This document shows positions 1 through 64,000 of a DNA stretch of 64,000 bases, in pieces. Every line of letters starts with the position of its first letter. The stretch's first letter is position 1. A model generated the notes under the pieces. It was not told where the DNA came from. It saw only the letters and a list, made by a program, of their open reading frames with translations, and did no database searches. The position numbers and the translations under genes are program-made. The stretch spans positions 99,276-163,275 of the forward strand of contig CACEHK010000001.1 of NCBI GenBank assembly GCA_902559305.1, written 5' to 3'. This DNA is from an uncultured Pelagibacteraceae bacterium (GTDB lineage Bacteria; Pseudomonadota; Alphaproteobacteria; Pelagibacterales; Pelagibacteraceae).

Positions 1-315
1 AAAATTTTAGCTCAACCTTCTTTAGCAAAACATTCTGGCAAAGAAGTTGGTCCAGGTTCTGATAAAAAAAGTGATGAAGAATTAAATGAATATATAAGAT
101 CTAAAGCTGAAACTGCTTATCATCCTTGTGGTACTTGTAAAATGGGAGTAGATGATATGTCGGTAGTAGATGAAAGCTTAAAAGTTAATGGAATACAAAA
201 TTTAAGAATTGTAGATGCTTCAGTAATGCCTGAAATTCCGAGTGCGAACTTAAATGCTCCAACTCTTATGATTGCAGAAAAAGCATCTGACCTTATCTTA
301 AATTCTTCCAATTAA
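1..315 (+). CDS. GMC-family FAD oxidoreductase, C-terminal end (partial)
   Basis: The frame is open from base 1 to a TAA at 313-315, so only the last 104 residues are in the window; it was missed by the ORF track because no start is present. The visible part carries the GMC C-terminal signature: HPCGTCKMG, containing the catalytic His, followed by [20 protein letters not shown], the flavin/substrate-binding C-terminal motif. Members such as choline dehydrogenase and alcohol dehydrogenases oxidise alcohols to aldehydes with FAD. The substrate cannot be told from this fragment; choline-dehydrogenase-like is the default. The antisense ORF at 120-311 is a shadow of this gene. Confidence 0.85.
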
Positions 316-320
316 TTTAT

Positions 321-1013
321 CTATTCAAAATATTTCTTTTTTTTAAAAAATATTTTTTTAATAATAAAATATAAAAGATAAAATAATATAATTAAAAATA
401 CGTGAGGGATATATGCTTTAAAATCAAATTTATTCCAATAGAAAATATCCATGTAAGGTCCTATATAAAAAAGTATGGGAGCCCAAATAGATATTTTTTC
501 TAATATATTTGCACCAAAAAATTCTATATCCCCTACAGCTAATGAATAGCTTCCCTGATTATCATCATTGAAAACTTTAATTATATAAGTTCCAGCTTCA
601 AGTTTTAAACTTTCTTTAAATTCTTTATTGTTATGTGTTCCTATTTGAGGACCAATCCAATACCAATCCCTTGCGTAGGGTTCATACCATTCCTTCCAAT
701 TATACACTCTACCATCTGCAAAAAAAAATTGATTATTATTTTCATCAAATACCTCAAGTGAAATCCATTTAATATTATCATCAATTTTAGGAATTGTAAT
801 TCCTGCATAAAATGAAAACTCGGTTTTACTCTCAATTTTATAATAATGCGGTTCTCCAATTAGTTTTCCATAATAAGCTTTTGAAATTTCTGGCTCAACT
901 ACATTATGAGGTTTATTTGAAGAAGGTGAATACTTTATAAGTTTTGGTTGATGTGCTAGAGCAAAACTAAAACTTATTGAGAATAAAATTGTTAACAATA
1001 GAATTTTTTTCAT
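321..1013 (-). CDS. Secreted, membrane-anchored hypothetical protein
   Basis: I do not recognise a named family. The ATG at 1013 (MKKILLLTILFS) is preferred over the GTG at 1022 used in the ORF track, because it begins a clean signal peptide ending near LALA-H. The mature part (about 150 residues) is rich in aromatic residues and looks like a beta-sandwich with the segment LEAGTYIIKVFNDDNQGSYSLAVG, which resembles periplasmic pre-peptidase or carbohydrate-binding beta domains. One hydrophobic helix near the C-terminus (HVFLIILFYLLYFIIKKIF) followed by a lysine-rich tail suggests an inner-membrane anchor with the domain in the periplasm. It is divergent from the amidinotransferase gene. Confidence 0.6.
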   Translation of the reverse strand: MKKILLLTILFSISFSFALAHQPKLIKYSPSSNKPHNVVEPEISKAYYGKLIGEPHYYKIESKTEFSFYAGITIPKIDDNIKWISLEVFDENNNQFFFADGRVYNWKEWYEPYARDWYWIGPQIGTHNNKEFKESLKLEAGTYIIKVFNDDNQGSYSLAVGDIEFFGANILEKISIWAPILFYIGPYMDIFYWNKFDFKAYIPHVFLIILFYLLYFIIKKIFFKKKKYFE

Positions 1014-1082
1014 TTTATACACACTAAACTAAAAATATTATTATTGAAAATATATATTAATTAATTTATTTATTTTACTTGT

Positions 1083-2192
1083 ATGAAAAAAACCATTGTA
1101 AGTAGTTGGAATGAATGGGATCCCTTAAAACATGTAATTGTTGGTAGGGCAGATAACTGCTGTATACCAGCACCAGAACCTGCTGTAGATGTAAAAATAC
1201 CTCCCGACTCTGTTATGAAAGGTAAACATGGTAGAAGAACTCAAGATTCTATTGATAAAGCGAATGAACTTTTAGATAAGTTTGTAAAAACATTAGAAAG
1301 TCGAGGAATTAGAGTCGACAGACCAACCCCCTTAAAATTTGATGAAAAAATTGCCACGCCTGACTGGAGGGCTGAACATATGTTTGGGTGTATGCCATCT
1401 AGGGATGTAATTATTACTGTGGGAAAAGAAATGTTAGAAGCAACTATGAGTTTTAGATGCAGGTGGTTTGAATATTTAGCTTATAGACCATTGATACAAC
1501 AATACTTTATGGAAGATCCAGACATGAAACATGAGTCTGCTCCTAAACCTCGTTTGACAGATAAAGATTATCATAAAAATTATTTGTCAGATGAAGTAAG
1601 TATTGAACAACGATTGGAATGGGCTGAAAAAAAATATTTTGTAACAACTGAAGAGGAGCCTCTTTTTGATGCTGCAGATATTTTAAGGTTTGGTAAAGAC
1701 TTAATTGTTCAACATGGTTTTACTACAAATTTAAAGGGTATAGATTGGTTAAAAAGACATTTTCCTGATCATCGTGTTCACACTGTAAATTTTCCAGGTG
1801 ATCCTTACCCTATTCATATAGATGCAACTTTTACTCCTATAAGACCTGGTCTAATATTAAATAATCCTGTAAGAAAACTTCCTAAAGAGCAAAGAAAACT
1901 TTTTGAGGATAATGGTTGGGAAATTATTGATTCAGCTCAACCAGCACATAATTCTCCACCTCCTCTTACTTATTATTCAATATGGTTATCAATGAATATT
2001 TTAGTTTTAGATCCAAAAACTGTATGTGTGGAAAAAAGTGAAGTATATCAAGCTGAACAGTTAGATAAACTCGGAATGGAAGTAGTGCCTGTAGATTTTA
2101 GAGAGGCTTATGGGTTTGGTGGAAGTTTACATTGCAGTACAACCGATGTTTATAGAGAAGGAAGTTTACAAGATTATTTTCCTAAACAATAA
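1083..2192 (+). CDS. Glycine amidinotransferase-like enzyme
   Basis: 369 residues matching the L-arginine:glycine amidinotransferase (AGAT/GATM) family in length and motifs. These enzymes move the amidino group of arginine to an amine acceptor such as glycine, giving guanidinoacetate plus ornithine. The triad is visible at the spacing known from the human enzyme: Asp196 in LFDAADILRFG, His245 in YPIHIDATF and Cys351 in GGSLHCSTTDVYRE. The N-terminal SSWNEWDPLKHVIVG is also typical. No clear Shine-Dalgarno lies before the ATG (acttgtATG), so the mRNA may be nearly leaderless. A DMT transporter and a 2OG oxygenase follow on the same strand. The acceptor amine is not determined by sequence. Confidence 0.9.
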   Translation: MKKTIVSSWNEWDPLKHVIVGRADNCCIPAPEPAVDVKIPPDSVMKGKHGRRTQDSIDKANELLDKFVKTLESRGIRVDRPTPLKFDEKIATPDWRAEHMFGCMPSRDVIITVGKEMLEATMSFRCRWFEYLAYRPLIQQYFMEDPDMKHESAPKPRLTDKDYHKNYLSDEVSIEQRLEWAEKKYFVTTEEEPLFDAADILRFGKDLIVQHGFTTNLKGIDWLKRHFPDHRVHTVNFPGDPYPIHIDATFTPIRPGLILNNPVRKLPKEQRKLFEDNGWEIIDSAQPAHNSPPPLTYYSIWLSMNILVLDPKTVCVEKSEVYQAEQLDKLGMEVVPVDFREAYGFGGSLHCSTTDVYREGSLQDYFPKQ

Positions 2193-2234
2193 TAATTTTA
2201 TCTTCATCTTAATAATTCTGTGATATATGGGCTA

Positions 2235-3185
2235 ATGTCCAAAAAAAATAATAATCCCAGAGGAATAATTTTAATACTGATAGCAATGATGGTTTTTTCA
2301 GTACAAGACGGGATTATGAAATATATTTTTAATTTTGTTTCACTTTATGAAGTTTATTTAATAAGAACTTTGGTTAGCTTCGGGCTTATTTTAATATTTT
2401 TAAAATTAAAAAAGGAAAAAATAGTATTTAAAACTCAATATCCTCTCTTAACTTTTTGTCGTGTGATTCTTTTCTTTTTTGGATTTAGCTCTTTTTATGT
2501 TTCATTAACTGTTTTACCTTTAGGATTTGCAACAGCCTTGTTTTTCGTTACCCCTTTTTTAATTACAATATTTGCACATTTATTTTTAAAAGAAGAGATA
2601 GGAATAAGAAGATGGTCCGCAGTGGTTGTCGGCTTTATCGGTGTATATATAACTTTAAATCCTGATTTTAATAATTTTAATTATTTAAGTTTATTACCAA
2701 TTTTGTGTGCATTTTGTTATTCACTATCAATGATAATTATAAAAAGAACCTCTGAGAAAGATAGTGTTTACACTCAAACATTTACTTTTTATTTTGGAGC
2801 AATAATTTTTAGTACTATTTTCTATTTTTTAATTGGGGATGGACAATATAATACCTCAGATCATCCTGCTTCCCAATTTATCTTTAGAGAATGGTTTGTA
2901 GACTTAGAATCTAGTATTTTATTTATGATTGCAACTGGATTAACAGCTACTGTAGCTTTTCTTTTTTTGTTTACCGCTTACAGCATAGCATCTCCTGCAG
3001 TAGTTTCTCCTTTCGAATATTCAATATTGTTATGGTCACCGTTAATAGGTTGGATATATTTTAATGAGATACCAAGCTTAAATACAGTCATTGGAATACT
3101 AATAATTGTCTCTAGTGGTATTTATATTTTTATGCGTGAAAAAGCCCAAGAACAATTAATTGCTACTGAAAAACCACTAAGATAA
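2235..3185 (+). CDS. DMT/EamA-family transporter
   Basis: Integral membrane protein of about 316 residues with ten predicted helices in two EamA repeats; LTVLPLGFATALFFVTPFLITIFAHLFLKE is a typical end of the first repeat. I start at ATG 2235 (MSKKNNN) rather than the GTG at 2220. DMT members export or import small metabolites; substrate is not predictable. It sits 42 bases after the amidinotransferase and its TAA is immediately followed by the ATG of the 2OG oxygenase, so the three are probably one transcript and it may move the product or substrate of those enzymes. Confidence 0.85.
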   Translation: MSKKNNNPRGIILILIAMMVFSVQDGIMKYIFNFVSLYEVYLIRTLVSFGLILIFLKLKKEKIVFKTQYPLLTFCRVILFFFGFSSFYVSLTVLPLGFATALFFVTPFLITIFAHLFLKEEIGIRRWSAVVVGFIGVYITLNPDFNNFNYLSLLPILCAFCYSLSMIIIKRTSEKDSVYTQTFTFYFGAIIFSTIFYFLIGDGQYNTSDHPASQFIFREWFVDLESSILFMIATGLTATVAFLFLFTAYSIASPAVVSPFEYSILLWSPLIGWIYFNEIPSLNTVIGILIIVSSGIYIFMREKAQEQLIATEKPLR

Positions 3186-4154
3186 ATGACAAAAAATATA
3201 ATCCCTACAATAAATATTTCTTCAATAGTAAAAAATGGTTATGAATGCCAAAGTTCAATTAAAATAATAAATAAAATTAAAAAAGCTTGTATTGATATAG
3301 GTTTTTTTCAGGTAACTGGCCACGGCATAAGTCAAAAAAAAATAAAAAATATTTGCAATGTAGGAAATAAATTTTTCAATTCATCTGATAAAAATAAAAG
3401 AAAACTTTCACCAAAAAAATGGAATTCCAAAAATAAAAATATTTATAGAGGATATTTTCCAAATGATGTGAATGGAAAAGAAGGCTTAGATATTGGTGAT
3501 TTAAAAGTTACAAAAAAATATGCCAATAATACTAAAAATCAATATATTGAGTATATTGATCTAAATAAATCTATAGATAAAAGTTCAATAAAAATATTAT
3601 CAAATTATTTTGATGATATTTATGATTTATGTGAAATTCTATTTCAAGGAATAATCAAGCTTTACAATAAAGACATTAAAATTTCTAAAGATGCATTTTC
3701 AAGGTATAAAACTTTAAGTACTTTAAGATTTAACTACTATCCTAATCAATCAAAACCTATTGAGATATCAAAACAAGACGGTGTCGCTCTTGGATGTGAA
3801 ACTCATGTAGATAGTGGGATATTTACAGTTCTTTATCAGGATAAAAAAGGTGGTCTACAAGTACAGAATAGAAAAAATCAAAAATGGTATGATGTTCCAT
3901 TTAATAAAAATGCCTTAGTGGTAAATACTGGAAGAGCGTTAGAATTCTTAAGTAAAGGAAAATTTAAAGCGACAAACCACCGTGTGCTTTGGAATAAAAA
4001 AAAGAGAATGTCTATACCTTTCTTTTTTGAACCGTCTTATGATTTTAAAATGAATAAATCTTATTTAAATGGTTCAAAATCAAATAACAAAGGTTTGATT
4101 TATGAAAAATTTTTAAACCTTTCTCTTAAAAAATTTATTGAATATCAAAGATAG
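3186..4154 (+). CDS. 2-oxoglutarate/Fe(II) dioxygenase, isopenicillin-N-synthase-like
   Basis: 322 residues with the two-domain layout of the IPNS-like family: an N-terminal DIOX_N part (IGFFQVTGHGIS) and the C-terminal jelly roll. The iron triad is complete: His207 and Asp209 in CETHVDSG, His265 in ATNHRV; Arg274 in RMS would bind 2-oxoglutarate. The enzyme hydroxylates, desaturates or cyclises a small molecule. Start codon abuts the transporter stop. The 3' end overlaps the convergent TRAP permease gene by 10 bases. The coding strand is unusually rich in Lys and Asn even for this genome. Substrate unknown; context suggests an arginine- or guanidino-derived compound, an inference only. Confidence 0.85.
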   Translation: MTKNIIPTINISSIVKNGYECQSSIKIINKIKKACIDIGFFQVTGHGISQKKIKNICNVGNKFFNSSDKNKRKLSPKKWNSKNKNIYRGYFPNDVNGKEGLDIGDLKVTKKYANNTKNQYIEYIDLNKSIDKSSIKILSNYFDDIYDLCEILFQGIIKLYNKDIKISKDAFSRYKTLSTLRFNYYPNQSKPIEISKQDGVALGCETHVDSGIFTVLYQDKKGGLQVQNRKNQKWYDVPFNKNALVVNTGRALEFLSKGKFKATNHRVLWNKKKRMSIPFFFEPSYDFKMNKSYLNGSKSNNKGLIYEKFLNLSLKKFIEYQR

Positions 4155-6496
4155 TTTTGGTTTTTTCTTATCCTATAGTTTGTATAATTAAAATAGCCAA
4201 ATATTAATAATAAAATAAATGAAAATACGTAAACTACATCTTTATTTGGTCGATCAAAATTTTCTGTTTTTAACTCAGTGATAATATCATCCATCTCTAA
4301 ACCACTTTTTTTAGCCTCACCTTTCCAATCAAGTGTATCAACAATAATTTTATTATCTTTTTTAACTAGGCTTAGACCGTAATTTTCTAAGTTAAATTCT
4401 TCATCAAATGTTCTTTTTTTAATTTCAAATAATTTATATCTTTCTCCATATGGACTCGGTCTCGTAATTTTTATATGAACATCTTTTTCAGGTTGAAAAG
4501 TAACCATGTTTGCATCATTTAAGTTAATATAATTAAATTTTGGATAAAACTTATTTAAAACAAATTCTGGTGACAAAAATGATATGGATATTACAAAAAA
4601 GATTATTATTTCAAACCATCTTAATTTATTTATAAACCACCCTTGTGTAGCTGCTGAAAAAACTAATATTCCTATTAATGATGTTATAATTACTAATATT
4701 GCATGCCAAATATTTTCAATACCAATTAATAATAGTTCGTGATTAAATAAAAATACAATAGGTAAAACTCCCGTTCTTAAACTATACCATAATGCTTGAA
4801 CGCCTGTTTTTAATGGATCTCCTCCAGATATTCCTGCAGCAGCATAAGACGCTAAACCAACAGGTGGTGTGACATCAGCCATTAAACCAAAATAAAAAAC
4901 AAATAAATGAACAGCAATTAAAGGGAAAATATAACCTGATGCATTACCAACATCTACAAGCACCATGGACATTAGTGATGCAACAACAACGTAATTTGCG
5001 GTAGTAGGTAGCCCCATTCCAAGTAACAAACATAAAATAATTGTTAAAAAGAGTAAAATAACAACATTATCTTTTGCAATAGATTCAATAACAATAATTA
5101 GATTTGTACTTAATCCAGTTGATCCAACCGCTCCAACAATTACTCCAGCTGTTGCTATTGCAACTCCAACAGCAATCATATTAATTGCTCCCTTTTGAAG
5201 TCCAACAACAGTTTCATTATACCAAATTGATAAATTTTCTTTATAATTATTATTCTTTCTTGAAATAACAATTTTGTACAAAAGATTTACAAAAACTAAT
5301 GAGATAGTTGCATAATAAATTGAGTAGGAAGCTGTAAGCCTCAAATAAACTAATAAATAAATTAAAACAAATATAGGAATTAAAAAATGAAGACCTGATA
5401 AAAAAGTTTCTTTTAATTTAGGTAATTTATCTTCTTCAATTCCTTTTAGTCCAAGTTTTAATGCTTCTAGATGTGAAATATAAAAAAGAGCTATATATGA
5501 AATTATTGCTGGTAAAAATGCATGTTTTACTATTTCAAAATAAGTAACTCCTATAAAGCTTGCCATTACAAATGCGGCAGCACCCATAACGGGTGGCATA
5601 ATTTGTCCATTAACAGATGAAGCAACTTCTATTGCACCAGCTTTTTCTTTTGAAAATCCTGTTTGCTTCATAATTGGAATTGTAAATGTTCCAGTAGTAA
5701 CTGTATTTGCAACAGAAGATCCTGAAATCATTCCAGTCATACCAGATCCAAGAATAGCAGCTTTTGCTGGTCCTCCTCGTGTTTTACCCACCATTGCAAA
5801 TGCCAAATCTAAAAAATACTTACCTCCACCTGCTGTTTCTAAAAAAGCACCAAATAAAACAAATAGAAATATAAAATCTACAGAAACTCCAATTGGAATT
5901 CCAAAAATAGCTTCTTGATCAAACCATTGAAATCCTACAAGTCGTTTTAAAGATAATCCTCCATGAGATATAATTTCAGGAGCATACTGACCATAATAAG
6001 AAAATAATAAAAAACAGACTGCAATAACTACTAAAGGTATTCCAATTACTCTTCTTGTGGCTTCTAATAAAATTAAAATACCGGTTGAACCAATTATTAA
6101 TTCAATCGGAATACTATAGTTGTTATATTTTAATATGTGTAGAACGCCACCTCTATCAATTAAATCATCATAAAAAAAATAGATATAAAGACAACATGAT
6201 ATTCCAATAATTCCAATCGTAATGTCAATGAAGTTAACTTTTCCTCGTTTAAAAGTTGGAAAAACTAAAAACGCTAATAAGAGAGCAAATCCTAAATGAA
6301 TTGCTCTTGCTGGTAAGCCTTTGAACATTCCAAAATCAAACATGAATGGGAATGGAGATGCGTACCAAAGTTGAAAAAATGACCAAATAATTGCTATTGC
6401 AGAAACAATTTTTAGATGAAAACCAGTAAGTCTTTTTGTAGGTGAGAGATCCTCATCAATTTTTGCTTGTATATTAGTATTGACTGGTTGATTCAT
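4145..6496 (-). CDS. TRAP transporter fused permease (4TM/12TM, TAXI type) with PDZ-like tail
   Basis: About 783 residues from ATG 6496 (MNQPVNTN); the longer ORF start at 6517 is a TTG lying in a terminator T-tract. It fuses the small DctQ-like and large DctM-like membrane subunits, as in TAXI TRAP systems: the DctM part has GMTGMISGSSVANTVTTG and LLLGMGLPTTANYVVVASL. The last ~180 residues hold two more helices around a soluble segment VVDTLDWKGEAKKSGLEMDDIITEL that reads like a PDZ ligand-binding core (DUF3394-type extension). It partners the binding protein encoded just upstream and uses the sodium gradient. Substrate unknown; C4-dicarboxylates or amino acids are typical. Confidence 0.9.
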   Translation of the reverse strand: MNQPVNTNIQAKIDEDLSPTKRLTGFHLKIVSAIAIIWSFFQLWYASPFPFMFDFGMFKGLPARAIHLGFALLLAFLVFPTFKRGKVNFIDITIGIIGISCCLYIYFFYDDLIDRGGVLHILKYNNYSIPIELIIGSTGILILLEATRRVIGIPLVVIAVCFLLFSYYGQYAPEIISHGGLSLKRLVGFQWFDQEAIFGIPIGVSVDFIFLFVLFGAFLETAGGGKYFLDLAFAMVGKTRGGPAKAAILGSGMTGMISGSSVANTVTTGTFTIPIMKQTGFSKEKAGAIEVASSVNGQIMPPVMGAAAFVMASFIGVTYFEIVKHAFLPAIISYIALFYISHLEALKLGLKGIEEDKLPKLKETFLSGLHFLIPIFVLIYLLVYLRLTASYSIYYATISLVFVNLLYKIVISRKNNNYKENLSIWYNETVVGLQKGAINMIAVGVAIATAGVIVGAVGSTGLSTNLIIVIESIAKDNVVILLFLTIILCLLLGMGLPTTANYVVVASLMSMVLVDVGNASGYIFPLIAVHLFVFYFGLMADVTPPVGLASYAAAGISGGDPLKTGVQALWYSLRTGVLPIVFLFNHELLLIGIENIWHAILVIITSLIGILVFSAATQGWFINKLRWFEIIIFFVISISFLSPEFVLNKFYPKFNYINLNDANMVTFQPEKDVHIKITRPSPYGERYKLFEIKKRTFDEEFNLENYGLSLVKKDNKIIVDTLDWKGEAKKSGLEMDDIITELKTENFDRPNKDVVYVFSFILLLIFGYFNYTNYRIRKNQNYL

Positions 6497-6515
6497 ATTG
6501 AAATCATATACTAAC

Positions 6516-6550
6516 AAAAAAAAAGGCCCAATATAAATATCGGGCCTTTT
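6516..6550 (-). terminator. Rho-independent terminator between binding-protein and permease genes
   Basis: On the minus strand AAAAGGCCC, a 12-base loop, then GGGCCTTTT and a run of nine T. The stem is 9 bp and perfect. It lies after the stop of the TAXI binding-protein gene and before the permease ATG, so it should let part of the transcripts end after the binding protein, giving more of that subunit than of the permease. Confidence 0.85.
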
Positions 6551-6567
6551 AATTTTTATTAACTAGA

Positions 6568-7572
6568 TTACATCAATCCAGCTTCTTTATAGTATCTAAT
6601 AGCGCCCTCATGTAAAGGTGCTGACAAACCATCAGCTATCATATCTTCCTTTTTTAAAGGTGCAAAAGCAGGATGTTGTTTTCTAAAATCGTCGAAATTT
6701 TCAAAAACTGCTTTTACTACTAAATAAACAAGATCTGCTTCAACTGCATTGCTAGTAACAACAGTAGCTTTAACACCAAAAGTAGTTACATCTTTTTTTT
6801 GTCCAGTGTAAGTACCAGCTGGTATTGTTGCTGAAGCATAATAATCTGCACCATCAATTAAACCTTGAACAGGTCCACCTGTTAGATTAATTGGTAATGC
6901 TTTAGCTCCGCAAGTAGCTGCTTGTTCCATAGCACCATTTGGAAATCCTACTGAATAACCAAACGCATCTATTTTACCATCGCAAAGTGCTTTAACTTGT
7001 TCAGATGAAGTAAGCTCAGTTACTGATTTAAAGTAACCATTGTCTACTCCCATTGCTTTCATAAGCTCTTCCATTGTTCCTCTTTGACCAGAACCAGGGT
7101 TACCTATGTTAACAACTTTACCTTTTAAACCTTTAAAGTCTTTAACTTTTGCTTTTTTTCTAGCCCAAATTTGGAAAGGTTCATTGTGAACTGAAAAAAC
7201 AGCTCTTAATCCTTTAAACTGTTTTCCTTCCCATTTGCTTGAACCATTAACGGCATGAAATTGCCAGTCAGACTGAGCTACACCAAATTGAAATTCACCT
7301 TCTTTGATTTGACCAATATTGTAGTTTGATCCACCAGTTGATGGAGCTGTACATCTGTATGCTTTATCTATACCTTTTTTTCTTCCGTGTTCTTTTGCTA
7401 TTGCTGATTTATGCAACATTTTACAAATAGCATTTCCTGTTTGGAAATAAACTCCAGTAGGTCCACCAGTTCCTATTGTAAAGAACTCAGCAGATTTTGC
7501 TACAGTTGAAAATGTAAACGTAGAAACAACAAGAGCTAAAACAGCAGAAAAAGTAGTTATCATTTTTTTCAT
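6568..7572 (-). CDS. TAXI-family TRAP transporter substrate-binding protein
   Basis: 334 residues with a signal peptide (MKKMITTFSAVLALVVSTFTFSTVAKSA) and the TAXI hallmark FFTIGTGGPTGVYFQTGNAICKML right after it. I choose ATG 7572 over 7584 because GGGGGA stands six bases upstream of the former while the latter has no ribosome site. The protein binds solute in the periplasm and hands it to the fused permease encoded downstream. A sigma70-like promoter is visible upstream and a terminator follows, so it is probably the most strongly expressed gene of the pair. Confidence 0.92.
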   Translation of the reverse strand: MKKMITTFSAVLALVVSTFTFSTVAKSAEFFTIGTGGPTGVYFQTGNAICKMLHKSAIAKEHGRKKGIDKAYRCTAPSTGGSNYNIGQIKEGEFQFGVAQSDWQFHAVNGSSKWEGKQFKGLRAVFSVHNEPFQIWARKKAKVKDFKGLKGKVVNIGNPGSGQRGTMEELMKAMGVDNGYFKSVTELTSSEQVKALCDGKIDAFGYSVGFPNGAMEQAATCGAKALPINLTGGPVQGLIDGADYYASATIPAGTYTGQKKDVTTFGVKATVVTSNAVEADLVYLVVKAVFENFDDFRKQHPAFAPLKKEDMIADGLSAPLHEGAIRYYKEAGLM

Positions 7573-7593
7573 GTTTTCCCCCATGTGTTATTT

Positions 7594-7621
7594 AATATAA
7601 AAATGTATCTGCTTAAGTCAA
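7594..7621 (-). promoter_or_regulatory. Sigma70-like promoter of the TAXI binding-protein gene
   Basis: Minus strand TTGACT (7616-7621), 16 bases, TATATT (7594-7599). The -10 ends about 21 bases before the chosen ATG, leaving a short leader that contains GGGGGA. Matches to consensus are 5/6 and 5/6. Confidence 0.5.
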
Positions 7622-7663
7622 TGATGTCTAGTTTAGAATTATTATAATATCTTAGGTTGTATT

Positions 7664-8887
7664 TTAGTTATTTGACCAATCTTTAAGTCTATTTATGCCC
7701 TCAATTATTTTTGGGGCATGTTTTTTAATTTTCTCATAATTAATTTCCTCATTATGAACAGTATTATTCATAAAATTTTCTCCATCAAAATCAGTGTAAC
7801 TTAACCTAGCTAACATTTTTTTTTCAGAAAAACCGAAGTCTGAACCTGGTAATAATGCTACACCTGTTTCTTTTAAAATATTATCGCACAATTCAGTAGA
7901 TGTTGAAAATTTTTTATTAATAAATTCGGGTAATAAATAAAATCCACCTTGCGGTTTATTAATCAATACATTGTTTGATTTTAAATTTTCATAAACATAA
8001 TTACCAACAGATTTTAAAATATTTTTTGAATGATTAATATAATTTGCATGATCATTTTTATGTGCCGCAATTGCTGCATATTGAATTGGTGAACTTACTG
8101 ATGAAAATGTTTCGCTAGCTAAAACCTTAAGCTGATTTGTAATTTCTGTTAGATTTTCTGGTAATATAAAGTATCCCAATCTCCAGCCTCCTGCTCCACA
8201 CCATTTACTTAAACCTGTGCTTATAATTGTATTTTCTGGAGAATAATTTGATATAGATTGATAATTATCTTCAAAAGTTAACTCGGAATAAATTTCATCA
8301 GACAAAAAATATAAATTATATTTTTTTGTTAATTGTGAAATTTCACTTAAATTTGTGCATACTTGTCCAGATGGATTGTTTGGAGAATTAAGGAATATTA
8401 AATATTTTTTTTGTTTATCTTTTTTAATTACATCTTCTATTTCTTTAGCTGTTGGAAACCAATTATTTTCACTTTTTGTTTGAATCCATTTAATTTTATT
8501 TCTTCCAATTATTGCTTGAGGTGCATAAGAAACCCAGCTTGGAGCTGGAAGAATTATTTCTCCATCAAATAAAATTTGTAATAAAAACATCAATTCTTTT
8601 GATCCTGGACCAACAATTATATTAGAGCTTAAATATTTATGATCTTTTTTTTTTGAAATATATTGCGCAATAGAAACTCTTAAATCTTCAAGACCTTGCA
8701 TTGGGAGATATTTATTTTGATGCGCATTACCTTTAAGTTCATTAACAATATCTTGAGGCACTTTGAATGGTGATTGGCCAAATCCAAATTTAAATATTTT
8801 TTTGCCTTCTTTTTCCAATTTATTTGATTTTTCATTAATAAGAAGTGTAGACGAAGGTTTTAAATTTTTAATAATATCTTTGATCAT
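7664..8887 (-). CDS. Class I/II PLP aminotransferase
   Basis: 407 residues, fold type I aminotransferase close in style to aspartate/aromatic aminotransferases. Visible signatures are the cofactor region VGPGSKELM (about 92-100), LNSPNNPSG (167-174), SDEIY (196-200) and the Schiff-base lysine K228 in STGLSKWCGAGGWRLG. It exchanges an amino group between an amino acid and a 2-oxoacid. The gene is single, with its 3' end 92 bases upstream of the TAXI gene and its start divergent from the ABM protein. The exact amino acid is not determined; a link to the neighbouring hydroxyacid dehydrogenase (2-oxoacid supply or removal) is possible. Confidence 0.88.
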   Translation of the reverse strand: MIKDIIKNLKPSSTLLINEKSNKLEKEGKKIFKFGFGQSPFKVPQDIVNELKGNAHQNKYLPMQGLEDLRVSIAQYISKKKDHKYLSSNIIVGPGSKELMFLLQILFDGEIILPAPSWVSYAPQAIIGRNKIKWIQTKSENNWFPTAKEIEDVIKKDKQKKYLIFLNSPNNPSGQVCTNLSEISQLTKKYNLYFLSDEIYSELTFEDNYQSISNYSPENTIISTGLSKWCGAGGWRLGYFILPENLTEITNQLKVLASETFSSVSSPIQYAAIAAHKNDHANYINHSKNILKSVGNYVYENLKSNNVLINKPQGGFYLLPEFINKKFSTSTELCDNILKETGVALLPGSDFGFSEKKMLARLSYTDFDGENFMNNTVHNEEINYEKIKKHAPKIIEGINRLKDWSNN

Positions 8888-8969
8888 TTTTTATATAATT
8901 ATGATACTAAATAGGAATATAAGAGTACATTTAAAATAAATTATTCTTAAGAATTAAGGGAAATTAGTA

Positions 8970-9278
8970 ATGTCTAAAATAATAGTTCTAGCAAGTTTTC
9001 ATCCAAAAAAAGATAAAGTTAAAGAAGTCAAGGAAATTATATTGTCTATGATAAAACCCACAAGGTCAGAAGAAGGTAATGAACTTTATAATTTTTATGA
9101 AGAAAAAAATAAAGATGATAAAATTATATCTTTCCACCTATTTGAAATTTATAAAAATTCTGTCGCTTTAGATTTGCACAGAGAAACAGAACATTATAAA
9201 GATTATAGATCTAAAATAGAAGATTTGCTGGAAAAGCCTAGAGAGGTTAAAATTTTAAATTCTATAGATGCAATATAG
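8970..9278 (+). CDS. ABM-domain (YgiN-like) putative quinol monooxygenase
   Basis: 102 residues, the usual size of single antibiotic-biosynthesis-monooxygenase ferredoxin-like domains. The pattern IIVLASFHPKKDKVKEVKEIIL ... SEEGNELYNFYEE ... FEIYKNSVALDLHRETEHYKDY is characteristic, including the conserved Glu-rich strand and the central His. Members act as cofactor-free oxygenases on quinols, as heme oxygenases, or have no known activity. It has AAGGGAAA ahead of the ATG and converges on the hydroxyacid dehydrogenase gene with a 3-base gap. Confidence 0.8.
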   Translation: MSKIIVLASFHPKKDKVKEVKEIILSMIKPTRSEEGNELYNFYEEKNKDDKIISFHLFEIYKNSVALDLHRETEHYKDYRSKIEDLLEKPREVKILNSIDAI

Positions 9279-9281
9279 TTT

Positions 9282-10307
9282 TTAATAACCAAGTTTTTTA
9301 TCAACTTGATTTGATAATTCTTTACTCTCAATAAAAAGTTTTAAATTATTAAAGAATATACTAAGGGTTAATTCGACATAATTTCCGTCATCGTCTGAGG
9401 ATACATGTGGTGTAATAACTAAATTAGGAGTATCCCAAAGTTTCGAGCTTTTATCTAATGGTTCATGAGAAAATACATCAAGTATCGCTCCCGCTATTTC
9501 ATTTTTTTTAAGTTTCTCGCTTAATGCATCATAATCCATTGCTGATTGTCTTCCTATATTTACAATTCCACATGTAGTTTTTAACATGTCGAGTCTTTTT
9601 TTATTAATTAAATTTTTAGTTTCAGGTGTTTCAGGAAGTGCTAAATATAAAAAGTCAGCTTCAGGCAAAACACTATCAATTTTATCTATTGTTATAATTT
9701 TTGAACAGCCTTCAGCTTTATTCCCTCTTCTATTAACTCCGATAATGTTTGCACCTAATTTTGAAACATGTTTTGCCATCGATCCTCCAAGTGATCCTGT
9801 ACCGACTACAACTACTGTTTTTCCATGAACTGGATTACTAAATAATGAAACAAATTCTTTATTTTTCTGATGAGTAATTAATCTTGTCATATGATTTTGT
9901 AACATCAAAATACTCATTAAACCAAATTCGCCAGCTTTTTTAGCATGAGCTCCACTGCTATTAGTCAAAACTAAATCATCGTTCATCCAGTCTAAAGGAA
10001 GCAAATGCTCTACTCCCGCTGAAATAACATGTATCCATTTAAGATTTGGAGCTTGTTCTTTAAGGTTTTTTGTTGGAAAGTTCCAAGCTAGTAAAATATC
10101 AGAATTTGCAATTGATTTTTTAAAATTTTCTTCATCCCAGTCAAAAAAAACTTCTATTTTTTCTTTAATTTCTGGAAATTTATTAAGAACATTATCAAAA
10201 CGATCTTTGGTTATTGTAAAATTTTTTTCTCCTTCAGCGTCGGTAGGGAAAGAACCTGGTGCCCAATGATTATTTTTAACATGAATTTTAATTTTTTTAT
10301 TTTTCAA
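9282..10307 (-). CDS. D-isomer-specific 2-hydroxyacid dehydrogenase
   Basis: 341 residues of the NAD(P)-dependent D-2-hydroxyacid dehydrogenase family, GhrA-like by length. The Rossmann motif VVGTGSLGGSMAKH is at about 167-180; catalytic Arg253 (NIGRQS), Glu282 (SHEPL) and His301 (TPHVSSD) are all present. The residues after the catalytic His (SSDD) differ from the more common S/AG, which may alter proton relay or substrate choice. It reduces a 2-oxoacid to a D-2-hydroxyacid or the reverse. Its start overlaps the upstream Rieske oxygenase stop by four bases (ATGA), so the two are translationally coupled and probably act on one pathway. Confidence 0.9.
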   Translation of the reverse strand: MKNKKIKIHVKNNHWAPGSFPTDAEGEKNFTITKDRFDNVLNKFPEIKEKIEVFFDWDEENFKKSIANSDILLAWNFPTKNLKEQAPNLKWIHVISAGVEHLLPLDWMNDDLVLTNSSGAHAKKAGEFGLMSILMLQNHMTRLITHQKNKEFVSLFSNPVHGKTVVVVGTGSLGGSMAKHVSKLGANIIGVNRRGNKAEGCSKIITIDKIDSVLPEADFLYLALPETPETKNLINKKRLDMLKTTCGIVNIGRQSAMDYDALSEKLKKNEIAGAILDVFSHEPLDKSSKLWDTPNLVITPHVSSDDDGNYVELTLSIFFNNLKLFIESKELSNQVDKKLGY

Positions 10308-11647
10308 AATGCTCCATTCTTTTCCATATTAGATAATTCTTTTATTATAAAAGAGTCGCGGTCTTTATTTGGCATTTTTTCTGAGTCAAACTGTAATTTC
10401 AATACTGCAGCACCAACTGATTTTATAAATTTTCGATCATCTACATTTCTTTTTGGAACTCTTAAAACTGTATCTTGACCATATGTTTTGATCGCATCTC
10501 CATTATTATTAAATTGTTTGGGTTCTGTTCCTTCTTGCAATGCTTTTATTGATTTTCTTATATGTCTTCTGTAGGACATTATTCCATGATCAGTTGGCAT
10601 TAAATGCTCACCTTTATGTTGACTTATAAATCCCATTCCTTCGACCGCTTCAGCATCTCCTGGACTCTTTTGTTTTTCTTCCCATGTTCGATCTATAATT
10701 TCACCTGCTTCAATTCTTTCACAACCTTCTTTATTTTTATATTCAATTGGATCTGCTCTATCTCCAAAATTACCCCAAGCTATAGCTACACAATGTTCGT
10801 CGTCTACAGGTACTACCCATCTAGTAAAAGAACTTCTGCCAAAATATCGAGTTTTGGTACCGTCTGCAGCAAAAGCTGATCCGGCCTGTGTGAAATTAGG
10901 AAGAATTAATTCATTTACTCTAACCCAAATATTATCATCAACTCTTCTTGTATTTGCTCCAAGATATTGCATTCCTCTTTCAAAAAATTCTATTTCACCA
11001 AGTTCTGCAAAACCTTCGGAAAATTGTATTCCTGAACTTTGACCGTGTAAGAATGATGTATGAACTGGATCCATAATTGCATCAAGAACTTGTATCCAAT
11101 TACAATTATAATTAATTTTATATGGTCTTCTTACAATATCTGAAATTTCATACGCATCATAATGAGGAAATGCAGGAATTTTTTCTGGGGGACCCATATA
11201 AGCGAATACAATTCCGTTAAATTCTTTTATTGGATAAGCTCCTAATTTAAATTTTTTTCTTACTTGTTCTGCCTGTTTTGAATCTGGATCTTCACCAGGA
11301 GTTTCTAAAATCTCTCCGTCTGGAGAAAATAACCATCCATGATAACAACATCTAATACCGTTTGTTTCACATTTTCCATAAACTAACGATGCTCTTCTGT
11401 GAGGGCAGTTTTTATGGACTAATCCTATTTTATTTTTTGTGGTTTTAAAAATAACCAAATCTTCCCCAAGAATTTTTATTTGTAAAGGAGTTGTGCTTAC
11501 TTCAGAAGTTAAGGCAACGGGATGCCAATACCTTCTAAGATACTCACCACCAGGAGTCCCAAAATTTGTGTGAGAAATTTCTTTATCATAACCAGCTGGT
11601 TTTGCTTGATTATAGCCTTTATAGATATTGCTGTTCGAATTAACCAA
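10304..11647 (-). CDS. Rieske non-heme iron oxygenase, phthalate-dioxygenase-like alpha subunit
   Basis: 447 residues. The N-terminal Rieske domain has C81-P-H83 and C100-x-x-H103 (KNCPHRRASLV, GIRCCYHGW) that bind a [2Fe-2S] cluster. The C-terminal catalytic part has N-W near 183, D193, H196 and H201 (DPVHTSFLHG), the mononuclear iron site. Length and Rieske spacing resemble phthalate 4,5-dioxygenase and vanillate/dicamba O-demethylases, which hydroxylate rings or remove methyl groups. No reductase gene is next to it, so electrons must come from a partner encoded elsewhere. It is divergent from a second, different Rieske gene, with 96 bases between them. Confidence 0.9.
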   Translation of the reverse strand: MVNSNSNIYKGYNQAKPAGYDKEISHTNFGTPGGEYLRRYWHPVALTSEVSTTPLQIKILGEDLVIFKTTKNKIGLVHKNCPHRRASLVYGKCETNGIRCCYHGWLFSPDGEILETPGEDPDSKQAEQVRKKFKLGAYPIKEFNGIVFAYMGPPEKIPAFPHYDAYEISDIVRRPYKINYNCNWIQVLDAIMDPVHTSFLHGQSSGIQFSEGFAELGEIEFFERGMQYLGANTRRVDDNIWVRVNELILPNFTQAGSAFAADGTKTRYFGRSSFTRWVVPVDDEHCVAIAWGNFGDRADPIEYKNKEGCERIEAGEIIDRTWEEKQKSPGDAEAVEGMGFISQHKGEHLMPTDHGIMSYRRHIRKSIKALQEGTEPKQFNNNGDAIKTYGQDTVLRVPKRNVDDRKFIKSVGAAVLKLQFDSEKMPNKDRDSFIIKELSNMEKNGAF

Positions 11648-11662
11648 TTGACCTCCTTAAAA

Positions 11663-11694
11663 TACAATAATTAACTATGATATATTTTATTGTA
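11663..11694. promoter_or_regulatory. Inverted repeat, candidate operator between divergent Rieske genes
   Basis: TACAATAA, 16 bases, TTATTGTA: two perfect 8-base arms centred in the 96-base divergent spacer. A single dimeric regulator here could control both oxygenase operons. No regulator gene is nearby. In such AT-rich DNA an 8-bp repeat can arise by chance, so this is a candidate only. Confidence 0.35.
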
Positions 11695-11743
11695 ATATTA
11701 GCAAATCGCAAATAGATTTCATTTATTAAGAAGGAACCTATAA

Positions 11744-12880
11744 ATGTCTGAAAGTAAAACTTCAGTTAAAATTAAAAGCCCTAAAAATACAAATACAATT
11801 TTTGGGCTTCCAGCAAAATCATATACCGATAACGAATTTTGGAATAAAGAATGCGAAACTGCATTAGCTGATGGTTGGCTATTTATAGCTTTTGCTCACG
11901 AATTTAAAAAAGTAGGAGATGTTGTTCCAGTTTATATTGCTGGAAAACCTATCCTGCTAATTAAAAATGAAGAAAATAAAATTACGGCCTTTCATAATGT
12001 TTGTAGTCACAGATGTTTAAAATTAGTAGATGAAAAAAAAAATATTGGTAAGTTAATTCGATGTCCTTATCATTCTTGGACATATGATCTTCAAGGAAAT
12101 TTAAAAGCCGCTCCACACATTGGAGGAACAAATGTACATAAACCCAAAGGATTTAATTTTAAAAATCATGGTTTAAAGCCAATAAGAATTCATATTTGGC
12201 ATGATTGGATATTTGTAAATATTAATGGAAAAGCAAAAAAATTTAAAGAATACGCAAAGCCTTTAATTTCAAAATTTAAAGATTTAGACTTAAATAAAAT
12301 AAAGTATGCGGCAACTTTAGATTTTGGAAAAATTAATACAAATTGGAAGTTTCTTATTGAAAATTTTATTGAACCATATCACGTTCAATTTGTTCACAAA
12401 ACAACAACTAATCAACCACTGAAAGATCATTATACAATTGTGGATGGGATTTGTTATGGAAGTGGAGTTAACGTTGATAAAGAAGATAATAAAAATAGTA
12501 ATGCTTTATCCGTATCTTCTAAGTATCTTTCTTTGTTTCCAAACTTCATAATTGGAACTTATTATCCTAATCAAATAGGTGTATATTTAAATATTCCTAT
12601 TGGACCAGGTATTACAAGCCAAAAAAGAATAATATACTCCACTGAGGGAAAATCTATGTCTAAAGAAGAGATTGATATTACAAAGAAGATATGGTGGAGT
12701 GTACATAAGGAAGATCATGAAATGTGCGAAAGATTACAAGAAGGAAGATCATCACCAGCTTCAAATGATGGTGGGCTACTATCTCCGCACTGGGAAAAAG
12801 GAGTTCAAAAATTTCAAAAATTAATAATACAAGCAACTATGAAATCAAAAAAAATAATGAAAGGTAAAAAAAATGTCTAA
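11744..12880 (+). CDS. Rieske non-heme iron oxygenase, choline/carnitine/betaine-type alpha subunit
   Basis: 378 residues. Rieske ligands are C87, H89, C107 and H110 (NVCSHRCLKL, IRCPYHSW); the catalytic iron site is N207, E210, H213 and H218 in NWKFLIENFIEPYHVQFVH. The glutamate between the bridging Asn and the ligand His, and the overall length, are like choline monooxygenase, carnitine oxygenase CntA and glycine-betaine or stachydrine demethylases, i.e. enzymes acting on quaternary amines. That substrate class is an inference. AGAAGGA precedes the ATG. It is first in a plus-strand operon; its stop overlaps the next gene by eight bases. No reductase is encoded alongside. Confidence 0.9.
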   Translation: MSESKTSVKIKSPKNTNTIFGLPAKSYTDNEFWNKECETALADGWLFIAFAHEFKKVGDVVPVYIAGKPILLIKNEENKITAFHNVCSHRCLKLVDEKKNIGKLIRCPYHSWTYDLQGNLKAAPHIGGTNVHKPKGFNFKNHGLKPIRIHIWHDWIFVNINGKAKKFKEYAKPLISKFKDLDLNKIKYAATLDFGKINTNWKFLIENFIEPYHVQFVHKTTTNQPLKDHYTIVDGICYGSGVNVDKEDNKNSNALSVSSKYLSLFPNFIIGTYYPNQIGVYLNIPIGPGITSQKRIIYSTEGKSMSKEEIDITKKIWWSVHKEDHEMCERLQEGRSSPASNDGGLLSPHWEKGVQKFQKLIIQATMKSKKIMKGKKNV

Positions 12881-13289
12881 AAATGTAAATGAAGGATATA
12901 GGCTGGCTCATACAATGATAAGAGTAAAAGATTTAGAAACTTCTTTTAACTTTTATTGCAAAACTCTAGGAATGAAAGTTTTAAGAAAAACTGATTATCC
13001 TGATGGAAAATTTACTAATGCATTCATTGGTTATGGACTTGAAAATGAATCCCCATGTCTTGAATTAACGCATAATTGGGATCAAAAAGAAGATTACGAC
13101 AAAGGAAATGGATGGGGTCATATTTGCATAGAAACTCCTGATGTATATAAAGCTTGTGAAGATCTTACAAAGCTTGGGGTTAACATTACTCGTAAGCCAG
13201 GTCCAATGAAACATGGAACAAGGGTAATTGCTTTTTGCGAAGATCCAGATGGTTACAAAGTTGAATTAAACGAACCAATTAAAATATAA
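12873..13289 (+). CDS. gloA: Glyoxalase I (lactoylglutathione lyase)
   Basis: 138 residues of the vicinal-oxygen-chelate fold, with both beta-alpha-beta modules. Metal ligands line up as His13 (RLAHTMIRV), Glu64 (CLELTHN), His83 (GWGHICIE) and Glu131 (YKVELNE), as in bacterial nickel glyoxalase I. The enzyme isomerises the hemithioacetal of methylglyoxal and glutathione to S-lactoylglutathione. FCEDPDGYKVEL is the usual C-terminal signature. It overlaps the Rieske gene, so in this operon it may detoxify a 2-oxoaldehyde made by the pathway or act on a related thiol adduct. Confidence 0.92.
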   Translation: MSKNVNEGYRLAHTMIRVKDLETSFNFYCKTLGMKVLRKTDYPDGKFTNAFIGYGLENESPCLELTHNWDQKEDYDKGNGWGHICIETPDVYKACEDLTKLGVNITRKPGPMKHGTRVIAFCEDPDGYKVELNEPIKI

Positions 13290-13306
13290 AATTGAAAGGA
13301 ATATTA

Positions 13307-13702
13307 ATGTCTAAAGAACCACAACTCTATAAATTTAAAGATATTGAAAATAGACTTCATACATTAGAACCAGGAAAGTCTTACATAAAACCGTTTGTTA
13401 CGAGTAAAGTAAGTAACACTATGTGTGGAGGATTAAATTTTTTAAACAAAGTTTCTGTTCCCTGGGATTTAACTTGTGATGAAATTATTTACTGCATGGA
13501 AGGAACGTTCAGACTAACTTGCGATGGTAAATCTTACGTTTGTAACCCTGGAGATGTACTTTATATTCCAAAGGATAATCATATAGCCTACGAATGTGAT
13601 GAAAAATGTGTAATATTTTATGCTGCTTATCCTCATGATTGGAAGCAAAAAGCTGGTATAACATTTGTTCCTGGAATTGACCCAGAAGATATGCCAAAAT
13701 AA
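13307..13702 (+). CDS. Cupin-domain protein (EutQ-like)
   Basis: About 131 residues from ATG 13307, which has AAAGGA upstream; the ORF-track start at 13292 is a TTG inside that ribosome site region. It is a single cupin: EIIYCMEGTFRLTCDGKSYVCNPGDVLYIPKDNHIAYECDEKC, with G(X)5H-type motif 1 lacking its usual two histidines and motif 2 PGDVLYIPKDNHIAYE keeping one. That pattern is seen in EutQ-like cupins of ethanolamine utilisation. Its job here, between glyoxalase and a glutamine-synthetase-like ligase, is unknown; acting on or sensing a small amine adduct would fit. Confidence 0.75.
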   Translation: MSKEPQLYKFKDIENRLHTLEPGKSYIKPFVTSKVSNTMCGGLNFLNKVSVPWDLTCDEIIYCMEGTFRLTCDGKSYVCNPGDVLYIPKDNHIAYECDEKCVIFYAAYPHDWKQKAGITFVPGIDPEDMPK

Positions 13703-13710
13703 TTTACCTA

Positions 13711-15132
13711 ATGAAAAATAAAATATATTACGAAAATTTTAAAGACGCTATTGAGAGAAATAGGAAAAAAATTCCTGCAGTTCACAAAAAACTTAAAGCT
13801 GCTGGCGTACAATATGTAATGTCGAGCTGGATAGATTTGCATGGTATTCCAAAAACTAAACCTGTACCGATGAGTGATTTTGAACAACTATGTTTAGGTA
13901 AAGGACCTCAGTTTGCAGTACACTCAATATCTTTTGTACCTGAATTAACTCCTGCTGACTCTGACCAAATAATGTTGCCAGATTTAGATAGCGTTTATAT
14001 TTGTCCTTGGGACAAAACAATGGCTATAATTTTTGCAGATCTTTATTGGGAAGATAAACCTTATAATGTTTGTCCAAGACAAGCTCTGAAGCGCGCAATG
14101 CAAAAAGCACAGGACGCAGGTTACAAAGGAATGTGTGGTATTGAACCTGAATTTATTGCAATGAAGTATGGAGAAGATGGAAAACCAGTTAAAGCTATTG
14201 ATAGTGATCCAATAAATGGAATAAGACCAAGACGACAAGCATTTGGTTATGATGTTGAATATTCATTAGACTCTATGCATTTTTTAAAAGAATTGATTGA
14301 TATTCTTGAAGAACTAGGATGGAATTTACATGATGTAGTTGCTGAAGGAGCTTATTCACAATTTGAGTTAGATTTTCATTATACAAATTTATTAGAAATG
14401 GCAGATAGATTAGTTTTCTTAAGAATTCTTTTAAAAGAAATTGCTAAAAAAAATAATATGTTCATTACTTTTATGCCGAAACCTACAATAGGAGACTGGA
14501 GATCGGGAGCACATATAAATTTTTCAATGGAAGATGTAAATAAACCTGGAAAAAATATTTTTACTGATGGAAAAGGTTGGTCAAAACAATCAAAACATGC
14601 AGTTGGTGGACTTATGAAAAACTCTGAAGCATTAACAGCAATAACATGTTCAACAGTTAATTCATACAATGGTTTAGTTCCTAGAGTTGGAGGATTTGAA
14701 GGAGGAACTGTTACTTGGGCACCAACTAATATTACATATGGTCACAATAATAGATCTGCACAGTTTCGTTTACCACAAAACAGATATTGTATTGAAAATA
14801 GAGCAGCAGATATGACAATGAATGTTTATTTGGCTTTAGCTATGACAATATCTTCTGTAATGGACGGCATAAAAAATAAAATTGATCCAGGTAAAGCAAC
14901 TGATCAGGATTTATATCAAATGACAGACGCTGAGTTTAAAAAGTTAGGAATTAAAAGATTGCCAAAAAATCTAATGCAAGCAATTGAGGCTTTAAGAATT
15001 AATAAACTATCTGATGAAGTTATGGGGCCTGTAATGAAAAAATCTTTTATATCTTATAAAAATGATGAGTGGGAGCGTTACCATCAAGCAGTTACAGATT
15101 GGGAAGTAAAAGAGTATCTAAGACTTTACTAA
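13711..15132 (+). CDS. Glutamine-synthetase-like ligase (GlnT / gamma-glutamylamide synthetase type)
   Basis: 473 residues of the GS fold: short N-terminal beta-grasp domain (QYVMSSWIDLHGIPKTKPVP) and the C-terminal ATP-guanido-like catalytic domain with CGIEPEFIAM, ELDFHYTNLLEMADRL, SGAHINFSM and FRLPQNRYCIENRAADMTMN. The canonical glutamate-binding region is divergent, as in type III GlnT, gamma-glutamylmethylamide synthetase and gamma-glutamylanilide synthase. It most likely joins glutamate to an amine with ATP rather than acting as the housekeeping GS. Neighbouring Rieske genes recall aniline catabolism, where such a ligase activates the amine before oxygenation. Substrate is undetermined. 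Confidence 0.85.
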   Translation: MKNKIYYENFKDAIERNRKKIPAVHKKLKAAGVQYVMSSWIDLHGIPKTKPVPMSDFEQLCLGKGPQFAVHSISFVPELTPADSDQIMLPDLDSVYICPWDKTMAIIFADLYWEDKPYNVCPRQALKRAMQKAQDAGYKGMCGIEPEFIAMKYGEDGKPVKAIDSDPINGIRPRRQAFGYDVEYSLDSMHFLKELIDILEELGWNLHDVVAEGAYSQFELDFHYTNLLEMADRLVFLRILLKEIAKKNNMFITFMPKPTIGDWRSGAHINFSMEDVNKPGKNIFTDGKGWSKQSKHAVGGLMKNSEALTAITCSTVNSYNGLVPRVGGFEGGTVTWAPTNITYGHNNRSAQFRLPQNRYCIENRAADMTMNVYLALAMTISSVMDGIKNKIDPGKATDQDLYQMTDAEFKKLGIKRLPKNLMQAIEALRINKLSDEVMGPVMKKSFISYKNDEWERYHQAVTDWEVKEYLRLY

Positions 15133-15135
15133 TTA

Positions 15136-16146
15136 ATGAAAAAGCATGAAAAGTTTAACTTAGGAAATATTAAACTTTTATCTGGAAAAATTTTAAAATC
15201 AGCACAATTAATTTACAAAACATACGGTAAATTAAATAAAGACCGTTCAAATGTAATAATTCTTCCTACATTTTATACCGGTAGTCATATTAGAAATGAA
15301 GGCTTTATAGGTAAAAATAGAGCAATTAATCCAAATAAATATTTTATTGTATCAATTAATATGTTTGGAAATGGTCTATCTTCTTCACCGACGAAAGCTA
15401 CTAAATCTCAATCTGGTTCAAAATTTCCAACAATAACGTTGTGGGATAATATTTATTGTCAGCACAAACTTATTGCTGAAAAACTGAAAATTAAAAAAAT
15501 TGCTCTAGTTACTGGTTGGTCTATGGCTGGTTGTCAATCTTATCAATGGGCAGCTCAGTATCCTGGTATGGTTAAAGCAATTCTTCCTTTTTGTGCATCA
15601 TCAAAGACTTCGATACACAATCATGTTTTTTTAGAAGGTGTTAAAGCAGCACTTACTGCTGATAAAAAATTTAATAAAGGAAATTATAAAAAACAACCTG
15701 TCGAAGGATTAAAAGCATTTGGAAGAGTTTATGCAGGGTGGGCTTTCTCTCAGGATTTTTATAGAGAAAAACTTTATAAAAAATTTGGTTTTAAAAATGC
15801 TGAAGAATTACTTAAAGACTGGGCAAATGATCATGCTAAAAACTGGGATGCTAATAATCTTTTGTCTAAACTTAAAACCTGGCAGTTAAATGATATTAGC
15901 AAAGGTCCTATTTATAAAAATAATTATATAAAAGCTCTTAAATCAATAAGAGCAAAAACAATTCTTATGCCATGTAATCAGGATTTATACTTTAGAACTG
16001 AGGATAATAAATTTGAAAAAAAATTTATATCTCGTTCATCTTTAAGACCTGTAGATTCTCCATACGGTCATTGTGCTGCTAACCCTGGAAATGACATAAA
16101 TTTTGAAAAGCAACTAGATAAAAACATTAAAGAGTTGCTTAATTAA
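15136..16146 (+). CDS. MetX-like alpha/beta-hydrolase-fold protein
   Basis: 336 residues of the homoserine O-acetyltransferase (MetX) branch of the alpha/beta hydrolases. The nucleophile elbow is GWSMAGCQ with Ser129; a late Asp (PCNQDLYF) and His (PYGHCAANPG) complete the triad. The oxyanion/entry region LPTFYTGSHIRNEGFIG replaces the longer MetX signature, and the protein is shorter than true MetX. It could hydrolyse an ester or amide, such as a gamma-glutamylamide made by the ligase three bases upstream, or transfer an acyl group. It ends the first half of the island. Confidence 0.8.
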   Translation: MKKHEKFNLGNIKLLSGKILKSAQLIYKTYGKLNKDRSNVIILPTFYTGSHIRNEGFIGKNRAINPNKYFIVSINMFGNGLSSSPTKATKSQSGSKFPTITLWDNIYCQHKLIAEKLKIKKIALVTGWSMAGCQSYQWAAQYPGMVKAILPFCASSKTSIHNHVFLEGVKAALTADKKFNKGNYKKQPVEGLKAFGRVYAGWAFSQDFYREKLYKKFGFKNAEELLKDWANDHAKNWDANNLLSKLKTWQLNDISKGPIYKNNYIKALKSIRAKTILMPCNQDLYFRTEDNKFEKKFISRSSLRPVDSPYGHCAANPGNDINFEKQLDKNIKELLN

Positions 16147-16160
16147 TATCTTAAAAAACA

Positions 16161-16188
16161 TTGAAAATTTATCAGAAGAAGATAGTAT
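16161..16188 (+). promoter_or_regulatory. Candidate internal promoter of the monooxygenase operon
   Basis: TTGAAA (16161-16166), 16 bases, TAGTAT (16183-16188). It lies just after the MetX-like gene and would start transcription near 16195, giving an 85-base leader ahead of the flavin monooxygenase gene. Confidence 0.4.
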
Positions 16189-16194
16189 CATTTT

Positions 16195-16279
16195 ATAAAG
16201 CGATACATAACTCGTCGTAATTTCTTAAGTACGAAAGTGGGATCGGTCGTCTTTAAATTAATTTTTAAAGGAGGCTTTA
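16195..16279 (+). promoter_or_regulatory. Structured 5' leader, riboswitch-like candidate
   Basis: Three helices can be drawn. P1 pairs AAAGCGAU (16197-16204) with GUCG-U-CUUU (16246-16254), with one bulged U. P2 is UCGUA/UACGA (16215-16219 / 16230-16234) with a 10-base loop. A third hairpin CUUUAAA/UUUAAAG (16251-16257 / 16264-16270) sits directly on the GGAGG ribosome site and shares CUUU with P1, so P1 and this hairpin exclude each other. The GC-richer core ACGAAAGTGGGATCGGTCGTC stands out in the AT-rich spacer. I could not match it to a riboswitch class I know. Confidence 0.4.
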
Positions 16280-17449
16280 ATGAAATTTGGTTACTTCTGT
16301 AACACTACCAACTGGACACACAAACCTTACGATAAACTTTTAGACGAAACTAGAGAAATTACAGAATATTGTGATCAGAATAAATGGAATTCAATTTGGT
16401 ATACAGAACATCACTTTAATCATGAAGGAATGGAGTCTTTAACTAATCCATTAATGATGGGTGTTGATGCTGCGGCTAGAACAAAAAATATTAGAATAGG
16501 TCAAGCGTGTAATGTAATTACTTTTCATAATCCAATTAGAATGGCTGAAGATATTGCTCTTCTTGATCAATTATCAAAAGGTAGAGTTGAAGTTGGAATA
16601 GGAAGAGGAATTTATGGAAGAGAAGCAATAAACTTAAATAAAGAAGCAGACATGAAAGACCAGGCAAAAAATTTTAGACTTTTTGAAGAAACTCTAACAA
16701 TTTTAAAAAAAGCGTGGAAAGAAAAATTTTTTAATCATAAAGGTGAGTTTTATACTTATCCTGCTCCCAATTATGTTTGGCAACATGATATGAGTCCACC
16801 AAATAAAGATTTAGTTAATCTTGAGACAAGTGTTATGGAAAATATAAGTGTTCTTCCAAAACCCTATCAAAAGCCTTATCCTGCTATACACCAAGTAGTC
16901 GATGGAATTAGATCTATTGAATGGGCTGCAACACAAGGTTTAAATATTATAATGTGGATACCTACAGTTAAGGCTTTAAAAATTAAGTTTGAGGCATTTA
17001 AAAATGCAAAATCAGAGGCAGAAAAAAGAAATGTACCAATGGGTGAAGGTATTTCATTGGTAAGAGACATGTTTGTTGCAGATACAATGGAAGAAGCAAA
17101 AGAAAAAGCTGGTGAACACATGGTTAACTATATGAGATGGGTCTGTCATTGGAGAGGTCTTGGAAACCACATGGACCCAGGCGAAGAACTACCTGTTACT
17201 AAAGGTAAACTAGATTTATTAAGCTACGAATTTCTTCATAAACGTAACATGCTATTCGGGACGCCCGAGTATGTAATAGATAAAATTCACGAACTTAAAT
17301 CTGAATTAAATCTACAAAATTTACAAGTATGGTCTAATTTTCCTGGCATTAAACACGAGGACTGCATGAAGAGTATCAAAATGTTTACTGAAAAAGTAAT
17401 GCCTCACTTCAAAGATGATTTGGATACTGAAGTTAAAAAAGTTTCGTGA
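16280..17449 (+). CDS. Luciferase-like flavin-dependent monooxygenase
   Basis: 389 residues, bacterial-luciferase-like TIM barrel (LLM). The N-terminal MKFGYFCNTTNW, WYTEHHF (about 41-47), IRIGQACNVITFHNPIRMAEDIALLDQLSKGRVEVGIGRGI are diagnostic. Such enzymes use reduced FMN from a separate reductase and O2 to oxidise aldehydes, N-heterocycles, sulfonates or polyamines. A strong AAGGAGG lies 5 bases before the ATG, and a structured leader precedes it. It begins a five-gene operon in which each gene overlaps or nearly touches the next; its TGA overlaps the GTG of the ThDP enzyme. Confidence 0.88.
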   Translation: MKFGYFCNTTNWTHKPYDKLLDETREITEYCDQNKWNSIWYTEHHFNHEGMESLTNPLMMGVDAAARTKNIRIGQACNVITFHNPIRMAEDIALLDQLSKGRVEVGIGRGIYGREAINLNKEADMKDQAKNFRLFEETLTILKKAWKEKFFNHKGEFYTYPAPNYVWQHDMSPPNKDLVNLETSVMENISVLPKPYQKPYPAIHQVVDGIRSIEWAATQGLNIIMWIPTVKALKIKFEAFKNAKSEAEKRNVPMGEGISLVRDMFVADTMEEAKEKAGEHMVNYMRWVCHWRGLGNHMDPGEELPVTKGKLDLLSYEFLHKRNMLFGTPEYVIDKIHELKSELNLQNLQVWSNFPGIKHEDCMKSIKMFTEKVMPHFKDDLDTEVKKVS

Positions 17450-19143
17450 TCAAATCTAAGAACCTGACTGGTGGTCAAGCCGCAATTAAATCATTAAAAA
17501 AAGAAAAAGTTAAACATGTTTTTGGCTTAATAGGTTCTGCTACAATGGAAATGTTTGATGCTCTTTATCATGAAAAAAATATAAAATTTATTGGTGTCCG
17601 AGATGAGAGAACTGGAACGCATATGGCCGATGGATATGCAAGAGCATCTAATCAACCAGGTATAATACTTGCTGGACAAAATGGTCCTGGTGCAACAAAT
17701 CTAGTTACCGGACTTGCTCAAGCAAAAGCAGCTTTTTCTCCAGTTGTTTCAATTGCTGGTTCATATTCTACAAAAGATAAAATGGAAGATGCTTTTCAAG
17801 GTCTTGATCAACAATCTTTATTTAAACCAGTAACAAAAAAAACTTGGACTGTAAAAAATGCTAAAAAAATTCCAAAAACTTTTAGTGATGCTTTTAAATT
17901 AGCAATGTCTCCTAGGAGGGGACCAGTTTGTATTAATCTACCAAGAAATATATTGGCAGATAAAGGAAATTTTAAAATCAATGAGAAAAATCAATCTTTT
18001 GATAATCAAAACTCAACCAAAGCAAAATCTAATTATATAAAAAAAGTTGTAAAGATTATCAATAATTCAAACAAAACTGTTATTATTGCTGGTGGTGGAA
18101 TTAAATATAATTCTAAATATAAAAATGTAGTTAAATTGGCAGAATTGTTAAACGTCCCAATAGTAACTGCGGCTGGTCATGGAGATGCTATACCATTTAA
18201 TCATAAACTAAATGCTGGACAAATGGGTCCAAGAGGTAATCCAGTTGCATCTAAACTAGTTAAAGAAGCAAGCGTTATAATTGCTCTTGGAACAAGACTG
18301 GGATTTAATTCAACTTTTTATTCTTACGAAAATATAAATAAAAGAGCAAAGATCATACAAGTTGAATTAGAAAAAAGAATGATAGGAAGATACTTTCCTG
18401 TAGCAGTAGGAATTTATGGAGACGCTGCCACAATAGCCGATCAATTATATAAAGAAATCAAGAAGCAAAATATTGCTCTTGATATAAAAAAATGGACCAA
18501 TAACTATTTTAATGAAAGAAAAAATTTTTTGCTCAACAGAGATAAATTTAAACAGAAAAATTTTCCTATTCAGCCCAATGGCTTGTTTAAACAATTAAGA
18601 CAAGTGCTTCCTAAAAACTCTGCAATAACTTTAGATGCAGGTACACTTTGTTTACAAGCGACAGATGCTCTTGAATATTATGATCCCCCATCTTTATTTA
18701 CCCCTTTAGACTTTGGTTTGGTTGGTTTTTCTTTTGCATGTGGTTTAGGTGTAAAGATTGCAAAACCTAATAAAAAAGTAATTAGCCTAATGGGAGATGG
18801 GGGTTTTGGAATGACAATTTCAGAATTAAGTACGGCTGTTGAGTATAAGATAAATACAATAACTATAGTCATGAATAATAAAAGTTGGGGAGCTGAAAAA
18901 GCTTATCAAAAAGATTTTTATGGAAAAAGATACTTAGGAGCTGATATTAGCAGTCCACCTTTTGATAAAGTTGCAGAGCTATATGGTGCTAAAGGTTTTA
19001 AGGTTAAAAAAGTTTCAGAAATAAACCAAGCAGTTAGAGAAGCTTTAAAAATAAACAAACCTGTAGTCATTGATGTTGATGTAGATCCAAAAGCACTATA
19101 CAGTTTTAGAAGAGATAGTTTTAAACATAGATCAAAAAAATGA
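17446..19143 (+). CDS. Thiamine-diphosphate enzyme, acetolactate-synthase / Xsc-like
   Basis: 565 residues with the three domains of the ThDP oxidase/decarboxylase family. The catalytic Glu54 is in VRDERTGTHMADGYARA; the ThDP motif GDGGFGMTISELSTAVEYKINTITIVMNN begins at 450. The housekeeping acetolactate synthase is encoded separately (ilvB, ilvH), so this copy is catabolic. Sequence such as HVFGLIGSATMEMFDAL and LAGQNGPGATNLVTG resembles sulfoacetaldehyde acetyltransferase and related lyases more than IlvB. It should cleave or ligate a 2-oxoacid or 2-sulfoaldehyde, giving an aldehyde or acetyl phosphate. Starts with GTG, overlapping the upstream stop by four bases. Confidence 0.85.
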   Translation: MIKSKNLTGGQAAIKSLKKEKVKHVFGLIGSATMEMFDALYHEKNIKFIGVRDERTGTHMADGYARASNQPGIILAGQNGPGATNLVTGLAQAKAAFSPVVSIAGSYSTKDKMEDAFQGLDQQSLFKPVTKKTWTVKNAKKIPKTFSDAFKLAMSPRRGPVCINLPRNILADKGNFKINEKNQSFDNQNSTKAKSNYIKKVVKIINNSNKTVIIAGGGIKYNSKYKNVVKLAELLNVPIVTAAGHGDAIPFNHKLNAGQMGPRGNPVASKLVKEASVIIALGTRLGFNSTFYSYENINKRAKIIQVELEKRMIGRYFPVAVGIYGDAATIADQLYKEIKKQNIALDIKKWTNNYFNERKNFLLNRDKFKQKNFPIQPNGLFKQLRQVLPKNSAITLDAGTLCLQATDALEYYDPPSLFTPLDFGLVGFSFACGLGVKIAKPNKKVISLMGDGGFGMTISELSTAVEYKINTITIVMNNKSWGAEKAYQKDFYGKRYLGADISSPPFDKVAELYGAKGFKVKKVSEINQAVREALKINKPVVIDVDVDPKALYSFRRDSFKHRSKK

Positions 19144-19727
19144 AATTAGAGTTAAGAAAATTTACAAAATTTGTTGATAAAACATTTATAGAAGGTGGAA
19201 AAGAGGCAAAAGAACCTGTGTTGCTAGTTTCTGTAGCAGCAGTTTTTAAAAATCCTTGGCACGGTCAAGGATTTGTTGAAGATCTTAAACCTGTAATTTT
19301 AGATTTAGCTCCAAAACTTGGGGATATTTTAGTTCCAGAATTAATAAAAGAAATTGGTTCGCCAGAAAAAATTCTAGCTTATGGTAAAGCAGGAATTGTC
19401 GGTTTAAATGGAGAGATCGAGCACGCATCTGCATTTATTCATACTTTAAGATTTGGAAATAAATTTAGAGATGCGGTGGGTGGAACATCTTATTTAAGTT
19501 TTACTAATACAAGAGGGCCTGCAGGATCAAAAATTTCTATACCAATGATGCATAAAACAGATTCTGGATTAAGACCATATTATCTAACTCATGAATTTAC
19601 TATTCATGATGCTCCATTTGATAATGAAATAGTAATTGCTATTGGCGGAGCTTCTAGTGGAAGAGCTCATGCAAGAACAGGTGATAGATATCAAGATATG
19701 AAAGAAATGGGCATTAAACCTAAATAG
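19140..19727 (+). CDS. AA_synth (DUF1185) family protein
   Basis: 195 residues matching the AA_synth / DUF1185 family in length and in motifs such as AAVFKNPWHGQGFVEDLKP, AYGKAGIVGLNGEIEHASAFIHT and IGGASSGRAHARTGDRYQDM. Biochemical function of the family is poorly defined despite its name. Its ATG overlaps the stop of the ThDP gene (ATGA), which ties it to the same step or complex. The family is often found beside flavin monooxygenases and ThDP enzymes in soil and marine Proteobacteria, as I recall; that would make it an isomerase or hydrolase of a pathway intermediate, an inference. Confidence 0.82.
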   Translation: MKLELRKFTKFVDKTFIEGGKEAKEPVLLVSVAAVFKNPWHGQGFVEDLKPVILDLAPKLGDILVPELIKEIGSPEKILAYGKAGIVGLNGEIEHASAFIHTLRFGNKFRDAVGGTSYLSFTNTRGPAGSKISIPMMHKTDSGLRPYYLTHEFTIHDAPFDNEIVIAIGGASSGRAHARTGDRYQDMKEMGIKPK

Positions 19728-19731
19728 ATAA

Positions 19732-20505
19732 ATGATCAATGCTAAAGATTCTAAAAATACTTTCTATATTCTAAATAAAAAAGAGAACACTCCAATAGTT
19801 TTAATTCACGGTGTAGGACTTAATCATAAAATTTGGGAGCCCCAGATTAATTCATTTAATAATACTATCTTGGCATATGATATCTTGGGACATGGAAACA
19901 CACCCTTAACAAAATCACAAATAAGTTTTGATGATTTTTCATTACAATTACTAAATTTAATTGATGAACTAAAGTTTGAAAAAATACATTTAGTTGGTTT
20001 TTCAATTGGTTCATTAATAGCAAGGAATTTTGCCTCCAAATATAATAATAGATTAGAGTCTTTAACTTTGCTTTGCTCAGTTTTTCAAAGAAGTAATGAG
20101 CAGCAACAAATAGTAAATGATAGATTTGAATTATCAAAAAAAAGTAGATCTTTATCAAAACAAGCTCTTAAGAGATGGTTCACAGATGATTATATAAATA
20201 AAAATCCAAATATTTATGAAAAAATTTGTTCTATGCTTGAAGAAAATGATATGGAAAATTTCCTAAAAGTTTATGAACTTTTTGTTAAGCACCAAGATAA
20301 TGAAATATTTGAAAATATAAAAACTAAAACATTAGTTATGACTGGAGAAAATGATATTGGATCAACACCGGAAATGTCCCAAAATTTAAGTAAAAAAATC
20401 CCTAATTCTAAAGTTAAAATAATAAGCAATGGAAAACATCTCTGTAGTATTGAGTGTGCAGATGATGTAAATAACGCTATTAAGGAACATATAAAAAATG
20501 ACTAA
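19732..20505 (+). CDS. Alpha/beta hydrolase (enol-lactonase-like)
   Basis: 257 residues, classic alpha/beta hydrolase. IVLIHGVGLNHKIWEPQI holds the HG oxyanion motif at about 25-26, nucleophile elbow LVGFSIGSL gives the catalytic Ser near 91, acid in TLVMTGENDIG, and His in NGKHLCSIE near the end. Size and motif pattern recall 3-oxoadipate enol-lactonase and RutD-type hydrolases. It likely opens an ester, lactone or carbamate formed after flavin-dependent oxygenation. It lies 4 bases after the AA_synth gene and overlaps the aldehyde dehydrogenase start. Confidence 0.85.
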   Translation: MINAKDSKNTFYILNKKENTPIVLIHGVGLNHKIWEPQINSFNNTILAYDILGHGNTPLTKSQISFDDFSLQLLNLIDELKFEKIHLVGFSIGSLIARNFASKYNNRLESLTLLCSVFQRSNEQQQIVNDRFELSKKSRSLSKQALKRWFTDDYINKNPNIYEKICSMLEENDMENFLKVYELFVKHQDNEIFENIKTKTLVMTGENDIGSTPEMSQNLSKKIPNSKVKIISNGKHLCSIECADDVNNAIKEHIKND

Positions 20506-21979
20506 ACTTAAGCAATATAAAATGTTTATCGATGGAGAATGGGTAGACTCTGATACTAAAAAAACTTTTGAAACTTTAAATCCAGAAAATAATAAGCCAT
20601 GGGCTGTAGTTCCTGAAGCAAGTGCAAATGATGTTGATAGAGCAGTGAAAGCAGCACAGAAAGCATTTGAAGGAGAATGGCCAAAGTTACTTCCACGAGA
20701 AAGAGGAAAATATTTAAGAGCAATAGCGGATAAACTTAGAAAGAATGCTGAGTTACTTGGAGAAATTGAAACTATTGATACTGGAAAATTATTTAGAGAA
20801 ACAAAAAAGCAAGCAAACTATATTGCAGAATATTATGACTATTATGCTGGTATGGCGGATAAAGTTGAGGGAACAGTTTTACCTGTAGATAAACCAAATA
20901 TTCAAGCAATAACAACAAGAGTGCCAATAGGTGTTATAGCTGCAATTATTCCTTGGAACTCGCAGATGTTATTAACAGTAACTAAGCTAGCTCCTGCATT
21001 AGCTATGGGAAATACTGTTGTCATAAAGTCATCTGAGTTAGCTCCAGCAGTATTATTTGAGTTTGCAAAATTAGTAGAAGAAACAGGAATACCAAAAGGT
21101 GTTGTAAATGTTATTACAGGTTATGGTGATCCATGTGGAAAAGCACTAACAACACATAATTTAGTTGAAAAAATTGCTTTTACAGGAGGTCCTGAAACTG
21201 CGAGACATATAATTAGAAATTCAGCTGAAAATTTATCTGAAGTAAGTCTGGAACTTGGGGGAAAAAGTCCTGTAGCAGTATTTGAAGATGCTCATCAAGA
21301 AAATGCAATAAATGGAATTACCGCAGGAATTTTTGGTGCAAGTGGTCAAAGTTGTATTGCTGGTTCAAGATTATATTTACAAAAAGGAATTTATAATGAA
21401 TTTCTAGATAAGCTTGCTGCAAGAGCAGAAAAAATAAAAATTGGTGCACCTATGGATCCTGAAAGTGAAATGGGGCCAATTGGTAATTTTAAACAATTAG
21501 AAATAATAGAAAAAAATATTAAATTAACTGTAGAACAAGGTGGAAAAATTAAATGCGGAGGTAAAAGACATTCATTTTCAAATGAAGGATACTATTTTCC
21601 TCCAACAATTATTGAGTGTGATAATCATAATCTTCCAACAGCAGAAAATGAACTTTTTGGTCCAGTGCTATCTGTAATGAAATTTGAAAATGAAGAAGAA
21701 GTAATAAATAAAATGAATGATAACCAATACGGTTTATCATCTGGAGTTTATACTAGTGATTTTTCAAGAGGCATGAGAGTTTCAAAAGCAATAAGAGCAG
21801 GAATTACATTTGTAAATACTTATAGATTAATTTCGCCATCAGCTCCATTTGGAGGAATGAAGGATAGTGGATATGGTAAAGAGGCTGGAATTGAATCTAT
21901 AAAAGATTATACAAGAGTAAAAACAACTTGGTATTACACTTCAGATAAACCAACTCTTGATCCATTTTCAATGAGATAG
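20498..21979 (+). CDS. NAD(P)-dependent aldehyde dehydrogenase
   Basis: 493 residues of the ALDH superfamily, betaine-aldehyde/hydroxymuconic-semialdehyde branch by style. Key residues are Glu252 in LELGGKSP and nucleophile Cys286 in GASGQSCIAGSR; the cofactor site IIPWNSQM and TGGPETARHI are present. It oxidises an aldehyde to the carboxylate with NAD(P)+, a sensible last step after the ThDP lyase or monooxygenase. Its ATG overlaps the hydrolase stop, and it closes the five-gene operon. The C-terminal SAPFGGMKDSGYGKEAG signature is intact, so the gene looks complete. Confidence 0.92.
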   Translation: MTKLKQYKMFIDGEWVDSDTKKTFETLNPENNKPWAVVPEASANDVDRAVKAAQKAFEGEWPKLLPRERGKYLRAIADKLRKNAELLGEIETIDTGKLFRETKKQANYIAEYYDYYAGMADKVEGTVLPVDKPNIQAITTRVPIGVIAAIIPWNSQMLLTVTKLAPALAMGNTVVIKSSELAPAVLFEFAKLVEETGIPKGVVNVITGYGDPCGKALTTHNLVEKIAFTGGPETARHIIRNSAENLSEVSLELGGKSPVAVFEDAHQENAINGITAGIFGASGQSCIAGSRLYLQKGIYNEFLDKLAARAEKIKIGAPMDPESEMGPIGNFKQLEIIEKNIKLTVEQGGKIKCGGKRHSFSNEGYYFPPTIIECDNHNLPTAENELFGPVLSVMKFENEEEVINKMNDNQYGLSSGVYTSDFSRGMRVSKAIRAGITFVNTYRLISPSAPFGGMKDSGYGKEAGIESIKDYTRVKTTWYYTSDKPTLDPFSMR

Positions 21980-22092
21980 TTCAGTTTGGGCTCATTTATT
22001 GCTGTTAAAAACATTAAATTTATCTATTGATATTATTTTTAGATCATATTTAATTTTGTTTATATAAATTGTTAACAATTAAAGGAAAAATT

Positions 22093-23283
22093 ATGAGAAA
22101 ATTAATTTTAGCTGCATTCTTATTTGTTTCTTCAATGACAACAAATACTTTTGCGGACGGACATGGAATTAAAATGGGAATCATTTTAGGTTTCACAGGT
22201 CCGATTGAATCACTTACACCAGCTATGGCTGCTTCTGCTGAGCTCGCATTTAAAGAGGCTTCAGATTCAGGATCATTACTTGGTGGAAAGAAAATATCAG
22301 TAGAAAGAGCTGACTCAACTTGCGTTGACTCTGCTGCTGCTACAACTGCTGCTCAAGGATTAGTGGACGGAGGCGTTGTCGCTATTATGGGAGCTGACTG
22401 TTCTGGAGTTACAGGTGCAATTGCAACTAATGTTGCTGTGCCAAATGGAGTAGTAATGATTTCTCCATCTGCAACTTCTCCAGGATTAACTACTCTAGCC
22501 GATAACGGGTTTTTCTTTAGAACTGCTCCGTCAGATGCAAGAGGTGGTGCAATCTTGGCTGACATTACTAAAGACAGAAAAGTTAAAAGTGTAGCAATTA
22601 CTTATACAAATAATGACTATGGTAAAGGTTTATCAGATGTTTATGAAGCAGCTGTTAAAGCACATGGCATTAAAGTAACTACTGTTCTTGCTCACGAAGA
22701 AGGTAAAGGTGACTACTCAGCTGAAGTAGCAACACTAGCGTCTGCTGGTGGTGATGCTGTAGCTGTCTTAGGTTATCTTGACCAAGCTGGAGCTCAAATT
22801 ATTCAGGGTTCTCTAGATGCAGGATCATTTGATAGATTTATTTTATCTGATGGTATGATCGGAGACTCATTAACTGATAAGTTTGGTAAAGCTTTAAACA
22901 AATCATTTGGTTCTCTACCTGGATCAACTGGAAAAGGTGCTGGAGTTTTTGCTGATGTAGCAAAAGCTGCAGGTATTGATTCTTCAGGTCCTTACACGGG
23001 CGAGTCATATGATGCTGCTGCTTTAATCACTCTTGCTATGCAAGCTGGTGGAAAAGCTGACAGAGCTACTATTCAAGCAAACGTTATGGCCGTAGCAAAT
23101 GCACCTGGTAAAAAAATCTACCCAGGTGAATTAGGAAAAGCTTTAGATTTATTAGCTAAAGGAAAAGCCGTTAACTATGAAGGCGCAACAGGTGTTGAAT
23201 TTACTGATGTAGGTGAAGCATTTGGTTCTTTCTTAGAAAAAGAAGTTAAAGGCGGTAAATTCAAAACTAAAAAACAAAGATAA
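22093..23283 (+). CDS. Branched-chain-amino-acid-type ABC transporter substrate-binding protein
   Basis: About 396 residues from ATG 22093, which follows AAAGGAAAAA; the ORF-track start at 22069 is a TTG. The signal peptide MRKLILAAFLFVSSMTTNTFA is clear, then a type I periplasmic binding fold (KMGIILGFTGPIESLTPAMAASAELAFKEA). Codon use is less AT-skewed and more regular than its neighbours, as expected for a highly expressed binding protein. A strong terminator follows. It has no permease on its own strand; the convergent livGFHM operon ending 119 bases away is the likely partner. Ligand unknown; the catabolic operon just upstream suggests it captures that pathway's substrate. Confidence 0.9.
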   Translation: MRKLILAAFLFVSSMTTNTFADGHGIKMGIILGFTGPIESLTPAMAASAELAFKEASDSGSLLGGKKISVERADSTCVDSAAATTAAQGLVDGGVVAIMGADCSGVTGAIATNVAVPNGVVMISPSATSPGLTTLADNGFFFRTAPSDARGGAILADITKDRKVKSVAITYTNNDYGKGLSDVYEAAVKAHGIKVTTVLAHEEGKGDYSAEVATLASAGGDAVAVLGYLDQAGAQIIQGSLDAGSFDRFILSDGMIGDSLTDKFGKALNKSFGSLPGSTGKGAGVFADVAKAAGIDSSGPYTGESYDAAALITLAMQAGGKADRATIQANVMAVANAPGKKIYPGELGKALDLLAKGKAVNYEGATGVEFTDVGEAFGSFLEKEVKGGKFKTKKQR

Positions 23284-23299
23284 TATTTAATTCTTATAA

Positions 23300-23330
23300 C
23301 CTCAGCGAAGAAATTCGCTGGGGTTTTTTT
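23300..23330 (+). terminator. Rho-independent terminator after the binding-protein gene
   Basis: CCTCAGCGAA, GAAA tetraloop, TTCGCTGGGG, then a run of T (GGGGTTTTTTTTATC). The stem is 10 bp with one G-U pair. It ends the plus-strand transcript 17 bases after the binding-protein stop codon. Confidence 0.9.
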
Positions 23331-23333
23331 TAT

Positions 23334-23402
23334 CTAAAAAATGTATTTATCAGATAAATACATCAAAAAAGCTAATGCCATTCCTAAAAGTAAATATTTC
23401 AT
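23334..23402 (-). CDS. Possible 22-residue single-helix membrane protein after livM
   Basis: An ORF too short for the track: ATG at 23402-23400 directly follows the livM TAA (TAAATG), and TAG is at 23334-23336. The product MKYLLLGMALAFLMYLSDKY plus two residues is one hydrophobic helix with a charged end. The same TAAATG junction is used in this operon between livF and livH, which supports translation by re-initiation. Against it: no ribosome site of its own, and its last third lies in a hairpin that looks like a terminator. It could be an accessory subunit or chance. Confidence 0.35.
   Translation of the reverse strand: MKYLLLGMALAFLMYLSDKYIF
23341..23363 (-). terminator. Candidate terminator of the convergent liv operon
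   Basis: Minus strand ATGTATTTAT, CTG loop, ATAAATACAT followed by TTTTTAG. The 10-bp stem is all A/T except two pairs, so it is weak, but it sits 40 bases past livM and before the opposing terminator. It overlaps the end of the possible 22-codon ORF. Confidence 0.45.
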
Positions 23403-24773
23403 TTAATTTTTAATTATTTTCTCTGGTAAAATTCCTTTTGGTCTAAATCTCATTATAACCAATAGTGCTGTTCCAATCACTAAAAATCTAAAATATGGAG
23501 CACTATTTATTAAATGTACTCTAATTTCGTTTGTTTCAGGCAAATGCGCTGTGAAAAGATTAATAAAAAATAATGCTATTGGCGCTGCTTCAACCCACAA
23601 AAACCAAACAACAAAACCACCTAAAATTGCTCCAAAATTGTTTCCTGTTCCTCCAACAATAACCATTACCCAAATAACAAATGTGTATCTCATTGGTCTG
23701 TAACTTCCTGGTGTAAATAATCCATCATTAGTTACCATCATAGCCCCTGCTATACCAACTATTGCAGAACCTAAAATAAATATTAACAAATGCTGTTTAA
23801 CAACATTTTTTCCCATAGCTCCTGCAGCTTCTTCATTGTCTCTAATTGCTCTCATCATTCTTCCCCATGGAGAGTAAAGAGCTTTTTGAGTAACAATTAA
23901 TAAAATTATAACAACAGTTAAAAATAAACCTGTAAAACAAAGTTTTACATACACGGATGAAGCATCAATAACTAACTGGTTTAAAACTTCTTGTTTTTCT
24001 GAAACAGAATTAACTAATGCTAGTTTTCCTGAGTGAAATTTTTCAACTAAATCTATAAACCATGGTGATTGTTGAAGGTTAATTTCATATGGTGCTGGTC
24101 TTTTAAGTCCAATTACATTTTTAACTCCTCTGGCCAGCCAGTCTTCATGTTTGATTATTGATACAACTATTTCTGCAATTAGTAGTGTTGCGATTGCTAA
24201 ATAATCAGCTCTTAGACCTAATGCTACTTTTCCTACTATGAAAGCTAATCCACCCGCAAGAAATGCACCTGCTATCCATGAAAATAAAACTGGTAAGCCT
24301 AATCCCCCTAAAAAACCAGTTTTAGCTGGTTCTACTGCCTCAATACCTTCAATGGCAGGAGCAGAAATTAATCTTAGTAATAATATTCCAATTATAATTA
24401 TAGCAGCTATTAAATAATTTCTTTTTTTAGATCTCACAATTTTTTTTAAAGTAAGACGAATTGAAAAAACTATTCCAATTATTACACCTAAACAAATCAT
24501 CATATTTAAACCACCTACGCTCCAAGCTTCTCCAACGGGTGCCACTGATATAAGTACAACAGCTAATCCACCTAAAGCGGTATAGCCCATTATCCCAAAG
24601 TTAATTAATCCAGCATATCCCCATTGGATATTTGCACCTATCGTCATAACTGCAGAAATTAAACAATAGTTTAAAATTGTTAAAGCAAGAGACCATGATT
24701 GAAATATTCCAACCAAAATAATTAATGTAAACATTATCAAGTATGCTGTAATTACATTTAAATATTGCTTCAT
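23403..24773 (-). CDS. livM: ABC transporter permease, LivM family
   Basis: 456 residues, longer than the usual 320-420 for LivM. The conserved permease signature GLRADYLAIATLLIAEIVVSI and WGRMMRAIRDNEEAAGAMGKNV are present. The added length comes from extra hydrophobic segments near residues 110-160 (SKKRNYLIAAIIIIGILLLRL) and a periplasmic loop around 215-270. It forms the membrane channel with LivH, energised by LivG and LivF. Its ATG overlaps the livH stop (ATGA). Confidence 0.9.
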   Translation of the reverse strand: MKQYLNVITAYLIMFTLIILVGIFQSWSLALTILNYCLISAVMTIGANIQWGYAGLINFGIMGYTALGGLAVVLISVAPVGEAWSVGGLNMMICLGVIIGIVFSIRLTLKKIVRSKKRNYLIAAIIIIGILLLRLISAPAIEGIEAVEPAKTGFLGGLGLPVLFSWIAGAFLAGGLAFIVGKVALGLRADYLAIATLLIAEIVVSIIKHEDWLARGVKNVIGLKRPAPYEINLQQSPWFIDLVEKFHSGKLALVNSVSEKQEVLNQLVIDASSVYVKLCFTGLFLTVVIILLIVTQKALYSPWGRMMRAIRDNEEAAGAMGKNVVKQHLLIFILGSAIVGIAGAMMVTNDGLFTPGSYRPMRYTFVIWVMVIVGGTGNNFGAILGGFVVWFLWVEAAPIALFFINLFTAHLPETNEIRVHLINSAPYFRFLVIGTALLVIMRFRPKGILPEKIIKN

Positions 24774-25780
24774 AGTGTTTTTCCTTTAAAGATTCCTGAG
24801 GGCCTAAATAATAAGACAATTACTAAAATTGAAAATGAAACTGCAAACTTATAATCAGTTGATAATATTTGCATCATAGAATTAGGTTCTAATGCTTCTG
24901 GGAGTATATATGTAAAAAACTTTTTATAAGCATACGTTAAAAATATTTCAGCAAATGCAATAACGTATCCTCCTAGAAAAGCTCCAAAAGGATTTCCTAT
25001 TCCACCAACAATTGCTGCTGCAAATATTGGTAACATGTTATTAAAATATACAAATGGTCTGTAGCTTTTATCTAGTCCATACAAAATTCCACCAATTGTT
25101 GCTAATATTCCAGCAATAACCCAAGTAATTAATACAACTCTTTTTGGATCTATTCCTGATAGTAAAGCTAAATCCTCATTATCAGAATAAGCTCGCATAC
25201 TTTTTCCTGTCTTAGTTTTGTTTAAAAACCAAAACATTATAGAAACTACAATCATAGTAATAACTATTGTTATCGCTTGTGTTGACTTAATAGTTAATCC
25301 CTCATTTAATCCTGTCATTTCTTTAAATTCTGAAGCTTTTAAAATAAATTTTTCTCCATCAAGAAATGTTCTATCTGCAGGCCCAATAATTATCCTTATT
25401 ATTGCCTGAGTGACAAACATTACCCCAACACTAACCATTGCAAGCTGAACCGGTGGGCTTTTTTTAATTCGATAATATTCAAATACAAATTTATCTATGG
25501 ATAACATGTATAAAATCATCATAAAAGTCGCAAAAGGAATTGTAATTAAAGCTGTTGGAAATATTCCAAGGTTTATACCTAAAGATTGAAAATAATATGT
25601 AAGAAGAACTGCAAACATGGTTCCGAATGACATCATGTCTCCAGTTGCAAAGTTTGCAAATCTCAATATTCCATAGATTAATGTTACAAAAATTGCTCCA
25701 AGCGCTAACTGTGATCCATATGTTAAAGCAGGTATTATCGTATAATTTAATAATACCAATATTGCGTTTATAAAATCCAT
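24770..25780 (-). CDS. livH: ABC transporter permease, LivH family
   Basis: 336 residues with eight or so helices and the family motifs TYGSQLALGAIFVTLIYGILRFANFATGDMM, TKTGKSMRAYSDNEDLALLSGID and FAAAIVGGIGNPFGAFLGGYVIAFAE. It pairs with LivM in the inner membrane. The ATG abuts the livF stop with no spacer (TAAATG), so translation is coupled. The transporter class takes up branched-chain amino acids, urea, amides or related polar solutes; the ligand is set by the binding protein. Confidence 0.92.
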   Translation of the reverse strand: MDFINAILVLLNYTIIPALTYGSQLALGAIFVTLIYGILRFANFATGDMMSFGTMFAVLLTYYFQSLGINLGIFPTALITIPFATFMMILYMLSIDKFVFEYYRIKKSPPVQLAMVSVGVMFVTQAIIRIIIGPADRTFLDGEKFILKASEFKEMTGLNEGLTIKSTQAITIVITMIVVSIMFWFLNKTKTGKSMRAYSDNEDLALLSGIDPKRVVLITWVIAGILATIGGILYGLDKSYRPFVYFNNMLPIFAAAIVGGIGNPFGAFLGGYVIAFAEIFLTYAYKKFFTYILPEALEPNSMMQILSTDYKFAVSFSILVIVLLFRPSGIFKGKTL

Positions 25781-26488
25781 TTAAGCTCCTAAAAAAGACC
25801 TTCTAACTTCTGGATCATTAAGTAATTCATTTCCAGATCCTTCAAATTTATTTTCACCTGTTACTAATACATATCCTCTATCAGAAATACTCAATGCTTG
25901 TTTTGCATTTTGTTCGACCATTATAATTGCTACATTTGTTTCTTTGACTTTAATTATATGCTCAAATAATTCGTCCATTACAATTGGAGAAACTCCTGCA
26001 GTTGGCTCATCTAGCATTAAAACAGAAGGTCTTATCATTAATGCTCTACCAAGAGCTACTTGTTGTCTTTGCCCTCCTGATAATTCGCCTACTTTTTGTG
26101 ATTTCTTTTCATTTAAAATAGGAAATAATTCATAAATTTCTTCAATAACTTTATTAACATCATCTTCACGTAAAAAAGCTCCAACCTCTAAATTTTCTCT
26201 TACGGTTAGGTCTGCAAATACATTTCTAGTTTGAGGAACAAATGATATGCCAGCTTTAACTCTATCTTGTGGAGATAAATTAGAAATATCTTTTCCGTCC
26301 ATTAAAACAGAACCTGATTTCAAATTAAGAAGTCCCAACATTGCTTTCATTGCTGTGGACTTTCCAGCACCATTAGGACCAAGTATTGCAACTATCTCTC
26401 CTCTGTTTGCATTAATTGAACATGAGTTAATAATATCTGGGCCATTTCCATATCCAGCAGTCATTTTGCTTCCTTCAAAAAAAGCCAT
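25781..26488 (-). CDS. livF: ABC transporter ATP-binding protein, LivF family
   Basis: 235 residues, standard LivF length. Walker A GPNGAGKST, signature LSGGQRQQVALGRAL, Walker B SVLMLDEPTAG and the switch His replaced by the family's usual Q/E region (IIMVEQNAKQAL) are all present. It lies 15 bases after livG and directly before livH. With LivG it forms the nucleotide-binding pair that powers uptake. Confidence 0.93.
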   Translation of the reverse strand: MAFFEGSKMTAGYGNGPDIINSCSINANRGEIVAILGPNGAGKSTAMKAMLGLLNLKSGSVLMDGKDISNLSPQDRVKAGISFVPQTRNVFADLTVRENLEVGAFLREDDVNKVIEEIYELFPILNEKKSQKVGELSGGQRQQVALGRALMIRPSVLMLDEPTAGVSPIVMDELFEHIIKVKETNVAIIMVEQNAKQALSISDRGYVLVTGENKFEGSGNELLNDPEVRRSFLGA

Positions 26489-26503
26489 TAATTCTTTTCC
26501 CTC

Positions 26504-27286
26504 CTACTTTGTTTTTGCTCGACCTAAGTAACTTTCTATTACTTTTTCATTTTTCATCACTTCATCTGGCGTACCTTCAAATAATACTGAACCTTCTGCC
26601 ATAACAATTACTGGGTCACACATTCTTTTTATAAAATCCATGTCATGTTCGATCATACAGAAAGTATAACCTTTTTCTTTATTTAATCTTTGAATAGCAG
26701 TTCCAATATCTTTTAATAACGTTCTGTTTACTCCAGCTCCAACTTCATCAAGCAAAACAATTTTTGCATCAACCATCATAGTTCTTCCAAGCTCAAGTAA
26801 TTTTTTTTGACCACCTGACAAATTACCAGCAAGTTCATTTGACAAATGTTTTAAATTTAAAAAATCGATTACTTCATATGCTTTTTGTTTTACAAACTTT
26901 TCTTCTTGCTTAACTAATTTTGGATTTAGTAATACTGTCATCAATTTCTCTCCAGACTGGTTACCAGGAACCATCATTAAATTTTCTAATACAGTTAAAT
27001 TTGTAAACTCATGTGCTATTTGAAAAGTTCTCAGTAATCCTTTTGAAAAAAGCTCATATGAAGGGATTGATGTTATTTCTTCATTGTTAAACATTACTTG
27101 ACCTGAGCTAGGTTTCAAATTTCCTGCAATTAAATTAAATAAAGTAGTTTTGCCAGATCCGTTTGGTCCGATAACACCAGTTATCGATCCTCTTTTAATA
27201 TTTAATGAACAATTTGATACTGCTGCTAATCCACCAAAATATTTAGAAATATTGTTTATTTGCAGAATATTTTGTTCTGACTGCAT
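26504..27286 (-). CDS. livG: ABC transporter ATP-binding protein, LivG family
   Basis: 260 residues, complete. LQINNISKYFGGLAAVSNCSL is the usual LivG opening, followed by Walker A GPNGSGKTT, signature LSGGQKKLLELGRTM, Walker B KIVLLDEVGAG and the LivG-specific C-terminus VLFEGTPDEVMKNEKVIESYLG. It is five bases after the ProC-like gene, so that enzyme and the transporter share a transcript. It is a useful in-window reference for the frameshifted livG of the second operon. Confidence 0.93.
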   Translation of the reverse strand: MQSEQNILQINNISKYFGGLAAVSNCSLNIKRGSITGVIGPNGSGKTTLFNLIAGNLKPSSGQVMFNNEEITSIPSYELFSKGLLRTFQIAHEFTNLTVLENLMMVPGNQSGEKLMTVLLNPKLVKQEEKFVKQKAYEVIDFLNLKHLSNELAGNLSGGQKKLLELGRTMMVDAKIVLLDEVGAGVNRTLLKDIGTAIQRLNKEKGYTFCMIEHDMDFIKRMCDPVIVMAEGSVLFEGTPDEVMKNEKVIESYLGRAKTK

Positions 27287-27291
27287 AAAAA

Positions 27292-28062
27292 TTATTTTTT
27301 GTTCAGTCTTTTTAATATGTTGTTAACTGAATTTTCCATAGATCTATAATAACCTGCTTTTCTTAATTCGTTTACTCCTTGCCAGTTAAGTCCTCCGGGA
27401 GTTTGTGATTCAGATACAAAATTACTTAATGGTTTTTTTGAATTAACTGATGCTAGTTCTGCTAAAGCAGAATATAAAGAAGTAATATATTGTTGTGCTT
27501 GAATTCTTTTTAATCTTCTTTTAACCAACCAATCAGATAATACTTTTACTAACTCATAAAATGATGCCATGGTACCTGAAATCGCCCAAAAATTATTTGA
27601 TAATTTTTCATTTTTTATTTCTACTGTCGTTCCAATTTTGTTAAAAAAACTTTTTACTTGCCTGTCTGGAGGAAAGATAGCAATAGGTCCTTTTCCTAAA
27701 CGTATTGGTGGCATCGGTATTGCTCTAACAATCTTTAATTTTTTTTTAACGATTTTTTTTAATTTTTTATAATTTATAGTTGAAATAAAACTTACTATAA
27801 TCTGCTTATTTTTAAATTTAAGCTTAGGTAATATTTTTTCTCCAATTTCTGGTAGAACGCCTAAAAAAACCCAATCGGAGTTATTAATTACATCTTGGTT
27901 ATTTTTTGCGATTATTATTTTTTTAAATTTTTTTTTTAATTTTTTTGACTTTTCTTTGTTTCTTGGTGAAATAGTGATTGTTTTATATTTAATTTTAGAT
28001 TTACAAATACCTGTGACTACATCAGACACAATATTTCCAGTCCCTATAAAACCTAATTTCAT
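27292..28062 (-). CDS. Pyrroline-5-carboxylate-reductase-like protein
   Basis: 256 residues with the ProC layout: N-terminal Rossmann fold MKLGFIGTGNIVSDVVTGI, then NSDWVFLGVLPEIGEKIL, RAIPMPPIRLGKGPIAIFP, and the C-terminal dimerisation region where ProC has its substrate signature (SQTPGGLNWQGVNELRKAGYY, compared with SPGGTT in ProC). It is slightly short and the signature is changed, so true P5C reduction is uncertain; it may reduce another imine. It is first gene in the minus-strand liv operon, an unusual position for proC, suggesting that the imported compound or its product is its substrate. Confidence 0.8.
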   Translation of the reverse strand: MKLGFIGTGNIVSDVVTGICKSKIKYKTITISPRNKEKSKKLKKKFKKIIIAKNNQDVINNSDWVFLGVLPEIGEKILPKLKFKNKQIIVSFISTINYKKLKKIVKKKLKIVRAIPMPPIRLGKGPIAIFPPDRQVKSFFNKIGTTVEIKNEKLSNNFWAISGTMASFYELVKVLSDWLVKRRLKRIQAQQYITSLYSALAELASVNSKKPLSNFVSESQTPGGLNWQGVNELRKAGYYRSMENSVNNILKRLNKK

Positions 28063-28106
28063 TTTTATTAATATATACTTTTAAAATTAAGATTAAATAA
28101 TTAAGA

Positions 28107-28143
28107 CAAAAAAAAAGGCCAACATTAAATGTTGGCCTTTTTT
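28107..28143 (-). terminator. Rho-independent terminator after the outer-membrane protein gene
   Basis: Perfect inverted repeat AAAAAAGGCCAACAT / ATGTTGGCCTTTTTT (15-bp arms, TAA loop), with T-runs on both strands, so it can work in both directions. It lies 22 bases after the barrel protein stop codon and upstream of the ProC-like gene. Confidence 0.9.
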
Positions 28144-28164
28144 AAATAATAATCTTTTAAAAGA

Positions 28165-28821
28165 TTAGAAGTTCTTAACTAAAGATATATGACCGCTTAA
28201 TCCAATCATATCTTGAACTTTGATAACGTTTTTGTTTGTTTGACCGTTGTCAACTTCAACATCACTGAAATCATGTCCATTAACTTCTGCTCTTAGAGAA
28301 ACTCCAGTACCAGTATCGAATTCATATCCTATTCCAACTGTATAACCGTCTGAGTCAGTATTTGGATAACTGTTTCCTGATGCTTGCGTTTCAATTGTAT
28401 TTACATCTACTCTTGTATAACCAAGCTTAACAAAAAGACCACCTAGTGGAATATTTGCTTTTGCATAAAGTGTCACCCAATTCTCAAATTCTGCCTTAAC
28501 TTTAGAAGTATCTGTAGCATTGTCTGCACTGTTTATGTTTTCAGGAGTCTCAATAGTAGTTGGTACATATGAAATACCGAAAGCAACCTGGTCACTCATA
28601 TTATATTCAGCAAATAGAGTAGCCCAATCAGCTTCAAAAGCACCATACTCTTTGGTATCATGAGACGTAGTACCTGTTTCATCAAACTCGTTTTCTATAC
28701 CAGTCGCAGCAAATACACCATTTGCAACTGATGCACCAATTGACCATTGGCTCAAATCAACTGCTGAAGCATTGACTGTTAAAAACATAGAAGCGAGAAA
28801 TGTTGCAACTAATTTTTTCAT
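28165..28821 (-). CDS. Outer-membrane beta-barrel protein
   Basis: 218 residues. A signal peptide MKKLVATFLASMFLTVNASA precedes alternating hydrophobic/polar strands (WVTLYAKANIPLGGLFVKLGYTRV, GYTVGIGYEFDTGTGVSLRAEVNG) and the chain ends in Phe (LVKNF), the usual barrel-assembly signal. Eight strands fit the length, as in OmpW/OmpA-like small barrels. Codon use and strong flanking signals suggest high expression. AAGGAATTAAG precedes the ATG. Specific role (porin, adhesion) cannot be told. Confidence 0.8.
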   Translation of the reverse strand: MKKLVATFLASMFLTVNASAVDLSQWSIGASVANGVFAATGIENEFDETGTTSHDTKEYGAFEADWATLFAEYNMSDQVAFGISYVPTTIETPENINSADNATDTSKVKAEFENWVTLYAKANIPLGGLFVKLGYTRVDVNTIETQASGNSYPNTDSDGYTVGIGYEFDTGTGVSLRAEVNGHDFSDVEVDNGQTNKNVIKVQDMIGLSGHISLVKNF

Positions 28822-28902
28822 CTTAATTCCTTATCATTAATTAATGTTTTATTTTTTAAAAAATCTACTTTTTGTAACATTTATTCATTTAATTGATGAC
28901 TC

Positions 28903-28932
28903 TTAATATCACGAAATATTGGATTTTTTCAA
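28903..28932 (-). promoter_or_regulatory. Candidate promoter of the outer-membrane protein gene
   Basis: Minus strand TTGAAA (28927-28932), 18 bases, TATTAA (28903-28908), about 80 bases before the ATG. The spacer 28822-29069 holds no ORF that I can support; the half away from this promoter is featureless AT-rich sequence between two same-strand genes. Confidence 0.35.
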
Positions 28933-29069
28933 TGTGTGGTTAATTTGCAACGCTATTTCCCTTTAAAAATAAGGACTATTTGAAATCAATCAGCAGGTGA
29001 TTTTAGTGAAAACAAAATTATTATTATAGGTAATTCTTATAAATTTTAAAAAACCGATTCCTTATATTC

Positions 29070-29855
29070 TTATCCACCAAGAAAAAGTCTACCTACGTCA
29101 GGATTTTCTAATAACTCATCACCTTTTCCGGCTATTGCAGTTTGGCCAGATACTAAAACATATCCTATGTCTGAAAACTGAAGACCTTTTTTAGCATTTT
29201 GCTCAACAAGAATAATTGTTTTTTTTTCATTTTTTTGAAGATCTCCGAGTATTTCAAATACCATCTCAATATATTTTGGTTCGAGTCCAATAGAAGGTTC
29301 ATCAACTAATAATATTGATGGTTTCATAACTAAAGCTCTTGAAATCTCTAACAATCTTCTTTCTCCACCTGATAAAACTTTTGCTGGTTGGTTTCTTCTG
29401 TTTTTAAGTCTTTCATATTTTTGAAGAACTCTCTCCGCCTCCTCAAAAGATTCTTCAGTTTTATCCTTTATATATCCTCCCATTAGAAGATTTTCTTCTA
29501 CAGTCATGTCTGGAAAAACAGAATTATCTTGTAATATATAAGCAATTCCTTCTGACTTTAATTTTTGAGCTGGTGATAGATTTGTAATTTTTTTTCCTTC
29601 AATTTCAATTTGACCAGAAAATATATTTGTAAAACCATATATCGAATGAAGAATTGTAGATTTTCCAGCACCATTTGGACCAATTAAACATAGAGATTGT
29701 GCTTTACTTACAAATAAATCAAAATTATGCAAAATTTCCATTTTACCATATCCTGCTGACAAGCCTTTAATTGTTAAATGAATATTTTCAGGTGAAAGTT
29801 TTTTTAAATCTTCTGATACAGGTGCTTTTCCCAAAACTTCATATTGATTTTTCAT
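29070..29855 (-). CDS. livF: ABC transporter ATP-binding protein, LivF family (second system)
   Basis: 261 residues. Compared with the first LivF it has an N-terminal extension of about 25 residues (MKNQYEVLGKAPVSEDLKKLSPENI). Walker A GPNGAGKST, signature LSGGERRLLEISRAL, Walker B SILLVDEPSIG and ILVEQNAKKGL are intact. Its ATG overlaps the livG stop by one base (TAATG). It ends the second liv operon; no clear terminator was seen downstream in the 248-base spacer. Confidence 0.92.
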   Translation of the reverse strand: MKNQYEVLGKAPVSEDLKKLSPENIHLTIKGLSAGYGKMEILHNFDLFVSKAQSLCLIGPNGAGKSTILHSIYGFTNIFSGQIEIEGKKITNLSPAQKLKSEGIAYILQDNSVFPDMTVEENLLMGGYIKDKTEESFEEAERVLQKYERLKNRRNQPAKVLSGGERRLLEISRALVMKPSILLVDEPSIGLEPKYIEMVFEILGDLQKNEKKTIILVEQNAKKGLQFSDIGYVLVSGQTAIAGKGDELLENPDVGRLFLGG

Positions 29856-30596
29856 TATTGCGCTCCAAGATAAGCATCTATTACTCGCTTATCATTTTTA
29901 ATTTCTTCTGGAGTTCCATTCGCTAGCAACTGACCATGAGCAAGGCAGAAAATATTTTCTGCAAGCTGCATAATTACTCTCATATTGTGTTCTATTACTA
30001 AAAGAGTAATTCCAAAATCCTGATTTACTTTAATTAATCTATCAATAATTCCATTGATCAAAGTCGGATTTATACCTGCGGTAGGTTCGTCAAGTAATAA
30101 CATTTCTGGTTCATTCATCAATGCCATGGCTAACTCTAATAATTTCTGCTGCCCAAATGACAAATCCCCAGCTCTTAATTTTCTTTTTTGATATAATCCT
30201 ACGAAGCTCAATAGATTTTCCGCTTTATCCGTTAAGTTTTTAGGAATTTTAGAAAATATTTTTAGAAAACTCTCATCACTACCTTTGTGGCTAATGAGCA
30301 TATTTTCTACACAGTTCAGCTTTCCATAAATCCTTGTTTGTTGGAATGTTCTAAGTAATCCTAGTTTAGCTATTACTGGGACAGGTAATTCTGAAACTTC
30401 TTTGCCATTAAACTTGATTGACCCTTTATCTATAGGGTATGTTCCTACAATAGAATTAAACAATGTAGTTTTTCCAGATCCATTTGGACCTATTAGACCA
30501 ACAATTTTTTCCTTTATCAACAGACATGGAGATATCAACATTTGCTTTAACTCCTCCAAATGACTTGCTTACATTATTTACTTCTAAAATGCTCAT
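29855..30596 (-). CDS. livG: ABC transporter ATP-binding protein, LivG family, interrupted by a +1 frameshift
   Basis: The natural start is ATG 30596, overlapping the livM TGA as ATGA, and reads MSILEVNNVSKSFGGVKANVDISMSVDKGK. At a run of six A (plus-strand T 30505-30510) the frame then goes out of register and stops soon after. Removing one A restores KIVGLIGPNGSGKTT and the rest of LivG to 29855, including LSFGQQKLLELAMAL and MLLLDEPTAG. The ORF track therefore shows only 29855-30559 from a spurious TTG. Either a sequencing/assembly indel, a real mutation, or transcript slippage; indel in a homopolymer is most likely. Confidence 0.85.
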
Positions 30597-31642
30597 TTGA
30601 GTTCTACCTGTGCCTTTCGATCAGCTTCATCAATTACTTCTCCAAATCTTTCTGGATATTTTTCTCTTAACCAGCCCATAATTCCTTCTGGAAAATAAAT
30701 TACAATTACAACAATCAAAACTCCTAATGCAACATATTGCCATCCAAGAAAAAAAGTCCAAAAACCTTCTTTAAATATATGAAAAATAGTTGCTCCAATA
30801 ATTGGTCCCCACAAAGTTCCTTTTCCACCTAAAATTGCCATTAAAACCATAAAGACTCCCATTTCTCTTCCATCAAAAGCAACATCTGTTGAGTCAATAT
30901 ATCCAACTAAACCACCCATTATTCCGCCAGCTAAACCACAAAAGAATGCAGATATCATCCAACCAATAATTTTATATTTCATTGTTTGAATACCCATAGC
31001 TTCTGCTTTGTCTTCGTTGTCCCTAATCGCGTTTAGAATTAGTTTAAACCTTGTAGAATAAATCATTCTTACGGCAATAAATGTAAATACAAGTACAAAG
31101 AAACTTAAAAAATAAAAAAATTCACCTCTTGCTTCTAAACCACCAAAATCAGGAAAGGGAGGAGTTGTAAATCCTTGACCAGCTCCAATTATTTCTATAC
31201 CTCCGGAAATCTCTCCTGCAGCGACACCTAAACCTAAAGTACAAATTGCAAAATAATGACCTCTTAAACCTAAAATTGAGTATCCAATTAACCCTGCAAC
31301 AATAGTTGGAACTATTGCAGCAACAAAAAGTCCAGCTGCCATTCCTTGAAAAAATTGAGCTGGTGTATGTACAAAAGTTTTTTCTCCACCACTTTCAGTC
31401 CATTCAGCTAACGGGAAAAACATTCCAACCTGAACTGAAGCACAAAGATACATTCCAAGACCATAAAATAAAATATTACCAAAAGAGTTGTAGCCCATCT
31501 CTCCACCTTGAATATTCCAAGTGGTTGCCAAAACTATAAGTACGCATAGAATTGATAATTGAACTTTAAATGCTGGAAAAATAAATGGAGCTGCTATTCC
31601 AAATATTAAAATACCTGCATATAAAATTATATTTTTATTCAT
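30593..31642 (-). CDS. livM: ABC transporter permease, LivM family (second system)
   Basis: 349 residues, normal LivM length. GLRGHYFAICTLGLGVAAGEISGG, KLILNAIRDNEDKAEAMGIQTMKYK and FMVLMAILGGKGTLWGPIIGATIFHIFKE are family signatures. Its start overlaps the stop of the secreted hydrolase gene (ATGA) and its stop overlaps the livG start (ATGA). It forms the permease dimer with LivH encoded two genes upstream. Confidence 0.92.
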   Translation of the reverse strand: MNKNIILYAGILIFGIAAPFIFPAFKVQLSILCVLIVLATTWNIQGGEMGYNSFGNILFYGLGMYLCASVQVGMFFPLAEWTESGGEKTFVHTPAQFFQGMAAGLFVAAIVPTIVAGLIGYSILGLRGHYFAICTLGLGVAAGEISGGIEIIGAGQGFTTPPFPDFGGLEARGEFFYFLSFFVLVFTFIAVRMIYSTRFKLILNAIRDNEDKAEAMGIQTMKYKIIGWMISAFFCGLAGGIMGGLVGYIDSTDVAFDGREMGVFMVLMAILGGKGTLWGPIIGATIFHIFKEGFWTFFLGWQYVALGVLIVVIVIYFPEGIMGWLREKYPERFGEVIDEADRKAQVELK

Positions 31643-32571
31643 TTAATTCTTGAAGCTATATAATTTATTATTTCAGGATTATAATATTGAAAACAAAGCC
31701 CTACATCCATATCATGACCTTTTTTTACAGGTTCCTCCCAGTCGTCTCCTTTTCTCTTACAGCTCTTTCCATTAATTTTATAATCTTCTGAAATTACTAT
31801 TCTTTTCATTCCTGGAATTTCCTCTAACCAATCAGATAATAATCCTTCATATTTATCCTTTGGGTGTGTAAAAGCTAATATAGGAACTTTTAAATTATTT
31901 TTAATTTCATCATTCATCTTTTGACGCAAGTCATGAGGTCCTTGAGCTTTTTTTTTAAATTTAGCCATAGCTTTTTCTACACCATTTTTTTTTACCTTAT
32001 ATTTGTGAGATAGTTTACCAAAGCATGCTTGCATATAAGATATGCCTCCACCAGCCTTATCTGGATATCTAGACATAAACAGCAATGTGGTTAAACCACC
32101 ACAAGAATGTCCGGTAACAAAAACTTGTTTTCTGGGTACTCCCGCATCTACAAATTTTTCAATTAATTCTAAATTTAATTCTACTCTTTTATCTAACATA
32201 TGCTTACCTTCATAAATTTTTGGTTGAGGCTTTAAATACCACCAATCCTTTTTTTTAGACATATCTCCTCTAAGATGAGTTGAGCATAAATTATAAACCA
32301 TTATTTTTTTTCCATTAACCTCTTGGTCTATCAAAGATGCATGATTTCTTAACATTGATACCCATGTACAATTTTTTACGATATCATTTTCGTCTTGTCC
32401 GTGATTATAAATTAAAATAATTTTATTTTTAGGATCCTTAATCTCAAAACTTTTAATCAATCTAACTTTTTTGTTAATAAATCCACTTTCATTAATTTTA
32501 TCATAGGGTCCTGCGTAAACTGGAAAATTAACAAAAATACTTAATATTAATATTGTTATTATTTTTTTCAT
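31639..32571 (-). CDS. Secreted alpha/beta hydrolase embedded in the liv operon
   Basis: 310 residues with a signal peptide (MKKIITILILSIFVNFPVYA). The alpha/beta-hydrolase core has YNHGQDEND (oxyanion region) and nucleophile elbow VTGHSCGGLTTL with Ser near 170; a late Asp (AFTHPKDKYEG) and His (KKGHDMDVG) could complete the triad. Several Cys may form periplasmic disulfides. It lies between livH and livM, and overlaps livM by ATGA, so it is made in step with the transporter. It probably cleaves an ester or amide in the periplasm and the transporter takes up the product. Exact family not recognised. Confidence 0.75.
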   Translation of the reverse strand: MKKIITILILSIFVNFPVYAGPYDKINESGFINKKVRLIKSFEIKDPKNKIILIYNHGQDENDIVKNCTWVSMLRNHASLIDQEVNGKKIMVYNLCSTHLRGDMSKKKDWWYLKPQPKIYEGKHMLDKRVELNLELIEKFVDAGVPRKQVFVTGHSCGGLTTLLFMSRYPDKAGGGISYMQACFGKLSHKYKVKKNGVEKAMAKFKKKAQGPHDLRQKMNDEIKNNLKVPILAFTHPKDKYEGLLSDWLEEIPGMKRIVISEDYKINGKSCKRKGDDWEEPVKKGHDMDVGLCFQYYNPEIINYIASRIK

Positions 32572-32581
32572 TTTTTTTTAT

Positions 32582-33475
32582 TTATTTTAGATATTCTCTC
32601 TTTTTTGAAAGTTTAAATCTTCTATAAACGAGTATTAAAACTAATAATAAAAATACTGATCCTATTCTAAACTCTGTTCCAAGAATATAGTCTGCAAATT
32701 CTTCAAAAACTCCAAGACCCATGCCAGATAATGCTACGCCTGGTAGATTTCCTAAACCGGCAACAATCACAATCATAAAAGACCTAATTGTATATGGTAA
32801 TCCCATATAAGGATGAATAGTAAAGGTGATTGAAATAAGAGCTCCGGCTACTCCGCATAAAGCTGCATTTATACCAAAAGTTGCGGCATAAACTTTTTCA
32901 GTGTCGACACCTAAAATCTTTGCTGCCCTTGCATTTTGAGCTGTAGCTCTTATCGCTCGTCCAAGCTTTGATTTTTTCATATAAATTACTAAACAAATTG
33001 CAAAAACAATACTTACAAATGCAGAAAATATTTTTGAATTTGGCAAAACAACATTACTATCAAATAAAAAAGTTGTTCCATAACCTGAATTAGCAAGTAC
33101 TACATCAGCACCAAATGCAAAATTCATTAGTTGCATGAAAAGGATACTTATTCCAAATGTAGCTAGAATTGAAATAAATAGATCTCTATCAACAACTTTA
33201 TTGATTACTAACTTGTAAAGTCCTACACCAACAAAGTACATTATGAATGGAGAAACAATTACTCCCCAAGCAGGATGAATTCCATACAAGTACATAAAAT
33301 ATGCAATGTACCCTCCTAAAATAACTAAATCACCCTGAGCAATATTTATGATATTCATCACTCCCCATTGCAGGGCCATACCATAAGCAATCAATGCAAA
33401 TAAAATTCCAAGAAGTATTCCATCCAAGCAAGCTTGAATACTAATCATTGGATATTGAAAAACCATAAAATCCAT
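32582..33475 (-). CDS. livH: ABC transporter permease, LivH family (second system)
   Basis: 297 residues. GILLGILFALIAYGMALQWGVMNIINIAQGDLVILGGY, KSKLGRAIRATAQNARAAKILGVD and VAGLGNLPGVALSGMGLGVFEEFADYI are the family motifs. The gene begins 18 bases after a terminator hairpin that separates it from the binding-protein gene, so it is expressed by read-through or at a lower level. The secreted hydrolase follows after 10 bases. Confidence 0.92.
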   Translation of the reverse strand: MDFMVFQYPMISIQACLDGILLGILFALIAYGMALQWGVMNIINIAQGDLVILGGYIAYFMYLYGIHPAWGVIVSPFIMYFVGVGLYKLVINKVVDRDLFISILATFGISILFMQLMNFAFGADVVLANSGYGTTFLFDSNVVLPNSKIFSAFVSIVFAICLVIYMKKSKLGRAIRATAQNARAAKILGVDTEKVYAATFGINAALCGVAGALISITFTIHPYMGLPYTIRSFMIVIVAGLGNLPGVALSGMGLGVFEEFADYILGTEFRIGSVFLLLVLILVYRRFKLSKKREYLK

Positions 33476-33488
33476 AAATTGCCCTAGG

Positions 33489-33521
33489 AAAAAAATACCC
33501 CCTAGATTTTAGGGGGTATTT
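33489..33521 (-). terminator. Rho-independent terminator between binding-protein gene and livH
   Basis: Minus strand AAATACCCCCT, a 7-base loop, AGGGGGTATTT and a T-run (11-bp perfect stem with five G-C pairs). It is 12 bases past the binding-protein stop and ahead of livH, the same arrangement as in the TRAP operon at 6,516-6,550. Confidence 0.88.
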
Positions 33522-33533
33522 ATAGATTAGTTA

Positions 33534-34772
33534 TTATCTTTCAGACCACTTAGGTACTGGGTGAATTAACTTTGCAGAAGCCCACTTAAGTGGAGCAACA
33601 ACTTTGTTTTCACATTTTCCAGAGCTATCACAAATAACTTGGAACAATACCATTGGTTTAGAAACATTTTGTCCACCTGGAGCAAATTTTATGTTTCCAT
33701 AAAAAGTTTGCATGTCAGTTGCGGCAAGAGCATCTCTTACTTTCTTTTGATCAAAAGAATTTGCTCTTTCAAATGCATCTTTAAAAACCAATAAAGCAGC
33801 CGAAGATTCAGCAGCTTGATATGGTGGCGCATATCCAAACATTTTAGTAAAATCTGCATCATATGTCATACCGTCTTTAAACCACTTATCCTTATAGGTT
33901 AAAGTCTTGTGCCATTGAGAGGCACATAAAGCATATTGAGAATTTTTACCATGTTGTTTTGATAGTTTAGCAGCATCACAGTGCGTCATTGCAAGCATAG
34001 GGACATCAACTTTCATTTCAGCTATTTGTCTAATAGCAGTCAAAGCACCTTTTGTATGACCTGATACAACAAGCACGTCAGGCTTCATCTGTTTTACTTT
34101 AACTAAAGTAGCAGCCATATCATTAAGCTCTTTTGGTAATTTGTCGTCAATTATAATTTCAGATCCTGTATCTTTAGCAGCATCTAAAATACCCAATCTA
34201 ACGTCTTGAGAAAAAGCATCTTGTTCAAAAGCTTGTGCAATTCTAACGCCTTTACCACCATTTAATTCAACAGCAGTTCTAATTGCTACATCAAGATATA
34301 AGTTTGCTGGTGCTAAAACAGCAAATAGATACTTGTATCCTTTAGTAAATAAAGATCTAGATGCACCATTAGCCTCAACCATTGGCACTCCATATTTTTC
34401 AGTAACAGGAGCCATAGCTTTAGTTAATCCAGAACTATAAGGTCCAAGCATAAATTCTACTTTATCTTGGCTTATTAATCTCTCTGCAAGTTGGGCTGCT
34501 CTTTTAGGATTTGATTCATCATCATAGTAAATGATTTCAAATTTATAAGTTTTTCCACCAACTTTAATACCACCCATGCTGTTAATTCTCTCTACGGCCA
34601 TATTATAACCGTTTTGAGTATGAACACCATTAGACGAATATTTCCCTGTTAATGAAACAGCAGCACCTAAAACAATTTTATCACCAACTACTTTTGCAAA
34701 AGAAACAATCGAAGTTGATAACAATAATGTTAATGCAGAAACAAATGTAATTATAATGTTTTTTATTTTCAT
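33534..34772 (-). CDS. ABC transporter substrate-binding protein, branched-chain type (second system)
   Basis: 412 residues. Signal peptide MKIKNIIITFVSALTLLLSTSIVSFA, then a type I binding fold: VLGAAVSLTGKYSSNGVHTQNGYNMAVERIN, FMLGPYSSGLTKAMAPVTEKYGVPMVEANGAS. AGAGAGGAAAT precedes the ATG. It heads the second liv operon and is separated from it by a terminator, consistent with high binding-protein output. The family takes branched-chain amino acids, amides, urea or aromatic acids; the ligand is not determined. The embedded secreted esterase suggests an ester- or amide-derived solute. Confidence 0.92.
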   Translation of the reverse strand: MKIKNIIITFVSALTLLLSTSIVSFAKVVGDKIVLGAAVSLTGKYSSNGVHTQNGYNMAVERINSMGGIKVGGKTYKFEIIYYDDESNPKRAAQLAERLISQDKVEFMLGPYSSGLTKAMAPVTEKYGVPMVEANGASRSLFTKGYKYLFAVLAPANLYLDVAIRTAVELNGGKGVRIAQAFEQDAFSQDVRLGILDAAKDTGSEIIIDDKLPKELNDMAATLVKVKQMKPDVLVVSGHTKGALTAIRQIAEMKVDVPMLAMTHCDAAKLSKQHGKNSQYALCASQWHKTLTYKDKWFKDGMTYDADFTKMFGYAPPYQAAESSAALLVFKDAFERANSFDQKKVRDALAATDMQTFYGNIKFAPGGQNVSKPMVLFQVICDSSGKCENKVVAPLKWASAKLIHPVPKWSER

Positions 34773-34804
34773 TTATTTCCTCTCTTTTTAATTAATTAAA
34801 ATCA

Positions 34805-34834
34805 TATTTAACTAAGAATTTGATTTTATTTCAA
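34805..34834 (-). promoter_or_regulatory. Candidate promoter of the second binding-protein gene
   Basis: Minus strand TTGAAA (34829-34834), 18 bases, TAAATA (34805-34810), about 33 bases before the ATG. Spacing is at the long end and the -10 is poor, so confidence is low. Confidence 0.3.
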
Positions 34835-34847
34835 GCTACACAGTGTC

Positions 34848-35462
34848 TTAGTAATGTTGAGTTGCAGCAATTATAACTGCTATAATTAATAAAACACACG
34901 CTGAAATTGTATTAATTACTTTTGGATTTGCTTTAATCCAAATAATTAATTTATTTGCAAGAATTGCATAACCAACAAGAGATAAAAAATCTAATACCAT
35001 ATAAGTTGTGATCAATATAAAGAATTGAATAATATAATTTGAATTAAAATCTATAAATTGAGGAAATATTAATGGAAAAAATGCCCAAGCTTTTGGGCTT
35101 GTTCCTGCTACTAAAAAACCATCCTTAAAAAATGAAAAAAAACTTTTTTTATTGTGATTAGCAGTGTTAAAATGTTTTGGTCTACTATTATAAATATCGT
35201 AAGCTAAATAAATCAAATATAAAATTCCAATCCACTTAAAAAAATTTAAAAAGTTTGGATTTTCTGAAAAAAAAGAACCTAAAACAAAAATAACTAAAAT
35301 TCCCTGAAAAAAATTTGCAGATATATCTCCTAATGCTGTCCAAATGCATTTTTGAACACCATAATTCATTGAATAAGAAATTATAACAATTCTGGGCGTT
35401 CCTGGTGTAATAAATAGAAATAAGATTATTTGAAGAAAAAGTATGTAATTCAGAGGAAGCAT
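34848..35462 (-). CDS. LysE/RhtB-family amino acid exporter
   Basis: 204 residues, six predicted helices, standard length. LFITPGTPRIVIISYSMNYG is the N-terminal family signature (PGP region, here PGT), and GFLVAGTSPKAWAFFPLIFPQFID the central one. These proteins export basic or neutral amino acids by proton antiport. There is no good Shine-Dalgarno next to the ATG; instead a long inverted repeat begins eight bases upstream and its 3' arm contains TAGGA, so translation may be controlled by RNA folding. Confidence 0.88.
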   Translation of the reverse strand: MLPLNYILFLQIILFLFITPGTPRIVIISYSMNYGVQKCIWTALGDISANFFQGILVIFVLGSFFSENPNFLNFFKWIGILYLIYLAYDIYNSRPKHFNTANHNKKSFFSFFKDGFLVAGTSPKAWAFFPLIFPQFIDFNSNYIIQFFILITTYMVLDFLSLVGYAILANKLIIWIKANPKVINTISACVLLIIAVIIAATQHY

Positions 35463-35469
35463 TTGTGAG

Positions 35470-35516
35470 GATAGTCCTAAAAAACCGGGAGCTAAAGATG
35501 GCTAGATAGGACTATC
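35470..35516 (-). promoter_or_regulatory. Long inverted repeat at the LysE start, leader candidate
   Basis: Plus strand GATAGTCCTA ... TAGGACTATC: two perfect 10-base arms 27 bases apart. On the minus strand the inner region can form AGCC/GGTT or AGC/GCT pairs. The distal arm is next to the LysE ATG and includes the only AGGA. No T-run follows either side, so it is not a simple terminator. It could be a riboswitch-like leader for an exporter or a protein-binding site. Confidence 0.4.
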
Positions 35517-35583
35517 TATAGAGGAATATACCACACCTTATAAAAATTGCATTATGGATTTTTTTAATATTTATTAAAATTCT

Positions 35584-35877
35584 ATGAAAAAAAGTCACAG
35601 GCCTTTAACTAAAGTTAAAAATACTGAGCCAAATATAGATAGTCCAGATTGGGTCATCTGGGCAGCATGGGCTGACAGGGTTACTTTTGAAGATATTAAA
35701 AAAAAAACTGGAAAATCAGAATCTGAAGTTATTAAAATAATGAGAAATTCTTTAAAAACTTCTTCTTTCAAATTGTGGAGGAAAAGAGCTAAAAATCAAA
35801 GTATCAAGCATAGAAAAAAGTTTGAAATATCTAGAAAAGAAATAAGAAGAAAAATCAGAAAAAATGATTATATATAA
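35584..35877 (+). CDS. DUF2805 / TIGR03643 family small protein
   Basis: 97 residues. SPDWVIWAAWADRVTFEDIKKKTGKSESEVIKIMRNSLKTSSFKLWRKR is the conserved core of the TIGR03643 (DUF2805) family; it resembles a helix-turn-helix. The C-terminal 30 residues are strongly basic, suggesting nucleic-acid binding. No function is established. The glutaredoxin gene begins three bases after its stop, so they form a pair. Confidence 0.8.
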   Translation: MKKSHRPLTKVKNTEPNIDSPDWVIWAAWADRVTFEDIKKKTGKSESEVIKIMRNSLKTSSFKLWRKRAKNQSIKHRKKFEISRKEIRRKIRKNDYI

Positions 35878-35880
35878 ACT

Positions 35881-36135
35881 ATGAAAAATATAACTATGTA
35901 TACAGGTCCAATGTGTAACTTTTGTGACGCAGCAAAAAGGTTATTTTCAAGAAATAATCTTGAATATAAAGAAATTGATATCTCATCTAAAGACGGTCTA
36001 AGAGATGAAATGATAAAAAAATCTAATGGAAAAAGAACTATACCACAAATTTTTTTTGATAACGATCATATTGGTGGTTATGTAGAACTAAGAGCTTTAG
36101 AAAAAGAAAACAAATTAAAAGATTTATTAAAATAA
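35881..36135 (+). CDS. grxC: Glutaredoxin 3-like
   Basis: 84 residues, the usual GrxC size. The active site is MCNFC (CxxC at about 12-15) instead of the classical CPYC; TIPQIF with the cis-Pro and GGYVELRALEKENKL complete the glutathione-binding site. It reduces protein disulfides and glutathione mixed disulfides. The convergent neighbour is MsrB, another redox repair enzyme, 24 bases away. Confidence 0.92.
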   Translation: MKNITMYTGPMCNFCDAAKRLFSRNNLEYKEIDISSKDGLRDEMIKKSNGKRTIPQIFFDNDHIGGYVELRALEKENKLKDLLK

Positions 36136-36159
36136 AAAATTATTTAATTCATTATAAAA

Positions 36160-36528
36160 TTATTTTGGCTTAAAAACTAAGCAAACACCATTATTACAAT
36201 ACCTTTTTCCTGTTGGATTTGGTCCATCATCAAAGATATGTCCATGATGACCTCCACAATTTTTACAATGATACTCTGTTCTTACATAACCTAAATGATG
36301 ATCAGTTTTTGTTTCAAAAACATCTGGTAAAGATTGAAAAAATGAAGGCCAGCCAGAACCGCTTTCATACTTAGTATTTGATTCAAATAATTTTATTCCA
36401 CAATTTACGCAATAATAACTTCCTATTCTTTTTTCATTATTAAGTTCACTTGATCCCGGTGGTTCTGTTGCTTCTTCAAATAAAATTAATTTCTGTTCAG
36501 CTGTTAAATTTTGATTTTTCTTTGTCAT
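36160..36528 (-). CDS. msrB: Peptide-methionine (R)-S-oxide reductase
   Basis: 122 residues, complete MsrB domain. Zinc cysteines are in YYCVNCG and YHCKNCGGHHGH; SGSGWPSFF is the substrate loop. The catalytic cysteine is in RYCNNGVCLVF; most MsrB have RYCxNSxSL, so a second Cys replaces Ser five residues on, and could act in resolving. It repairs oxidised methionine in proteins. Stop of the upstream hydroxyacid dehydrogenase gene is three bases before its ATG region, so they may be co-transcribed. Confidence 0.93.
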   Translation of the reverse strand: MTKKNQNLTAEQKLILFEEATEPPGSSELNNEKRIGSYYCVNCGIKLFESNTKYESGSGWPSFFQSLPDVFETKTDHHLGYVRTEYHCKNCGGHHGHIFDDGPNPTGKRYCNNGVCLVFKPK

Positions 36529-36530
36529 AT

Positions 36531-37481
36531 TTATTCAATTACTCTTAAGGGTTTTCCGGAAACACATGATTCTAAATTTTCGATCATTTGATTATAAAAT
36601 ATAGAATAATTTTCAGCAGTTACATATCCAATGTGTGGGAGTATTAATGCGTTGGGAACAAATCTTAATTTATGATTTGCTGGTAATGGTTCTCTTTCAT
36701 AAACATCTATGCCGGCGCCTGCAATAACATTTGTTGATAAAGCTATTATTAAATCATCTTCATTAACTATTTCTCCTCTTGAAGTATTAATTAAAAATGA
36801 GTTTTTTTTCATTTTATCAAATTCCTTAAGTTTAAAACAATTTTTATATCTATCTCCTCCTTGCACATGAATTGAAATAAAATCTGCATTTTGAATTAAG
36901 TCATCTTTACTTGAGGGCAAGACATTTAATTCTTTACATTTGTCTAAGTTTAAATTTTCACTCCATGCCATGACTTCCATGCCAAAAGCTTTTCCAATTT
37001 TTGCAACCTGAGAGCCAACCTTTCCAAGTCCAATTAATCCTAAAATTTTACCTTTTAGTTCAATTCCAACAGTTGTTTGCCAATAACCTTGATACATATT
37101 ATCAATTTCATACTTAATATTTCTAGCTAATCCTAATATAAGTGCCCAAGTCAATTCACATGTTGGATTAATCTGAATATCCGTTCCAGTTACAATTATT
37201 TTTCTGTTTTTTGCAGCTTCTAAGTCGATTGCCTTATTTCTCATGCCGCTAGTTATGATAAATTTAAGTTTTTTTAATTTAGAAATTAAATTTTCAGAAA
37301 TTTTTGTTCTTTCTCTCATTATTAATAATGCTTCAAAGTCAATGAGCTTTTCTATTGCATCATCTTCATCAACAAAAGGTTCGCTGAAAACTTTTATTTC
37401 ATATTTTCCTGAAAGTTTTTTTAAATCAACAAATTCTTGAGAAACATTTTGATAATCGTCTAATATTGCAACTTTAAGCAT
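36531..37481 (-). CDS. D-isomer-specific 2-hydroxyacid dehydrogenase (second copy)
   Basis: 316 residues. The NAD-binding motif is LGLIGLGKVGSQVAKIG; catalytic residues are Arg in NTSRGEIVNE, Glu in YEREPL and His in LPHIGYVT. It is more like phosphoglycerate-dehydrogenase-type members than the first copy at 9,282-10,307. The ATG directly follows the stop of the sugar dehydrogenase gene. It would interconvert a 2-oxoacid and D-2-hydroxyacid; substrate unknown. Confidence 0.9.
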   Translation of the reverse strand: MLKVAILDDYQNVSQEFVDLKKLSGKYEIKVFSEPFVDEDDAIEKLIDFEALLIMRERTKISENLISKLKKLKFIITSGMRNKAIDLEAAKNRKIIVTGTDIQINPTCELTWALILGLARNIKYEIDNMYQGYWQTTVGIELKGKILGLIGLGKVGSQVAKIGKAFGMEVMAWSENLNLDKCKELNVLPSSKDDLIQNADFISIHVQGGDRYKNCFKLKEFDKMKKNSFLINTSRGEIVNEDDLIIALSTNVIAGAGIDVYEREPLPANHKLRFVPNALILPHIGYVTAENYSIFYNQMIENLESCVSGKPLRVIE

Positions 37482-38546
37482 TTAATTTTTTTCCATTAGC
37501 CATAAAGCATTTTGGGTTAAGAAATATATCTTACCAGTTTTGGGGTGAACCTGTATATCTCTAATTCTACCAATTTTTTTTTTGAAAATTATGTTTTCTT
37601 TTACATAATTTAAATTAGAAAAATCTAAGCTTCTTAAAGACATGTCTTTTAATGAGGTAATTAAAGCTAATCCTTCCCATTCTTTAAATTCTTCACCTTT
37701 ATAAATAGTAATAGCACTTGTTGCAATTGATGGTACCCAATATTGAATGGCTTTTGTAAAACCTGGTTTCCATTTTGGACCTATTTTAGTACCACTATAA
37801 TTTTTTCCTCCCCAGCCTAAAATTTTCCATCCATAATTCTCACCTTTTTTTATTTCACCAAACCAATCTCCTCCTTTGGCGCCATGATTGCTCGCATATA
37901 TTTTTCCATCGTATGATGACAATGTTAGTCCTTGGGGATTTCTAACACCTATTTGGAAAATTTCTGGAAGCCATTTTTTTTTATCTATAAATTTTGGGTT
38001 ATCTTTAGGAATGCTACCATCTAAATAAATTCTAATTATACTTCCAGGGTGTTTAGTTGGATCTTGTGCAATCATATCTTGTCCTCTTTCTCCTACTGAA
38101 GCGTATAAATAATTTCCTTTAATTGCTAATCTAGACCCAAAGTGATAACCTGAGTCTATAGGTGGATGAGCTTGAAAAATATTTTTAAAGATCAAATTTT
38201 TTCTATCAAAATCAGCTTTTGCGATCGATGTACTAGTTTTCCAGTCTCCACGGTCTTCTGAATAAGATATCCATAAAATATTTTCTTTATATATGATATC
38301 TAGAAGCCCGCCTTGTCCATAGTCTTTAAAATTAAGATTGTGGATTACCTCTAAAATCTCTCTTGAATTAATATTAACTATTTTTATTTTGCCTTTTTTT
38401 TCTGTAATTATGAGATCACTCTCATTTATGAAAGAAGATCCCCAAGGTTCGTCCAAAGAAACAATTTTTTTAAGTTTAAATTCGCCTGCATACAAGGAAG
38501 ATGAAAAAAAAAAGATTATAATCAGCGATTTTATATTTTTGAACAT
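37482..38546 (-). CDS. PQQ-dependent sugar dehydrogenase family (YliI-like)
   Basis: 354 residues with a signal peptide (MFKNIKSLIIIFFFSSSLYA) and a six-bladed beta-propeller of the glucose/sorbosone dehydrogenase family. LDEPWGSSFINESDLIITEKKGKI, HFGSRLAIKGNYLYASVGERG, GVRNPQGLTLSSYDGKIYASNHG and GENYGWKI are the family's metal and PQQ region motifs. It probably oxidises an aldose in the periplasm with PQQ. No PQQ synthesis genes are in the window. It lies between a DMT transporter and a hydroxyacid dehydrogenase, gene ends touching on both sides. Confidence 0.88.
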   Translation of the reverse strand: MFKNIKSLIIIFFFSSSLYAGEFKLKKIVSLDEPWGSSFINESDLIITEKKGKIKIVNINSREILEVIHNLNFKDYGQGGLLDIIYKENILWISYSEDRGDWKTSTSIAKADFDRKNLIFKNIFQAHPPIDSGYHFGSRLAIKGNYLYASVGERGQDMIAQDPTKHPGSIIRIYLDGSIPKDNPKFIDKKKWLPEIFQIGVRNPQGLTLSSYDGKIYASNHGAKGGDWFGEIKKGENYGWKILGWGGKNYSGTKIGPKWKPGFTKAIQYWVPSIATSAITIYKGEEFKEWEGLALITSLKDMSLRSLDFSNLNYVKENIIFKKKIGRIRDIQVHPKTGKIYFLTQNALWLMEKN

Positions 38547-39437
38547 TTAATTTTTTTTATTTGAAAGTGTTATACCTGCAATAATAAATATCGCTCCCAA
38601 TAAGTGATAAAACATAAATTTTTCGTCAAAGATTAACATTGCCATTACAGCTCCCATAATCGGCATTAAATGTAAAAAAATTCCTGCTCTGTTAGCTCCA
38701 ATTATAGAAATACCTTTTATCCAAAAAAAGAACGCTGCTAAACCTGGAAAAATAACAACATAAGTCAAAGTAAGATAAAATGGTGTGCCCAATACAATTA
38801 AATTTCCCATACTCATTTCAATAAAATACACAGGTATTAAGAAAGTTAGTCCACAAATAATTACAACTTCTAATAAAGATACTTGCGAAATTTCATATTT
38901 TTTACTTTTTAGTAAAGCTGAATAGATTGCCCATGCAAACATTGCTACAACCATTGATAAATCTCCTTTATTAAAATCTAAATTTTTGACTAAATTTAAA
39001 TCAGCTTTTGTAATTATAAATATTACGCCAGTTAATGACAAAATAACTCCAAGTATTTGAAAAATATTTGTTTTTTCAATATTTAAAATTGAAGAAATAA
39101 AGATAATCCATACTGGAATGGTAGAGATCATTAAAATACCACTAATAACTTGTGTGTAATACAAAGAATAATAAACAATAGAATTGAATATTGTAATGCT
39201 AGTAATTCCTAAGATAATAAAAAAACCTAAGTTATCTAGGATATATTTTTTTTTATTTATTATTTCTTTGTAAGTAAATGGTAATAAAATTAAGCCAGCG
39301 AAAAACCATCTATAAAAATTTAATGAAAATGGTGGAATTTGAAACATACTTGCAGCTTTTCCTACTATAAAATTTCCTGACCAGAAAATAGTTGTGAGTA
39401 TTAATATAAAATAAGCTATTTTATTATTATTTTTCAC
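38547..39437 (-). CDS. DMT/EamA-family transporter (second copy)
   Basis: 296 residues, ten predicted helices in two EamA repeats: ILTTIFWSGNFIVGKAASMFQIPPFSLNFYRWFFAGLILLPF opens repeat one and VVAMFAWAIYSALLKS repeat two. FLHLMPIMGAVMAMLIFDEKF is the usual late signature. It is a metabolite exporter of unknown substrate. Its TAA directly precedes the sugar dehydrogenase ATG. Confidence 0.88.
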   Translation of the reverse strand: MKNNNKIAYFILILTTIFWSGNFIVGKAASMFQIPPFSLNFYRWFFAGLILLPFTYKEIINKKKYILDNLGFFIILGITSITIFNSIVYYSLYYTQVISGILMISTIPVWIIFISSILNIEKTNIFQILGVILSLTGVIFIITKADLNLVKNLDFNKGDLSMVVAMFAWAIYSALLKSKKYEISQVSLLEVVIICGLTFLIPVYFIEMSMGNLIVLGTPFYLTLTYVVIFPGLAAFFFWIKGISIIGANRAGIFLHLMPIMGAVMAMLIFDEKFMFYHLLGAIFIIAGITLSNKKN

Positions 39438-39440
39438 AAA

Positions 39441-40682
39441 TTAGGAAAATCTTAATGAACTATAGGGTTTCAAATCTAAATTAGTGTTTTCATTTGAAAT
39501 CATTTTAGAAATTATCTTTCCAGATATAGCGGCTAAAGTCCATCCTAAATGATGATGTCCAAAAGAGTAGAAAACATTATCATAATTTTTCGAAGATCCT
39601 ATAACTGGCAGATAATCAGGCAATGTAGGTCTAAAACCCAACCACTCATCATCGTGTTTTTCTGGAAGTCCGTCTAAAAGGTATTTGGCATTTTCAATTA
39701 AATTTTTTATTCTTGGTTTCGAAAGAGGATTTTGTAGACCACCAAACTCTACTGTTCCAACAACTCTTAATCCTTGTTCCATTGGAGTCATTCCAAAGCC
39801 TCTATTCTGAAAAACAACAGGTCTAGAAATTAAATGATCATAACCTTTAAAGTGAATATGATAACCTCTTTCAGTGTCTAAAGGAATATTTTCATGTAAG
39901 TTGTCTGTTAGTTTTTTTGAAAAAGCTCCACAACATATAACCAATCTATCAAATAAAAATCTTTGTGTTTCTGATCTCAAAATGGGTTTATTAGTATCAA
40001 AATCTATATTTTTAATATTTAATTTTAAAAATTTTCCTCCTTTTTTTACGAAATTTTCAAACAGTTTTAACCAAATTTTTCCAGGATTTCTTGCGTGTCT
40101 TGCTTTTTTGTAAAAAACTCCTGCGTGATAAATGTTTTTAATATTTGGTTCTAAGTCGTGTATTTCTTTTTTATTTAGCAATTGTTGTTCTGCTCCTATT
40201 TCATTTCTTATATTAATTTCTAATTCTCTACTTTTGAGATTCTGATCATTCCAAATATACATAATACCCTTATTCTCTACTAATCCAGATAAATCAATAT
40301 CTTCGAATAATTCGTCATAAGCGGGAAGAGCTAAGTCTAATATCTGGTGCATATACTTTGCCGTATGCATCATATTTTTTTTACTACAATTCTTTATAAA
40401 TTTTAAAAACCAGGGAATCATTTTCGGAACATAATTCCATTTTAAAGCTAAGGGTCCAGTAGAACTTAGAAGCATCGCCGGAACGTCACTTAAAATATCT
40501 GGTCTATTTACTGGTACTGATGCATAAGGTGAAAAGTGACCAGCATTACCATATGATGCTGCCTGACTTCCTGGATCATCTCTATCAAATATAGTTACTT
40601 GATGACCTTTTTTTTGCAAAAAAAGTGCATTACAAACTCCCTGTATTCCACCACCTACAATTCCAATTTTTAAATTATTCAT
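39441..40682 (-). CDS. FAD-dependent D-amino-acid dehydrogenase (DadA-like)
   Basis: 413 residues of the DAO superfamily. FAD-binding GGGIQGVCNALFLQKKGHQVTIFDRD is at 9-34; HARNPGKIWLKLFENFVKKGG and the C-terminal GFRPTLPDYLPVIGSSKNYDNVFYSFGHHHLGWTLAAISG match DadA. It oxidises D-amino acids, or hydroxyproline-like imino acids in related proteins, passing electrons to the respiratory chain. It leads a run of four minus-strand genes with almost no spacers. Confidence 0.87.
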   Translation of the reverse strand: MNNLKIGIVGGGIQGVCNALFLQKKGHQVTIFDRDDPGSQAASYGNAGHFSPYASVPVNRPDILSDVPAMLLSSTGPLALKWNYVPKMIPWFLKFIKNCSKKNMMHTAKYMHQILDLALPAYDELFEDIDLSGLVENKGIMYIWNDQNLKSRELEINIRNEIGAEQQLLNKKEIHDLEPNIKNIYHAGVFYKKARHARNPGKIWLKLFENFVKKGGKFLKLNIKNIDFDTNKPILRSETQRFLFDRLVICCGAFSKKLTDNLHENIPLDTERGYHIHFKGYDHLISRPVVFQNRGFGMTPMEQGLRVVGTVEFGGLQNPLSKPRIKNLIENAKYLLDGLPEKHDDEWLGFRPTLPDYLPVIGSSKNYDNVFYSFGHHHLGWTLAAISGKIISKMISNENTNLDLKPYSSLRFS

Positions 40683-40747
40683 TGATAGTATTTATATTAC
40701 ACATTTACTTTAAATTATTTAAAGTGACAAATTATACTAAGATAATT

Positions 40748-41872
40748 TTAAGATATTAATTGGCGGTTATAGACTTTTGCACTCATTACAATACCAAGTC
40801 CTAACATTGTAGCTAGCATGGATGATCCACCATAGGACATTATGGGCAAAGGAGAGCCAACTATAGGTAGTAAGCCCAAAACCATAGCCATATTTACAGT
40901 TATATAAACAAATATTGCTGAACCAAACCCATAGCAAAAGAATTTACCAAAAAAACTTCTTGAAAATGATCCAATTCTTATAATTCTAAAAATTAAAACT
41001 GAATACAAAATAAGTAAAATAATTGAGCCAATAAAACCAAATTCTTCTGAATACAATGTAAATATAAAATCTGTATGTTTCTCGGGTAAAAATTCTAAAT
41101 ATCCTTGAGTTCCTTTTAAAAAACCTTTACCCATAAGACCTCCTGATCCAACAGCAATTTTTGACTGGATAATTTGATAACCAGCTCCTAATGGATCTTT
41201 ATCTGGATCAAAAAAAGTTAGAATTCTAAGTTTTTGATAAGGTTTTAAAAAAGAGATCACAAATGGTGCAGATATAATAAAAAATAATGTTGAGTAAAAA
41301 AAATATTTAATATTTACACCAGCTAACCACAAAACAATTATTCCACTTGAAGCAATTAAAATAGATGTCCCAAGATCTGGCTGACTTATTACAAGTGCGA
41401 TAGGAATAAATAAAATTAAAATCGGTATAATTACATTTTGAATTTTGTTTACATTAACTACCTGTATTCTATGATAGTATTTTGCAAAACAAAGTATAAT
41501 AGCTATCTTCATAAGTTCTGATGGTTGTAAATTTATAAAATATAAATCTATCCATCTTTGAGAGCCCGAAGCAGTTATACCAAATAAAGAAGCCCAGACC
41601 AGAAGACCAAGTACAATTATATAAAAAAAATATCCAAGAGCGTGCCAAGTTTTAATATTGATAAAAGAAATGAAAATCATCATTGCAAAAAAAACTAAAA
41701 ATCTGATTATATGGCTTTCGGTATGATACAAAACCTCTCCACCATCTGTGGAGTACATTGCAATTGAACTAATTAGTCCTAAAAGTAATACACAAAATAT
41801 AAGTATATAGTCCAGAGATCTTAACTTTTGAAAAAAAGTAGAATTATTTGATAATGAGCTTTCTATAAACAT
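40748..41872 (-). CDS. rodA: Rod-shape-determining peptidoglycan glycosyltransferase RodA
   Basis: 374 residues, ten helices, SEDS family. GSQRWIDLYFINLQPSELMKIAIILCFAKY, FVISFLKPYQKLRILTFFDPDKDPLGAGYQIIQSKIAVGSGGLMGKG and EKHTDFIFTLYSEEFGFIG are diagnostic; the catalytic Asp is in DPDKDPLG or the following loop by homology. It polymerises lipid II with its partner PBP2. The ATG overlaps the end of mrdA, the usual order in alphaproteobacterial mre operons. Confidence 0.95.
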   Translation of the reverse strand: MFIESSLSNNSTFFQKLRSLDYILIFCVLLLGLISSIAMYSTDGGEVLYHTESHIIRFLVFFAMMIFISFINIKTWHALGYFFYIIVLGLLVWASLFGITASGSQRWIDLYFINLQPSELMKIAIILCFAKYYHRIQVVNVNKIQNVIIPILILFIPIALVISQPDLGTSILIASSGIIVLWLAGVNIKYFFYSTLFFIISAPFVISFLKPYQKLRILTFFDPDKDPLGAGYQIIQSKIAVGSGGLMGKGFLKGTQGYLEFLPEKHTDFIFTLYSEEFGFIGSIILLILYSVLIFRIIRIGSFSRSFFGKFFCYGFGSAIFVYITVNMAMVLGLLPIVGSPLPIMSYGGSSMLATMLGLGIVMSAKVYNRQLIS

Positions 41873-43845
41873 TATATTTTAATTAATTTTTTTGTTTTAA
41901 TTGATTCTCTTAGTGGGTGCCTATCTATGATAAATTTAAATAATTTTTTAGCAATTGGAGCTGCTGCTTTACTTCCAGATCCTCCATGCTCTACCAGAAT
42001 ACTTAATGCATATCTCGGATTTTTATATGGACCAAAAGCTATATACCATGCATGGTCTCTTTCTTTATAGGGGATTTGATCAGTTTCTAAATCAAGTTTT
42101 CTTTCTGCTTCTGTAATTCTTTTTACTTGGGCAGTCCCAGTTTTCCCTGCAAATTGATACTTTGGATCATCGATTCTAGATGAAAATGAAGTTCCATAAA
42201 GTTCATTTGTAGAACTAAACATAGCATCGAGAACAAATTTAACATTTTCCTTATTTCTATATAATGGAGTGTATTTTTTTTCTTTGTCATTAAAAAATCT
42301 TTCTGGTACAGAAAAAATATTTGAGTTTATTTGATTATTTTCAGTTGCAAGTTTCATTTTTTCTCTAATACTTTCAGCTGTTTCTTCTTTGCCTAAAATT
42401 ATTTTTGGATATATTTTGTGTCCTCCATTTGCAAGTTGAGCTGTCATTAAGCATAATTGCAGAGGTGTTGTTTGAATATAACCTTGACCAATACCGTTAA
42501 TCAATGTTTCACCTAAATACCAATTTTGACCAATGGCTTGTTTTTTCCATTTTGTTGATGGAACAACTCCTTTTTTTTCGTTAAAATAATTTCCTAAAAC
42601 AACTTCACCTAAACCGAATCGTTTAGCAGTTTCATTTAATCTATCAACGCCTAGTAATCTTGCCGCTTCATAAAAATAGGTATCACAAGATTGTTTAATG
42701 GCATTTTTTAAAGACATGTATCCATGTCCTTTTTTTTTCCAGCAATGATATTTCATTCCATATAACTCTAAAGGATGTTTGTGACCTCTACAGTTAACTT
42801 TTAGTTTAGTAGAAATAACATCATTTTCCAAAGCAGAAAGTGCAACGATTGGTTTAATTGTTGAGCCTGGAGAATATAAACCTGAAACAGTTTTGTTTAA
42901 TAAAGGTTTTAATGGATTTTTTTTTATTTCATTCCATTTCCCTTTTTCAATTCCATATAAGAATAAATTTGGATCAAATGAAGGAGAAGAATTCATTGCA
43001 ATAATTTCTCCTGTGTAAATATCCATGATAGAAATAGATCCTGCTTTTTCTTTCAAAAGTTCCTGTGTATACTTTTGTATCTCAGTATCAATTGTAAGTC
43101 TTATTGTTTTTCCTTTTTCACCTTCCTTAAAATCTATTTGATTGATTCTTTTTCCATAGGCATTCACTTCAAATCTCTGTATGCTATTTGTTCCTATCAG
43201 CTCATTTTCCAGTGCCTTTTCAAGTCCTGTTTTACCAACTCTTAAACCAGGAACATTTCTTTGTTTTATTGTTTCGTTATTTACTATATCTTCAACACTT
43301 GCTTCCGAAACATACCCTAAAACATGAGTGTAAATTTCACTATAAGGATAGTTTCTTCCAACAGTTAAAACGGGTCTTGCACCAGATAATTCATGAAGAT
43401 AGAAATTAATTTTTGAAAATTCATCCCATGATAAATTTTCAGAAACTATTAAGGTTTCCCAAGGTTTTTGTTTATTTTTTTTTTTAATTAAATCTCGTAA
43501 ATGATTATCACTTAAATTTAAAATATCTTTAAGCCTTACCATTAAAGTTTTAAAATCTTCTACCTGTTCTGGAACAACGTGTAATTGATATACTGTTAAA
43601 TTTTTTGCGATTCTATTTCCAAAATAATCTTCAAATTCACCTCTTACCGGTGGAAGTCTCGACTCTCTTAACCTATTTTTATCAGATAAAGTTAAATATT
43701 TTTTATTCTCACTAATCTGAAGAGAAAACAATCTACCAATAATTCCAAAAAAAACGACTGCCTTAGCTGCAGCAAAAATAAACATTCTTCTGTTTACTAT
43801 GTTTGTTTTTTTAAAACCTGAATCTTCTCCACCTCCAACAATCAT
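41872..43845 (-). CDS. mrdA: Penicillin-binding protein 2 (transpeptidase)
   Basis: 657 residues. One N-terminal helix (about 22-38), a dimerisation domain, then the transpeptidase: SPGSTIKP gives the active Ser328-x-x-Lys331, SCD (SxD) near 384 and KTG in FAGKTGTAQ near 575. ENELIGTNSIQRFEVNAYGK is the family's pedestal signature. It cross-links the lateral wall with RodA. It overlaps mreD upstream by four bases. Confidence 0.95.
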   Translation of the reverse strand: MIVGGGEDSGFKKTNIVNRRMFIFAAAKAVVFFGIIGRLFSLQISENKKYLTLSDKNRLRESRLPPVRGEFEDYFGNRIAKNLTVYQLHVVPEQVEDFKTLMVRLKDILNLSDNHLRDLIKKKNKQKPWETLIVSENLSWDEFSKINFYLHELSGARPVLTVGRNYPYSEIYTHVLGYVSEASVEDIVNNETIKQRNVPGLRVGKTGLEKALENELIGTNSIQRFEVNAYGKRINQIDFKEGEKGKTIRLTIDTEIQKYTQELLKEKAGSISIMDIYTGEIIAMNSSPSFDPNLFLYGIEKGKWNEIKKNPLKPLLNKTVSGLYSPGSTIKPIVALSALENDVISTKLKVNCRGHKHPLELYGMKYHCWKKKGHGYMSLKNAIKQSCDTYFYEAARLLGVDRLNETAKRFGLGEVVLGNYFNEKKGVVPSTKWKKQAIGQNWYLGETLINGIGQGYIQTTPLQLCLMTAQLANGGHKIYPKIILGKEETAESIREKMKLATENNQINSNIFSVPERFFNDKEKKYTPLYRNKENVKFVLDAMFSSTNELYGTSFSSRIDDPKYQFAGKTGTAQVKRITEAERKLDLETDQIPYKERDHAWYIAFGPYKNPRYALSILVEHGGSGSKAAAPIAKKLFKFIIDRHPLRESIKTKKLIKI

Positions 43846-44357
43846 GCTCTAATCCTAGCTAAAATTTTTCCATAAATGTCAAAGAAATATGCAAAAATAT
43901 AATAAAGTAAAAATGTAAAAATTATATTTCCCAGTATTTCGTAGTAATTAACCTCTAATGCAAAAAATAGGATTAGTAAAAAATAATTTACCGAGTTTGC
44001 AAATAAAATTGTAAATAAAAAATAAAACCAATCTTTAAATTTATTTGGTCGTAATGTTATATTTTTAAGATAAGCAGCAAATCCACATATAATTAAATAG
44101 GTTAAGCTACTGATGCCTATTGGAAATCCTAAAACTGAGTCATTAAACATACCTGCTATAAAAATATATCCATAACCAAGAGTTTCTATTCTTTTTAAAC
44201 TCCAATAAAAAATTAATATAAAGGGAAAATTAAATGAAAAGTATTGATAGTTTAGATAGTTTAAATCAAATTCATTAAATACTGATATAAATAATAACAG
44301 AAGAGGTAGATATAATAGCAGTCTGTTTCTAATAGAATTTTTAAATTTTGAACTCAT
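43842..44357 (-). CDS. mreD: Rod-shape-determining protein MreD
   Basis: 171 residues, five or six helices, few polar segments. Identification rests on length, topology and its place between mreC and mrdA; weak sequence conservation is usual for MreD. FIAGMFNDSVLGFPIGISSLTYLI matches the conserved GLLxDxLxGxPxG region. Starts with an ATG overlapping the mreC stop. Confidence 0.9.
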   Translation of the reverse strand: MSSKFKNSIRNRLLLYLPLLLLFISVFNEFDLNYLNYQYFSFNFPFILIFYWSLKRIETLGYGYIFIAGMFNDSVLGFPIGISSLTYLIICGFAAYLKNITLRPNKFKDWFYFLFTILFANSVNYFLLILFFALEVNYYEILGNIIFTFLLYYIFAYFFDIYGKILARIRA

Positions 44358-45208
44358 TATTTATCAACCTGCTGAAATCTTACTAGTTTTACAAAAGTTA
44401 GTTGTGATAATTTAGAAAAAAATATTACTTTATCCTCCTCATTTGACTCTGCATTTTTATTATAAAAGCCTATTGGAATTCCAGATTTAAATATTCCTCC
44501 AGACCCAGAAGTATAAACTATACTCTTATCATTAATATTAATCTCGATTTCCATATATTCAATTTTGCCATTTTGTTTACCCGTTCCTGTTAATATAGAC
44601 TGGATATTTCCCGGTTCTATTGCGACTGGTATTTTACTATTCAAATCTGATATAAGTAAAGCTCTAGATGTAGAATAGTTAACTTCTACAATTTTGCCTA
44701 CTAGATAATTGCCATCTAAGACTGCCATACCAAGTTTAATATTATCCTTAGAACCTTTATTGACAATTATAGATTTTAAAAATGGACTTTTTTTATCAAT
44801 TAAAACCTTGGCAATTAATTCTTCTGAATTGTAGATATATTCATCAATAGTTTTTTTTAATCTTTCATTTTCAGATTTTAAAAATTTAACTTCATATTTT
44901 TCAGATTTAAGTTTATTGAGCTCTTCTTTGACTAATAAATAATTACTATAAACTCTATAATGATCTTTAATTATGTTATTTAGATCTAGAATTTTTTTTT
45001 CTGGAATTGAAACTATAAAAGAAGATCTATAAACAATTTCATTTAAAGCAATCTTTAGATAATTAGTAACAGGTAAATTTATTTTACTTAAAATTAACAA
45101 GCCTATGGAAAAAAAAATTAAACCTATTAAAGAAAATCTTTGTTTATTTCCTTTTTTAATAAACGCAGAGCGAATAGCTATTATAAAGTCATCTCTACTC
45201 GCTGCCAT
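44357..45208 (-). CDS. mreC: Rod-shape-determining protein MreC
   Basis: 283 residues. One N-terminal helix, a coiled coil (about 80-120, LLVKEELNKLKSEKYEVKFLKSENERLKKTI), and the periplasmic beta domain with VNKGSKDNIKLGMAVLDGNYLVGKIVEV and RALLISDLNSKIPVAIE. It scaffolds PBP2 and RodA from the periplasmic side. It lies six bases after mreB. Confidence 0.94.
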   Translation of the reverse strand: MAASRDDFIIAIRSAFIKKGNKQRFSLIGLIFFSIGLLILSKINLPVTNYLKIALNEIVYRSSFIVSIPEKKILDLNNIIKDHYRVYSNYLLVKEELNKLKSEKYEVKFLKSENERLKKTIDEYIYNSEELIAKVLIDKKSPFLKSIIVNKGSKDNIKLGMAVLDGNYLVGKIVEVNYSTSRALLISDLNSKIPVAIEPGNIQSILTGTGKQNGKIEYMEIEININDKSIVYTSGSGGIFKSGIPIGFYNKNAESNEEDKVIFFSKLSQLTFVKLVRFQQVDK

Positions 45209-45214
45209 AAGTTT

Positions 45215-46249
<1,035 letters not shown>

Positions 46250-47833
46250 TTAAATTCCTCTAACTTTCTCTTCTTTTTTTTGCTCTGGAGAATAACCAGG
46301 AGCTGTTTTGTCTCTCTTAATAATCATTTTATTTAATGCATTTATGTATGCATTTGCTGATGCAACTAATGTATCAGTATCAGCTGCTTGACCAACAGTT
46401 GTTTTTCCATTTTCCTCAATTCGGACACTAACTGTAGCCTGAGCATCGGTTCCTTCCGTCACAGCATGAACTTGGTATAACTGTAAATTTACATCGTGCG
46501 GATAAAGTTTTTTTATACATTTAAATATCGCATCTACAGGTCCATCCCCAGTCTCAGAAGCTTTATTTATTTCTCCAAAAACATCTAAAGTCATCTCTGC
46601 TTTTTGAGGTTCGCCAGTTCCAGCATATACTTTCAGTGATTTTAGATTAATTGCATTAACCTTATTGTCTACTATCAAGCTATCATCAACTAATGCAATA
46701 ATATCTTCATCGTATACATGTTTTTTTTTGTCTGCTAATACTTTAAATTTACCAAAAGCATTTTCTATAACATCATCTGTAACATCAGCATAACCTAAGC
46801 TTGTTAATTTATCTTTGAAAGCATGTCGTCCTGAATGTTTTCCCATAACTAAAGAAGTTTGTTTTACCCCAACACTTTCGGGAGTCATAATTTCATAGGT
46901 TTGTCTATTTTTTAACATTCCATCTTGATGAATTCCAGATTCATGGGCGAATGCATTCTTTCCGACTATTGCTTTGTTATACTGCACGGGAAAGCCTGTT
47001 GCATTTGAAACAATTTTTGAAGCTTTACTTAAAAGAGTAGTATTAATTCCTGTTTCGTATGGCATTAAATCTGGTCTTGTCTTCATTGCCATTACAACTT
47101 CTTCAAGAGCTGCGTTTCCTGCTCTCTCTCCAATTCCATTTATAGTACATTCTATTTGTCTTGCTCCAGCTTGTACTCCTGCTAAAGAATTTGCAACAGC
47201 TAAACCTAAATCATTATGACAATGTGTAGATAAAATTGCTTTATCAATATTTGGAACTTTATTAAGTAAAGTTTGAATAATTTTTGTAAATTCTGATGGG
47301 ACAGTATAGCCTACTGTGTCAGGGATATTTATTGTTTTTGCACCACATTTAATAGCAAGTTCAACTGTTTTGCACATATAATCCATATCCGTTCTAGTTC
47401 CATCTTCACATGACCATTCCACATCATCTGTAAACTTTCTAGCATAAGTAACGTGTTCTTTGATAGACTCGTAAACTTCATCGGGAGTTTTATTCAGTTT
47501 ATGTTTCATGTGTAAAGGGCTAGTAGATATAAAAGTATGAATTCTAAACCTTGGTGCGTGTTTTAATGCTTCATAACATCTGTCTATATCTTTTTTTGAA
47601 TGCCTTGAAAGACCAGCTGGGATAGAATTTTTTAAAATTTTGCTAATTTCACTTACAGCCTCAAAGTCACCAGGTGAAGCAATTGGAAATCCAGCTTCGA
47701 TTATATCTACTCCAAGCTCATCAAATACTCTTGAAATTTGAAGTTTTTCTTCTAAACTCATAGATGCTCCTGGTGATTGCTCACCATCTCTCATGGTAGT
47801 ATCAAAGATATATACTCTATTTTTTTCAGTCAT
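46250..47833 (-). CDS. leuA: 2-isopropylmalate synthase
   Basis: 527 residues, typical of bacterial LeuA. The catalytic TIM barrel starts VYIFDTTMRDGEQSPGASM; metal His pair is in STHCHNDLGLAVANSLAGV; NGIGERAGNAALEEVVMA follows. The C-terminal leucine-sensing domain (about 390-520) is present, so leucine feedback is expected. It condenses acetyl-CoA with 2-ketoisovalerate, the first leucine-specific step. It follows ilvC after a 78-base spacer and abuts mreB downstream. Confidence 0.97.
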   Translation of the reverse strand: MTEKNRVYIFDTTMRDGEQSPGASMSLEEKLQISRVFDELGVDIIEAGFPIASPGDFEAVSEISKILKNSIPAGLSRHSKKDIDRCYEALKHAPRFRIHTFISTSPLHMKHKLNKTPDEVYESIKEHVTYARKFTDDVEWSCEDGTRTDMDYMCKTVELAIKCGAKTINIPDTVGYTVPSEFTKIIQTLLNKVPNIDKAILSTHCHNDLGLAVANSLAGVQAGARQIECTINGIGERAGNAALEEVVMAMKTRPDLMPYETGINTTLLSKASKIVSNATGFPVQYNKAIVGKNAFAHESGIHQDGMLKNRQTYEIMTPESVGVKQTSLVMGKHSGRHAFKDKLTSLGYADVTDDVIENAFGKFKVLADKKKHVYDEDIIALVDDSLIVDNKVNAINLKSLKVYAGTGEPQKAEMTLDVFGEINKASETGDGPVDAIFKCIKKLYPHDVNLQLYQVHAVTEGTDAQATVSVRIEENGKTTVGQAADTDTLVASANAYINALNKMIIKRDKTAPGYSPEQKKEEKVRGI

Positions 47834-47911
47834 TTTATTATATTAAAGCCCAAGCATAATACATTCTCTCGCCTAGATTGCAAAAATAAAATGGATATTT
47901 TTTAATTATAA

Positions 47912-48946
<1,035 letters not shown>

Positions 48947-48952
48947 TTAAAT

Positions 48953-49501
48953 TTATTTAAAAACCTCTGAACCTCTTGTCATGGCTACTGCTCCTGTTCT
49001 TGAAACACTTATAAGACCAAATTTTTTTAAATTTTTTGACATTAAATCAATTTCTCTTCTTAAAGCTGTTATTTGTATAACATAGGATTTATTTGTTTTA
49101 TCCAATATTATAGCATTAAACTTTTTGCAAGCTTTTAAAGCTTTATCTTTTTTGTTTTTATTTCCGACAATTTTAAATAAAGCCATCTCCTTAAATATAA
49201 CTTTTTTATCTTCCCTTTTAAAATCAGCAACTTTATGAACTGGTACAAGTTTTTTTAATTGTAGTTTAATTTGTTCTATAACTTGTGGCGTTCCTGTTGT
49301 TACTATTGTAATTCTAGATATATTTAGTTTAGGGTCAATTTCAGCAACAGCTAACGACTCAATGTTATATCCTCTACCAGAGAACAAGCCAACTACTCTT
49401 GCTAAAACTCCAGCTTCATTATCAACCCATACAACAATAATGTGAGTATCAAGTTTTCCTAATTTGCCTGGAATGCTATATGCTGATTTTGATTTAATCA
49501 T
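48953..49501 (-). CDS. ilvH: Acetolactate synthase small (regulatory) subunit
   Basis: 182 residues. N-terminal ACT domain HIIVVWVDNEAGVLARVVGLFSGRGYNIESLAVAEID, then LKKLVPVHKVADF and the C-terminal ALS_ss domain ending RTGAVAMTRGSEVF. It binds valine and controls the catalytic subunit encoded just upstream. Its ATG overlaps the ilvB stop by one base. Confidence 0.95.
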   Translation of the reverse strand: MIKSKSAYSIPGKLGKLDTHIIVVWVDNEAGVLARVVGLFSGRGYNIESLAVAEIDPKLNISRITIVTTGTPQVIEQIKLQLKKLVPVHKVADFKREDKKVIFKEMALFKIVGNKNKKDKALKACKKFNAIILDKTNKSYVIQITALRREIDLMSKNLKKFGLISVSRTGAVAMTRGSEVFK

Positions 49502-51267
49502 TATACTAAAGTCTTTCCCTTGCCTGTAATTTTATTATCTTTTTGATCCTTTGGACCTAAAAGCATCTGATTATGAGGTTTTCCTGATGGTATCATTGGA
49601 AAACAGTTTTCTTGTTTATCCACCCTACAATCAAAAATCACCGGCCTGTCAGTGTTTATCATTTCTATTATTTTATCATCTAATTCGTCTGGAGAAGTTG
49701 CTCTTATTCCTAAGCAACCATAAGCCTCTGCCAGTTTTACAAAGTCTGGCAATGCGGCCGTATAACTTTCTGAATAATTTTTATCATGTAGTAGCTCTTG
49801 CCATTGTCTAACCATGCCCATGTATTCATTGTTTAAAATAAATATTTTAATTGGTAGACTGTATTGAACTGCTGTAGACATTTCTTGCATTGTCATTAAA
49901 ACAGATGCTTCTCCAGCAATATCTATCACTAGCTTATTTGGATGTGCTACTTGTACTCCTACTGCAGCAGGTAAACCGTATCCCATAGTTCCCAATCCAC
50001 CAGAAGTCATCCAACGATTTGGTTTATTAAATTTATAATGCTGTGCCGCCCACATTTGATGTTGGCCTACTTCGGTTGTAATGTATGTATCCTTATTTTT
50101 TGTTAATTCATAAAGTCTTTGAATCGCATATTGTGGTTTGATTGTTTCATTGCTATTAACAAAATCAAAAGAATTAACTGATCTCCATTTCTGAATTTTT
50201 TCCCACCAATTAGAAATTTTTTGTTTATTAGATTTAGAAAAATTTGGCTTTACTTTTTTAATAGTTTTGATTGTAGATGTGATAACCTCTGCAACATCGC
50301 CTACAATAGGTAAATCTACTTTAACATTTTTATTAATTGAAGATGGATCAATATCAATATGAACTTTTTTTGAATTGGGAGAAAATTCATCAATTTTTCC
50401 TGTAATTCTATCATCAAATCTAGCACCAATATTTATCATTAAGTCACAGTCGTGCATCGCATTGTTGGCTTCGTATGAACCATGCATGCCAAGCATTCCT
50501 AAAAATTGACTATCATCACCCGGAAAAGATCCGAGACCTTGTAAAGTTGTTGTTATGGGAAATCCAGTTGTATTAACTAGCTCTCTTAAAAGCTGACTTG
50601 CTTTTGGACCTGAGTTAATAACTCCTCCACCGGTATAAAAAATTGGCTTCGAAGATTTACTCATCAAATTAATTAATTCATTTATATCTTTTTGTGAAAA
50701 TTGATTTTTTACTTTTCCATTTAATTTTTTTTGTTTTTTAAATTTTGAGTAGCCTGTCCTTTGAAATTGAACATCTTTTGGAATATCAACTAAAACTGGC
50801 CCTGGTCTCCCCGTGGTTGCAACCTCAAAAGCTTTGTGAATAGTTTTTTGTAAATCTTTTATATCTTTAACTAGCCAATTATGTTTTGTACATGGTCTTG
50901 TTATTCCTGTTGTGTCGCATTCTTGAAAGGCATCTGTTCCAATTAAATGTGTAGGAACTTGACCTGATATACAAACAAGAGGTATTGAGTCCATGTAAGC
51001 ATCAGTTAAAGCAGTGACCGCATTAGTAGCTCCCGGTCCTGAAGTAACTAGTAGCACTCCTGGTTTTCCAGTAGATCTTGCATAACCTTCGGCAGCGTGA
51101 CCCGCTCCTTGCTCGTGTCGCACTAAAATATGTTTTAAAAAATTAAAATTTTTAAGCTCGTCATAGATTGGAAGTACAGCTCCACCAGGATAACCAAAGA
51201 TAAATTTTACATCTTGGTCTTCCAAACATTTGAATACTATTTCAGCTCCTGAATACAATTTTGACAT
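49501..51267 (-). CDS. ilvB: Acetolactate synthase large (catalytic) subunit
   Basis: 588 residues. VKFIFGYPGGAVLPIYDEL, catalytic Glu in RHEQGAGHAAEGYARS, and ThDP region VIDIAGEASVLMTMQEMSTAVQYSLPIKIFILNNEYMGMVRQWQ. The GDG of the ThDP motif reads GEA, as in other alphaproteobacterial IlvB that I remember. It joins two pyruvates to acetolactate. No Shine-Dalgarno is next to the ATG; an inverted repeat ends two bases before it. The plus-strand island contains a second, catabolic ThDP enzyme, so this is the biosynthetic one. Confidence 0.96.
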   Translation of the reverse strand: MSKLYSGAEIVFKCLEDQDVKFIFGYPGGAVLPIYDELKNFNFLKHILVRHEQGAGHAAEGYARSTGKPGVLLVTSGPGATNAVTALTDAYMDSIPLVCISGQVPTHLIGTDAFQECDTTGITRPCTKHNWLVKDIKDLQKTIHKAFEVATTGRPGPVLVDIPKDVQFQRTGYSKFKKQKKLNGKVKNQFSQKDINELINLMSKSSKPIFYTGGGVINSGPKASQLLRELVNTTGFPITTTLQGLGSFPGDDSQFLGMLGMHGSYEANNAMHDCDLMINIGARFDDRITGKIDEFSPNSKKVHIDIDPSSINKNVKVDLPIVGDVAEVITSTIKTIKKVKPNFSKSNKQKISNWWEKIQKWRSVNSFDFVNSNETIKPQYAIQRLYELTKNKDTYITTEVGQHQMWAAQHYKFNKPNRWMTSGGLGTMGYGLPAAVGVQVAHPNKLVIDIAGEASVLMTMQEMSTAVQYSLPIKIFILNNEYMGMVRQWQELLHDKNYSESYTAALPDFVKLAEAYGCLGIRATSPDELDDKIIEMINTDRPVIFDCRVDKQENCFPMIPSGKPHNQMLLGPKDQKDNKITGKGKTLV

Positions 51268-51269
51268 TC

Positions 51270-51301
51270 GACCAATCTAGCTGAAGTTGTACTAATTGGT
51301 C
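51270..51301 (-). promoter_or_regulatory. Inverted repeat directly before the ilvB start codon
   Basis: GACCAAT, 18 bases, ATTGGTC: perfect 7-base arms, three bases from the ATG, in the 49-base miaA-ilvB spacer. In RNA it would place the start codon against a hairpin and there is no other visible ribosome site. It may be a translation-control hairpin or an operator for a branched-chain amino acid regulator. Confidence 0.4.
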
Positions 51302-51316
51302 AAGTTTAAGAAGTAA

Positions 51317-52228
51317 TTATTTTAGTTTTTTTAAAACTAAGTTCAGGTTTTTGGGATTGATTTTTTCCCAAGACTGCATTTGACCACGTGCCCAGGTCGC
51401 CTGTCTTTTTGCGTATTGCCTTGTTTTGATAGCAATTAAGGCCTTAGTCTCTTGAAGGTTGCACTGATTATTCAGTAAATTTGTGATTTCTGCAATTCCA
51501 ATAATTTTATTTGAGCTATTTTCCTTTTTTACTCTAAGTTTATTAAATCTTCTAACTTCATCTATTGCTCCATTTTTAAACATATGTTCTACCCTAGAAT
51601 AAATTCTATTTAGTAATTCATCTCTTGGATAGTCAATGTAAAGTTTTATAAACTCTTCAGATGAAAAGAAAATTTGAGTTTTTTTGAACCAATCAACTAT
51701 TGATTTCTTTGTTTTATATTTAATTTCATATGCTCTAATAGACCTTTGAACATCATTTTTATCAATTTTTCCTTTAATCTTTGGATCAAGTTTCAATAAC
51801 CTACTAAAAAATATTTTTTGACCTAATTTTTTTTGCATCAACATAATTTTATTTCTTACTTGAAATGAAATATTTGGTATTTTTACTAAACCTTCAGTAA
51901 GAGCCTTAAAATATAAACCTGTTCCTCCAACTATAATAGGTACTTTTTTAATTTTACGAATATCTCTAATCTTTTTTAGTAAAAGCTTTAACCACTCTCC
52001 AGTAGAATATTTTTTTTTAACATCGCAAAATCCATATAGATGATGTTTTATTTTTTTTATATCTTTTTTTTTTGGTCTTGCGGTTAAAACTTTAAGTTGT
52101 TTATAAACTTGCATGCTATCAGCATTTATAATTTCTCCTTTAATTTTTTTTGCTAATTTTAAAGCAAAATTTGATTTCCCACTCGCTGTTGGGCCATAAA
52201 TTAAAATGATTTTGGACTTAAGGTCCAT
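51317..52228 (-). CDS. miaA: tRNA dimethylallyltransferase
   Basis: 303 residues. P-loop IYGPTASGKSNFALKLA at 9-25, NADSMQVYKQLKVLTARP (substrate region), PIIVGGTGLYFKALTEGL and the C-terminal QYAKRQATWARGQ that contacts tRNA. It adds a dimethylallyl group to A37 of tRNAs reading U-codons. It lies three bases after the protease gene and 49 before ilvB on the same strand. Confidence 0.95.
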   Translation of the reverse strand: MDLKSKIILIYGPTASGKSNFALKLAKKIKGEIINADSMQVYKQLKVLTARPKKKDIKKIKHHLYGFCDVKKKYSTGEWLKLLLKKIRDIRKIKKVPIIVGGTGLYFKALTEGLVKIPNISFQVRNKIMLMQKKLGQKIFFSRLLKLDPKIKGKIDKNDVQRSIRAYEIKYKTKKSIVDWFKKTQIFFSSEEFIKLYIDYPRDELLNRIYSRVEHMFKNGAIDEVRRFNKLRVKKENSSNKIIGIAEITNLLNNQCNLQETKALIAIKTRQYAKRQATWARGQMQSWEKINPKNLNLVLKKLK

Positions 52229-52231
52229 TAA

Positions 52232-53641
52232 TTAATCTAGTTTAACACCAATTGATCTTTTTTGGTTTTGATTATTATAAACTACAATTTCAATTGTTTT
52301 GTCTGAACTTTTTAGTGCGAGATTAACAATATTTTTAAGGTCTCCAATTGTTTTGATTTTCTTTTTCTGTGCTTCAACGATAATATTGTTTACATTTAAA
52401 TAATTAATTGGACTGTCTATTTCCATTTTTGTTATTACAGCTCCTGTTATTCCTTTTGGAAGCTTTCGTAATTCTATATCTTTATTGGTTAGCGCTCTAA
52501 CATCTATTTTTAAACCTTCTATCTTTAATGTTTTGGGAGCTTCTGCTTTTTTAATATTAAAATCTTCTGAAGTTTCTAATCTGCCAAGTTTAATTTTTTT
52601 TGTTACCTCTCTTTTGCTTCTCCAAATTCTTACATCTACTGTTTTTCCAACTTCTGTTTGTGCAACTATCAAAGGTAATTCTTTCATTTCATTAATTAAT
52701 TTTCCATCAAATTCTAAAATTATATCACCAGCTTTAATTCCCCCTTTTTCAGACGGACTTCCATCAGCAACACTAACGACTAAGGCTCCCATTGGTTTTT
52801 TGAGTTTCTCAACATCTGCTATTTCTTTAGTAACTACTTGAATTCTCACTCCTAACCAACCTCTTTTTGTTTCACCATATTTAATTAATTGGTCAATAAC
52901 TATTTTTGCATTGTTAGAAGGAATTGAAAATCCTATTCCTATTGAACCTGATTGTCCTAATATTGCAGTATTGATTCCAATTACATCTCCATCCATATTA
53001 AATAAAGGTCCGCCTGAATTCCCTTGGTTAATTGAAGCATCTGTTTGAATAAAATCTTCATATCTTGACATACCAATATTCCTATTTCTTGCAGAAATAA
53101 TTCCCGATGTAACGGTTCCACCTAAACCAAAAGGGTTTCCTATTGCAATAACCCAATCTCCAATTCTTGCCTTGTCAGAATCACCAAGTTTAACTGGTTT
53201 AAATTTTTCCTCAGATTTAATTTGTAAAACTGCAATATCTGACAATGGGTCAGTACCAATGATTGTTGCTTCATATTCTTCATTTCCATTTACTCTTACT
53301 AAAATATCTTCAGCGCCTTGGATAACATGGTTATTTGTAATCACTATCCCCTTTGTATCAATTATGAATCCAGATCCTAGAGCGCTTGCTTTCCTTTGTT
53401 GTGGTGTACCAAAATCTTTAAACATATCTTCAAATGGTGATCCTGGAGGAAATTCAAATCCAGGAAATGGATTACTTTTTGTTGTAATTGTTTGGGTTGT
53501 TGAAATGTTTACTACAGATGGCATCAATTTTTCAGCTAAATCTGCAAAAGAACTTGGAAGATCTTTTGCATTTCCTTCTATGTTAAAAGTTAAATAGAAA
53601 AAGATAAGAAATGAGAAAAATTTTTTAGATTTAAATACCAT
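52232..53641 (-). CDS. Deg/HtrA-family periplasmic serine protease
   Basis: 469 residues. Signal peptide at 1-26; protease domain with His105 (VITNNHVIQGA), Asp135 (LSDIAVLQI) and Ser209 (INQGNSGGPLF). Two PDZ domains follow: RGWLGVRIQVV ... GALVVSVADGSPSEKGGIKAGDIILEFDG and a degenerate second one (GITGAVITKMEIDSPINYLNVNNIIVEAQKKKI). It degrades misfolded envelope proteins. It overlaps the DUF2065 gene start region by 11 bases and sits with hflK-hflC, the common alphaproteobacterial order. Confidence 0.94.
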   Translation of the reverse strand: MVFKSKKFFSFLIFFYLTFNIEGNAKDLPSSFADLAEKLMPSVVNISTTQTITTKSNPFPGFEFPPGSPFEDMFKDFGTPQQRKASALGSGFIIDTKGIVITNNHVIQGAEDILVRVNGNEEYEATIIGTDPLSDIAVLQIKSEEKFKPVKLGDSDKARIGDWVIAIGNPFGLGGTVTSGIISARNRNIGMSRYEDFIQTDASINQGNSGGPLFNMDGDVIGINTAILGQSGSIGIGFSIPSNNAKIVIDQLIKYGETKRGWLGVRIQVVTKEIADVEKLKKPMGALVVSVADGSPSEKGGIKAGDIILEFDGKLINEMKELPLIVAQTEVGKTVDVRIWRSKREVTKKIKLGRLETSEDFNIKKAEAPKTLKIEGLKIDVRALTNKDIELRKLPKGITGAVITKMEIDSPINYLNVNNIIVEAQKKKIKTIGDLKNIVNLALKSSDKTIEIVVYNNQNQKRSIGVKLD

Positions 53642-53825
53642 TTTTTTTCATATACCAAATTATAATAAATCCAATTATTGCAAAAATTAGACCACCTATT
53701 CTTAATTGACTATTTTTTGCATCTTTGGCTTTAAGTAAAATACTTTTCATTTTTGATGGAAATAAGGCATATATAATTCCCTCTATAAAAAAGAATAGAC
53801 CAAGAGCTATGATCAGTTCCCTCAT
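53631..53825 (-). CDS. DUF2065 family small membrane protein
   Basis: 64 residues, two helices (LIIALGLFFFIEGIIYALF and IGGLIFAIIGFIIIWYM). The pattern PSKMKSILLKAKDAKNSQLRIGGLIF is typical of DUF2065 (YjeT-like). The family is usually found right after hflC, as here, ten bases away. Function unknown; context suggests an HflKC or protease accessory. Its stop lies within the start of the protease gene. Confidence 0.85.
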   Translation of the reverse strand: MRELIIALGLFFFIEGIIYALFPSKMKSILLKAKDAKNSQLRIGGLIFAIIGFIIIWYMKKNGI

Positions 53826-53835
53826 TGTTTAGATA

Positions 53836-54705
53836 TTAATCTGTTTTAGGTTTTATATTTCCAAAAAATTTAAAAAATTCACTGTCAGGAGATAGTATCA
53901 AAGATGTTTCTCCTCCAATTAAAGCTTTTTCGTAAGCTTGCATTGCTCTATAAAATGCAAAAAATTCAGGATCTTGTCCAAAGGCGTCTGCAAATATTTT
54001 ATTTCTCTGTCCATCACCCTCACCTTTCATGATTTGAGATTCTTTTTCAGCTTCTGCCAATATTACTGTTACTTCTTTATCTGCTGTTGATGTTATTGTA
54101 ATTGCCATTTCTGCACCTTTGGCTCTAAATTCTTTGGCTTCTCTTTCCCTTTCAGTTTGCATTCTTCTGTAAATCGCTTCACTATTCGCTGGCGGTAGAT
54201 CGGCTCTTTTAATTCTTACATCTACAATTTTAATACCAAATTTTTCAGCTTCATTATTTACTCCGTCTTGAATAAGTGACATTTGTTTTGTTCTATCTTC
54301 TGATAATAAAGTTTGTAACCTTTGTGTTCCTAGAACGCTTCTAATTCTTGAGTTTATAATTGTTGATAAACGTGATCTGGCAACTCTTTCATTTCCTACT
54401 GAAATATAGAATTTTAGTGGATCAGTTATCTGGAATCTAGCAAAAGCATCAACTATTAATCTTTTTTGATCTGATGCGATTACTTCTTCAGGTGGAGCAT
54501 CTAAGTTTAATATTCTTTTATCTAAAAAAACAACATTTTGAATAAAAGGAATTTTAAAATTAATACCTGGTTTGCTTATAATTCTTTTTGGATCACCAAA
54601 CTGCAGAACAATTGCTTGATTAATTTCTTTAACTATAAATATAGAGAAAAAAGCTGTTGCAGCTAAAATAACAATTATTGGTAGTAAAATTTTTCCTGCT
54701 TTCAT
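53836..54705 (-). CDS. hflC: HflC, SPFH/prohibitin-family FtsH modulator subunit
   Basis: 289 residues. N-terminal helix, then the SPFH domain (FFSIFIVKEINQAIVLQFGDPKRIISKPGINFKIPFIQNVVFLDKRIL) and a long charged helix (REREAKEFRAKGAEMAITITSTADKEVTVILAEAEKESQIMKGEGD). It assembles with HflK into the membrane cage around FtsH. Its ATG follows the hflK stop with no gap. Confidence 0.95.
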   Translation of the reverse strand: MKAGKILLPIIVILAATAFFSIFIVKEINQAIVLQFGDPKRIISKPGINFKIPFIQNVVFLDKRILNLDAPPEEVIASDQKRLIVDAFARFQITDPLKFYISVGNERVARSRLSTIINSRIRSVLGTQRLQTLLSEDRTKQMSLIQDGVNNEAEKFGIKIVDVRIKRADLPPANSEAIYRRMQTEREREAKEFRAKGAEMAITITSTADKEVTVILAEAEKESQIMKGEGDGQRNKIFADAFGQDPEFFAFYRAMQAYEKALIGGETSLILSPDSEFFKFFGNIKPKTD

Positions 54706-55794
54706 CTAATTAACCTTTTTTTTAAGTTCTGGTAGAGGCAGATAAGGAACAACTCCTGATCCTGCGTTCTTTTCAATAATTACTTTGTCTATATCTGCTA
54801 AAACTTTCTCCATGGTCTCAAGATACATTCTTTCTTGCGTTACTTCTTTTGCATTTTTGTACTCATTATAAATTGATAAAAATCTACTAGCTTCACCTTC
54901 TGCTTTTGCAACAACTTCTTTTTTATAAGCTTCTGCTGCTTGCAAAATTTTTGCAGCTTCACCACGTGCTCTTGGTATTACATCGTTTGCATATGCTTGA
55001 GCTTCGTTTTTAGATCTTTCCATATCTGCTCTTGCTGCTTGTACATCCCTAAATGCATCAATTACTTGATCTGGTGGATCAGCTTTTTGCGTTTGAACCT
55101 GCGTAACCTGTATTCCTGAATTATATTCGTCTAGAATATTTTGAATTATTTGTTGTGTATCGATCTCTATTTTTGATCTTCCTTCAGTTAAAATAGGCTG
55201 AATATTTGAACGAGCAATGACTTCTCTCATTGCAGTTTCTGCTGCAGCTTTTACGGTTCCCTCTGGATCTTGAATTTTAAATAAAAAATTTCCAGCATCT
55301 TTAATTACCCAAAATACTGAAAAGTCTATATTTACAATATTTTCATCTCCAGTTAACATTAAGCTTTCTTCTGGAACATCTGCTACTCCACTTGAACCAA
55401 AACCGCTATCTCTTTCTGATCTAAAGCCAATATCCATTCTATTTACCTTCGTAACTTTAGGAGTTAGAACACTTTCAACTGGAAACGGTATGTGATAATT
55501 TAATCCTGGTTGAGTTGTCTTTACAAACTTTCCAAATCTTAATACAACGCCTTGTTCGTCTGGCAAGACTCTGTATAAACCACTTAAAGCCCAAATTATT
55601 AATAAAATTATCAAACCTAAAACTATTGGTTTTCCTCCAGAAGTGCTCCCACCTGGAATAAATCTTTTAATTTTTTCTTGAATATTTTTTACAATTTCAT
55701 CTATATCGGGTGGTGTTGGCCCTCTTCTAAAGCCATCACCGTTTCCACCTCCTGGTGGAGTTCCCCACGGGCTTTGATTTTTAAAATCACTCAT
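54706..55794 (-). CDS. hflK: HflK, SPFH/prohibitin-family FtsH modulator subunit
   Basis: 362 residues. Gly/Pro-rich cytoplasmic head (NQSPWGTPPGGGNGDGFRRGPTPPDID), one helix near 60-75, SPFH domain (RVLPDEQGVVLRFGKFVKTTQPGLNYHIPFPVESV) and coiled coil ending at ELKKKVN. It partners HflC. The gene is divergent from the Mrp ATPase, with 51 bases for both promoters. Confidence 0.95.
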   Translation of the reverse strand: MSDFKNQSPWGTPPGGGNGDGFRRGPTPPDIDEIVKNIQEKIKRFIPGGSTSGGKPIVLGLIILLIIWALSGLYRVLPDEQGVVLRFGKFVKTTQPGLNYHIPFPVESVLTPKVTKVNRMDIGFRSERDSGFGSSGVADVPEESLMLTGDENIVNIDFSVFWVIKDAGNFLFKIQDPEGTVKAAAETAMREVIARSNIQPILTEGRSKIEIDTQQIIQNILDEYNSGIQVTQVQTQKADPPDQVIDAFRDVQAARADMERSKNEAQAYANDVIPRARGEAAKILQAAEAYKKEVVAKAEGEASRFLSIYNEYKNAKEVTQERMYLETMEKVLADIDKVIIEKNAGSGVVPYLPLPELKKKVN

Positions 55795-55845
55795 ATGACA
55801 ATCTATATAGTGTCTTTATCAGGAAAAACAAGGTAAGTTGAATTA

Positions 55846-56637
55846 ATGGATACAAAACCGCGACAAAAATCCTTTGAAAAAAACCCCATTAATGGAACAA
55901 AATTTACAATTGCTATATCAAGCGCAAAAGGAGGAGTTGGAAAATCTACATTTGCTACAAATATTGCAATTGGATTAAAAAAAATAGGATGCAAAGTAGG
56001 AATATTAGATGCAGATATTTACGGTCCTTCATTGCCAAAATTATTTTCAATAAATGATAAACCAAATAGCGATGGAAAAACTTTAAATCCAATTTTGAAA
56101 TATGACATTCAGTGTATGTCAATTGGTTTTTTAACTGAGGAACAAACTCCAATGATTTGGAGAGGGCCAATGGTAACAAGCGCAATAAAAACGTTTACGC
56201 AAAAAGTAGCATGGAAGGACTTAGATTTTATTATTGTAGATATGCCACCAGGAACTGGTGATACTCAGCTTACATTTTCACAAGAAATAAAAATGGATGG
56301 TGTAATTATTATTTCTACGCCTCAACAAATTGCATTACAAGATGTTAAAAGAGGAATAAGAATGTTTGATAAACTTGGTGTAAAAATTATAGGTTTAATT
56401 GATAATATGAGTTACTTCATTGGTGATGATGGAAAAAAATATCCAATTTTTGGAGAAGGGGGAGTAAAAAAAACTGCAGATGAATTTAAAAAAGAGTTTT
56501 TAGGAGAAATACCAATTAACCCAGAAGTTGGTAAATTAGGAGATCAAGGAACTCCAATTGTTGAAAGCAAACCAGATCATGAGATTTCAAAAATATATAT
56601 TAATTTAGCAGAGAAAATCAAATCAACTTATCTTTAA
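55846..56637 (+). CDS. Mrp/ApbC-type P-loop ATPase lacking the CxxC motif
   Basis: 263 residues. P-loop [20 protein letters not shown] at about 25-44, [26 protein letters not shown] and [15 protein letters not shown] are Mrp/Nbp35 signatures. Mrp proteins carry Fe-S clusters to apo-proteins. This one has no N-terminal MIP18 (DUF59) domain, and the place of the CxxC cluster ligands reads [20 protein letters not shown], so cluster binding in the normal way is doubtful. The 3' end overlaps thyX by 20 bases, convergent. Confidence 0.9.
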
Positions 56638-57565
56638 GACCAAAAGCAGTCATTAATTCATTCCATTCTCTTTTTGATAAACCTGACTGATCTAAGCTGA
56701 CCTCTTCACCTTTGATTAATTTTTGTAATATAATTTTTCCCTTTGCTGAAACTTCTGTGCCACCGACTCTGTAATCCATGAATGCTTCATAAGTAATTGG
56801 AACCCATTTTTTTAGTGTATCTAACATTGCATCTGCATAAGTTCTTATTTCATACTGAGCATGATGGTCTGCTCTTAATCTTAAAAAGTTCATTAGATTG
56901 AGCAAATCAGTTTTCCAGTACCATTGAGTATAAGTATTTAAAGTTAAATTCATCCTAGCAAGTTCCCTAGCTAGGCCAATTTCTTTTTCATCTATAACAG
57001 AACCATCATAACGTTCGTTAAGCATCATTTCATAATTATTATAAGTTTGTTCCGCATCATTTTTTAAAAGATCCAAAACTTTTTTGGCTTGCTCGCCTTG
57101 GAGCACATCTCCTCTTCCCTGTCTATTGCTTTGAGATTGAGCTGCTAGATTTTCTGTTTTGGGCAAATAAAACTCTTTATCTAAAATTGAATATCTTGCG
57201 GAGTATTCGTTGACATTTGCTGTTCTATGTCTGATCCATTGCCTTGCTATAAAGATGGGTAACTTTACATGATATTTTATTTCACACATTTCAAATGGGG
57301 TACTATGCCAATGTCTCATCAAATATTTTATTAGACCTGCGTCGGTTGAAACTTTTTTTGTACCTTTTCCATAAGAAACTCTTGCTGCCTGAACAATAGA
57401 TGTATCATTCCCCATATAATCAACTACCCTTATAAAACCATGATCCAGGATGGGCATTGCTTCATAAAGAATTTTTTCAAGATTAGGTGCAGTAACTCTT
57501 TTTGTTGAAGTTTCTTGGTTTTGTTGCTCTTTAATCTCTTGTTCTTGTTCTTTAGTTAATTTCAT
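56618..57565 (-). CDS. thyX: Flavin-dependent thymidylate synthase
   Basis: 315 residues. The ThyX motif [15 protein letters not shown] is at 112-126, with [31 protein letters not shown] before it and [18 protein letters not shown] after. It makes dTMP from dUMP using methylene-tetrahydrofolate and FADH2, in place of ThyA. A 30-residue charged N-terminal extension ([16 protein letters not shown]) is unusual. Convergent overlap with the Mrp ATPase. Confidence 0.96.
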
Positions 57566-57609
57566 GAATAAAATATTGAATCTATTAATTTTACTTTTAT
57601 ATTAATAAT

Positions 57610-57868
57610 GTTGGTTTTCCAACTACGACGATAAACGAATTTCGTAATAAGCATTGCGGACGTGGGGGCAGTACCCACCACCTCCACCATTTTCAACTTA
57701 TGGGGGTGAACCAGAATCGACGAGTGTCTAAAAGTTATTCTTTCGTTCGGTATTGTTCCACCGTAATGGGCTAAATTATAAATGCTAACGAAAGTTACGC
57801 AATTGCAGCTTAATTAATTTATTAATTAAGTTACGGGGTTTGGGGCACCTGGCAACAGAACGCCCCTT
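57610..57868 (+). ncRNA. ssrA: Circularly permuted two-piece tmRNA
   Basis: The acceptor piece comes first: T-stem GTGGG/CCCAC (57662-57666 / 57674-57678), acceptor strand CACCTCC, discriminator A and encoded CCA (57687-57689). After a 12-base linker the coding piece begins GGGGGTG at 57702, which pairs with CACCTCC and gives the G3-U70 pair read by alanyl-tRNA synthetase. The tag frame is GCT AAC GAA AGT TAC GCA ATT GCA GCT TAA at 57784-57813, peptide ANESYAIAA. The outer ends are approximate; a GTTGGTTTTCCAAC hairpin marks the 5' side and GGGGC...GCCCC the 3' side. It rescues stalled ribosomes with SmpB. Confidence 0.93.
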
Positions 57869-57893
57869 AAAAAATTTTACATTATATAATTTT

Positions 57894-57979
57894 TGGTGCG
57901 GTCAGAGAGATTTGAACTCTCATGGGCTAAGCCCACACGGCCCTCAACCGTGCCTGTCTACCAATTTCAGCATGACCGC
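57894..57979 (-). tRNA. tRNA-Leu, anticodon GAG
   Basis: Acceptor GCGGTCA/TGACCGC with discriminator A and encoded CCA; anticodon stem-loop CACGG-TTGAGGG-CCGTG gives GAG at 57943-57945; a long variable arm (TGGGCTTAGCCCA) and T-arm GAGAGTTCAAATCTCTC are all complete. The type II variable arm and GAG identify leucine (codons CUU/CUC). It converges on the tmRNA gene. Confidence 0.97.
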
Positions 57980-58035
57980 ATTTATGCGTCAGAATAAATT
58001 AATGACAATTCAATTTCAAGTTGGTAAGTTTTAAT

Positions 58036-59025
58036 ATGGAAGCTAATATAGAGATAAAAAAAGCAACTGATCCAATATATCGAAAAGTATCAAAAACTAT
58101 TCCAGAAATTGAATGGGCAATTCATGCTCCTTATATTTATAAAATTAATAAACTTAAAAAAGAAAAAAATGCAGTAATTCTTGCTCATAATTATCAAACA
58201 CCAGAAATATATCATGGTATTGCAGATTTTTCAGCAGACTCTCTAGCTCTAGCTATTGAAGCAGCAAAAACAAAAGCAGACATTATTGTGATGTGTGGAG
58301 TTCATTTTATGGCTGAAACTGCAAAACTAATGAGTCCCAAAAAAAAGGTTCTTCTTCCAGATATGAATGCAGGATGTTCTCTGTCATCATCAATCACAGG
58401 AAATGATGTTAGAAATTTAAAAAAAAAATATCCAGGAGTTCCGGTAGTTTCTTACGTTAACACCTCTGCTGAGGTAAAGTCTGAAACTGATGTATGTTGC
58501 ACATCTGCTAATGCTGTAAAAATTGTAGAATCATTAGGAGCAAAAAAAGTTATTTTTTTACCAGATGACTTTTTAGCAAAATACGTTGCATCTAAAACAG
58601 ATGTTGAAATTATTTCCTGGAAAGGAACATGTGAAGTTCACGAACAATTTAATGATGAAGAAATAAGAGAAATTAGACAAAATAATCCAGGTATTAAAAT
58701 AATAGCTCACCCAGAGTGTCCTCCCGATGTTATAAAGGCTAGTGATTTTGCTGGATCAACAAGCGGCATGATAAAGTATGTTAAAGATAACCAACCTGAA
58801 AAAGTTATGATGGTTACTGAGTGTTCCATGAGTGATAATGTTCAAATTGATAATCCAAATGTAAAATTTATACGTCCTTGTAATTTATGTCCTCATATGA
58901 AAAAAATAACATTACCAAAGGTATTAAATTGTTTGGAAAACGAAACTAATGAATTAATAATGGATAAAGAAACTATAGAAAAAGCTAGAAAGTCTGTAGA
59001 AAGAATGGCAGAGATAGGCAGATAA
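58036..59025 (+). CDS. nadA: Quinolinate synthase
   Basis: 329 residues from ATG 58036 (MEANIEIKK); the ORF-track start at 58021 is a TTG without a ribosome site. NAVILAHNYQTPEIYHGIADFSADSLALA, CGVHFMAETAKLMSPKKKVLLPD and the three [4Fe-4S] cysteine sites (DMNAGCSLS or DVCCTS, ECPPDV, PCNLCPHMKK) fit NadA. It condenses iminoaspartate with dihydroxyacetone phosphate to quinolinate. nadC follows after five bases. No nadB is in the window. Confidence 0.96.
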   Translation: MEANIEIKKATDPIYRKVSKTIPEIEWAIHAPYIYKINKLKKEKNAVILAHNYQTPEIYHGIADFSADSLALAIEAAKTKADIIVMCGVHFMAETAKLMSPKKKVLLPDMNAGCSLSSSITGNDVRNLKKKYPGVPVVSYVNTSAEVKSETDVCCTSANAVKIVESLGAKKVIFLPDDFLAKYVASKTDVEIISWKGTCEVHEQFNDEEIREIRQNNPGIKIIAHPECPPDVIKASDFAGSTSGMIKYVKDNQPEKVMMVTECSMSDNVQIDNPNVKFIRPCNLCPHMKKITLPKVLNCLENETNELIMDKETIEKARKSVERMAEIGR

Positions 59026-59030
59026 AATCT

Positions 59031-59867
59031 GTGCCAAAAATTAAATTAAGTAATAATTTTATTAAAAAAGTTTGTAGAGTTGCTTTAAATGAAGACCTGT
59101 ATCCCTCTGGAGACATTACCTCAAACCTATTAAGAAATAATATTAAAAAAAAAACGAAGCTAATATCAAACCAAGCAGGAATAATAGGAGGTTTGGAGTT
59201 TGCAAAAAAAACTTTTAAATTAATTGACAAAAAAATTAATATTAAAATAAAAAAGAAAGAAGGGTCTAAAATAAAAAAAGGAGATTTAATAGCAATAATT
59301 GAAGGTAATATTAAAAATATATTAATTGGTGAAAGAGTTGCCTTAAATTTTTTATCTCATATTTCAGGTATAGCTACCATAACAAACAGTTTTGTTAAAA
59401 AAGTAAATAAAAAGTCAAAAATCTGTTGTACTAGAAAAACAATTCCAAATTTAAGAGTCATACAAAAATATGCTGTTAAAATTGGTGGAGGTGAAAATCA
59501 CAGATTTAATTTAAGTGATGAATTTTTAATTAAAGACAATCATATAGCTGCAAATAAAAATATTAGAGAAATAATAAAAAAAGCAATTAAATCTAAAAAA
59601 GGGAAAACAATCACAGTAGAAATCGATAATCTAACCCAACTAAGAAAAATTATGGGTTTAAAATTTGACAGAATTTTATTTGATAACATGAACTATAAAA
59701 GTTTAAAAAAAGGTATAAAACTATCAAAAAAATTTTATGAAACTGAGGCCTCAGGAGGTATTACTTTAAAAAATGTTAAAAAAATATCATTAACAGGTGT
59801 AGAAAGAATTTCTATTGGCTCAATTACTCATAGTGCACCATCACTAGACATAAAGCTACAAATCTAA
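59031..59867 (+). CDS. nadC: Nicotinate-nucleotide pyrophosphorylase (carboxylating)
   Basis: 278 residues. ALNEDLYPSGDITSNLL, GERVALNFLSHISGIATITNSFV, CCTRKTIPNLRVIQKYAVKIGGGENHRFNLSDEFLIKDNHI and EASGGITLKNVKKISLTGVERISIGSITHSAPSLDI are all QAPRTase signatures. It turns quinolinate into nicotinate mononucleotide using PRPP, the step after NadA. The start is taken as GTG/ATG-like codon near 59031 given in the track. It converges on ppdK with nine bases between stops. Confidence 0.95.
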   Translation: MPKIKLSNNFIKKVCRVALNEDLYPSGDITSNLLRNNIKKKTKLISNQAGIIGGLEFAKKTFKLIDKKINIKIKKKEGSKIKKGDLIAIIEGNIKNILIGERVALNFLSHISGIATITNSFVKKVNKKSKICCTRKTIPNLRVIQKYAVKIGGGENHRFNLSDEFLIKDNHIAANKNIREIIKKAIKSKKGKTITVEIDNLTQLRKIMGLKFDRILFDNMNYKSLKKGIKLSKKFYETEASGGITLKNVKKISLTGVERISIGSITHSAPSLDIKLQI

Positions 59868-59876
59868 GAAAGTAAA

Positions 59877-62534
59877 TTATTTTTTTAATTGTGCTTGCGC
59901 TGCAGCAAGTCTTGCTACAGGAACTCTATATGGAGAACACGAAACATAATCTAAACCTACTTCTGAACAAAAATGAATACTTTTAGGATCCCCTCCATGC
60001 TCACCACATATTCCTAATTTTATATTCTTATTTTGTTTTTTTCCTTTTTCAGTTGCAATTTTAATAAGATCTCCTACGCCTTCATCTACAGATACAAATG
60101 GATCTATGTCAAAAATCTTATTTTCAATATAATCGTTTAGAAATTTACCACTATCATCTCTGCTAATTCCGAATGTTGTCTGTGTTAAATCATTTGTTCC
60201 AAAACTAAAAAATTCAGCATGTTTTGCTATATCCTTTGCTTTGATGGCGGCTCTTGGTAGTTCAATCATAGTTCCAACTAAAAATTTAATCTTTATTTTA
60301 TTTTGATCTTGAACTTTTTTTGCAGTTCTGATTACGAGATCTTTCATAATTTTTATTTCAGCTTCAGTAGACACTAAAGGTATCATTATTTCTGGAAAAG
60401 CTGATTTTATTTTTTTCTTTTTTAATTCTGATAATGCTTCAAAAATTGCTCTGCATTGCATTTCGTAAATTTCAGGAAAAGAGATTCCTAACCTGCACCC
60501 TCTGTGACCAAGCATAGGATTTTGTTCGTGCAATTCACTAATTCTAGACTCAATATCTTTGACACTCAAATCTACTTGATTTGCTACTTCGTTAATTTCT
60601 TTTTCTGTTCTAGGTAGAAACTCATGTAGCGGAGGATCTAATAGTCTTACTGTAACAGGTAAACCGCTCATAATTTTAAATATTTCTAAAAAATCATTTT
60701 TCTGATGTGGTAGAAGCTTATTTAATGCTTTATTTCTATCTTCTGTAGTTTTTGAAAGTATCATTTCTCTGACTGACAAAATTCTTTCTTCATCAAAAAA
60801 CATGTGCTCTGTTCTGCACAGCCCTATTCCTTCTGCTCCAAAATCTCTTGCAGTTTTTGTATCTAAAGGAGTTTCAGAATTCGTTCTTACTTTTAATTTT
60901 CTAAAATTATCTGCCCAACTCATAAGTTTTGAAAAGTCTCCTGAAATTTCAGGTTTTACTTTTGGAACTTCTCCTTGAATAATTCTTCCTGTAGATCCAT
61001 CAATTGTAACTAAATCCCCTTCTTTTATTTCAACAGATGTAGTTTTAAAAATCTTTCTATCATAGTTGATGTCAATTTCGCTTGAACCTGAAACACATGG
61101 CCTCCCCATTCCTCTTGCAACAACTGCTGCATGGCTTGTCATCCCTCCTCTTGAAGTTAATATCCCTTTTGCTGCATGCATTCCATGTATATCTTCTGGA
61201 GAGGTTTCTACTCTGACTAAAATTGTATCTTGCATCATTTCATTAAGTCTTTCAGCTTCATCGGATGAGAAAACAACTTTTCCTGTAGCTGCGCCAGGAG
61301 AAGCAGGCAAACCTTTTGCGATTACGTTTATTTGACTTTTTTCGTCCAGTGTTGGATGTAAAAGTGAATCTAATGAATGAGGATCTATTCTTTTTACAGC
61401 GTCTTTTTTTGAAATTAATTTTTCTTTAACCATATCGACTGCAATCTTAACAGCAGATTTAGCTGTTCTTTTTCCAGATCTTGTCTGCAATATCCAAAGT
61501 TTTTTATTTTCAACCGTAAACTCTACATCTTGCATATCTTTATAATGTTTTTCTAAATGTTTTAAAATTTTCTTTAATTGTCTAAAAATCTTGGGCATCG
61601 ATTCTTGCATAGAGCTTTCTTTAACTTTAGACTCAATTCTAGCTTTTTTTGTTATGTATTGCGGTGTTCTTGTTCCTGCAACAACATCTTCTCCTTGAGC
61701 ATTAATTAAATATTCTCCATAAATTTCGTTAAAACCTGAAGATGGATTTCTTGTAAAAACAACTCCAGTTGCACAATCTTGCCCCATATTTCCAAATACC
61801 ATTAACTGTACGTTAACAGCTGTGCCCCAATCAGATGGTATATGGTTAAGTTTTCTATAAACTTTCGCTCTATTACTCTGCCAAGATAAAAATACTGCAG
61901 ATATTGCCCCTATTAACTGTTCGTTAACATCTTGGGGAAATTCTTTTTTTGTTTTTTCTCTTACAACAGCTTTGAAATCTTGAATTAATCCATCCCAATC
62001 GTTTTCATCTAGATCTGTATCTAATAAAACTCCTTTTGTTAGTTTATAATTTTCAATAAGTTCTTCAAAATTATAGCTTTCAATTCCTAAGACAACATTT
62101 GCATACATTTGAATAAATCTTCTGTAACTATCTTTAGCAAATCTGATGTTTGAAGTTTTTTTAGCAAGTGCAAAAACAGTTTTATCATTCAATCCTAAAT
62201 TTAAAATTGTATCCATCATTCCTGGCATGGAAACTCTTGCACCAGATCTAACAGAAACTAATAGGGGGTTTTTTAAATCTCCAAACTTTTTGCCAGTATC
62301 TTTTTCAATTTTTTTTATTTCAGCTTTTATCTGTTTTAATATTTTTGGATTTAATTTTTTATTATTTCTGTAAAATAGATCACACACCTCGGTGGAAATA
62401 GTAAATCCAGAAGGAACCGGATATCCAAGTCTTCCCATTTCAGCAAGATTTGCACCTTTGCCACCTAAAATTTTTTTTGGAAATCTTAACTTGCTCGTAT
62501 CCTTTGAATTAAAATTATAAACTAATTTTTTCAC
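59877..62534 (-). CDS. ppdK: Pyruvate, phosphate dikinase
   Basis: 885 residues, full length. ATP-grasp N-domain (GGKGANLAEMGRLGYPVPSGFTIST), phosphohistidine domain with GGMTSHAAVVARGMGRPCVSG, and the PEP/pyruvate barrel (GTEHMFF-like CRTEHMFFDEERI, RLLDPPLHEFLP, GTNDLTQTTFG) ending with catalytic Cys in GICGEHGGDP. It interconverts pyruvate plus ATP and Pi with PEP, AMP and PPi. It starts with GTG, overlapping the glyS stop as TAGTG. Confidence 0.97.
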   Translation of the reverse strand: MKKLVYNFNSKDTSKLRFPKKILGGKGANLAEMGRLGYPVPSGFTISTEVCDLFYRNNKKLNPKILKQIKAEIKKIEKDTGKKFGDLKNPLLVSVRSGARVSMPGMMDTILNLGLNDKTVFALAKKTSNIRFAKDSYRRFIQMYANVVLGIESYNFEELIENYKLTKGVLLDTDLDENDWDGLIQDFKAVVREKTKKEFPQDVNEQLIGAISAVFLSWQSNRAKVYRKLNHIPSDWGTAVNVQLMVFGNMGQDCATGVVFTRNPSSGFNEIYGEYLINAQGEDVVAGTRTPQYITKKARIESKVKESSMQESMPKIFRQLKKILKHLEKHYKDMQDVEFTVENKKLWILQTRSGKRTAKSAVKIAVDMVKEKLISKKDAVKRIDPHSLDSLLHPTLDEKSQINVIAKGLPASPGAATGKVVFSSDEAERLNEMMQDTILVRVETSPEDIHGMHAAKGILTSRGGMTSHAAVVARGMGRPCVSGSSEIDINYDRKIFKTTSVEIKEGDLVTIDGSTGRIIQGEVPKVKPEISGDFSKLMSWADNFRKLKVRTNSETPLDTKTARDFGAEGIGLCRTEHMFFDEERILSVREMILSKTTEDRNKALNKLLPHQKNDFLEIFKIMSGLPVTVRLLDPPLHEFLPRTEKEINEVANQVDLSVKDIESRISELHEQNPMLGHRGCRLGISFPEIYEMQCRAIFEALSELKKKKIKSAFPEIMIPLVSTEAEIKIMKDLVIRTAKKVQDQNKIKIKFLVGTMIELPRAAIKAKDIAKHAEFFSFGTNDLTQTTFGISRDDSGKFLNDYIENKIFDIDPFVSVDEGVGDLIKIATEKGKKQNKNIKLGICGEHGGDPKSIHFCSEVGLDYVSCSPYRVPVARLAAAQAQLKK

Positions 62535-64000
62535 TATGCGCTTTCTACTTTTGAAAAATTTAAATAATTATCGAAGGTTTTACATAACATTTGTAAAAGT
62601 TCTAGCCTATTTTTTTTAATTAATACGTCTTCATCATTTACTATAACATTATCAAAAAACTCATTTACCTGAATTTTAGCTAGTGACAGAGCGTTTAACA
62701 TTGTTTCATAATCATCTTCTCTACCAATACTTGTAAAATCTTTTCTTAATTCATGAATTTTTTTAAAAAGCATTTTTTCATAATCATTTTTAAATAATCC
62801 TGGGTCCGCAGATCCTGATAATTCAATTTTATTATTTTTTAATTCATTAGAAATAATATTTGATGCTCTTTTATAACTAAACATAACATCTTGTCCTGTT
62901 TGCTTTGTTATTAATTTATTTAAAATTAAAGTTTTTTTATAAACTTTTAAAATACTATCAATATTAAAGCCTTGGATTGCACTCTCAATAATATCTGGCC
63001 TTATCTCTTTTTCTTTCATGAAATTTTTAAATCTATCTTGAAAAAAATCTATAAGGTCTTTTTGAACATTTTTTGAATTTAGATTAATATTTTGTTCGTT
63101 ATATAATTGACAACTATAATTAATTAAATCTTTCAATTTTAATTTTTTATTGTTTTCTAAAATCATTTTTAATAAGCCAATTGCAGATCTTCTTAAAGCA
63201 TATGGGTCTTTAGAACTTGATGGTTTTAAATTTATTCCAAAAAAACCTACAAGAGAATCTAATTTATCACTCAAAGATAATGTGATGCTATAATTTTTTT
63301 TTGGAATTCTACTTTCTAATCCAGTAGGTAAATAATGTTCACTCACTGCAGTGCAGACTTCTTTTTCAAAACCTTGGGATTCAGCAAAATAACCTCCTAA
63401 TATTCCCTGTAGTTCTGGAAATTCTGATACAAGGTCTGAAAGCAAATCTACTTTACATATTGAAGATGCAATTTCTATTTTCTCCTTACTAATTAACAAC
63501 TCATCTGAAATTAAGCTACTTAATTTTCTTATTCTTTGAACTTTATCATAATAACTGCCTAATCCTTTAAAAAAACTTACATTTTTTAATTTTGATATTT
63601 GTTTAACTAAGTTTTGTGATTTATTTTTATTCCAAAAAAATTCTGCATCACTAAGTCTTGCGTCTATTACTCTTTCGTTTCCAATTTTAATATAACCTTT
63701 TTTGTCAATTGAATCTGCAACAACAAAAAAATTGTTTGTTAATTTATCTTTTTTATCAAATGTTGGAAAATATCTTTGTTGTTGTTGCATTGTTATCGTA
63801 ATAATTTCTTTAGGTATTTCCAAATATTTTTTATCAAACGTACATGGAATTATCTTCGGTTTTTCTACAATATCAGTAACCTCATTTAAAAGTTTTTCGT
63901 TAATATTGATTTGAAGATTTTGTTTATTTGATAAATCAGTTAGTTTTTTTTTTATATAATTTTTTCTCGCATCATTATCAATAATGATATTTAATTTTTT
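62534..64000 (-). CDS. glyS: Glycyl-tRNA synthetase beta subunit (5' end outside the window)
   Basis: Open to the window edge, giving 488 C-terminal residues; the ORF-track start at 63823 is an internal TTG. Translation upstream reads LLNEVTDIVEKPKIIPCTFDKKYLEIPKEIITITMQQQQRYFPTFDK, matching the GlyS core, then ISKLKNVSFFKGLGSYYDKVQRI, KVDLLSDLVSEFPELQGILGGYFAESQG and SSKDPYALRRSAIGLLKMI. The beta subunit recognises tRNA-Gly in the alpha2beta2 enzyme. It is translationally coupled to ppdK. About 200 residues are missing. Confidence 0.96.
   Translation of the reverse strand, partial: KKLNIIIDNDARKNYIKKKLTDLSNKQNLQININEKLLNEVTDIVEKPKIIPCTFDKKYLEIPKEIITITMQQQQRYFPTFDKKDKLTNNFFVVADSIDKKGYIKIGNERVIDARLSDAEFFWNKNKSQNLVKQISKLKNVSFFKGLGSYYDKVQRIRKLSSLISDELLISKEKIEIASSICKVDLLSDLVSEFPELQGILGGYFAESQGFEKEVCTAVSEHYLPTGLESRIPKKNYSITLSLSDKLDSLVGFFGINLKPSSSKDPYALRRSAIGLLKMILENNKKLKLKDLINYSCQLYNEQNINLNSKNVQKDLIDFFQDRFKNFMKEKEIRPDIIESAIQGFNIDSILKVYKKTLILNKLITKQTGQDVMFSYKRASNIISNELKNNKIELSGSADPGLFKNDYEKMLFKKIHELRKDFTSIGREDDYETMLNALSLAKIQVNEFFDNVIVNDEDVLIKKNRLELLQMLCKTFDNYLNFSKVESA

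Follow-up and report, generated by a model that had tools for sequence, protein, structure and literature searches.

A conserved leader RNA of Pelagibacterales, probably a translational ON riboswitch for a flavin monooxygenase operon

The 85-nt leader of an LLM flavin monooxygenase gene in an uncultured member of the Pelagibacteraceae (16195-16279 of the window, the whole 64,000-nt stretch of DNA analysed) is almost certainly a structured cis-regulatory RNA. We consider it probable that this RNA is a new Pelagibacterales-specific translational ON riboswitch regulating an LLM-(ThDP)-PF06684-hydrolase-ALDH operon, where ligand binding and the ON direction are what we infer from structure and gene context. 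The evidence comes from the conservation and covariation of the RNA, from its overlap with a hairpin that contains the Shine-Dalgarno (SD) sequence, and from its distribution across genomes.

Location and base composition of the leader

The leader sits between a MetX-like hydrolase gene, which ends at 16146, and the LLM start at 16280. The initial annotation had described an 85-nt leader in which a bulged P1 helix and an RBS-proximal hairpin share a CUUU, and the same arrangement was recovered here, the shared stretch being GUCG/CUUU. Its remark that the core is less AT-rich than the spacer also holds: the GC content is 43% in the core (16199-16251) versus 19% just upstream, and it falls to 18% in the SD hairpin. 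Folding of the leader alone was unremarkable (z = -1.51; 17 of 200 shuffles were as good) and gave no discrimination. It is the comparative evidence, not the single-sequence fold, that goes beyond chance.

An internal promoter had also been proposed. A candidate, TTGAAA-N16-TAGTAT (16161-16188, + strand), matches 9 of 12 positions and is plausible but weak, since the promoter scan found 18 such sites where 19.1 were expected from shuffles, i.e. no enrichment. Among 91 leaders of relatives, the best -10-like box stops 12 nt ahead of CGATAC in 31 and 17 nt ahead of it in 20, and the box scores were no higher than those of shuffled sequence.

Architecture of the conserved aptamer

In the leader alignment, two near-invariant blocks, AGCGAUACAUAACUC and CGAAAGYGGGAUC..GUCGUC, flank a variable hairpin. 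The interval from CUC to AAGYGGG ranges from 11 to 40 nt among 88 distinct leaders and is mostly unconserved. The aptamer is narrower than the leader (16197-16254), and what marks it out is not P1 itself but a conserved internal-loop core of 10x11 nt.

All elements lie on the + strand. P1 pairs its 5' arm AAAGCGAU (16197-16204) with a 3' arm GUCG-U-CUUU (16246-16254) in which U16250 is bulged; it was seen in alignments A1, A3 and A4 with compensatory changes, and its 3' arm doubles as the 5' arm of the SD hairpin. The 5' side of the core, ACAUAA (16205-16210), varies little or not at all across 66 diverse sequences and is the putative ligand pocket. It is followed by the 5' arm of a central helix, CUC+R (16211-16214), which pairs with Y+GGG (16238-16241) and in which CUC and GGG are invariant. 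The P2 arms UCGUA (16215-16219) and UACGA (16230-16234) are likewise supported by compensatory changes and enclose an apical loop (16220-16229) conserved in neither sequence nor length. The 3' side of the core, AAG-YGGG-AUCG (16235-16245), is nearly invariant. In window coordinates, the structure model places the internal loop at 16205-16210/16242-16245 and the AAG bulge at 16235-16237.

GUCGU is present twice, in the P2 5' arm (16214-16218) and in the P1 3' arm (16246-16250), and the GCGAU of the P1 5' arm could pair with either copy. The alternative hairpin GCGAU/RUCGU (16200-16204 with 16214-16218) was seen in energy folds and rejected, as it is not conserved in the sister family. Some folds paired 16230-16238 with the LLM codons Y-F-C-N; the window itself does not preserve this pairing, which looks like a coincidence.

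Covariation of the predicted helices

We examined the homologous leaders for covariation, as had been suggested for this DNA, and it was present. In alignment A4, 7 of 17 pairs vary on both sides, and fitting this alignment to a model somewhat favours the structure. Within P1, C-G is replaced by A-U in L120, an A-U pair is co-deleted in L184, and the top pair occurs as U-G, U-A or C-G. Within P2, U-A becomes C-G in the sister family and in L102, and G-C becomes A-U twice. The pattern was compared with a tree-aware null, in which the substitutions of each column were kept and placed randomly on the LLM tree in 500 runs. The sum G was 123.8, versus 44.6 +/- 19.3 under the null (reached in 2/500 runs), and the paired fraction was 92.9% versus 77.6 +/- 5.0 (reached in 0/500 runs); the null was thus rejected.

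The strongest single pair was 16214-16238 (R-Y), whose correlation exceeded the tree null in every run (0/500). Among the 66 sequences it occurs as G-U (35), A-U (15), A-C (15) and G-C (1), a pattern that would be expected of a wobble pair with A-C replacing G-U. The CUC/GGG helix is unproven because these bases never vary, and the lower part of P1, AAAG/CUUU, showed no covariation beyond conservation (-0.47 vs -0.40 +/- 0.07). Taken as a whole, the alignments point to a conserved aptamer core with covarying helices, as riboswitches require.

The Shine-Dalgarno hairpin and its overlap with P1

The SD-sequestering hairpin (16246-16275, + strand) pairs GUC+UCUUUAAA (16246-16257) with UUUAAAGG+GGC (16264-16275), and the SD, AGGAGG, occupies 16269-16274. 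Arm-swap energies indicate that the form of this hairpin is conserved: hairpins built from their own arms reached -9.07 kcal/mol, versus -7.22 +/- 0.22 kcal/mol for chimeric arms from relatives. In SD accessibility calculations, the average unpaired value of the SD rose from 0.23 in the intact leader to 0.64 without the P1 3' arm. In all 87 distinct leaders, the hairpin's 5' arm starts within or shortly upstream of the P1 3' strand or its extension, and never beyond the last U of the P1 3' arm. The two helices therefore compete, and the competition proposed for the window alone extends to its relatives. Given this overlap geometry, P1 formation is predicted to free the SD, which corresponds to an ON switch.

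By free energy, almost all leaders tested preferred the fold with a hidden SD when unbound. When the P1 core alone was forced, the SD became modestly accessible in some clades but showed no exposure in the clade with a long U tract (L059, L061, L066); in that clade, the model allows P1, closed by a G-U pair, to form alongside the SD hairpin. In modelling terms, the expression platform appears mutually exclusive with the aptamer helix, with mixed energetics.

The mechanism that we propose is as follows. When the ligand is absent, the P1 3' strand (GUCGUCUUU) would pair with the SD region, and the LLM operon would be poorly translated. A metabolite, probably the substrate of the operon or an intermediate formed early, would bind the internal-loop core (ACAUAAC.../...AAGYGGGAUCG) between P1 and P2. 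Its binding would stabilise P1, the SD hairpin would lose its 5' arm, and translation could start. A switch of this direction fits a catabolic operon.

Distribution of the RNA and its association with LLM

LLM orthologues were retrieved by protein search at 111 loci, and the same leader core lies upstream of the LLM start in every one; 20 further leaders from divergent Pelagibacteraceae were added to the set. A covariance model of the leader (R1) was then searched against 297 Pelagibacteraceae genomes. It gave 65 matches, of which 62 fall in exactly the 62 LLM-bearing genomes. The sole other credible match, in G042, precedes a truncated LLM pseudogene adjoining a transporter gene. The match in L188 lies within an lpxA-like coding sequence and was judged to be due to chance, and the remaining one is a weak partial match at chance level (E 0.067).

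In the order sample, the RNA was found in 14 genomes of the sister family, where it again precedes the LLM-ThDP-PF06684-hydrolase-ALDH operon in the loci examined. The LLM of this family is only 56-58% identical to that of the window, yet the leader core is kept. Of 385 class and 399 phylum genomes, the window's own was the only one to match, and the distant LLM homologues (35-44% identity) lacked such a leader. Among the genomes searched, the RNA is confined to Pelagibacterales. Viral contigs and phage records yielded no copy of it, and the window's own genome yielded no second copy.

The association with LLM is exclusive: in all intact cases examined, the RNA lies directly upstream of LLM, and the genes further upstream vary. 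The window's upstream neighbours are shared by only about a dozen of 80 loci. These neighbours, at 11744-16146, encode a Rieske oxygenase and VOC, cupin, GS-like and MetX-like proteins; most relatives lack them ahead of the RNA, and they possibly form a linked N-compound pathway.

Orphan copies in L185, L186 and L187, the second of which precedes a transporter gene, suggested other regulons at first; the idea was dropped on reading the DNA. The copy at L186:2968-3020 is followed by a truncated LLM pseudogene, and those at L185:900-951 and L187:1795-1866 have no LLM start downstream. Judged by sequence, these orphan copies look like relics that outlived their operon.

The operon and its possible ligand

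On the + strand, the gene after the RNA is always that of the LLM flavin monooxygenase (PF00296; 16280-17449). It is followed in the window by genes for a ThDP enzyme of the acetolactate synthase superfamily (17446-19143), a TgnF-like PF06684/DUF1185 protein (19140-19727), an alpha/beta hydrolase (19732-20505) and an aldehyde dehydrogenase (ALDH; 20498-21979). A LIV-type ABC substrate-binding protein gene (22069-23283) comes after the operon in the window and in many relatives, and a LIV-type transporter follows the operon in most loci mapped. The initial annotation spoke of an LLM-ThDP operon; the ThDP gene is indeed there in the window, but it is an optional member, missing in 5 of 9 Pelagibacteraceae loci mapped. 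LLM, PF06684, alpha/beta hydrolase and ALDH are present in every complete locus mapped.

Some relatives carry a gene that by sequence encodes a 209-aa class I methyltransferase-like protein between the ThDP and PF06684 genes (L198:7085, L205:7061). A maleate-isomerase/EutA-like gene lies near the RNA or the operon at L187:1934-4995, L189:8186-8929 and L203:2910, and the genes after it in L187 encode an M24 peptidase-like protein and an ABC ATPase. We take these EutA-like neighbours to resemble ectoine-catabolism genes.

The closest parallel in gene content is the trigonelline (tgn) set of Acinetobacter baylyi, which also has an LLM oxygenase, an ALDH, an alpha/beta hydrolase and a PF06684 protein in one cluster. 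Two papers that describe the set second-hand assign the PF06684 protein TgnF and the oxygenase TgnA/TgnB to trigonelline degradation (PMC7913881; PMC8269262). The tgn-type combination of LLM, ALDH, hydrolase and PF06684 is found in the window operon; a difference from the tgn set is the ThDP enzyme added in some SAR11 loci. TgnC is the ALDH and TgnD the hydrolase. A Rhizobium plasmid cluster holds the same four families plus a flavin reductase, with identities to the window's proteins of 56% for PF06684, 41% for ALDH, 32% for the alpha/beta hydrolase and 26% for LLM, the Rhizobium LLM of this last comparison not being a proven TgnB. The analogy is incomplete because a TgnA-type flavin reductase is missing: no PF01613 protein was found in the window's genome (83% complete).

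Both trigonelline and its isomer, homarine, occur as metabolites in the sea (PMC8269262); Heal et al. argue against a likely action of TgnA/TgnB on homarine. The resemblance of the gene set to the trigonelline pathway suggests, as a first guess by analogy, that the ligand may be an intermediate or a pyridinium betaine such as trigonelline or homarine. With a single regulon known, the ligand cannot be narrowed down by gene context. That the RNA represents a SAR11-order class sensing an N-methylated pyridinium osmolyte (trigonelline/homarine) or its ring-opened product, and switching on the cell's own degradation pathway, is a tentative proposal that may well prove wrong. If it is true, such sensing would occur in one of the ocean's most abundant bacterial groups.

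Transcription factors are scarce in SAR11 cells, and regulatory RNAs offer one of a small number of routes to learning what metabolites of the ocean these cells sense. If a ligand were validated, it would identify the substrate of an uncharacterised catabolic operon that about one-fifth of the sampled Pelagibacteraceae genomes carry. It would also add to the known riboswitch classes, and a specific SAR11 nutrient response could then be tested in vitro.

Alternative explanations

The most serious alternative is that the core is the binding site of a protein, regulatory or autoregulatory, which governs SD accessibility in place of a metabolite. Leaders before ribosomal protein genes have been described for SAR11 by Meyer et al. 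2009 (PMC2704228). A protein could recognise the conserved internal loop, its AAG bulge and the overlapping SD hairpin just as readily, and the pattern would look no different if the ligand were a protein. However, the genes downstream form a catabolic operon and encode neither a ribosomal nor a nucleic-acid-binding protein, and the operons mapped contain no regulator gene. Small-molecule aptamers typically show invariant unpaired sequence to the extent seen here. We regard a protein-bound leader as unlikely.

It seems quite improbable that the RNA is a translational OFF switch or a constitutive dampener, in which P1 would stack on the SD hairpin and the bound form would keep the SD hidden. 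The coexistence of the two helices in the long-U-tract clade would allow it, but the position of the best SD hairpin in all 87 leaders argues for competition, and catabolic operons normally need induction by their substrate.

A DNA operator of a transcription factor, or a leader peptide, in place of an RNA is very hard to sustain. High sequence conservation by itself would fit an operator, but conserved blocks 11-40 nt apart are incompatible with a fixed dimer site, and compensatory base-pair changes speak against both forms. The leader has no ATG, its sole GTG (16238) is GCG in 16 of 66 relatives, and comparison of these 66 revealed no conserved short ORF of a uORF or leader-peptide attenuator. 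Least credible of all is an RNA thermometer in which the AU-rich SD hairpin alone controls translation; the leader has a weak sub-threshold match to AilA_thermometer (15.5 bits versus a gathering threshold of 81), but a thermometer leaves the nearly invariant upstream core unexplained.

Comparison with known RNAs

The initial annotation did not recognise the class of this RNA and thought that it might be new. That view survived a comparison with Rfam 15, in which no family reached its gathering threshold at the leader; at E<=10, the window leader and a sister-family leader gave only trivial matches. Elsewhere in the window, the Rfam rhtB RNA, a published Pelagibacter motif, was found at 35452-35534 on the - strand (RF01814, 76.6 bits), with no such match at the leader. 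A tmRNA at 57572-57869 (+) is recognised by the alphaproteobacterial as well as the permuted tmRNA model, and a tRNA-Leu(gag) on the opposite strand overlaps its predicted end. No description of the leader motif was found in the literature, including PMC2704228 and the available part of PMC6429828; an earlier description elsewhere is possible.

The nearest counterparts are other small SAR11 leaders. Stav et al. 2019 reported the SAR11 riboswitch candidates TIGR03647, fcbT1-I/II and RS05825, which are confined to SAR11, RBS-proximal and presumed to act on translation, like the present RNA (PMC6429828). TIGR03647 likewise contains a CUUU for which pairing with the RBS is possible; RS05825, unlike the RNA described here, has three hairpins (PMC6429828). 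In the available part of that paper, these motifs precede symporter, TRAP-transporter and unknown-protein genes, and none is described before an LLM operon (PMC6429828). The association of the HIMB5 motifs TIGR03647, fcbT1 and RS05825 with the genes named there was not seen for the present RNA, which precedes LLM. SAM-V and the other Pelagibacter motifs of Meyer et al. 2009 are also small SAR11 leaders, some of them presumed translational, but they differ in their genes, namely rpsB, rpsL, ffh, methionine genes, rhtB, pntA and others (PMC2704228). The best reading is that the leader RNA represents a new riboswitch class, set apart from the published SAR11 motifs by the genes with which those have been described.
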